Assembly (NCBI GenBank): GCA_017634975.1
Contig: JAGBMJ010000090.1
Span: forward strand, 1-32,269
Direction of reading: 5' to 3'
DNA: 32,269 nt
Source of the DNA: Lachnospiraceae bacterium
Lineage (GTDB): Bacteria; Bacillota; Clostridia; Lachnospirales; Lachnospiraceae
The translations under genes were made by a program, and so were the position numbers. The notes beneath the pieces were generated by a model. It did no database searches. It was given only the letters and a program-made list of their open reading frames with translations, and was not told where the DNA came from. This document shows positions 1 through 32,269 of this stretch, piece after piece; position 1 is the stretch's first letter; the number at the start of each line of letters is the position of its first letter.

Positions 1-1
1 T

Positions 2-136
2 ATCAATCAGAAGATCAAGACCCTCCGTCGACACGGTTACGGCTATCCCGATGATGAATACTTCTTCTTGAAGATCATGGATATGAGCCGGAAGGAGTAT
101 GTCAGGAATCAGCCATCACATAGAATTTGTGATTGA
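2..136 (+). CDS. ISL3-like transposase, C-terminal fragment (5' end outside window)
   Basis: An open frame enters from the left edge and stops at TGA 134-136, giving 44 residues. It begins NQKIKTLRRHGYGYPDDEYF and ends with a basic YVRN...SHRICD tail. The N-x-K-I-K-x-L-R-R-x-x-Y-G-Y pattern followed by an aromatic F/F-L segment is the typical C-terminus of ISL3-family DDE transposases, which insert and excise an insertion sequence. The N-terminal zinc finger and most of the catalytic domain lie outside the window, so activity cannot be judged. Its stop codon overlaps the first codon of the Rpn remnant, so essentially no non-coding IS end separates the two. The family call rests on remembered resemblance. 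Confidence 0.7.
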   Translation: MNQKIKTLRRHGYGYPDDEYFFLKIMDMSRKEYVRNQPSHRICD

Positions 137-720
137 GCCATAAAAAATATCATTACCCATACACTTCTAATTTACATCTGAATGTGCTAGACTTATCTCA
201 AATGGAATTGGCCACCGAAGAGGATCGTTCTAATGGCCTGCTCCATTGGGCAAAACTCTTTCTGGCCAATACCTGGGAAGAACTGGTGCTGGTGGCCGGA
301 AAAGATCAGGCGTTTCAGGAGGTGATCGATCATATGTATACTGTAAATACCATCCCTGAGGAGCGTACGCTCTTTGAAGCACATCAGAAATGGCTTGCAG
401 TGAACGAATCTATGCAGGCTTCCAGAGAAGAGACTGAAGCTGCTCTGAAGAATACTTTATCCAAACTAGAAGATACTCGATCTCAGCTCGACGATACTCG
501 ATCTCAGCTCGACGGTACAAAATCTCAACTTAGTGATACAAAGTCTCAGTTGGATGATACAAAGTCTCAGCTGGATGATACAAAGTCTCAGCTGGATGAT
601 ACACGTTCAATTCTTAACAGTAAGGAAGCTGAATTATCTCAAGCAAAATCCGAGAATGAAGCATTACGTCAGTTCTGTCTTGCTAATGGACTCGATCCGT
701 CTGTTGTTAACACGCTATAA
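133..720 (+). pseudogene. Rpn-family nuclease/putative transposase, N-terminally truncated remnant with coiled-coil tail
   Basis: The frame opens at a TTG directly after an in-frame stop (130-132) and runs 195 codons. Residues about 8-95 (YPYTSNLHLNVLDLSQ, then LATEEDR, HWAKLF and a W-E-E-L) match the C-terminal half of Rpn (recombination-promoting nuclease) proteins. The PD-(D/E)XK nuclease core that should precede it is absent, because ISL3-like transposase sequence occupies that place. Residues about 96-180 form a heptad-repeat coiled coil (L-D-D-T-K-S-Q). There is no ribosome binding site before 133, and the first ATG (M24) also lacks one, so expression is doubtful. It is probably a gene cut by an IS. 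In E. coli an internally initiated C-terminal Rpn product restrains the nuclease, so a residual role is conceivable but unproven. Confidence 0.7.
466..612 (+). repeat. Seven tandem 21-bp repeats coding heptads L-x-D-T-(R/K)-S-Q
   Basis: Units begin at 466, 487, 508, 529, 550, 571 and 592, each a leucine codon followed by six codons reading (E/D/S)-(D/G)-T-(R/K)-S-Q. The units from 550 and 571 are nearly identical at DNA level and the outer ones have diverged, as expected from recent slippage or unequal exchange. The encoded heptads form the coiled-coil tail of the Rpn remnant. Confidence 0.9.
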
Positions 721-777
721 AGCATATATATTTTATGCCGATGACGGAATGAGGAGAAAACTCCTGCCGAAATCATT

Positions 778-814
778 AAAAAAAGCCGTGGTCATTTCGA
801 ACCACGGCTTTTTA
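778..814. terminator. Bidirectional intrinsic terminator between the Rpn remnant and abfA
   Basis: A perfect 12-bp stem, AAAAGCCGTGGT (781-792) with ACCACGGCTTTT (801-812), encloses an 8-nt loop. It is flanked by A-runs on the left and T-runs on the right, so it gives a U-tract on either strand. It ends the rightward Rpn remnant and the leftward transporter/arabinofuranosidase operon. Confidence 0.92.
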
Positions 815-818
815 TATT

Positions 819-2324
819 TCAGATCTCTGCTGCCAGATGTACCACGCTGCTGTGTGGCAGAGTGATGCTTACATGAGATGCATCCTCTACCTTGAAATGA
901 TCAAAGTTCTTCTTCACGACACAATCCGGCGTATCAAAGGTATTGCGCTCATGGATCTCGCCACCGACGATCTCTCCGGTCACGGACTTGATCACGGTAT
1001 CTGCAAAAGATGCCTCGATCGGCGCTTCCCTGTCTACGGAAGTATTGCACAATGTGATATGCAGCTTGCCGTCTTTTCCAAGCGATACGGATTCCTGCAC
1101 AAACGGGATCTTCCATTCCTCTTCCACACCGATGGTTTCGGTATCGATGCTGCTCTGTACCAGCTCAGCATCCTGATGATACTTATACATATCAAAAACG
1201 TGATAGGTCGGTGTCTTGATCATCCTGTCCCCATCCGTCAGGATCACGGCCTGCAGCACATTTACAAGCTGTGCGATGTTTGCCATCTTTACACGTCTGC
1301 AGTGCTTGTTGAACAGGTTCAGGTTCAGACCGGCGATCAGCGCATCGCGCACCGTGTTCTGCTGGTATAAGAATCCCGGATTGGTACCCGGCTCCACATC
1401 GTACCAACTGCCCCACTCATCGATAATCAGGCCGACTTTGTTGTTCTTATCGTACTTGTCCATGATCGCTTCATTGATCCGGATACGGTCTTCCATCTTA
1501 AGCGTCTTTGCCAGAGTACGATACCAGTCTTTTTCATCAAACTCCGTAGCACTGCCCTTTACGGTCCAGTCGCCCGGCAGTGTATAATAGTGCAGGGAGA
1601 TACCGTCCATAAAGCCATGGAACTGCTCCTGTGACTGGAAGCAGATCTTCATCACCTTATCCGGCCATTCCATATCATATCCGTCAGAGCCACAGCAGAT
1701 CTTCCGGATCGGCTTCTTAGGATCGTAGTTGCGCACATAGGTCTGGTAACGGCGATACAGATTCGCATAGTACTCTGCCGTCATATTGCCGCCACAGCCC
1801 CAGTTCTCATTGCCTACGCCGAAATAGTCCACCGTCCACGGCTCTTTATGTCCGTTTGCCGCACGAAGATCCGCCATCGGAGAAACGCCTTCAAAGGTCA
1901 TATACTCTACCCACTCGCTCATCTCCTGAACGGTACCGCTGCCCACATTTCCGTTCACGTAGGTCTTGCAGCCCAGCTGACGGCACAATTCCATAAACTC
2001 GTGGGTTCCGAAGCTGTTGTCTTCCACGACACCACCCCAGTGGGTATTGATCATCTTCTTACGGCTTTCCTTCGGTCCGATACCGTCTCTCCAGTGATAT
2101 TCGTCTGCAAAGCAGCCACCCGGCCAGCGCAGAACCGGAATACGGATCTGTTTCAGCGCTTCTACAACATCCGTGCGCATGCCGTTGACATGCGGGATGT
2201 CCTTGTTATTCTCTCCCACGTATAGTCCTTCATAGATGCATCTTCCCAGGTGTTCAGAGAAATGTCCCTGCAGTTCCGGATTAATGTGTCCCACCTTCTG
2301 TCCGGGATCAATTGATAGTTTCAT
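819..2324 (-). CDS. abfA: Alpha-L-arabinofuranosidase, glycoside hydrolase family 51
   Basis: A 501-residue cytoplasmic enzyme (no signal peptide) that cleaves non-reducing terminal alpha-L-arabinofuranosyl groups from arabinoxylan or arabinan oligosaccharides. The GH51 signatures are present: the N-terminal [18 protein letters not shown] segment, [13 protein letters not shown], the acid/base Glu173 in VGNENWG, and the nucleophile Glu303 in IIDEWG. A beta-sandwich tail of the usual type follows, and the length is normal for the family. I chose the ATG at 2322-2324 because AGGAGG lies about 8 bases upstream and the protein then begins at the conserved N-terminus. The longer open frame upstream lies within the preceding gene and lacks family similarity. 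It overlaps the DUF624 gene by 17 bases, implying translational coupling, and is the last gene of the transporter operon. Confidence 0.95.
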
Positions 2325-2976
2325 CTTCGCTATCCTCCTCTTTTTTATTATCCTCCGCTTGGGCAATCTGAATCTTCTCTTCCAGGCGGTCAAATTCTTT
2401 GATAAAGAACAGACTGTTGTAATGCAGCATGACACAATGGGCAAACAGACAAATCAGCCAGGCCCATTTCAGATACCATATGCTGATGATCAGCGGAAGT
2501 ACAAACATTGCTACTGCCAAAAGGATACGCGCAAAGTGCGCCCCGATCATTCCCAGCGCGGCACGCAGCGCTTCCCGGGTACTGATGATATATCTGGAAA
2601 CCACTGCATAGAAGCACATCTGGATCATCAGAAACAATGCGGTGATCACGATCAGTCCCCAGCGGAATGCCGGCGAACTCTCCGTTATCAGGGCATATCT
2701 CCAGTCAAAAATCAAAAGCCCGCAGCATAAAACAAACAACACCCCGGGAGGCAATGTCTGCTTTAAGTTGCGGGTAAACGAACGAAAGAAAGACGAGATC
2801 ACGGACGGTTCCTGCTCGCGCGCGATCTTCATTCCGACATAGTATCTGGCACTTAAGGCAGCCCCTGCAGTGACAAGCGGTATCGAACAGAGCACCCACA
2901 GTATATTTACTATTGCGTAGTCTGCCGCTTTGGCTATGCCCTGCATGATTGGGCTGTCATAAGAAAACCATTTCAT
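2308..2976 (-). CDS. DUF624 (YesL-like) membrane protein
   Basis: A 222-residue integral membrane protein of the DUF624/YesL family. About five hydrophobic segments are visible (roughly residues 18-42, 76-92, 104-127, 147-170 and 172-188), followed by a charged acidic C-terminal tail ([15 protein letters not shown]). The N-terminal region W-F-S-Y-D-S-P-I and the early FxRSFxxNxKQ-like stretch are typical. Family members nearly always sit beside YesMN-type regulators and LplB/YtcP-type sugar permeases, as here. Their biochemical role is not established, and a helper function in carbohydrate uptake is inferred. The gene follows the second permease by 9 bases, with an AAAGGAG ribosome binding site located in the end of that permease. 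Confidence 0.85.
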
Positions 2977-2985
2977 TAAAAGTAT

Positions 2986-3936
2986 TTACTCCTTTACGCC
3001 ACCGATGGTAAGACCGGTTACGAAGTAGCGCTGCAGGAACGGATACAGCATAACGATCGGTGCCATAGTCAGGATCGTTGCTGCGGATCTTACGGAAACC
3101 GGGGTGATATTCACGCCCTGTCCCGGAGCCGTTGTCGTACCTGTGCTGCCCTTCAGACTGGTTACCGAGGAAAGCAGTTTCATCAACTCGTACTGTAATG
3201 TAGTATACTCGGTTGCCATACGGTTGTAAAGCATGGTATCAAACCAGGAGTTCCACTGGCCGACTGCCACAAACAGAGCGATCGTTGCGTATACCGGCTT
3301 GCACAACGGGGAGATGACTTTGATAAAGATCGTCATAAAGCCCGCTCCATCGATCTCGGCTGCTTCCTGCAGGGAATCCGGCAGACCTTCCATATAAGTA
3401 CGGAGTACCAGCATATTGAAACCGCCTACCATTGCCGGGATCACGTATACCCAGAAGGAATTGGTCAGCTTCAGTTTCTGGAACAGCAACAGGATCGGGA
3501 TCATACCACCGTTCACATACATCGTGATTACCCAGAACAGAGACAACTGGGAACGGAACACGAATTTCTTCTGTGCTACGACAAACGCCAGAAGGGCATT
3601 GGCTGCCAGTGCCAGCAGGGTACCTACAACCGTACGTAATACGGAGATCCAGGCACCGTGTGTGATGTTCTTCTGATTCAATACGGTGGAGTAATTGGTC
3701 CAGGTAAACATACGCGGGATCAGGTGTACACCGCCACGGACAGCATCCACACCGTCATTGAACGAGATTGCAAGCGTATTGAGTACCGGATACAGGGTTA
3801 CCACACAGATCGTGATCATGATGATCGCATTTACGATATGGAAGATCGTATCCGATGTCTTTGTTTTATTATGTTTGTTATCCGTCATCGTCACCTTGAT
3901 TGCTCCGGATGCCGCGCCGTTCATTTGATTACTCAT
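2986..3936 (-). CDS. Carbohydrate ABC transporter permease, YtcP/LplC type (CUT1, MalG-like)
   Basis: A 316-residue inner-membrane permease with about six transmembrane segments. The cytoplasmic EAA loop is EAAEIDGAGFMTIFIKVISP (residues 191-210), which docks with the ATPase. The C-terminus GLTIGGVKE is the characteristic ending of YtcP/LplC permeases. A Ser/Thr/Gly-rich insertion (SLKGSTGTTTAPGQG, within residues about 245-275) lies before the last segment, as in relatives that handle complex oligosaccharides. The start is supported by AAGGAGGT about ten bases upstream. It is 15 bases behind the partner permease. Together with that permease and the lipoprotein it forms an importer, presumably for arabinoxylan-derived oligosaccharides. 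No ATPase is encoded in the locus, so a shared MsmK-type ATPase is inferred. Confidence 0.93.
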   Translation of the reverse strand: MSNQMNGAASGAIKVTMTDNKHNKTKTSDTIFHIVNAIIMITICVVTLYPVLNTLAISFNDGVDAVRGGVHLIPRMFTWTNYSTVLNQKNITHGAWISVLRTVVGTLLALAANALLAFVVAQKKFVFRSQLSLFWVITMYVNGGMIPILLLFQKLKLTNSFWVYVIPAMVGGFNMLVLRTYMEGLPDSLQEAAEIDGAGFMTIFIKVISPLCKPVYATIALFVAVGQWNSWFDTMLYNRMATEYTTLQYELMKLLSSVTSLKGSTGTTTAPGQGVNITPVSVRSAATILTMAPIVMLYPFLQRYFVTGLTIGGVKE

Positions 3937-3951
3937 ATTCTCTGCACCTCC

Positions 3952-4896
3952 TTAGAACAATCTTTCTTCACCGGATCTCTTTGCGACCGCATTACAGATC
4001 ACAATGATCAGGACAGAAACAACACTCTTGAAGATACCTGCGGCAGTACCGAGGGAGTAGTCATTCTGGCTGACACCCCAGGTCAGTACGTAGATATCGA
4101 TGGTCTGGGATACGCTCTGTACCAGGCCGTTACCTAACAGATACTGTACTTCGAAACCTGCATTCAGGATAAAGCCCATATTCATAAGCAGAAGTACGAT
4201 GATGGTCGGACGAAGGGAAGGCAGTGTTACGTGCCTGATCTTGCCCCAGCGGCCTGCACCGTCGATGGATGCTGCTTCATACAGACACGGATCGACGGAA
4301 GAGATCGCGGACAGATAGATGATCGCGTTCCAGCCCATCTCCTTCCACAGATGTGCAAAACATACCAGTCCCCAGAACAGTTTCGGTTCGGAGAAGAAAC
4401 CGATCGGATCCTTGATGATCCCCAGCTTCAAAAGCAGTTCGTTCACGATACCGGAGTTGGAAAGGGAATCGTGAAGGATACCGGTAACGATGATCCAGGA
4501 AAGGAAGTGCGGCAGATAAGAGATCGTCTGTACTGCTTTCTTTCCGTTCAGTGATTTCATCTCGTTCAGCAGGATCGCAAAGATGATCGGGAAGATCGTT
4601 GTCGGGAAGATCAGGTTCAAAAGACCCATACAAAACGTGTTCCGGATAACCTGGATAAATGTTTTATCCGAGAACAAAAACTTAAATTTATCCAATCCCA
4701 CAAATTTGGATCCAAACAGGCCGGTACGGGGCTTGTAGTTCTCAAATGCCATGATCCAGCCGCCCAGCGGGATGTAGTAAAAGATGATACCATAGATCAC
4801 AAAAAGTATCGCTAACGCAATCAGAACTCTCTGACGATATAAGATCTTTTTTGTGATCACGGCATCTCTGGGGCCTGCACTTTTATATTTCGCCAT
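3952..4896 (-). CDS. Carbohydrate ABC transporter permease, LplB/YteP type (CUT1, MalF-like)
   Basis: A 314-residue permease with six predicted membrane segments, the first at about residues 24-43 (LIALAILFVIYGIIFYYIPL). The GWIMAFENYKP motif after it is typical of the LplB family, and the EAA loop EAASIDGAGRWGKIRHVTLP lies at residues 207-226. I chose the ATG at 4894-4896 because GAAAGGA lies a few bases upstream and the protein then begins MAKYKSAGPRD. The extra 24 codons of upstream open frame have no ribosome binding site. It is separated from the binding-protein gene by a 137-base spacer with two hairpins, which may set permease output below that of the binding protein. Confidence 0.93.
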   Translation of the reverse strand: MAKYKSAGPRDAVITKKILYRQRVLIALAILFVIYGIIFYYIPLGGWIMAFENYKPRTGLFGSKFVGLDKFKFLFSDKTFIQVIRNTFCMGLLNLIFPTTIFPIIFAILLNEMKSLNGKKAVQTISYLPHFLSWIIVTGILHDSLSNSGIVNELLLKLGIIKDPIGFFSEPKLFWGLVCFAHLWKEMGWNAIIYLSAISSVDPCLYEAASIDGAGRWGKIRHVTLPSLRPTIIVLLLMNMGFILNAGFEVQYLLGNGLVQSVSQTIDIYVLTWGVSQNDYSLGTAAGIFKSVVSVLIIVICNAVAKRSGEERLF

Positions 4897-4953
4897 AATC
4901 GTATCCTTTCTCATAATTTTCGGAAAATACAAACGGTTTTTTCGTAAAGAAAT

Positions 4954-5015
4954 GGCAACCATACACAAGTATGTTTGTATATGATTGCCACCCTTAACAT
5001 AGACGGTGATCGTCT
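4954..5015 (-). promoter_or_regulatory. Two intercistronic hairpins between the binding-protein and permease genes
   Basis: Read on the minus strand, GGCAATCATATAC and GTGTATGGTTGCC pair through 13 positions (two of them G-U) around a 10-nt loop (plus-strand 4954-4966 with 4977-4989). A smaller AGACG/CGTCT hairpin lies at 5001-5015. No clean U-tract follows, so they are unlikely to be full terminators. Hairpins at this place in sugar importer operons commonly protect the binding-protein message or partly attenuate readthrough. That role is inferred here. Confidence 0.6.
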
Positions 5016-5033
5016 GTTCAAAGTTTCTTAAAC

Positions 5034-6785
5034 TTACTTACCGATTCTTCTGTCCAGTTCTGCCTGCATCTCATCCAGGAAATCCTGCGGATTGCATGCA
5101 TTGTAAGCGTCCATATACTTCGCCCAGTCACTTTCGAAGTTAGAACTCATAACAACCTTCGGCAGCCACTCGTGCTTTGTCTGACCCATCTTTGTCCAGG
5201 CAACACCACCCGGTGTTTCCGTGGTCAGGTTGTTGGAGAAGGACCACATCGGGAACCACGGTGCGTTCTCTTCTACGATCGAACCAATCATACCCGGATA
5301 AGTAGTTACGCCGTAAGCATTGAAGCAATCCTGAAGCGGTGTTGCAAGACTTTCAAAGAATTCGGAAGGCTGCTCTTCCGGCAGGTTTGCGTTCTTGCCG
5401 TCGTCACTGGTACCGCCGTACTGCGGCAGATAGCTGTATACACAACGATGCTTTGCCTGATAGGAAGGATCTGCCCACTGCATACGCATCTCCGGTGTTC
5501 TGTAGAACAGGCCCTGATCATCTACTAGATAGTCGGTGCCTTCCACACCCCAGAATCTCAGGTTGTGGATGTCCTGATCCAGCATAGCGTTCAGGAATTC
5601 AAATGTCTTTTCAATGTCCGGGTTGGTTGTCAGAACGCCTACACCTGAAGAATTGTTCAGTGTATCGCCGTAGGTGTGCCAACGATTGTCCATACCCTTG
5701 TCGATGGTCAGACCAAGAGGAACGAAGTTGCATCCCTTCTCATCCAGACCGGTCTGCTTGAAAGTATCATTGATGGTCATGAAATCCCAGTACTGGTCGC
5801 ACATACCAAGTACGTTACCGTTGGACAGCTTGGAGATGTACTCATCATAAGTCTGGGTTGCAAATTCCTTATCTACGATACCCTTTGCATATTCCTCGTT
5901 CAGCTTCTGGAAATAACGCTTTGCTGTCGGAGTGGTGTTGTAGTCAACGATCTTCGGATTGTTCATATCCGTCTTATCAACGATAACGGAACCATCGTTC
6001 GGATATCCATCCAGGAATTCCGGTGCGTTCTCGATGCAGAAGTATCTCCAGTCATCGCAGAGACAGGTGTACGGGATCACCTGCATGCCGTCATCTGTGG
6101 TCGGGTTTGCTGCTGCATAACGCTCCAGCAGATCGAAGTACTCATCCAGCGTCTCAATCTTCGGGTAATTATCCCAAGCCAATACTCTTGCCTGGATCCA
6201 GAACGCTTCGTCGTTGTGTGTTGTGGAAGTAGGATTACCCTTGGTGTTCTGGAATACGTTACACCAGTATATGTGGCCGTCGTCCTGACGGAACATATCC
6301 CACTCTTCCGGTGTGTAGTAGTTCTTCAGGTTCGGATACTTCTCAATGTAATCATCCCAAGCTACCAGCAGGCCCGCATCATAGAGCTGAACCATACCGT
6401 CGCCGCCGTCGATCAGATCCGGATATGTACCGGAAGCGATGATGGTACCAACTGCTTCTGCAGCGGTCTGACCGGTCAGCCAGGTTTCCTTTACGCTTAC
6501 GCCGGTTTTGTCAGCGATGATCTTCTGAATGTCGTTCTCGCCATCATTGATCTCTGCACCCGGCATTGCCATAAACATGCTCAGTTTCAGGACCTCACCG
6601 GAAGGTGTTGTCGTGCCACCGGTTTCTCCTGTACCGGTTGCAGCGCTGGTACCGGAACCAGAATTGGAACCGGAAGTAACCGCGCCTGTGTCACCACCTG
6701 TTTTGTCACCGCAGGCTGCAAGAGTGCTCATCACCATAAGTGAAGTCATTCCCAGTCCGAGCGACTTTCTCCAAAAGTTTTTCAT
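5034..6785 (-). CDS. Extracellular solute-binding lipoprotein of the sugar importer (SBP family 1, LplA-like)
   Basis: A 583-residue lipoprotein. A basic N-terminus (MKNFWRKS), a hydrophobic stretch and the lipobox L-A-A-C with Cys25 mark cleavage and lipid anchoring outside the membrane. A flexible Gly/Ser/Thr linker follows at about residues 27-64, and then a two-lobed family 1 binding fold. Many Trp, Tyr and Asp residues suit sugar stacking, and the size matches LplA/YtcQ proteins that bind oligosaccharides. The ATG is preceded by AAAGGAG. It is the first gene of the five-gene operon SBP, permease, permease, DUF624, GH51, with a putative promoter and roughly 125-base leader upstream. The ligand is not readable from sequence. 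Arabinosylated xylo-oligosaccharide is inferred from the neighbours. Confidence 0.93.
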   Translation of the reverse strand: MKNFWRKSLGLGMTSLMVMSTLAACGDKTGGDTGAVTSGSNSGSGTSAATGTGETGGTTTPSGEVLKLSMFMAMPGAEINDGENDIQKIIADKTGVSVKETWLTGQTAAEAVGTIIASGTYPDLIDGGDGMVQLYDAGLLVAWDDYIEKYPNLKNYYTPEEWDMFRQDDGHIYWCNVFQNTKGNPTSTTHNDEAFWIQARVLAWDNYPKIETLDEYFDLLERYAAANPTTDDGMQVIPYTCLCDDWRYFCIENAPEFLDGYPNDGSVIVDKTDMNNPKIVDYNTTPTAKRYFQKLNEEYAKGIVDKEFATQTYDEYISKLSNGNVLGMCDQYWDFMTINDTFKQTGLDEKGCNFVPLGLTIDKGMDNRWHTYGDTLNNSSGVGVLTTNPDIEKTFEFLNAMLDQDIHNLRFWGVEGTDYLVDDQGLFYRTPEMRMQWADPSYQAKHRCVYSYLPQYGGTSDDGKNANLPEEQPSEFFESLATPLQDCFNAYGVTTYPGMIGSIVEENAPWFPMWSFSNNLTTETPGGVAWTKMGQTKHEWLPKVVMSSNFESDWAKYMDAYNACNPQDFLDEMQAELDRRIGK

Positions 6786-6918
6786 TTTGTTTTCTCCTTT
6801 CCCCCAGGAAATGTTTTTTGTAAATCTTCAGTTCATTGGCCAATCACTGATTCATCACGTTCGTTGCTAATGCAGTTTCCCCGCACCCCTCAATGCAGGA
6901 CCTCTACTTGTAGGTTTT

Positions 6919-6947
6919 ATTATAGGTTTTGTCAAAAAAAGTATCAC
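6919..6947 (-). promoter_or_regulatory. Putative promoter of the binding-protein operon
   Basis: On the minus strand a perfect TATAAT (plus-strand 6919-6924) lies 17 bases after GTGATA (6942-6947), a four-of-six match to the -35 consensus. A TTGACA also occurs here but is only 6 bases from the -10, too close to pair with it. Transcription would start near 6912, just after the terminator of the response regulator gene. Confidence 0.6.
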
Positions 6948-6958
6948 CCGACAAAATA

Positions 6959-6993
6959 TTAAAAAAAATCGGGAAAACTATAGTTTCCCGATT
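6959..6993 (-). terminator. Intrinsic terminator after the yesN-type regulator
   Basis: On the minus strand AATCGGGAAA and TTTTCCCGATT form a 10-11 bp stem around a short CTATAG-centred loop, followed by a run of eight T. It lies directly downstream of the regulator stop codon. Confidence 0.88.
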
Positions 6994-7001
6994 CCTGTAT
7001 C

Positions 7002-8138
7002 TCATCCCGAGTGATCCCTGCGGTAATGGGAAGGCGTACATCCCATACGTTCAATAAATTTCTGTACAAAATAATCGCTGTCCTTATACCCGACCTCTTC
7101 CGCGATGCGGATGATCTTTTCGTCGGTGCGGATCAGCATCTTTGCCGCTTCCTTGATCCGGTAGTCCGTCAGGTAATCTTTGAACGACATACCATATTTC
7201 TTTTTGAAGATCTGTCCGAGATAAGCGTTGTTGATATAAAACTTCTGGCTCATCTCACGCAGACTGATGGCTTCGGCGTAATGCAGGCGGATCTCTTTTT
7301 CCACTTCCTGCAGGATGCTGTGACCGGCACTCTTGCGCAGCTGGGAGATGTATTCCGCATATTCACAGCAGAAACGCTGCATATAGGCACTGCTGCCTTT
7401 GACCAGGCTTTCTTCAAAGGAACTCTCACCGATGAAGCGCATGATCTCTTCCTGATTAACCTCGTTATCCTGCGCACTGGCCAGGTGGATCAGCTGGAAC
7501 AGAAGATAACTGATGTTGAAATTCATCATCTCTTCCGTCAGATCCTTTTCTTTGCATTCTTTATAGAAAGCATATACATAACGCTCGATCTTCGCCGTAT
7601 CGTTTTCTTCGATCGCCGCTGTCAGTGCATCCAGATTGTCCTTACAGATAATGGTGGCATTGGGATTGCTTTTGGAATCGTAGGTGCCGATCAGATGCGA
7701 GATGGAATTTCGCTGCAGATAAGATTGCTCCAGCTCATTGCGCCGCAGTTCCTCCTCATGCTTCTTCTCCCAGATCGTACGCACTCTGCGCACCACCGAC
7801 AGCAGTTCCTCCCGGTCTACCGGCTTTAAGATATAATCCATACAGCCGAGCTTCAATGCCTGCTTTGCATAATCGAATTCATCAAAACCACTCATAATGA
7901 TGAACATCGCATCCGAAAGCTGTTCTTTCTTGACCGTCTCTAACAGTTCCAGACCGGAGCATTCGGGCATTCGGATATCCGTGAGGATCAGATCCACCTG
8001 TTCCTCCTCCAGAAATTTCAGCACTTCCTTTCCGTTCGCCAGACTGCCGGCGATCTCATATCCTTCCGCTTCCCAGTCGATCAGCACACGCAGCCCCTGC
8101 GTAATGATCGGTTCGTCATCCACAAATAATACTCTCAT
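7002..8138 (-). CDS. yesN: Response regulator with receiver and AraC-type DNA-binding domains (YesN-like)
   Basis: 378 residues. The receiver domain (about 1-120) shows the acidic pocket VDDEP, phospho-acceptor Asp54 in LTDIRMP, SGF at 83-85 and Lys105 in LKPVD. A linker of about 150 residues follows, as usual for YesN proteins. The C-terminal AraC-type domain (about 278-378) has two helix-turn-helix units: NNAYLGQIFKKKYGMSFKDY, then the IIRIAEEVGYKDSDYFVQKF signature. It should bind promoter DNA when phosphorylated by the adjacent kinase, most likely activating the downstream transporter operon. The gene is 9 bases behind the kinase gene, with AAGGGGG as ribosome binding site, so the two are co-transcribed. 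The target site cannot be assigned. Confidence 0.95.
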   Translation of the reverse strand: MRVLFVDDEPIITQGLRVLIDWEAEGYEIAGSLANGKEVLKFLEEEQVDLILTDIRMPECSGLELLETVKKEQLSDAMFIIMSGFDEFDYAKQALKLGCMDYILKPVDREELLSVVRRVRTIWEKKHEEELRRNELEQSYLQRNSISHLIGTYDSKSNPNATIICKDNLDALTAAIEENDTAKIERYVYAFYKECKEKDLTEEMMNFNISYLLFQLIHLASAQDNEVNQEEIMRFIGESSFEESLVKGSSAYMQRFCCEYAEYISQLRKSAGHSILQEVEKEIRLHYAEAISLREMSQKFYINNAYLGQIFKKKYGMSFKDYLTDYRIKEAAKMLIRTDEKIIRIAEEVGYKDSDYFVQKFIERMGCTPSHYRRDHSG

Positions 8139-8147
8139 ACAGCCCCC

Positions 8148-9890
8148 TTAAATCACGCCCAGCGGAATTCCGATCCGCACGGTTGTCCCGACATCTTTTT
8201 CCGTTTCCAGTTCAAATTCCGCGTGGCCTTTACTGAACAGATGCAGCCGCAGATAAGCATTCATCATTCCCACGTGCCGGTTGCCATTCATGTTCTCCAC
8301 GCTGATATTGCGTATCCTCTCCCGGATCTCTTCGGCCTGTTTCTCATCGATACCGGTACCGGTATCCTCGATCTCCAGCCGCAGCCATCCCGCCTCCTTG
8401 TATGCGTTTACAAAGATCCAGCCGGGATTTGCCTTTCTCTCTACACCGTGCACACAGGCATTTTCCACAAATGTCACGATCGTAAGCTTTGGTATCGTAC
8501 ACTGCCTGCAGTCTGCCGGAATGGAAAACTTATAATTCAGACGGTCTCCGAAACGGTATTTCTGCAAAGTCAGATATGCGTCCACGAAATCCATCTCCCG
8601 CTGCAGAGGGATCATATCCTCGCCCCAGCTGACGTAGGTGCGCTCCATCAATGCAAGCTTTCCCACCATATCTGCCGTCTCGGTCTCGTTACGCACCAGA
8701 CTGTGCATACGTATGCTCTCCAGTGCGTTAAAGAGAAAATGCGGATTGATCTGACTGTGCAGTGCCAGCAGCTCCGCTTTCTGTTTGGCGATATTGATCT
8801 CCTGCTCACGCATCCTGCCTTTATAAACCGATTCGATCAGTTCGTTGATCCGCAGAGCCATCTTGTTATAGCTCTTCATCAGGCTGGTGATCTCATCGTC
8901 ACCCTCGATGCGTTCGATCACATCCAGTTCTTCCGACTCAACGTCTTCAAACTTGTGCTGCAGTTTCTCGATACGGATGGTGATGGACTTTTCGATCAGC
9001 TGCATCATCAAAATGGGAAGGAGCACATTCAGTATGATCAGTCCCACCAGTACACCGCTGTATTTTCCGAAATAATGCCAGAAATCCGTCTGCCTGGGTA
9101 CCGCATAGATCCAGTAACGGTTTCCGTACAGCTCGATCTCACGGGCATAGGCTTTTTCCCGGCTGAATGTGATCGGATTATAGGGATTCTGCGCCCTGCT
9201 GTCCTCACGGTTGGAGAGCAGCACCGTGTGACCGTCACATAAATAGACATCAAAATCCAGATCGAGTTTTGCAAGTGCATTCGCAAATCCGCTGTACCCC
9301 ATTTCGATCATCAGCATCTTTTCACAGCCTTTGATCGACATTCCGTCCATGGTCTGCATCCACAGGAGCTTTCGTTTCTGTGTACGGTCCGCTGCCGAAA
9401 TGGTGCCGTAATAAAACATCAGCATCGGTTCTTTCGGCGAATTCTGAAATTTCTGGTACCAGTCACTTTCCCTGGCCCTGGATAACTGATAAAAACCACC
9501 GCCGCTGATGACCGTATCATTGTCCGCATAAATATAGAGCTTCGCATCTTCAATGCCCAGATTCTGTCCAAAGAGAAGCTCCCGGCGCAGCTGATAAAAC
9601 CGCTCATAATACTTTAACGGCGTGGCATATTTTTCATTCAGAAAGTTTTCCACCACGGTACTGCTGACGATATTTGCCGCAATGGTGGTAGGATACAGAA
9701 GACGGCTCTGCAGGATATGCTCCACTTCCGAAGTGGCCTTTTCCTGCATATACCGCATATTATCCCTGTTGGCTCTGGTAATACTGGAAATGATGATCCC
9801 GTCCGTCAAAAACATCGGCAACAGGACACCCACAAAAAACAGAAGGTACAGTTTCTGCCTCAGTTTTAACCGGTTAAGATATGCCATCAT
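8148..9890 (-). CDS. yesM: Sensor histidine kinase, YesM type
   Basis: A 580-residue membrane kinase. Transmembrane segment 1 is at about residues 15-37, an extracellular sensor domain at about 38-275, and segment 2 at about 278-298. A HAMP-like linker precedes the His_kinase domain with LHSQINPHFLFNALESIR (His384). The ATP-binding part follows, with VENACVHG (Asn477) and the G box EDTGTGI (509-515). This is the classical YesM/LytS-type organisation, in which an extracytoplasmic oligosaccharide or binding-protein signal controls the YesN partner. Two consecutive ATG codons are possible starts, with GAAGGTAG upstream favouring the first. A strong terminator lies only 27 bases upstream and I see no clear promoter in that gap. 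Confidence 0.95.
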   Translation of the reverse strand: MMAYLNRLKLRQKLYLLFFVGVLLPMFLTDGIIISSITRANRDNMRYMQEKATSEVEHILQSRLLYPTTIAANIVSSTVVENFLNEKYATPLKYYERFYQLRRELLFGQNLGIEDAKLYIYADNDTVISGGGFYQLSRARESDWYQKFQNSPKEPMLMFYYGTISAADRTQKRKLLWMQTMDGMSIKGCEKMLMIEMGYSGFANALAKLDLDFDVYLCDGHTVLLSNREDSRAQNPYNPITFSREKAYAREIELYGNRYWIYAVPRQTDFWHYFGKYSGVLVGLIILNVLLPILMMQLIEKSITIRIEKLQHKFEDVESEELDVIERIEGDDEITSLMKSYNKMALRINELIESVYKGRMREQEINIAKQKAELLALHSQINPHFLFNALESIRMHSLVRNETETADMVGKLALMERTYVSWGEDMIPLQREMDFVDAYLTLQKYRFGDRLNYKFSIPADCRQCTIPKLTIVTFVENACVHGVERKANPGWIFVNAYKEAGWLRLEIEDTGTGIDEKQAEEIRERIRNISVENMNGNRHVGMMNAYLRLHLFSKGHAEFELETEKDVGTTVRIGIPLGVI

Positions 9891-9916
9891 TCCAACAAAC
9901 TACCTTCTTTCTTTGT

Positions 9917-9956
9917 TAAAAAACGGCTGCCGGCCCTTTACAGTTCCGACAGCCGC
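9917..9956 (-). terminator. Intrinsic terminator after the isomerase gene
   Basis: Minus-strand CGGCTGTCGG pairs with CCGGCAGCCG (one G-U), with a 12-base loop, followed by TTTTTT. It sits between the isomerase stop and the yesM start. The kinase/regulator pair would need readthrough or a promoter that I cannot identify. Confidence 0.9.
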
Positions 9957-9992
9957 AATGAATCCTTTAAATCCCTGCGTATAAGCGACTTC

Positions 9993-11483
9993 TTACTTGA
10001 ACGGATTCTCCGTCGGATACGGCAGGCTCTTCGGCTGGTTGTAGTTGATATCCTCTGCAGGAACACCGAGATACTTGAATACTTCGTACAATGCCTTACC
10101 GTAGTGACCGAATGCTACTGCACCGTGGTGCGGGTAGTTCTTCTCGATCAGTACGTGACGATAGAAGCGGCCCATCTCGTTGATCGCGAATACTGCGATA
10201 CCACCGAAGGAACGGGTAGCTACCGGAAGGATCTCGCCTTCTGCCACGTATGCACGGATCAGACCGTCAGCTGTGCTCTGCAGACGATAGAATGTGATCT
10301 CGCCCGGAGCGATATCGCCTTCCAGAGTTCCGTTGGTCACTTCTACCGGAAGTGCACGAGCCATAATCTTCTGGTTCTTCATCTCGCAGAATGCCATCTT
10401 CTTGGAGCAGGTATTGCCGCAGTGGAAGCCCATGAAGGTATCGCTGTGCTGATAATCGAACTTGCCCTTGATGGACTCGTTGTACATATCCTTCGGAACG
10501 GAGTTGTTGATATCCAGCAGGGTAACGATATCGTCGGATACACAGGTACCGATGAACTCGCTCAGGCAGCCGTAGATATCTACTTCACAGCTTACCGGGA
10601 TACCGCGGCCGGTCAGACGGCTGTTTACATAGCACGGTACGAAACCGAACTGTGTCTGGAATGCCGGCCAGCACTTGCCTGCGATCGCTACATATTTACG
10701 ATAGCCCTTGTGTGCCTCTACCCAGTCAAGCAGGGTCAGCTCATACTGAGCCAGCTTCGGCAGGATCTCGCTCTTCTTGTTGCCTGCGCCCAGCTCCTTC
10801 TCCATATCTGCAACAACGTCTGCGATACGGGGGTCGCCTGCGTGCTTGTTGAATGCTTCGAACAGATCCAGCTCGGAGTTCTCTTCGATCTCAACACCCA
10901 GGTTGTACAGCTGCTTGATCGGAGCGTTGCAAGCCAGGAAGTTCATCGGACGGGGACCAAAGGAGATGATCTTCAGGTCCGCCAGACTGATCAGGGTACG
11001 TGCGATCGGCAGGAATGCATTCAGCTCATCTGCCAGATCTTCTGCATCACCAACCGGATTCTCCGGGATATATGCTCTTACGTTACGGAGCTTCAGGTTG
11101 TAGCTTGCATTCAGCAGACCGCAGTATGCATCGCCACGATCATCCAGCAGGGAATCCTGTGTCTCTTCTGCTGCAGCTACGAACATCTTCGGGCCGTCAA
11201 AATGCTTTGCCAGCAGGGTCTCGGAGATTTCCGGACCAAAGTTGCCGAGGTATACGCACAGAGCGTTACAGCCGGCCTTCTTGATGTCCTCCAGAGCCTG
11301 TACCATGTGGATCTCGCTCTCTACGATGCAGATCGGGCACTCATAGATATCTGCTGCATCATACTTCTTAGCATAAGCAGCTACCAGTGCTTTTCTGCGG
11401 TTCACGGAGAGGCTCTCCGGGAAGCAGTCACGGCTGACTGCAACGATACCTAATTTTACTTTTGCGATGTTTTCCATTGCCAT
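9993..11483 (-). CDS. L-fucose/L-arabinose isomerase family protein (FucI-like aldose-ketose isomerase)
   Basis: A 496-residue cytoplasmic isomerase of the FucI/AraA superfamily. A metal-binding triad of the FucI type is visible: Glu300 in PVSCEVDIYG, Asp324 in LLDINNS and His354 in MGFHCGN. The N-terminal Rossmann-like part is present (VYLGNFGPE at 78-85). These Mn-dependent enzymes interconvert aldoses and 2-ketoses. Its position between an esterase-GH43 gene and the importer, downstream of xylulokinase, argues for a pentose substrate (L-arabinose or D-xylose) rather than fucose, but sequence alone does not decide. The start ATG has AGGAAGGT upstream. A second in-frame ATG two codons later is possible. 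Confidence 0.85.
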   Translation of the reverse strand: MAMENIAKVKLGIVAVSRDCFPESLSVNRRKALVAAYAKKYDAADIYECPICIVESEIHMVQALEDIKKAGCNALCVYLGNFGPEISETLLAKHFDGPKMFVAAAEETQDSLLDDRGDAYCGLLNASYNLKLRNVRAYIPENPVGDAEDLADELNAFLPIARTLISLADLKIISFGPRPMNFLACNAPIKQLYNLGVEIEENSELDLFEAFNKHAGDPRIADVVADMEKELGAGNKKSEILPKLAQYELTLLDWVEAHKGYRKYVAIAGKCWPAFQTQFGFVPCYVNSRLTGRGIPVSCEVDIYGCLSEFIGTCVSDDIVTLLDINNSVPKDMYNESIKGKFDYQHSDTFMGFHCGNTCSKKMAFCEMKNQKIMARALPVEVTNGTLEGDIAPGEITFYRLQSTADGLIRAYVAEGEILPVATRSFGGIAVFAINEMGRFYRHVLIEKNYPHHGAVAFGHYGKALYEVFKYLGVPAEDINYNQPKSLPYPTENPFK

Positions 11484-11538
11484 TGTGAAATTACCTTCCT
11501 TTCTTGGATAAAAATTTTAACATTTTTAGTATAGATCC

Positions 11539-11560
11539 AAGAAACGCCGTCGCGTTTCTT
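11539..11560. promoter_or_regulatory. Perfect 9-bp inverted repeat upstream of the isomerase gene
   Basis: AAGAAACGC and GCGTTTCTT are separated by four bases, between the stop of the esterase-GH43 gene and the isomerase start. On the minus strand it is followed by TTGGATC, not a U-tract, so it may be a weak terminator, a processing hairpin, or an operator for a LacI-type regulator (the AAACGC/GCGTTT core is suggestive). The role is unresolved. Confidence 0.5.
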
Positions 11561-11566
11561 TATACC

Positions 11567-14365
11567 TCAAAGTGATCCGTGCAGAAATTCAAAGCACCGG
11601 ATCCCGCCTGTACCATCCCCGCGGAACGTGAGATACAGATCCTGTACACCGTCCGGTATGGAGAGCTTCGTTTCACAGACCGTCCAGACATTTGCATTGT
11701 CCGTCCGGATCGTGCCGAGTACCGGGCCGTCCCAGGCCGTGCGGATCTCAAATACGCCACGCAGATAACCGATCATCTGAATACGCAGTCCGGTCACGTC
11801 CTTGCAGTCAAAGCTGCGATAGCCCATGGTCGCACCGTCACACAGATGCGCGACATAGCTCTCTGCCCCGAAACCGTCTGCACGATCCTGGATGATCCGC
11901 GGTGCTGCCTGGTCTCCCACGTACATATCATGCTTGTCCGTAAACAGATGACAACAGATGGATGCCGGATATTCCCCCGCATCCGAAAGCGGACCGCCGT
12001 TCAGACCACAGGAGCTTAAGCGTGCCTGCGGGATGCTGTCGTCCGCAGCAAAGCAAATCTCCTCGGCACATGCCTGTCTGGAATACCAGTTGGCATTTGT
12101 GTGCCTATGATAAAAAATATACCATTTTCCGTTGATTTCTTCAATACTTCCGTGATTATTTGCGCCGTACGCCATCGCCAGATCTGCCGGCTTTCCTTCG
12201 GCTATGCCTTTATCACAGTTGCTGATGATCACGCCACCGTAGGTATACGGTCCCTCCGGGCTGTCCGAAGTCGCATAGCACAGTTCGTGCATCACCTCGG
12301 AAGAATAGACGAAGTAGTACTTTCCGTTACGCTTACGAATGGACGGAGCCTCAAAGAATGCATGCCCTTCGAATGCAGTTCCTTCCGAATAGCACTTGCC
12401 CGGTGCCACAAACTGCGGTGCTTTTTTGACCGTGAGCATATCGCTCTCCAAAACCGTCAGCATCGCGCCATGGCGGCTTTTATCCGTCTGTCCGCAGAAA
12501 CCGGTAAAGAGATAAAGCTGTCCGTTCTCGAACAATACGCCCGGATCGAACTGCGGCTCGTCGCCTTCCTTATTGCCCAGCAGCGTACCGTCGGGATATG
12601 CGACATTACCAAGATATTCATATTTTCCGGCCGGGGTGTCGCATACGGCTACGGATACCACATTGACTTTATCCAGTACATAGTACAGATAATAGCGTCC
12701 GTCCGCCCCCTGCGTCACATCCGGCGCATACAGACACATATGTCCGTCCGCATTGAGCGGATCCTGTGTCTTGCGATAGATCACGCCTTCATAGCGCCAG
12801 TCTTTCAGATCATATACCGGCGCCGACCAGCATACATAATCATTCAAACAGAAGGTTTCGCCGTTAAAGCGGTCGTGCGAGCCGTAGACATACACCCGGT
12901 CGCCGAACACATGCGGCTCACCGTCCGGAACATATTCCCAGGCCGGCATATACGGGTTATACACCTGCTTTGGCCGGTTGATCTCCACGCCGGGAACGGC
13001 ACCTTCACTGACAAAATTCATTTCATTCGGTTCCGCTGCATTGTAGGTTTTCCAAAGCGGCATCGCCGATCCGTCCGCATCCGCCCCATTCGGATCTCCG
13101 GTCTTGACGAAATTGGCCACGTAATTTGCCATCTTTCTCGCCAGATCATAGTGATATCCTTCCAGCGGGCGCCAGCACTTCATCAGCGTCTCAAAGAAAA
13201 ACCACAGATCTACGGAATGGAAACATCCCGGGCGGTCATCACCGGGCATTTCCGGTCCGAAACGATAATAGAACAGTTTCCGGTCCGGATCCTTTTCCAT
13301 GGCCTCGCGGAACGTATTCTTTACGGATCGCTCAACGGTATTTACGCCTCCCACGATGAACTCATCGGTCGTATTTCCGCTGATCACCGGTACTTTCGCA
13401 CAGTCCCCGTTGATAAAACGGTTCACGGGATCGCCCACGCAGAACTTCCCGTCCTCGATCCCCACGAACATCCCCCTGGTGTCGCGGTATTTCGCATATT
13501 TATCACGGATCACATACGGATCCAGTGCACGTGCTTCCTCCAGATTTTTCACACCCAGAAATTCAAAGAAGTCTGAGCCCTTTTTCTCTGCTTTTTCCAG
13601 AGTTGCCGGTGTAAAAAGGTCGATATCCGGAGCCCCCGGCAAAAGGCTCGCGTGTTCCATCTCTTCTTTGGTAAAACGGATGATGCCGCTGTAGATCAGC
13701 GCACCTTTGATCAGACCAAAGTTCTGCTCACAGGTCAGCTGATTCATCACACTGGCACCGCCGGCCGACTGTCCGGCGATCGTGATACGATCCGGGTCTC
13801 CGCCGAAAGCTGCGATATTTCTCGCTACCCAGCGCAGTCCCGCCTGCTGGTCCAAAAAGCCGAAGTTTCCCGGTGCCTCCGGCGCTTCCGCCGTGATCTC
13901 CGGATGAGACAAAAAGCCGAACGCTCCGAGACGGTAATTCACACTTACCACGATGATCCCGCGGGAAGCCAGACGCTCGCCGTCAAACTCCATCTCTGCG
14001 GTATAGCCCCACTGGAATCCGCCGCCGAAATACCATACCAGTACCGGCAGCTTCTCATCCGTCTTCTTTGCCGGTGTCCAGACATTCAGATACAGACAGT
14101 CTTCCCCCATCGGGATGTCCGGATCCACATGCCATTCCTTACAGTAGACATCGGTTCCGAGCCCCGGTGTATCCTGTACCGAGATCGGTCCGAACGCAAA
14201 ACAATCCCGTACACCTTCCCAGCTCTCACAGGGCTGCGGTGCACGCCATCGGTTCTTTCCTACCGGCGGTGCCGCAAACGGGATTCCTTTAAATACCGTG
14301 ATCCGAGGGTCGTTGCCCGGCAGACCTTTTACTTTACCATTCTCTGTTTGTGCGATCCTTAACAT
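11567..14365 (-). CDS. Bifunctional carboxylesterase type B - GH43 glycosidase fusion with CBM6-like tail
   Basis: A 932-residue protein without signal peptide, so cytoplasmic. Residues about 1-465 are a complete type-B carboxylesterase: FKGIPFAAPPVG near the N-terminus, oxyanion FGGGFQWG (113-120), nucleophile Ser200 in GQSAGG, Glu335 in GNTTDEF and His383 in FHS. Residues about 470-790 are a GH43 beta-propeller starting NPYMPAWEYVPDGEP. Candidate catalytic residues are Asp481, Asp549 in YAPDVTQG and Glu672 in FFEAPSIRK, plus His738. The last 110 residues resemble a CBM6-type beta-sandwich. It probably removes acetyl or feruloyl esters together with arabinosyl or xylosyl groups from imported oligosaccharides. 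I chose the ATG at 14363-14365, which has AGGGGG just upstream. The longer reading would start inside a terminator hairpin and has no ribosome binding site. Confidence 0.9.
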   Translation of the reverse strand: MLRIAQTENGKVKGLPGNDPRITVFKGIPFAAPPVGKNRWRAPQPCESWEGVRDCFAFGPISVQDTPGLGTDVYCKEWHVDPDIPMGEDCLYLNVWTPAKKTDEKLPVLVWYFGGGFQWGYTAEMEFDGERLASRGIIVVSVNYRLGAFGFLSHPEITAEAPEAPGNFGFLDQQAGLRWVARNIAAFGGDPDRITIAGQSAGGASVMNQLTCEQNFGLIKGALIYSGIIRFTKEEMEHASLLPGAPDIDLFTPATLEKAEKKGSDFFEFLGVKNLEEARALDPYVIRDKYAKYRDTRGMFVGIEDGKFCVGDPVNRFINGDCAKVPVISGNTTDEFIVGGVNTVERSVKNTFREAMEKDPDRKLFYYRFGPEMPGDDRPGCFHSVDLWFFFETLMKCWRPLEGYHYDLARKMANYVANFVKTGDPNGADADGSAMPLWKTYNAAEPNEMNFVSEGAVPGVEINRPKQVYNPYMPAWEYVPDGEPHVFGDRVYVYGSHDRFNGETFCLNDYVCWSAPVYDLKDWRYEGVIYRKTQDPLNADGHMCLYAPDVTQGADGRYYLYYVLDKVNVVSVAVCDTPAGKYEYLGNVAYPDGTLLGNKEGDEPQFDPGVLFENGQLYLFTGFCGQTDKSRHGAMLTVLESDMLTVKKAPQFVAPGKCYSEGTAFEGHAFFEAPSIRKRNGKYYFVYSSEVMHELCYATSDSPEGPYTYGGVIISNCDKGIAEGKPADLAMAYGANNHGSIEEINGKWYIFYHRHTNANWYSRQACAEEICFAADDSIPQARLSSCGLNGGPLSDAGEYPASICCHLFTDKHDMYVGDQAAPRIIQDRADGFGAESYVAHLCDGATMGYRSFDCKDVTGLRIQMIGYLRGVFEIRTAWDGPVLGTIRTDNANVWTVCETKLSIPDGVQDLYLTFRGDGTGGIRCFEFLHGSL

Positions 14366-14389
14366 ATTTCCCCCTATATCCCCATAGGT

Positions 14390-14423
14390 AAAAAAATTGG
14401 CTTCCCCTTGAGGGGAAGTCAAT
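14390..14423 (-). terminator. Intrinsic terminator between xylulokinase and esterase-GH43 genes
   Basis: Minus-strand ATTGACTTCCCC, loop TCAA and GGGGAAGCCAAT form a 12-bp stem with one G-U pair, followed directly by seven T. It lies only 17 bases after the xylulokinase stop and 24 bases before the esterase-GH43 start, so it should end or attenuate the kinase transcript inside an otherwise co-directional operon. Confidence 0.92.
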
Positions 14424-14439
14424 TTGCTCATAAATAAAA

Positions 14440-15909
14440 TTACAGCTGCGGATAGATCGGCTTGAGTGCCGGATAGATCTTCTTGAAGGACTGGTAACGC
14501 TCTTCGTAACGCTCTGCCAGTTCCTTCTCGGGTTCTACGGTACCGATCACCTTTACGATCTTTGCTGCAGCTTCTTCTACGGATGCAAAATGTCCGCAGC
14601 CGACCGCTGCCAGCATAGCGCCGCCCAGCGCCGGACCTTCCTCACTCTCAATCGAGTCTACGGAAATATTGAATACGTTTGCCATGATCTTTCTCCACAG
14701 CGGGCTCTTTGCACCGCCGCCGCAGATCTTGGTACGCGGGATCACGATACCGGATGCCTTTGCCACTTCAAAGGAATCACGCAGACCGAATGCCACGCCT
14801 TCATAAACCGCCTGCAGCATATCTGCACGGCTGGTATCCATACTCATACCGACAAATGCGCCTCTTGCCTGCGGATCGTTGTGCGGGGAACGCTCGCCCA
14901 TCAGATACGGCAGGAAATATACGTGATTGTTGCCCAGTTCCTTGATCTCGGCCTGTGCTGCTGCAAAATCCTTATCTCTCTGGATATCGCCCATCCACCA
15001 CTGGTTGCAGGATGCTGCGGAAAGCATGCAGCCCATCAGGTGATATTTACCGTTTGCATGGGCAAAGGAATGCAGAGCATTCTGCGGATCCACGGAATAC
15101 TTATTCGAAGAGATAAAGATCGTTCCGCTGGTTCCCAGGGAAATGTTGCAGTCGCCGTCGCCAACCGTACCGGTACCGATCGCTGCTGCTGCATTGTCGC
15201 CGGCACCTGCGATCACCTTGACGTCTGCAGACAGCCCCAGTTCTGCTGCCACATCGTTCTTCAGTGTGCCGATCACCTCATAGCTTTCAAAGATCTGTGC
15301 CAGCCACTCCTTCTTTACGCTGCAGATCTCACACATCTTCTCGGACCATTTACGGTTCTTTACATCAAACAAAAGCATACCGGAAGCATCGGATACGTCC
15401 GTAGCATGTACGCCGCTCAAACGATATGCCAGATAATCCTTCGGCAGCATGATCTTTGCGATCTTTGCGAAGTTCTCCGGCTCATTTTCCTTCATCCACA
15501 GCACCTTCGGTGCGGTGAATCCTGCAAATGCGATGTTACCGGTCTCATCAGACAGGACATTCCGTCCGATCGTGCCGTTTAAGTACTCGCACTCTTTCAT
15601 GGTACGGCCGTCATTCCACAGGATCGCCGGACGTACCACCTGATCCTGTGCATCCAGGCAGACCAGACCATGCATCTGACCGCCGAAGCTGATGCCCTTT
15701 ACCCTATCTTCATTTCCTGCGATGAGTTCTTTCAGACCGGCCACGGACTGTGCATACCAGTCTTCCGGATTCTGCTCGGACCAGCCGGGCTTCGGGAAAC
15801 TGATGGGATATTCCTTTGAAACCGTGCGAACAATGTGACCGTTCTCATCCATAAGAATGAGTTTTACTGACGAGGTACCAAGATCGATACCGACAAAACC
15901 TGCTTCCAT
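14440..15909 (-). CDS. xylB: Xylulokinase (FGGY family)
   Basis: A 489-residue cytoplasmic kinase that phosphorylates D-xylulose to D-xylulose 5-phosphate with ATP, feeding the pentose phosphate pathway. The N-terminal phosphate-binding GIDLGTSSVK, the substrate motif GQMHGLV (77-83, diagnostic of xylulokinase within FGGY), RPAILWNDGRT, catalytic Asp238 in GAGDN, and the C-terminal GGGAKSPLWRKIMANVF are all present. The length is normal. I chose the ATG at 15907-15909 because AGGAGG precedes it by seven bases. The longer open frame has no ribosome binding site. A cre-like palindrome lies 54-69 bases upstream, suggesting carbon catabolite control. It is the first gene of the sugar-catabolic block. 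Confidence 0.95.
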   Translation of the reverse strand: MEAGFVGIDLGTSSVKLILMDENGHIVRTVSKEYPISFPKPGWSEQNPEDWYAQSVAGLKELIAGNEDRVKGISFGGQMHGLVCLDAQDQVVRPAILWNDGRTMKECEYLNGTIGRNVLSDETGNIAFAGFTAPKVLWMKENEPENFAKIAKIMLPKDYLAYRLSGVHATDVSDASGMLLFDVKNRKWSEKMCEICSVKKEWLAQIFESYEVIGTLKNDVAAELGLSADVKVIAGAGDNAAAAIGTGTVGDGDCNISLGTSGTIFISSNKYSVDPQNALHSFAHANGKYHLMGCMLSAASCNQWWMGDIQRDKDFAAAQAEIKELGNNHVYFLPYLMGERSPHNDPQARGAFVGMSMDTSRADMLQAVYEGVAFGLRDSFEVAKASGIVIPRTKICGGGAKSPLWRKIMANVFNISVDSIESEEGPALGGAMLAAVGCGHFASVEEAAAKIVKVIGTVEPEKELAERYEERYQSFKKIYPALKPIYPQL

Positions 15910-15962
15910 GATAGATCCTCCTGCTATTTTTATAGATAAAAACAATTAGATTGATTTTAACA

Positions 15963-15978
15963 TGGAAAGCGTTTTCCA
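15963..15978. promoter_or_regulatory. cre-like operator (CcpA/LacI-family site) before xylB
   Basis: TGGAAAGCGTTTTCCA is a near-perfect palindrome matching the catabolite-responsive element pattern TGnAAnCGnTnnCA with an expanded spacing common for LacI/GalR regulators in Clostridia. It lies 54-69 bases upstream of the xylB start codon, where binding would block initiation or elongation. Whether CcpA or a local LacI-type regulator binds is not known. Confidence 0.7.
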
Positions 15979-16044
15979 ACACCCCATAAAAATATACAAG
16001 AATACCCGAATTTTTTTGAATACATTTTTGGAAATACCAAGAAA

Positions 16045-16081
16045 CCAAAAAACCTGCAACCGGTCACAACGATTGCAGGTT
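16045..16081 (-). terminator. Intrinsic terminator after the ACT-domain gene
   Basis: Minus-strand AACCTGCAA and TTGCAGGTT form a perfect 9-bp stem around a 13-base loop, followed by TTTTTTGG. It closes the iorA-iorB-paaK-ACT operon. Confidence 0.88.
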
Positions 16082-16108
16082 CTGTTAAACTTTTGATGAT
16101 TTAAGTCA

Positions 16109-16543
16109 TTACAGCTTTGCGATATCTTCCTGGGTGAGGACACGGATACCTGCCCGGGTCAGCGCTGCCTCGGCGGTCTTGTGATCGCTTACGCGGAAGA
16201 CCGTGTATGCCTTGTCCAGTGAACTCTCGGAAGAAAGTGCGTAGAGATACTCCAGATTGATGGCATTCTCCGCAAATACTTTCAGGATCCGGTTCAAGCC
16301 ACCCGGCTGATCCGGCATCTCCACGACCACTACGCTGGTCAGCTTGTTGATATAGCCGGCGTCCTTCAGAACTGTGGTGGTCTCGTATACATCATCCACG
16401 ATGATGCGCACGATACCGAAACCGTCGGTCTCTGCCAGAGAAAGTGCACGCATATTGATCTTGTTTGCTGCCAGCACATCCGTCATCTCGCACATCTTGC
16501 CCGGCTTGTTTTCCAGAAAGATTGATACCTGTTTTACGCCCAT
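16109..16543 (-). CDS. Tandem ACT-domain protein
   Basis: 144 residues forming two ACT domains (about 3-70 and 70-140). The N-terminal VSIFLENKPGKM is a typical amino-acid-binding ACT start, and the second unit contains MPDQPGGLNRILKVF. ACT domains sense small ligands, often amino acids. Free-standing two-ACT proteins are commonly encoded directly after PaaK-type ligases in anaerobes, as here (18 bases apart), and may adjust ligase or oxidoreductase activity to aromatic amino acid levels. That role is inferred from context. The ribosome binding site is AAGGAGGGG. It is the last gene of its operon. Confidence 0.92.
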   Translation of the reverse strand: MGVKQVSIFLENKPGKMCEMTDVLAANKINMRALSLAETDGFGIVRIIVDDVYETTTVLKDAGYINKLTSVVVVEMPDQPGGLNRILKVFAENAINLEYLYALSSESSLDKAYTVFRVSDHKTAEAALTRAGIRVLTQEDIAKL

Positions 16544-16561
16544 AAGTAACCCCTCCTTATA

Positions 16562-17863
16562 TCATATTTTACGGTTATCGATCACTCGTACCGCCTTGCC
16601 TTCGCTGCGTGTAATGCTCTTCGGAGCAACCAGTGTTACCTTCGCCTTGATACCAAGCATGCTCTTCATACCGGCTACAAGGTCATTCTGACGCTTGGTG
16701 ATCTCATTTACGTTATCGGTAAACATCTCCGGTGTCATCTCTACGTGTACGTCCAGCGTGTCGTTGTTATTCACGCGGTCCACGATGATCTGGTAGTTTG
16801 CCTGATAACCGTTCTCAAGAAGAACTGCTTCGATCTGGGACGGGAACACATTGACACCACGGATGATGAGCATATCATCACTGCGGCCCTTCGGTTTCTC
16901 CATCTTCACATGGGTACGTCCGCAGGAACATTTCTCACGATGCAGTGTGCAGATGTCCTTGGTACGGTAACGGATCATCGGGAAGCCCTTCTTGTCGATC
17001 GCCGTAAATACCAGCTCGCCCTGCGCACCGTCCGGCAGCACTTCGTGTGTCTTCGGATCGATGATCTCGGCGATGAAGTGGTCTTCATTGATGTGCATAC
17101 CGTTCTGGGCACTGCACTCAAATGCCACACCCGGTCCGGAAAGCTCGGTCAGTCCGTAAATATCAAATGCTTTGATGCCCAGGGTCTTTTCGATATCCTT
17201 ACGCATCTCTTCGCTCCAGGCTTCCGCCCCGAAGATACCGGCCTTCAGAGGGATATCCTCCGGCGTGAGTCCCATCTCCTTCATACTCTCGCCCAGATAT
17301 GCCGCATAGCTGGGGGTACAGCAGATCACGGTCGCTTCCAGATCCCGAAGGAACATGATCTGACGCTCGGTATTGCCCGAAGACATCGGAACCGTCATAC
17401 AGCCCACCTTGTGGCTGCCGCCGTGTAAGCCCGCACCACCGGTGAACAGACCGTATCCATAGGATACCTGAACAACATCTTCTTTCGTAGCGCCTGCTGC
17501 CATCAATGCTCTTGCGCAGCAATCCTCCCAGAGATCGATATCTCCCTGGGTATAAAAGGCGATCACGCGCTTACCGGTCGTTCCGGATGTGGAATGGATC
17601 CGTACCACATCCTCCTTGGGTACACCCATCAATCCGTAAGGATAGGCATTGCGCAGATCATCCTTGGACAAGAAAGGCAGTTTATGCAGATCCTCAATAC
17701 TCCTGATGTCATCCGGCGTAACCCCCTGCTCTTCCATCTTCTTGCGGTAGTAGGGCACATTCTCCCATACATGGTGTACCTGCTCTACCAGTTTTTTGTT
17801 CTGAATGGCTACGATCTCTTCCCGCGAAGCACATTCAATCTCTTTCTGGAAATAATTTTCCAT
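16562..17863 (-). CDS. paaK: Phenylacetate-CoA ligase (aryl-acetate:CoA ligase, AMP-forming)
   Basis: A 433-residue member of the ANL adenylate-forming family, PaaK branch. The P-loop is IHSTSGTTGKRVIAFYTQGD. Other landmarks are YGYGLFTGGAGLHGG, the adenine motif FDIYGLTELSGPG, a YRTKDICTLH stretch with paired Cys in CSCGRTH, and a C-terminal domain ending in SITRSEGKAVRV. It converts aryl-acetates plus CoA and ATP into aryl-acetyl-CoA. Beside iorAB it may run toward free acid and ATP in fermentation of aromatic amino acids. I chose the ATG at 17861-17863 because AAGGAGG lies ten bases upstream. It follows iorB after a 22-base gap. Confidence 0.94.
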   Translation of the reverse strand: MENYFQKEIECASREEIVAIQNKKLVEQVHHVWENVPYYRKKMEEQGVTPDDIRSIEDLHKLPFLSKDDLRNAYPYGLMGVPKEDVVRIHSTSGTTGKRVIAFYTQGDIDLWEDCCARALMAAGATKEDVVQVSYGYGLFTGGAGLHGGSHKVGCMTVPMSSGNTERQIMFLRDLEATVICCTPSYAAYLGESMKEMGLTPEDIPLKAGIFGAEAWSEEMRKDIEKTLGIKAFDIYGLTELSGPGVAFECSAQNGMHINEDHFIAEIIDPKTHEVLPDGAQGELVFTAIDKKGFPMIRYRTKDICTLHREKCSCGRTHVKMEKPKGRSDDMLIIRGVNVFPSQIEAVLLENGYQANYQIIVDRVNNNDTLDVHVEMTPEMFTDNVNEITKRQNDLVAGMKSMLGIKAKVTLVAPKSITRSEGKAVRVIDNRKI

Positions 17864-17885
17864 TGGTCCAAAACCTCCTTGCGTA

Positions 17886-18461
17886 TCACGCATTTTTCCC
17901 GAGTTCGAACGCTTTCTTGTTCATCTCCAGGAATTTGGCCGGTACCATGGCTTCCATTGCTTTTTGCCATGCTTCTTCCGGCATATTGAAATAATGTGAC
18001 AGTCTGCCCATCAAAACGATGTTAACTGCCTTGGAGGATCCGGCCTGTTCTGCCAGTGCCAGACAATCCAGTGCATCCACTTTTGCGCCGGTGGTTTTCA
18101 TCTTTTCCACCAGATCGGTCGGATATTCCTGTGCTCCGGTGATCACGGGCATCGGATCGATCTGCTGGATGTTGGTCACGATCTGACCGTCCTTCTTTAA
18201 GTACGGCAGCCATCTTGCTGCTTCCAGCAGTTCAAACGATACGATATAATCCGCTTCGCCCCTGTCGATCACGGGAGAATACACTTTTTCACCATAACGT
18301 ACATACGTTACCACGCTTCCGCCGCGCTGGCTCATGCCGTGCACTTCGGAAACCTTTACATCGTAGCCTGCATCCAAAAGCAGTTTGCCAAGCAGCTTAC
18401 TTGCCAACAAAGATCCCTGGCCACCCACGCCTACGATCATCACATTCTTTGTTTCACTCAT
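17886..18461 (-). CDS. iorB: Indolepyruvate:ferredoxin oxidoreductase, beta subunit
   Basis: 191 residues, the normal length. This is the gamma-type domain of 2-oxoacid:ferredoxin oxidoreductases, with VGVGGQGSLLASKLLG at the N-terminus, EVHGMSQRGG and GEADYIVSFELLEAARW. It pairs with IorA to oxidise aryl-pyruvates (from Trp, Phe, Tyr transamination) to aryl-acetyl-CoA, CO2 and reduced ferredoxin. I chose the ATG at 18459-18461, preceded by AGGAGG. It starts 16 bases after the iorA stop. Confidence 0.95.
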   Translation of the reverse strand: MSETKNVMIVGVGGQGSLLASKLLGKLLLDAGYDVKVSEVHGMSQRGGSVVTYVRYGEKVYSPVIDRGEADYIVSFELLEAARWLPYLKKDGQIVTNIQQIDPMPVITGAQEYPTDLVEKMKTTGAKVDALDCLALAEQAGSSKAVNIVLMGRLSHYFNMPEEAWQKAMEAMVPAKFLEMNKKAFELGKNA

Positions 18462-18477
18462 TTCAGATGGCCTCCTA

Positions 18478-20220
18478 TCAATTCTCTTTTTTCGTGCTTT
18501 CAAATGCCTTCACACCGCACATCTGCTCGCATACGCCACAGCCCACGCAAAGGGTTGCATCCACGCGTGCCTTGCCGTCTTTGATGGAGATGGCCGGGCA
18601 GCCGATGCGCATACAGGACTTGCAGCCTACGCACTTGTCTTTGTTCACGGTCAGAGGCGCATTGTGCTTTACATATTTGAGCAGCGCACAAGGTCTTCTG
18701 GAAATGATCACGGACGGCTCATTTGCAGCCAGTTCCTCTTTTACCGCGGTATCGCAGGCCTTCAGATCATACGGATCCACCACACGTACACGGTTGAAGC
18801 CCATGGCACGGCACAATGCTTCCAGATCGATCTTGCCGGCAGGATCCCCCTTGATGTTATAGCCGGTGGTCGGATTCTGCTGATGCCCCGTCATACCGGT
18901 GATGGAGTTGTCCAGGATGATCACCGTCGAGTTGGACTGGTTGTACGCAATGTTTGCCAGACCGGTCATACCGGAATGCATAAAGGTGGAATCACCGATC
19001 ACGGCAACCGTCCTGCCCTCGTTTGCGCCTTCACCGGCAATGTTGAAACCGTGGATCGCGCTTACGGAAGCACCCATGCACAGGGTCATATCGATGGCAG
19101 ACAGCGGAGCCACAGCCCCAAGCGTATAGCAGCCGATATCCCCGAGAACGGTGCATTTATTCTTATTCAGTGTATAGAACAAACCTCTGTGCGGGCAGCC
19201 TGCACACATTACCGGCGGACGCATCGGAATGGTATCCTCTACGGCATTGCCGGAAGGGATCTCTTTACCGAAAGCCTTGCGCAGCATATTCTGGGAGAAT
19301 TCCCCCTCCATCGGCAGGATATCCTTGCCGGAAACGGTAAGCCCCAGAGCCTTGCAGTGATTCTCGATGATCGGATCCAGCTCTTCCACAACGACCAGCT
19401 TCTCTACTTTGGAAGCAAAGTCCCGGATCATCTTTTCCGGCAGCGGATTGACCATACCGAGCTTCAGTACGGATACACTGTCACCAAAGACTTCCTTAAC
19501 ATACTGATAGGATGTGGAATGTGTGATGATACCGATCCCGGTACCGCCCATCTCAACACGGTTGATCCCGGACGTCTCGGACCACTCGCGCAGCTTGCGG
19601 GTACGCTCCTCCACGAACGGATGACGGCGGATCGCATTGCCCGGCATCATAACGTACTTCGGGATATTCTTTTCATACGCCTTACGCTCCGGTACCACAC
19701 GTTCGGACGTCTCGACCACCGACTGGCTGTGGGCCACACGCGTACACATCTTCATGATGACCGGCGTATCAAAATCCTCGGAGATCTGATAAGCGATCTT
19801 TGCAAACTCCAGCGCTTCTTTGGAATCGGACGGCTCCAGCATCGGCACCTTGGCCGCGATGGCATGATGCCGGGAATCCTGCTCATTCTGGGAAGAATGC
19901 ATCCCCGCATCGTCCGCTACACAGATCACCACGCCGCCGTTGACGCCCGTATAGGACATCGTATAGAGCGGATCTGCCGCCACATTTAAACCGACATGTT
20001 TCATACCGCAGAACGAACGTCTGCCGGATAGGGATGCGCCAAAGGCTGCCTCCATCGCTACTTTTTCATTGGGTGCCCATTCGCAGTAGATCTCATCGTA
20101 TTTCGCTGCTTCTTCGGTCACTTCGGTACTGGGTGTTCCGGGATAAGAGGAAACAAAACAGCAGCCTGCTTCATACAGACCACGGGCAAAGGCTTTGTTT
20201 CCCAACATCAGTTCCTTCAT
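18478..20220 (-). CDS. iorA: Indolepyruvate:ferredoxin oxidoreductase, alpha subunit
   Basis: A 580-residue thiamine diphosphate and iron-sulfur enzyme subunit. The pyrimidine-binding domain is at the N-terminus (LMLGNKAFARGLYEAG, SYPGTPSTEVTE). The TPP/Mg-binding domain follows at about 340-500 (MCAGCPHRGLFYTL, GDIGCYTLG, GDSTFMHSG). Two ferredoxin-type 4Fe-4S motifs close the protein: CVGCKSCMRIGCP (530-542) and CVGCGVCEQMCG (558-569). The second lacks the usual Pro after its last Cys, which is tolerated in this family. The ribosome binding site is AAAGGAG. It is the first gene of the iorA-iorB-paaK-ACT operon. Confidence 0.96.
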   Translation of the reverse strand: MKELMLGNKAFARGLYEAGCCFVSSYPGTPSTEVTEEAAKYDEIYCEWAPNEKVAMEAAFGASLSGRRSFCGMKHVGLNVAADPLYTMSYTGVNGGVVICVADDAGMHSSQNEQDSRHHAIAAKVPMLEPSDSKEALEFAKIAYQISEDFDTPVIMKMCTRVAHSQSVVETSERVVPERKAYEKNIPKYVMMPGNAIRRHPFVEERTRKLREWSETSGINRVEMGGTGIGIITHSTSYQYVKEVFGDSVSVLKLGMVNPLPEKMIRDFASKVEKLVVVEELDPIIENHCKALGLTVSGKDILPMEGEFSQNMLRKAFGKEIPSGNAVEDTIPMRPPVMCAGCPHRGLFYTLNKNKCTVLGDIGCYTLGAVAPLSAIDMTLCMGASVSAIHGFNIAGEGANEGRTVAVIGDSTFMHSGMTGLANIAYNQSNSTVIILDNSITGMTGHQQNPTTGYNIKGDPAGKIDLEALCRAMGFNRVRVVDPYDLKACDTAVKEELAANEPSVIISRRPCALLKYVKHNAPLTVNKDKCVGCKSCMRIGCPAISIKDGKARVDATLCVGCGVCEQMCGVKAFESTKKEN

Positions 20221-20274
20221 CTTCCTGCCTCTCCTTTGTCATTCTTGCGCCGGGAAGCAAAAAACACTCCCGGT

Positions 20275-20303
20275 ATATTAACATTAAAAGTCTAGTTTAT
20301 CAC
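20275..20303 (-). promoter_or_regulatory. Weak candidate promoter of the ior operon
   Basis: Minus-strand GTGATA (plus 20298-20303), 17 bases, then TAATAT (20275-20280), each about four of six to consensus. A small CCGGGA/TCCCGG hairpin lies in the predicted leader at about 20250-20273. No better promoter is visible between the palindromic element and iorA. Confidence 0.35.
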
Positions 20304-20331
20304 ATTTCCGTCCTGCGGTAAATACGGGATT

Positions 20332-20480
20332 TTATACGCATAAACGAAATGGCTTACCGTTTCGTTTATGCGTTGCGCCGAGCACATGCCGCTTTAGCGG
20401 CTAAATTCCTTACGTGCGAGTGCGCATCCTGCCGGAGGCTTATACGCAATAACGGAAATGATTTCCGTTATTGCGTATAA
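20332..20480. repeat. 149-bp three-hairpin palindromic element (MITE/REP-like candidate)
   Basis: Left hairpin: ACGCATAAACGAAA (20336-20349) pairs with TTTCGTTTATGCGT (20360-20373), extended by inner G-C pairs to a CTTA loop. Middle: GCCGC-TTTA-GCGGC flanked by partly complementary TGCGC and GCGCA segments. Right hairpin: a perfect 20-bp inverted repeat, arms at 20440-20459 and 20461-20480 around one base. The two outer hairpins resemble each other (TATACGCA...AACG...AAAT), so the element as a whole begins TTATACGCA and ends TGCGTATAA, as terminal inverted repeats would. The right arm contains the stop codon of the EAL gene. No T-run follows the hairpins, so a simple terminator is unlikely. 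Confidence 0.7.
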
Positions 20481-23400
20481 TAGTCCCGGATCTCTACCGC
20501 CCGCTCGATCTGCGTTCCGTTGACTTCGATCTCCTGTCTGCCATTGATCAGCCGGACGCGATCCCCGGATGCCAGTGTGTCCCTGCCGCCGATATTCCGC
20601 AGCCGGATGCGAAGATCCGCGTTGACAAACTCCGCATCGGTATCCTCCGTATCACCGCCAAAGGCATATATGTTCTTTCCGTGACCTTCCATCCTGACCA
20701 TAGCGGTATCGATATGAAAATCCGTCTTCCCTTTCCAGGCTCCCACGGTGGCCGCGTGATCGGCCTGCAGATCCAGGCGCACATTCGAGTGACGGATCTC
20801 CACATCGGCCCGTGAACCAAATACTGTTCCCAAAGCCACCTGTGTATCGCCGCCCATCATACAGGTGACCGTTGCCCGGTCCACCGTCACCTTTGCCTCC
20901 TGCTCCAGACTTCCGGCAAAGACGGCTTTGGCCACATTGATGTCGCCCTTCATATCACAGTTCTGGATAAACAGCTCCACCGGCACCGAAACCGCCCCGA
21001 TCCCCACACCGTAGCTGCCGTTCGTATCGATCAGATACCGTCCACTGTATATAAAGATCGCACCGCCTCCGCCGGAACCGATCCCCACACCCTTCTGGCC
21101 ATTCATAATGATCCGGAGCATCCCGTCGTGATAAAATTCCAGCTTGCCATGTTTTTCTGTCCAGCTGTTGCCAATGCCGTAATAATCGCTTTCATCGACA
21201 CGGATCTCCAGGTCTCCATCCCCTTCCAGACGTATCTCCGCGCCATCCGGTACCAGAATACCGCCGCCCTGCAGATGATTTTCACCCGCAAGCGCCAACA
21301 CGACCGAACAATCCGCGGCGATGTCGATGCATGGGCGATTCTTGATATTTGAAAAAGATACATTTTCCAGCGTGATGCGTCCCTGATATCCACTGCGCAC
21401 TTCCAGATGGATGTCCGTCTTTTTTCCGGGCGTGCCGACAATCGTGATATCGCGGTAGATCTTTTCTCCGCCTTCCACCAGGATCGTATTAAAACTGTCC
21501 TTTACCAGCCCGCTTAAGAGCACACGCCCGCTGCGCCCCGCCGTATATACCCTGTGTTCCGATCCGTCCTGCCGCTCTCTCTGGTAGCGCAGGATCTCCG
21601 ACTTCGGCCGCCCGTCAATGCTCTGCCGCACCTCCGGATCGGGTCTTGCCGTATAATACCCCTGGATCAGATCCACACCCAGATGGATCACCGTCTGCAG
21701 CTCCTCCGTGGTCTCTACGCCTTCAGCGAGCGCCATAATCCCGTTCTCGTGGGAAAACTCCACGATCTCACGTACAAAATGCTGCTTCTGCGGGTTGTCC
21801 TGAATACCGGACAGAAGCGAGCGGTCAATCTTTACATACTGCGGCATATAACGCAGCAGATTGGCGATATTGGAATATCCCGTTCCGTAATCGTCTACCG
21901 CCGTATGGATCCCCAGTTCCTTATAGCGGATCTTCATCGCCTCCAGCGCAGCATCATCCAGTTCCGCTTCTTCCGTCAGTTCCACGACCGCCGTTGAGGA
22001 ATGGAGCTTCAGTTCCCGGTCCACCTTTTCCTTGTCCGCCTCATCCAGCGTGGTTCCGGGAATGCTGTTGATGAACAGCCGTCTGCTTTCAAACTTCTCC
22101 GGATGTTCCTTCAGATAATTCAGCACATTCAGAAACGTCAGGCGTTCCACATCATCCAGGCGGTTCATCAGTCCCGCATAACGGATGATCTGCAGGGGCG
22201 AGATCTTTTTATCCGTCTTTGCCCGCATCAGCGCTTCATATGCATAGATCTCACCATCCTTTGCATTCACGATCGGCTGGAAGAAATAGTGGAAGAGATT
22301 CTCATCCAGCAGGCGCTCCACTTCTTTCATATCTTCACGCTCGGCTTCCGTCAGCTCCTCCACTTCCGTCTTGCGCCTTCGCTCCGGAACCGCCTCCTGC
22401 CGGTCACCGTTCTGTCTCTGCATTTTTGCGGTCTCCACACGCCGGATCACTTCCAGACCGCAGGCCACTGCGCGGATCCAGCACCGGTATGTCCGGTCGT
22501 ATCCGAACAGCCCCTTTTTGTAACGGATCGCTGCATACCCAAAGCAGCCGGCCTCAAAAAACAACGGTGTAAACAGCCACGCTCTCGGATACTCGGCTTC
22601 CCTGTTCAGTTCCGGCAGCATCTCCTTCACAGAAAACGTCTCCTGCAGACTGACCTGACCGTCTGCTCCTTCGCCTCCGTAATGAATGGCATGCAGCATG
22701 ACCGGCGTATATCCCGCCTGGAACAGACGGCTTTCGGTAATACCGCCCGGCATCAGCCACTGGTCATTCAGGCACAGGTCAAAACTCTCGATGGGCTGCA
22801 GCTGATAAATGTAGTAGTACACAATATGCAAAAAATCCGCAAACGTATTCTGCATCAGCAGATCTTCCGTCATTTCATTCGTTGCGGACATAAAACCGTC
22901 CGAGGACAGTTCACTCTGCCAGTGCTTTCTTCGTCCAGCGTATCTGTCCTGATGATATGCACAACCGCAGCTGCCGCCTATGAATATCTTCGGCACCACC
23001 TTCGGTACCTCCGCCTCCCCGTCCTTCAGCATCTTTTCCAGATACTTCACTGCCTGTATGCCCATTTCTGCCGAGGGAATCTCTACCGAAGACAGTGGCT
23101 GCGGGCTGGTCTTGCCTTCCAGTGTGGCATCAAAACCGGTCACCGCGATATCCTCCGGCACACGTACACCATGCTTTTCCATTTCCTCGCAAAAGCCGAC
23201 TGCCATACAGTCATTGGCACACACGATCGCCTGCGGCATATGTTCCCGGTCTTTGAGCAGCTTCTCTGCACAGGCTTTTCCACTGGTATACCAGAAATCG
23301 CCGTAAAAGATCCTGTCTTCCCGAACGCTCAGACCATGGGCTTCCATCGCATCCCGGTACCCCCGCAAACGTTCCTGCGAATGCGGGTGCCATTCTTTGC

Positions 23401-23815
23401 CGGCAAGAAATGCGATATCCTCGTAGTGATGCTCTTCGATCAGGTGTTTTACCATCTTCCCGATCCCGGCAGCACCGTCGGTCCACACGGTCGGAAAATA
23501 CTTACTCCCGATATCAATACAGATCGTCGGACCATGGAACACTTCCTTTATGCGTTCCTCAATCTTTCCCGCCACCCCGGGTGTCTGTACCGTATCTGTC
23601 AGCAGGATCGCACCATCAAATTTTTCCTGATTGATCAGGCGGAAAATATTGGAATCGCTCTGTTCTCTGGCTGCGGTACTCTGATACATCCGGATCATGG
23701 AAAAAAAACACACGTCAAAATCCGCCTGCTGTGCCTGCTGTATAACTCCTTCGATGAAGTGGGTCTGATGATCGATTTCGGGTTGCCCCAGCATCACTGC
23801 GATTCTTTTGCGCAT
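20468..23815 (-). CDS. LacI-type sensor domain - EAL c-di-GMP phosphodiesterase - beta-helix-like protein
   Basis: 1115 residues, no signal peptide or membrane segment, so cytoplasmic. Residues about 3-285 are a periplasmic-binding-type 1 fold as in LacI/GalR regulators (VCANDCMAVGFCEEM, VPEDIAVTGFD), but the helix-turn-helix headpiece is absent. Residues about 300-465 are an unassigned linker/sensor. Residues about 495-735 are an EAL domain with all expected catalytic residues: Glu527 of EAL, Asn583, Glu612, Asp641-Asp642 in DDYGTGYS, Lys662, Glu698 and Gln718. Residues about 770-1095 are Gly-rich beta-strand repeats (GIGNSW, GVGIGSGGGG, GVGIGAV) resembling a right-handed beta-helix or carbohydrate-binding module. 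The likely role is sugar-responsive hydrolysis of cyclic di-GMP. A GAGGG ribosome binding site precedes the ATG. The gene is divergent from the 95-residue gene. Confidence 0.88.
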   Translation of the reverse strand: MRKRIAVMLGQPEIDHQTHFIEGVIQQAQQADFDVCFFSMIRMYQSTAAREQSDSNIFRLINQEKFDGAILLTDTVQTPGVAGKIEERIKEVFHGPTICIDIGSKYFPTVWTDGAAGIGKMVKHLIEEHHYEDIAFLAGKEWHPHSQERLRGYRDAMEAHGLSVREDRIFYGDFWYTSGKACAEKLLKDREHMPQAIVCANDCMAVGFCEEMEKHGVRVPEDIAVTGFDATLEGKTSPQPLSSVEIPSAEMGIQAVKYLEKMLKDGEAEVPKVVPKIFIGGSCGCAYHQDRYAGRRKHWQSELSSDGFMSATNEMTEDLLMQNTFADFLHIVYYYIYQLQPIESFDLCLNDQWLMPGGITESRLFQAGYTPVMLHAIHYGGEGADGQVSLQETFSVKEMLPELNREAEYPRAWLFTPLFFEAGCFGYAAIRYKKGLFGYDRTYRCWIRAVACGLEVIRRVETAKMQRQNGDRQEAVPERRRKTEVEELTEAEREDMKEVERLLDENLFHYFFQPIVNAKDGEIYAYEALMRAKTDKKISPLQIIRYAGLMNRLDDVERLTFLNVLNYLKEHPEKFESRRLFINSIPGTTLDEADKEKVDRELKLHSSTAVVELTEEAELDDAALEAMKIRYKELGIHTAVDDYGTGYSNIANLLRYMPQYVKIDRSLLSGIQDNPQKQHFVREIVEFSHENGIMALAEGVETTEELQTVIHLGVDLIQGYYTARPDPEVRQSIDGRPKSEILRYQRERQDGSEHRVYTAGRSGRVLLSGLVKDSFNTILVEGGEKIYRDITIVGTPGKKTDIHLEVRSGYQGRITLENVSFSNIKNRPCIDIAADCSVVLALAGENHLQGGGILVPDGAEIRLEGDGDLEIRVDESDYYGIGNSWTEKHGKLEFYHDGMLRIIMNGQKGVGIGSGGGGAIFIYSGRYLIDTNGSYGVGIGAVSVPVELFIQNCDMKGDINVAKAVFAGSLEQEAKVTVDRATVTCMMGGDTQVALGTVFGSRADVEIRHSNVRLDLQADHAATVGAWKGKTDFHIDTAMVRMEGHGKNIYAFGGDTEDTDAEFVNADLRIRLRNIGGRDTLASGDRVRLINGRQEIEVNGTQIERAVEIRDYYTQ

Positions 23816-23840
23816 AAATTATACCCTCATATAGTTTATG

Positions 23841-23849
23841 TGTTATAAT
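23841..23849 (+). promoter_or_regulatory. Extended -10 element immediately before the 95-residue gene
   Basis: TGTTATAAT combines an extended TG motif with a perfect TATAAT. Transcription would be expected to begin about seven bases further on, at the ATG at 23857 itself, giving a leaderless message. No Shine-Dalgarno sequence is visible before that ATG. The -35 region is poor, which extended -10 promoters tolerate. Confidence 0.5.
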
Positions 23850-23856
23850 GCTGCCT

Positions 23857-24144
23857 ATGAACAAGAACGATCGAATATTCCAAAATGCATTGTCCAACTT
23901 TACTTTTGATCTGGCCAGCCGCGGCGCTATCCGCCATCTGGCCGATCTGGGCTACTCTGCCGCCGAGATCCGCGAACTTCTCGACTTTCCCACCCCTCTC
24001 CCGCAGATTGAAGAAGAGCTGCGCGCCTATCAGGCAGAAAAAGAGGCTGCCGAAACTTCCGGCATCACCTACGAGTACGTCCGTGAGACGGATGCATACG
24101 GAAGGACTTCACTGCGGCGCATCGCGGTCAAACATGAGGAGTAG
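23857..24144 (+). CDS. Small conserved-looking hypothetical protein (95 residues)
   Basis: I do not recognise the family. The protein is soluble, mostly helical and acidic at the end. It has a FQNALSNFTFDLASRGAIRHL segment, then LGYSAAEIRELLDFPTP (residues about 33-48), which looks like a small helix-turn-helix or MerR-like helical unit, and then a charged helix EEELRAYQAEKEAAE. It is the only plus-strand gene in the interior of the window and is divergent from the EAL gene, with 41 bases between start codons. I chose the ATG at 23857. The ATG at 23848 overlaps the -10 box. A regulatory role is possible but unsupported. Confidence 0.7.
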   Translation: MNKNDRIFQNALSNFTFDLASRGAIRHLADLGYSAAEIRELLDFPTPLPQIEEELRAYQAEKEAAETSGITYEYVRETDAYGRTSLRRIAVKHEE

Positions 24145-24171
24145 CGCCCTCCTGCCTTCTTCCGGGCCGGC

Positions 24172-25341
24172 TCAGAACCGCCCCGCATTTCCGGACAGAT
24201 ACTCCGTATCTTTCTTTATGATCTTCAGAAATTTCGCCACTTCCTTCCAGGCTTCCTCCGCTTCCGGGAACAGATGAAATCCCATCTGGAAGATGTGGAA
24301 CATTCCCGGATACACATGCTTCTTGACAGGTACGCCGGCCTCCTTCGCTTTTGCAGCCACTTCCAGCGTATCGTCCAGCAGCATCTCCCGCTCGCCCACC
24401 TGCATCAGCATCGGCGGAAATCCATGGTAATCTCCGTTGATCGGAGAAATGTACGGATCCATTGGGTCATGCTCGGCATAGTAGCCTTCCTTGTAGACCA
24501 GTGTATCTCTGGAGCCGCCGAAGATCGGGTCGGTATCAAAATTCTCCTGATACGAATCGCCGCTCTTAGTCAGATCCGTCCAGGCCGACATCGTAACAAT
24601 CCCGCCCGGTAACGGCAGTCCGTAATCCTTCAAATACAACGTCAGCGCCAGCGCCAGTCCGCCGCCTGCAGAATCGCCGGCCAGGATGATATGCTCCGGC
24701 AGATAATCCTGCTCCAGCAGCCATTTGTAGGCTTCCTGCGCATCTTCCAGAGCCGCCGGATACGGATCTTCCGGTGCGGTACGGTAATCGATGCTCAGCA
24801 CATCCATCCCCCCGCCGCATTCGGAATACCAGACCGCCGCATCCCGGTAGGTATTGTGAAATCCGTTATAGTATCCTCCGCCATGCAACTGCAGGATCAC
24901 AAAACGTTCTTCCGGCGGCGTGCTCTGTCCGCTTGGCTTAAGGATCTCCATTGGAAAATGCTCCGTTTCGATCCCGGTATTCACATACCCGTCCGGGCAT
25001 TTCCACTCTTTTTCGTGCTCGTTGCGCCTGGCCTGCAGTTCACCGTTCTGCGACATATGTCCCAGCACCGGCAGGTGATTGGCTACTTCCACGACTTTAC
25101 GTGCTGTTCTTCCCCGAATACTTACCTGCGCAGCATCCGCTTTTGCCGCCTCTTTTTTTTCCGCGCGCCCGGCTTTCACCGTCTCGATCTTCTCTGCCTG
25201 CTGCTGCCGAAACGCCTCCCATTTCTCCGCGCGAACCGCAATGGCCGACTTCAGGCGTTCCATAAACGCATTTCTGGCCAGTTCCGGCTGCGGATGGTTT
25301 GCTTCCATATGCTCCCCCGTCAGTTTCATATCCTGTTTCAA
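24172..25341 (-). CDS. Alpha/beta hydrolase, HSL-type esterase
   Basis: 389 residues. The hormone-sensitive-lipase motif HGGG (153-156), the nucleophile elbow GDSAGG (Ser224), candidate Asp323/324 in MLLDDT and His349 in GMFHIF make a complete esterase triad. An unusual N-terminal charged helical stretch (about 25-72, many Ala, Glu, Lys) may be a coiled coil. No signal peptide is seen. I start at TTG 25341 because GGAGG lies eight bases upstream. Later ATG codons (25329, 25308) have poorer sites. The start overlaps the stop of the DUF6320-like gene, so translation is coupled in a three-gene cassette. The substrate is unknown, with an acylated product of the neighbouring transferase being the natural guess. 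Confidence 0.88.
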   Translation of the reverse strand: MKQDMKLTGEHMEANHPQPELARNAFMERLKSAIAVRAEKWEAFRQQQAEKIETVKAGRAEKKEAAKADAAQVSIRGRTARKVVEVANHLPVLGHMSQNGELQARRNEHEKEWKCPDGYVNTGIETEHFPMEILKPSGQSTPPEERFVILQLHGGGYYNGFHNTYRDAAVWYSECGGGMDVLSIDYRTAPEDPYPAALEDAQEAYKWLLEQDYLPEHIILAGDSAGGGLALALTLYLKDYGLPLPGGIVTMSAWTDLTKSGDSYQENFDTDPIFGGSRDTLVYKEGYYAEHDPMDPYISPINGDYHGFPPMLMQVGEREMLLDDTLEVAAKAKEAGVPVKKHVYPGMFHIFQMGFHLFPEAEEAWKEVAKFLKIIKKDTEYLSGNAGRF

Positions 25342-26033
25342 ATATGGAACCTCCGTCCGAGCTCACGCTTCATCGCCTTCTCACCAAAGGTAATGGTTGC
25401 CAGCAGATAAATGCCCGTCACCGCCACACAGATCACCGGCAGGACCAGATTGCTGATCACCTTGATAAAGTACAGTCCCAGGATTCCCACACTGCACACG
25501 CCCATCAGGATCAGCAGCAGGCTGTAGCTGAACCACCTGCTGCGGTTGAGCATCATCAGGATAAATACGATTCCGTCTCCGAGCAGTATGGCGCCGGGGA
25601 TCGCCCACTGCAATGCCCATCCGTAGTTTCCGGTAAATTTGTCGATCTCATACAATACCACCATGGTAAAGAGGATCTGCAGCCCCACCTTAAGCGCAAA
25701 CCCGGAATCGTTCCGGATCCAGACCAGCAGGAAGAGATATCCGTAGGCCAGCGCCACCCCGGTGATCGCCGCCCAGCAGAAACCCGGTGTGGTCAGATGA
25801 TTGATCAGGATCAGCAGCGCCTCGACGATCACAAAAACAAACAGTACCAAACGAAGGGCAAAACGCAGCCATTTATGCCGTCTTTGCGCATTGGGATACG
25901 GAGCGCCTTCCCCGAACTTGTCCTTTGCGCGCTTCTCCTCTGCCGGCTCCAGTTCCTCGACCACACAGTGGCACAGGGGGCAGGTATCGGTACGGTTATA
26001 TAAGATCACTTTACACTGTGGACACTTGTTCAT
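25338..26033 (-). CDS. Zinc-ribbon multipass membrane protein (DUF6320-like)
   Basis: 231 residues. An N-terminal zinc ribbon CPQCKVILYNRTDTCPLC (two CxxC pairs, residues 4-21) is followed by a short cytoplasmic segment. About six hydrophobic segments then run from residue 57 to 215 (for example LVLFVFVIVEALLIL, LLILMGVCSVGILGLYF). This matches the DUF6320 family, which I recall as partners of condensation-like acyltransferases in Clostridia. No biochemical function is known to me. It overlaps the acyltransferase by 23 bases and abuts the hydrolase start, so all three genes are translationally coupled. Confidence 0.75.
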   Translation of the reverse strand: MNKCPQCKVILYNRTDTCPLCHCVVEELEPAEEKRAKDKFGEGAPYPNAQRRHKWLRFALRLVLFVFVIVEALLILINHLTTPGFCWAAITGVALAYGYLFLLVWIRNDSGFALKVGLQILFTMVVLYEIDKFTGNYGWALQWAIPGAILLGDGIVFILMMLNRSRWFSYSLLLILMGVCSVGILGLYFIKVISNLVLPVICVAVTGIYLLATITFGEKAMKRELGRRFHI

Positions 26034-27372
26034 GTTTCTTTTTCCGTTTGCCTTTCACCGGCTGCTCCGCCGGTTGTTCTGCCGTTTGTTCTTCCGTATA
26101 TTCATTCGTTTCTACCGCCACTTCCACACCGTCTGCCGTGATGGACTGGAAGAAACGCTTCTGGATCGACCTCTCCGCCAGACACGAGGTAAAGGTAACG
26201 ATCAGTGTCCCATTGTAGGAACAGATCGCACCTTTCATATTCTGGCCCTTGGACATCGCGAGCATCGCATAAAAATGCTCCACATACTTCTGATACGGTT
26301 CCCGCAGTTCCACATTTCCCACATTGGTCATCGTCGCCGTTGCCGTGTCCGCCGAGGAATTGTATACCTTACGGATCGCAATATTTTTGATAAAGATCGG
26401 GATCGGCCGCAGAAATTTGTTCTGCTCATTGGACACATTGTAGGACAGGATCGTTTCCAGATTCTCCTTCGTCGTCTGCTCCTTCAGCGTCGCGATCACA
26501 AAATCCAGCACTTCATCGCGGCTATAGTCTTCCTTCGTCGGCTGAAACTTTGCCGATACGATCACGAAGAAATTCTTCATCGTATGGGAATCATACAATT
26601 TCCGCAGATCCACCGGTACACAGCAGCTGATGGGCAGTTTGGACGGTGCTCCCTTCAGATACTCCTTATACATCGCATAGATAAAGTTTCCTACCAGATA
26701 CTGGTTGATCGTCGCACCATGTGCCTTGGCCGCCGCCTTCAGTTCATCGATCTTAAAGTATCCATGCAGGACGGAAACCTCACCCTTCGGCAGCCTCTCG
26801 CCTTTTAAGACCACTGCCTTACGGGAACCATAAGCCCTGGAATGATCCGCACCCTTTTTGAAATTCTTCAGATAGCTGTCCTCCGGATCCAGAAAGATCC
26901 CCGTTGACAGCTTGTCTTTTTCCCCCGCCAGCTCCTCCGGATGTGCCAGCCGCAGATACTGATACACCAGCTCCTTCAAAAATACAAAGCCGCCGAAACC
27001 ATCGGTCAGTGCATGAAAAACCTCCAGATTGATGCGGTTGCGATAATAGGTTACACGGAACATATACTGGTTATTCCGGCTCTTATTGATATACGCTCCA
27101 GGATAATCACTTTCTTCCTGTACCTCCGGAGCTTTGCGATCATTCTCTTCAAAGTAATACCAAAAAAAGCCCATTCGCAGACGCATACGAAAGGTTTCGA
27201 ACTGCGACAGGACTTTTTCCTCTGCTTCCTGCAGCAGTTCTCTCCGAACCGGCTCCTTCAGCGTCGCGCAGATGCGATAGGTACTGCTCATGTCTTCTCC
27301 GGAGATGACCGGAAAAAGCAATGCCGTATTATCCAGTTTTGCCCAGCTGGGCTGCTTCTTTCTGCTTCCCAT
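26011..27372 (-). CDS. Condensation-domain/alcohol-acyltransferase-like protein
   Basis: 453 residues in the superfamily of CoA-dependent acyltransferases. The catalytic HxxxDG motif is FHALTDGFGG (His120, Asp124, Gly125), and the N-terminus (K-x-x-WAKLDNTALLFP) is characteristic of the alcohol acetyltransferase-like subgroup. The C-terminal region has a Gln/Glu/Pro tail (EEQTAEQPAEQPVK) and a basic end KGKRKKKHEQ. It presumably transfers an acyl group to a hydroxyl or amine acceptor. Donor and acceptor are unknown. There is no adenylation or carrier protein gene nearby, so it is not a peptide synthetase. It is first in the cassette with the zinc-ribbon membrane protein and esterase. No ribosome binding site is visible. 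Confidence 0.75.
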   Translation of the reverse strand: MGSRKKQPSWAKLDNTALLFPVISGEDMSSTYRICATLKEPVRRELLQEAEEKVLSQFETFRMRLRMGFFWYYFEENDRKAPEVQEESDYPGAYINKSRNNQYMFRVTYYRNRINLEVFHALTDGFGGFVFLKELVYQYLRLAHPEELAGEKDKLSTGIFLDPEDSYLKNFKKGADHSRAYGSRKAVVLKGERLPKGEVSVLHGYFKIDELKAAAKAHGATINQYLVGNFIYAMYKEYLKGAPSKLPISCCVPVDLRKLYDSHTMKNFFVIVSAKFQPTKEDYSRDEVLDFVIATLKEQTTKENLETILSYNVSNEQNKFLRPIPIFIKNIAIRKVYNSSADTATATMTNVGNVELREPYQKYVEHFYAMLAMSKGQNMKGAICSYNGTLIVTFTSCLAERSIQKRFFQSITADGVEVAVETNEYTEEQTAEQPAEQPVKGKRKKKHEQVSTV

Positions 27373-27382
27373 AATTGGTTAT

Positions 27383-27411
27383 ATTTTACAAGAAAACAGG
27401 AGTTTTTGCAA
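27383..27411 (-). promoter_or_regulatory. Promoter of the acyltransferase cassette, predicted to give a near-leaderless message
   Basis: Minus-strand TTGCAA (plus 27406-27411), exactly 17 bases, then TAAAAT (27383-27388). Transcription would start near 27376, only about four bases before the ATG at 27370-27372, which has no Shine-Dalgarno sequence. Confidence 0.65.
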
Positions 27412-27429
27412 TATATTGGGGGCAAATAG

Positions 27430-27459
27430 CAAAAACCGGCAGCCTGTTACGGTTGCCGG
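27430..27459 (-). terminator. Intrinsic terminator after the ADP-ribosylglycohydrolase gene
   Basis: Minus-strand CCGGCA and TGCCGG pair, with additional CC/GG pairing inside, followed by TTTTTGC. It lies 22 bases after the gene's stop codon. Confidence 0.82.
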
Positions 27460-27481
27460 ATATAACACATTAGCCTTCCCC

Positions 27482-28651
27482 TTATACATTTCCCGCATAT
27501 CTCTTCTTGTTGATGTACTTCTCTTCCCATACCTGGTCTGTGATGTTGCTGTTTTCATCCATCGGACATCCGTAGCACAGATCATCCGCGATCTCCAGGA
27601 TCACATCCTTCAGTTCCAGATCTGTTTTCCATTTCTCATCGATCGCCTCATAGCCGCAGAGCGCTCCGAGCAGATTTCCTGCCACTGCCCCGGTTGTATC
27701 ACTGTCCCCTTTGTGATTGACCGCTGCGATGATGCCGGCCGAAAAATCATTGCGGTAACGCAGAGCGCAGTAAATGGCAATCCCCAATGTTTCCTCCGCT
27801 ACCCAGCCCTCGCCGAGCTGGTGGATATTCGTCAGGTCATCACTGTCATTCCCGGCCAGACGCAACGCCAGGTTCATGATCTTCAACAACACATGCAGAT
27901 GGTCGTCATCTTCATAGATCCGCGCAACTGTATCCCTTGCCTCAGCCACAATCTCCTCCAGGCTCATCTCCCGCGGCGGATATACGATACGATTGATAAT
28001 GTGTACCAGTGCTGCCGCCGGCATATATCCCAGCGAATGGCAATGCGTGATCCTCGCCAGATCTCCAGCCGCTTTATCCAGTTCCCCCAGATGTTCCAGC
28101 CCTCCGTAATCCAGTGCCAGCGGAGCCACTCGCATGATTCCCCCGGCACCTTTTCGGTCATTCCGGTTCAGATAAATATCCCGATATCCATGTGTCCCCT
28201 GATATTTCAATTCTTCCAGCGCCGCGATACAGGTGGTTCCCGGCACCCTGCGTGCAAACAGTTCCGGCACATCCAGAAGCCAGCAGAGACGATCCTTTGT
28301 CTCCGGACTGCCGTACGGCAGCTCCTGTGTTTTATACCAGTCCATATAGGCATCAAACACATACGCCACCGGCGGTTCCTGTACGCCCTTCAAACACCGC
28401 ATCGTATCTCCGACCAGAAGGCCGTTTGCCGTAAACAGACTCATCTGCGTGTCATCCGAAATCAGCGGTTTGCCTTTTCTCGGATCTGCCTGATAGGCAA
28501 TGATACCCTTCTCCCCATATCGTTCTTTTATAACATTCTCCCGCAAAAACTCGATCGGATAGCCCAACGTATCGCCTACAGCTCCACCGATCATACAGCC
28601 GCGGATCTTGTCACGATATGGTTCACATCCTTTGTGTCTTTGTTCTACCAT
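27482..28651 (-). CDS. ADP-ribosylglycohydrolase family protein (DraG/ARH-like)
   Basis: 389 residues. The N-terminal RGCMIGGAVGDTLGYPIEF is the classical start of this family. The di-magnesium-binding acidic motifs SDDTQM (65-70) and GDSDTTGAVAGN (315-326) are both intact. It should hydrolyse ADP-ribosyl bonds on a protein, nucleic acid or small molecule in the cytoplasm. The partner ADP-ribosyltransferase is not in the window. The gene is monocistronic, with its own promoter, a GGGGG ribosome binding site and a terminator. It lies at the border between the GC-richer core and the AT-rich right end. Confidence 0.93.
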   Translation of the reverse strand: MVEQRHKGCEPYRDKIRGCMIGGAVGDTLGYPIEFLRENVIKERYGEKGIIAYQADPRKGKPLISDDTQMSLFTANGLLVGDTMRCLKGVQEPPVAYVFDAYMDWYKTQELPYGSPETKDRLCWLLDVPELFARRVPGTTCIAALEELKYQGTHGYRDIYLNRNDRKGAGGIMRVAPLALDYGGLEHLGELDKAAGDLARITHCHSLGYMPAAALVHIINRIVYPPREMSLEEIVAEARDTVARIYEDDDHLHVLLKIMNLALRLAGNDSDDLTNIHQLGEGWVAEETLGIAIYCALRYRNDFSAGIIAAVNHKGDSDTTGAVAGNLLGALCGYEAIDEKWKTDLELKDVILEIADDLCYGCPMDENSNITDQVWEEKYINKKRYAGNV

Positions 28652-28670
28652 ACTTGTCCCCCTTGTCTAT

Positions 28671-28699
28671 ATTATATTCCTGATCCTCCGGCGTGGCAA
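28671..28699 (-). promoter_or_regulatory. Sigma-A type promoter of the ADP-ribosylglycohydrolase gene
   Basis: Minus-strand TTGCCA (plus 28694-28699), exactly 17 bases, TATAAT (28671-28676), with expected start near 28664 and a short leader of about 13 bases containing the GGGGG ribosome binding site. Confidence 0.8.
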
Positions 28700-28754
28700 G
28701 GTCTATTCTGGTCAGAGATTCTATGTCATGTTCCAAAGAGATAAATACTCCCTT

Positions 28755-29285
28755 TCAAGGCAGATTATGGCTCAATCGGAAACTCATACCATCACTTCGC
28801 CCACCGGCATATTCATAATCCTCTATTCCTTCACTATATGCCTCCTGGGCTCTGAATATATTGAACGGTTCAACTTCATTAAATAATTTATCCATTCGTT
28901 CAATATTCTTATTTACCTCACCCGCATCAATTGTTACATTATTTTTTAATCTGTCTAATGCCAGATGATATCCGGTTAAAGATAACGAATTAAGCTCCTC
29001 AAAACTTTCATCATATAAATATAACGCCAATTTAAATGGGCCTGCATAGTCTCCCAAAACCTTATTATTCAGTTCTATTTCATCCATTAGAATTGATTTA
29101 TAATTTGAGTCATTTAGCTCTATCTTATTAAGTGTACCGGATAGATGCTTTTTATATTCCTCTTCCAGTCTTTGATGATAGTCTTCTTCAACATCGTTAA
29201 ACAATTCATCTTTTACGCCTTCAACTATATCCATAACCAATTGCTCTAAATCATGTCTTTTATACCTCCTTTCGTTTTCTCTCAA
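28755..29285 (-). CDS. Hypothetical acidic helical protein (start uncertain)
   Basis: 176 residues if read from the TTG at 29285. I do not recognise it. It is charged and helix-rich (DELFNDVEEDYHQRLEEEYK), has no membrane segment, and is AT-rich like its neighbours. The start is a problem. An ideal AAAGGAGG sits at about 29267-29274, ten bases before an ATG at 29252-29254, but that ATG is one base out of frame and stops after two codons. In-frame choices are TTG 29285, with AAGG just before it, or ATG 29234, with no site. The gene follows and overlaps the hydrolase, implying coupling. It may be an immunity-like or otherwise accessory protein. No function is claimed. Confidence 0.6.
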   Translation of the reverse strand: MRENERRYKRHDLEQLVMDIVEGVKDELFNDVEEDYHQRLEEEYKKHLSGTLNKIELNDSNYKSILMDEIELNNKVLGDYAGPFKLALYLYDESFEELNSLSLTGYHLALDRLKNNVTIDAGEVNKNIERMDKLFNEVEPFNIFRAQEAYSEGIEDYEYAGGRSDGMSFRLSHNLP

Positions 29286-30684
29286 CTTCCTTCAGATCAT
29301 ATTTCTCCGGATGCAAAAAATGATCCAGATACTCTTTTAGTTCCCCAATGATCCGTTCCTTCTCCCCCGGGCGTTTATATAAATGATCCGTGCCTTCGAA
29401 TATCACTAACCTAAGTTTTTCCGCTTTACACCTTTCTGCATACGCCTTTATATCTTTCGGGTCAACAATATCATCTTTATCTCCCTGCAGGATCATTATA
29501 TTCCAGGGCAACGGGGGCTTTGGGTCGTAAGCATCGTTTCTCGTTAAGCTGTCATAGAAATCTCTTCCCAGATGCATTTTTCTCTCATATCCCTGCTCGA
29601 TCAGTTCCCCCTGCATAAGCCTTTCAAAGTCTTCTGGCCCCGTCAGTCTACGGTATGTATCTGCCATCTTTAATGCCGGAGAACGCAGGATCAGATACAG
29701 GAACGCATTTTCGTGGCTGTTTCGATACAGCGTTGCCAGATATCCGCCAAAGCTGGTTGCGAAACAGCAGATTCTTTTATTGCTTTGCTTAATTAGTTGA
29801 TTTATGAACTTAACAACCGCATCAAGATCTTCCAGGCATCGTTCCACTGTCAGGGCATAATCCGGTGCTGTGCTTTCCCCATGAGCCGGCCAGTCAAAGG
29901 TTACAACCCCGGCCCCCTCTGAATCCATTTCATCCATCAGTGCCTTTATTACGGAACTGTCCTTATCCCCGCCGAAACCGTGCAGGCAGAGTAATGCCGC
30001 TTTGTGTGTTTTCTTAAAATTCCATATCACAGGGATTTCCGTTCCGTCATTCTTCTTTAACACACATCTTAACGGAAATAATTCCTCCTTGTCAAAAATA
30101 TCATCCCCCAGAAAAATCTTTTCATCGCTTTTTTCACAAATACTCCGATTACTATCGAAATTTTCTGCTTCTTCTTTAGTGATTTCAACGAATGTACCCA
30201 TATCATAATATGAATCAAGCAATCCCGGAACAAACTCCCAACTTCCATCGTCATTTTTTTTAAAGAATTCATCATAAATATTTCTTCTGACAACATATTT
30301 ATCTTCATAGATATAGTACTTTTCTTTTTCATTCCTTTGAATATTAATTTTATCCAAATCTTTCATTACAACAAGATTTTTTTCTATATCATTTATGAAG
30401 AACTCAAAATTTTCTTCATCGCTTTTCATATAATACATATTTGATTTATTGTAATCTTCTATTGTAAAATTATTCAGGAAATCATCTACACTTTGAAATT
30501 GCTTATTCCAAGTGTCTTTCCCGCTTTCCATTTTCTTACAACTTATTAGATCGAGTATACCATAAGCTTTTTCAATATCACACATAAAAGCCTTCAGTTC
30601 ACTGTAATCATATAGTTTATCATATACATATTCAGTCACAGTATGATGATCTTTAACGTAACTAGCTGGTTTGCAGAATTCCAT
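29260..30684 (-). CDS. Alpha/beta hydrolase with unrecognised N-terminal domain
   Basis: 474 residues. The C-terminal part (about 205-460) is a serine hydrolase: oxyanion LHGFGG (234-239), FDWPAHGES, the nucleophile Ser311 in ATSFGG, Asp404/405 in GDKDD and His434 in GTDHLY. The GxSxG rule is loosened, with Ala at the first position. Residues 1-195 are unrelated to that fold: Lys/Asp/Tyr-rich, ending WEFVPGLLDSYYDMGTFVEI, and similar in style to small clostridial immunity-type proteins. I chose the ATG at 30682-30684, which has AAAGGAGG seven bases upstream and a strong promoter just before it. The longer frame would span the -10 box. Its last codons carry the ribosome binding site for the next gene. 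Confidence 0.82.
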   Translation of the reverse strand: MEFCKPASYVKDHHTVTEYVYDKLYDYSELKAFMCDIEKAYGILDLISCKKMESGKDTWNKQFQSVDDFLNNFTIEDYNKSNMYYMKSDEENFEFFINDIEKNLVVMKDLDKINIQRNEKEKYYIYEDKYVVRRNIYDEFFKKNDDGSWEFVPGLLDSYYDMGTFVEITKEEAENFDSNRSICEKSDEKIFLGDDIFDKEELFPLRCVLKKNDGTEIPVIWNFKKTHKAALLCLHGFGGDKDSSVIKALMDEMDSEGAGVVTFDWPAHGESTAPDYALTVERCLEDLDAVVKFINQLIKQSNKRICCFATSFGGYLATLYRNSHENAFLYLILRSPALKMADTYRRLTGPEDFERLMQGELIEQGYERKMHLGRDFYDSLTRNDAYDPKPPLPWNIMILQGDKDDIVDPKDIKAYAERCKAEKLRLVIFEGTDHLYKRPGEKERIIGELKEYLDHFLHPEKYDLKEVERKRKEV

Positions 30685-30711
30685 GATATAACCTCCTTTG
30701 TATACCTTCAT

Positions 30712-30740
30712 ATTATAGGTTATAATTCCCCATACCTCAA
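30712..30740 (-). promoter_or_regulatory. Promoter of the hydrolase/hypothetical pair
   Basis: Minus-strand TTGAGG (plus 30735-30740), exactly 17 bases, TATAAT (30712-30717). Transcription should start near 30705, giving a leader of about 21 bases with AAAGGAGG. Confidence 0.8.
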
Positions 30741-30785
30741 ACAAAAAATTACCGGCCGGTTACTTTTTGCAACTATTAAGCATAC

Positions 30786-30821
30786 GCAAAAAGGCCTTGT
30801 CGTTTAAGACAAAGCCTTTTG
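30786..30821. terminator. Intrinsic terminator after the 248-residue gene
   Basis: AAAAGGCCTTGTC (30789-30801) pairs with GACAAAGCCTTTT (30808-30820) with one mismatch, loop of six bases, flanked by A and T runs on both sides so it can work in either direction. It separates the two AT-rich transcription units. Confidence 0.85.
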
Positions 30822-30889
30822 TTATCTTATCCGGCAACGCTGCTACTATCTGAGCATTCCAATGAGACTTGTTTAGGCAGTCACCTCAT

Positions 30890-31636
30890 CTATATTCTCC
30901 CCCTATACTCATCTTCAATAACCTTTCCACTTTCATCATATTCCGTATAATACCAATCCCAGCCAATTCCGTCCTCCGGAAGATAATCCCATGTGAACCA
31001 ACTGATAATTTTCCCATTTTTATCAAATCGAATTGATAATACAGTATGACTTTCCGGACAATTATCCCAATCTATGATGTAGCCCGTATCTTCTATCCGG
31101 ATAAGGTTATCTTCATTATCAAATTCACATACCCTGTATTTCTTTTCTCCGTTTTTTGAAGATATACTGTATCCAATGATATTTCCGTTTTTATCCGTAA
31201 CATCATTTTTCTTCAGATCATCTTTATTGTAATCTTTAAAAAGCTTTTCTATATCTGCCTTTAATTGATTATTCTTATCCCTCATACTCCGGATATAATC
31301 CAATGTCATTTCTGCACTGCTCTTCCACGATTTAATCTCTCCATTTTCAGAATAGTCTCCCTGCTTCATCTCCGTCACCGTCTCGCTTACTCCCTCAACA
31401 TAATCTGTCGGATTCTCTGAGTTTCCCTGTTCCGTCTCTTCTATCTTTTCTCGGACTTCCGTTTTGTGTCCCGGCCATCCTGCCATCAGATCAGGAAACT
31501 GCTCAAATGATTCTCTTACTCCCTCCGCTGTTTGTTTTGATCCCTTTGCCCCAAAGGAACCGTAAATATCTGAATAGGTGATGTTTGTTTTCTTAAAATA
31601 TTCTATCACCTGTCGGCATGCTTTGCAGTCTTCCAC
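30890..31636 (-). CDS. Hypothetical protein with C-terminal YD-like strand repeats (248 residues)
   Basis: I do not recognise the family. The N-terminal 135 residues are hydrophilic and helical, with a Gly-Ser-Lys-rich start (YGSFGAKGSKQTAEGV) and no signal peptide. The C-terminal 110 residues contain repeated strands of the form (F/Y)-D-x-x-(G/D)-x-(I/L/V)-I: CEFDNEDNLIRI, IRFDKNGKIISW, TEYDESGKVIED. These resemble the YD or MORN-like repeats of wall-associated and toxin-related proteins. It starts at GTG 31636 with GGAG seven bases upstream, one base after the stop of the preceding gene. That linkage suggests the two products act together. Confidence 0.65.
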   Translation of the reverse strand: MEDCKACRQVIEYFKKTNITYSDIYGSFGAKGSKQTAEGVRESFEQFPDLMAGWPGHKTEVREKIEETEQGNSENPTDYVEGVSETVTEMKQGDYSENGEIKSWKSSAEMTLDYIRSMRDKNNQLKADIEKLFKDYNKDDLKKNDVTDKNGNIIGYSISSKNGEKKYRVCEFDNEDNLIRIEDTGYIIDWDNCPESHTVLSIRFDKNGKIISWFTWDYLPEDGIGWDWYYTEYDESGKVIEDEYRGRI

Positions 31637-31637
31637 C

Positions 31638-31910
31638 TCAAGACTCCGAAACCCACCATCCTTGGGCTCCTCGAATATCTAGAATCTCTTCTTTTTCCTC
31701 ATCGTAATCAATTTCTTCCAGCAGCCCATTATAATGCTCCTGATGGTTGTAATTAAATGTACAGCCATAGTCCCGCTCCCAGATATGTTTTTCTGTATCA
31801 CGAACAAAAACCACATCGCTTTCACATTCATATTCATAACCGTGAATAAGAAATTTACGACTTTCACATTTTGCGATCACTCTTCGATTGAATAATAAAT
31901 ACTTTGCCAT
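31638..31910 (-). CDS. Small hypothetical protein (90 residues)
   Basis: Not recognised. The composition is acidic at the end and aromatic-rich (YLLFNRRV, IHGYEYE, GCTFNYNHQEHY, GWWV), with no signal or membrane segment. I chose the ATG at 31908-31910 because AGGGG lies seven bases upstream. The additional 11 codons upstream have no site. It is transcribed with the 248-residue gene, one base apart. Size and context would suit an immunity or antitoxin-like protein, but there is no direct evidence. Confidence 0.6.
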   Translation of the reverse strand: MAKYLLFNRRVIAKCESRKFLIHGYEYECESDVVFVRDTEKHIWERDYGCTFNYNHQEHYNGLLEEIDYDEEKEEILDIRGAQGWWVSES

Positions 31911-31948
31911 TATGTTGCCCCTTTTACACTTTGCAAGCAACATCTAAT

Positions 31949-31995
31949 CTATCTGAGGGACACCTGCCCAAAACCGACAGACAGCCCTCAGATAG
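31949..31995. repeat. 11-bp inverted repeat CTATCTGAGGG / CCCTCAGATAG
   Basis: Perfect arms at 31949-31959 and 31985-31995 enclose 25 bases. No U-tract follows on either strand, so an operator, recombination site or RNA leader hairpin upstream of the 90-residue gene is more likely than a terminator. Confidence 0.65.
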
Positions 31996-32045
31996 AGTTA
32001 CTTATTTCACCATTCCGTTCTCTACGTAGAATGTCCCGCCATATT

Positions 32046-32113
32046 AAAGATGGTATGTTGTTTAGTATTATGTTTCAGTTACCATCTAACTACGAAATTA
32101 TAATACCATCTTT
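32046..32113. repeat. 11-bp inverted repeat around three GATGGTA-type motifs
   Basis: AAAGATGGTAT (32046-32056) is the exact reverse complement of ATACCATCTTT (32103-32113), and a third related TACCATCT lies between them at 32080-32087. Spaced repeated short motifs of this kind can be protein binding sites. The function is unknown. Confidence 0.55.
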
Positions 32114-32269
32114 TTCATGAAAATTAATCTTGAATTCGGCAAGTGCCAAATTGTGACATGGTTGCTCAACCGGATTCCGGTATATTTGGGAGAAATCCGA
32201 TATCTCCACCGAAAATATAGTGTTTCGACGTACCTTAATAAGGCGGTCACTGCTATGACCACCACGGCA
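32090..32269 (-). CDS. Possible C-terminal end of a gene entering from the right (59 codons)
   Basis: On the minus strand, 59 sense codons run from the window edge to TAG at 32090-32092, ending EFKINFHEKDGIIIS. Residue composition is protein-like but no family is recognised. A plus-strand frame starting ATG 32118 is also open to the edge, so chance cannot be excluded. Neither has a decisive signal. Confidence 0.3.
   Translation of the reverse strand, partial: CRGGHSSDRLIKVRRNTIFSVEISDFSQIYRNPVEQPCHNLALAEFKINFHEKDGIIIS

Follow-up and report, generated by a model that had tools for sequence, protein, structure and literature searches.

A candidate sugar-gated c-di-GMP phosphodiesterase with a predicted beta-helix tail, conserved in Lachnospiraceae and Ruminococcus genomes

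We analysed a 32,269-nucleotide stretch of contig JAGBMJ010000090.1 of a Lachnospiraceae bacterium, here called the window. The bacterium is probably from the rumen. A gene in the window raises the question of what a sugar sensor, an enzyme of the EAL family and a tail resembling those of extracellular proteins are doing together in one protein that lacks an export signal. The first-pass annotation had proposed this three-part layout, regarded it as unusual, and suggested a functional tie to a hemicellulose locus. It had mentioned neither the segment at residues 300-470, nor the coding strand, nor the breadth of the family.

Gene and domain layout

The features of the gene are as follows.

20468..23815, minus strand: whole gene, 1115 aa (coding 20471-23815 plus stop)
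22952..23815, minus strand: LacI/GalR-type sugar-binding core, residues 1-288, without the HTH head
22406..22918, minus strand: GAF-like alpha/beta segment, residues 300-470, a weak assignment (strand and helix order of the model; weak GAF_2 match)
22304..22495, minus strand: helical linker from sensor to EAL, residues 441-504 (model, alignment, Pfam on relatives)
21641..22324, minus strand: EAL phosphodiesterase domain, residues 498-725, eight tested positions intact
20471..21580, minus strand: C-terminal predicted beta-helix tail, residues 746-1115, without a Pfam match

The open reading frame is real, with 1115 aa in one frame. The frame from stop to stop has 1116 residues and a stop codon precedes the ATG by one codon, so no in-frame N-terminal DNA-binding head has been overlooked. 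A hidden HTH head was thus ruled out, and the Pfam scan contained no HTH match either. The same scan found Peripla_BP_3 at residues 122-283 (E 1.5e-29) and EAL at residues 498-725 (E 2.7e-53), in agreement with the headless LacI-like core and the EAL domain described initially. Residues 290-480 and 745-1115 had no Pfam match, and no GGDEF domain was found before EAL, where relatives have one. The four segments have dN/dS of 0.05-0.20 in comparisons with three orthologues, the most distant of which has near-saturated synonymous sites; this indicates purifying selection on something more than a chance frame.

The earlier statement that the protein has no export signal was also upheld. A simple hydropathy test detected neither a signal peptide nor a membrane segment, the maximum 19-residue value of the protein being 1.27. 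Within the first 70 residues none of 66 family members exceeds 1.9 (highest value 1.55), and four of the 66 reach 1.61-1.79 elsewhere, within the tail or the middle segment.

Three anchor positions of the sugar-binding core are conserved among the aligned family members: R149 in 66/66, N201 in 65/66 and D229 in 61/66. AscG and an ancestral LacI have R, N and D at the aligned positions, and residues there presumably contact the sugar in LacI. Among solved sugar receptors, however, CelR has S at N201 and CcpA has K and T at R149 and N201, and thus the anchors do not name the sugar. In structural alignments the two-lobed core is shared with the LacI/GalR regulators CcpA, AscG, RbsR and CelR at 20-26% identity. 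The difference is that the HTH head is absent here and the output is an EAL domain, whereas theirs is DNA binding. Flytrap-type sensors wired to c-di-GMP turnover, such as RmcA and SBP_bac_3, are known, and PMC8846402 describes their clan as periplasmic; the protein in the window resembles them in combining such a sensor with c-di-GMP turnover and differs in its predicted location. According to that paper, the LacI-type domain is no more than a putative sensor, with sugars as possible ligands.

Residues 300-470 are GAF-like at best. The order of strands and helices in the predicted model resembles that of a GAF domain, and one of ten members tested has a weak GAF_2 match (E 0.006). The 1115-aa protein itself matches no GAF profile, and a PDB profile search with this segment gave a best E of 0.4. 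In the model the linker consists of helices 441-471, 476-486 and 490-504, running into EAL; at this site relatives carry the GGDEF domain, as seen in the alignment and in Pfam matches of the relatives. The full-length AlphaFold model has pTM 0.45 and does not, for this reason, predict the placement of the domains or the path of a signal.

The EAL positions E527, N583, E612, D641, D642, K662, E698 and Q718, which we take to be the catalytic ones, are identical in all 66 aligned members, the 1115-aa protein included; the EAL domain annotated as intact is indeed so. In each of the three orthologue comparisons its dN is also below that of the other segments (dN/dS 0.05-0.09). The protein resembles known EAL c-di-GMP phosphodiesterases in having an EAL domain with these residues, and differs in its predicted cytoplasmic LacI-core sensor, in the beta-helix following EAL and in the lack of GGDEF. 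It is most likely a cytoplasmic sugar-gated c-di-GMP phosphodiesterase.

The beta-helix tail and its association with EAL

Folded alone by AlphaFold, the tail is predicted to form one regular beta-helix (pLDDT 94.1, pTM 0.91). The full-length model contains the same predicted fold, with ten-residue blocks of residues 811-1100 at pLDDT 91-97 and one block at 81. No Pfam family matches the tail, and a scan of 16 members with a cut-off as loose as E 5 gave no match to PF14262. The best E in a PDB profile search was 0.4, and Foldseek gave no match at E 0.001 or better. Profile search nevertheless showed the tail to be homologous to beta-helices of proteins with signal peptides, so the extracellular kind of tail suggested in the first-pass annotation is borne out, the fold itself being a prediction. 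An artefact of Gly-rich composition was ruled out as the source of this similarity: 20 column-shuffled profiles gave no matches, and the reversed profile matched no secreted protein and only one EAL protein (L202, 15 bits).

A structural neighbour of the predicted tail is the polysaccharide-binding protein Cthe_2159 (PF14262), with a beta-helix fold like that of 4phb. However, the seven homologues of the PF14262 and PF18889 kind that were read carry signal-like N-termini, whereas the tail protein has none by the hydropathy test; here the tail is linked to EAL, and neither of the two Pfam models matches it. The hydropathy score of one homologue among the seven, L160, is weak at 1.57, close to the family maximum of 1.55, so the test separates the two groups imperfectly. 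In an even draw of genomes from the order, nine partial tail matches lay in other proteins; seven of these were read, and the other two had no profile match in the frames. Partial matches in two further proteins (in genomes G499 and G641) came from a draw from the class.

Of the 35 genomes of the genus, the source genome included, 33 have the tail (23/23 of good quality), as do 67 of 85 genomes of a second genus (38/46 good ones). The gene is therefore no singleton. The order draw gave a tail match, full-length or partial, in 12 of 295 genomes at E 1e-4, and the class draw gave one in 15 of 391 genomes at E 1e-10; first-look candidates in the surveys were scored in part (e.g. 5/17 in one genome). 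Thus the tail is rare outside certain genera. The claim that the three-module combination is unusual needs qualifying: it is no singular oddity, being present in most genomes of two genera.

Near-full-length tails (at least 300 of 365 positions) from the order and class draws share one frame with an EAL domain in 19/19 cases, four of them from the source genome (18 without the duplicate contig); the linkage count covers these two draws, and the counts for the two genera refer to tail presence. In two relatives, L202 and L203, the tail and EAL stand behind membrane-type N-termini (hydropathy 2.7 and 2.5), and L202 has a weak GGDEF. Since the N-termini differ, it is EAL, and not the sugar sensor, that the tail accompanies. 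This weakens the idea that the tail serves the LacI core in particular as a second input for sugar sensing.

Among the best 80 of 515 confirmed matches, EAL and the tail are present in 80/80 and the sugar core in 79/80, the exception being cut by a contig end. None of these 80 loci has room for GGDEF, the largest gap being 59 residues. They were ranked by similarity to the 1115-aa protein, so the uniformity of the architecture is biased by selection. Their hosts are numerous genomes of Lachnospiraceae and Ruminococcus, most of them assembled from the rumen, and include Ruminococcus flavefaciens, R. albus and Lachnospiraceae AB2028, AC2031, NC2004 and C6A11. A census had been proposed at the outset: it shows an architecture widespread in genomes of these two groups, and no published description was found in the open-access literature, which was the literature covered. 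This is a real, conserved protein family, apparently undescribed in that literature.

Origin and genomic context

A midpoint-rooted EAL tree of 45 hand-chosen rows (L172 and L204 being one gene) places the 17 GGDEF-less proteins that combine sugar core, GAF-like segment, EAL and tail in a single clade (97/91), nested among proteins that have GGDEF, which points to a probable single loss. L202 and L203 were labelled GGDEF-less by a custom profile, Pfam seeing weak GGDEF in L202. The tail also occurs in rows branching outside the GGDEF-less clade, behind several N-termini, those of the membrane type included. The tree contains 11 different GAF-GGDEF relatives with a tail, and in 10 of them G stands in place of the D of the GGDEF motif; the motif is intact in the eleventh, L177, so degeneration before loss is likely but not firm. 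The family would thus probably descend from a LacI-GAF-GGDEF-EAL-tail ancestor by a single loss of a GGDEF domain that, judging by sequence, could in most relatives no longer act as a cyclase.

The source genome has an exact second copy of the gene on contig C106, which we attribute to redundancy of the assembly (contamination estimate 7.46), a paralogue with 48% identity on contig C51, and a GGDEF-EAL-tail relative without the sugar core on contig C1.

The gene is flanked on one side by a TPP/POR oxidoreductase pair, presumably of the indolepyruvate type, a PaaK-like ligase and an ACT protein. On the other side (window 24172-27372) an alpha/beta hydrolase (esterase), a DUF6320 gene and a weakly PapA-like or acyltransferase-like gene stand in a row, perhaps an uncharacterised acyl-transfer set. 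Gaps of 248 and 357 bases separate the gene from these sets. The genes for an arabinofuranosidase, ABC permease, two-component proteins, isomerase, esterase-GH43 and FGGY kinase are further away. Among the best 80 of 515 relatives, the neighbours recur only in the three closest, L062-L064. Therefore neither an operon with the hemicellulose locus nor a family-wide conserved neighbour is supported, and the suggested functional tie to that locus is unsupported. The two largest clusters of neighbours are one of ABC-ATPases (two members read) and one with a GGDEF-EAL protein (one read).

A gene of a loose cluster (30% identity) occurs in the flanks of 11 of the best 80 of 515 loci (L084, L121, L138, L139 and seven more). 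Its member at L121 encodes a GGDEF-EAL protein whose N-terminus is hydrophobic, and is divergent from and adjacent to the gene for the sugar core-EAL-tail protein. A conserved ORF of 95 aa (window 23857-24144, plus strand) is divergent from the gene, with 41 bases between the start codons. It has weak HTH-like matches and no Pfam match above the cut-off. It was found in 30 of 35 genomes of the genus searched, and in at least 11 of these 30 its contig also carries a gene for a sugar core-EAL-tail protein within ~7 kb. The ORF is a possible partner or regulator of the gene. Rfam gave 0 matches in the window, and a promoter scan found 2 against 4.0 expected.

The genome contains three PilZ matches, 50 GGDEF matches above the cut-off (duplicates included) and five c-di-GMP-I riboswitches. 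At L197:6592-8279 (minus strand) one riboswitch lies ~70 bases upstream of an N_methyl type IV pilin-like gene, behind which comes a RimK-like ATP-grasp gene; flagellin is encoded on the same 9.5 kb. One study, listed among the references of the review PMC6916266, reportedly ties c-di-GMP riboswitches to pili in Clostridium difficile. Two tandem c-di-GMP-I riboswitches (L198:1834-2178) stand at a contig end, the controlled gene being beyond the contig. Ten LacI-like matches share contig and frame length with a GGDEF match (C6, C14, C21, C23, C28, C33, C99, C111, C116, C121). They are probably cyclases under sugar control, additional to the two LacI-EAL-tail proteins, and sugar-gated c-di-GMP control may thus be a theme in this genome. 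In R. albus, type IV pili are a means of adhesion to cellulose, according to the same review.

Proposed mechanism and alternatives

With moderate confidence, we consider the protein to be a cytoplasmic sugar-gated c-di-GMP phosphodiesterase in which the tail is a surface module exapted for docking. Judging by the conserved anchors, the LacI-type core would bind a cytoplasmic ligand, either a small sugar or a derivative of one. Closure of the core and rearrangement of the dimer may then travel via the GAF-like segment and linker 441-504 to the EAL dimer, as the model and the precedent of other EAL proteins suggest. EAL, with its residues in place, would hydrolyse c-di-GMP, and the PilZ proteins and c-di-GMP-I riboswitches would read its falling level, so that adhesion to plant fibre and movement would track the sugar supply. 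The coupling of sugar to c-di-GMP breakdown is here an inference. The tail, a predicted surface-type beta-helix, may have found a new cytoplasmic use as a rigid module for docking or oligomerisation; travelling with EAL, it would give the enzyme a fixed partner or place.

A bolder version of the docking idea, which we regard as unlikely, is that the EAL-tail unit is a new localised c-di-GMP sink: the beta-helix of a surface adhesin would sit inside the cell, reading or docking on an intracellular polymer or assembly, and interchangeable sensors would gate the enzyme. If so, the sensor here would be the cytoplasmic sugar receptor, and the candidate targets would be a storage glycan, an exopolysaccharide synthase, or the base of a pilus or flagellum. 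It is rather improbable that the tail is an intracellular glycan reader of storage polysaccharide or nascent exopolysaccharide, c-di-GMP being removed only near the polymer while the LacI core reads free sugar.

The EAL domains of LapD and FimX, which are receptors, are among the high structural matches of this EAL domain, and some intact-looking EAL domains may act as receptors. The protein could then bind c-di-GMP without hydrolysing it and present the signal to a partner through the tail, and a large partner-binding tail would fit such a role. However, receptors of this kind have usually lost some catalytic residues, whereas here the eight positions are invariant; we give this reading little weight. 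It is similarly doubtful that the tail is a passive fusion of little function, put up with since an EAL gene and a surface beta-helix gene were joined by accident: its dN exceeds that of the other segments in each of the three comparisons (0.14-0.36 vs 0.05-0.09 for EAL), but its dN/dS is 0.12-0.17 and it is kept in most genomes of both genera. On the other hand, the tail has few conserved polar residues, is absent from relatives L036, L037, L060, L038 and L056, and is short in 3 of 71 complete frames among the best 80 of 515 loci (L122, L124, L136). Being also the fastest-evolving segment, it is not indispensable.

If the protein is, as we favour, a sugar-gated phosphodiesterase, its chemistry would be ordinary, and the new part would be a predicted beta-helix tied to EAL in the cytoplasm. 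An extracellular-type beta-helix at work inside the cell is suggested, in a domain without a matching Pfam model. To our knowledge, how fibre-attached gut bacteria choose to hold or to leave a plant particle is poorly understood. Present in named Ruminococcus and Lachnospiraceae strains, the family is a candidate for a direct link between intracellular sugar and the messenger of attachment.
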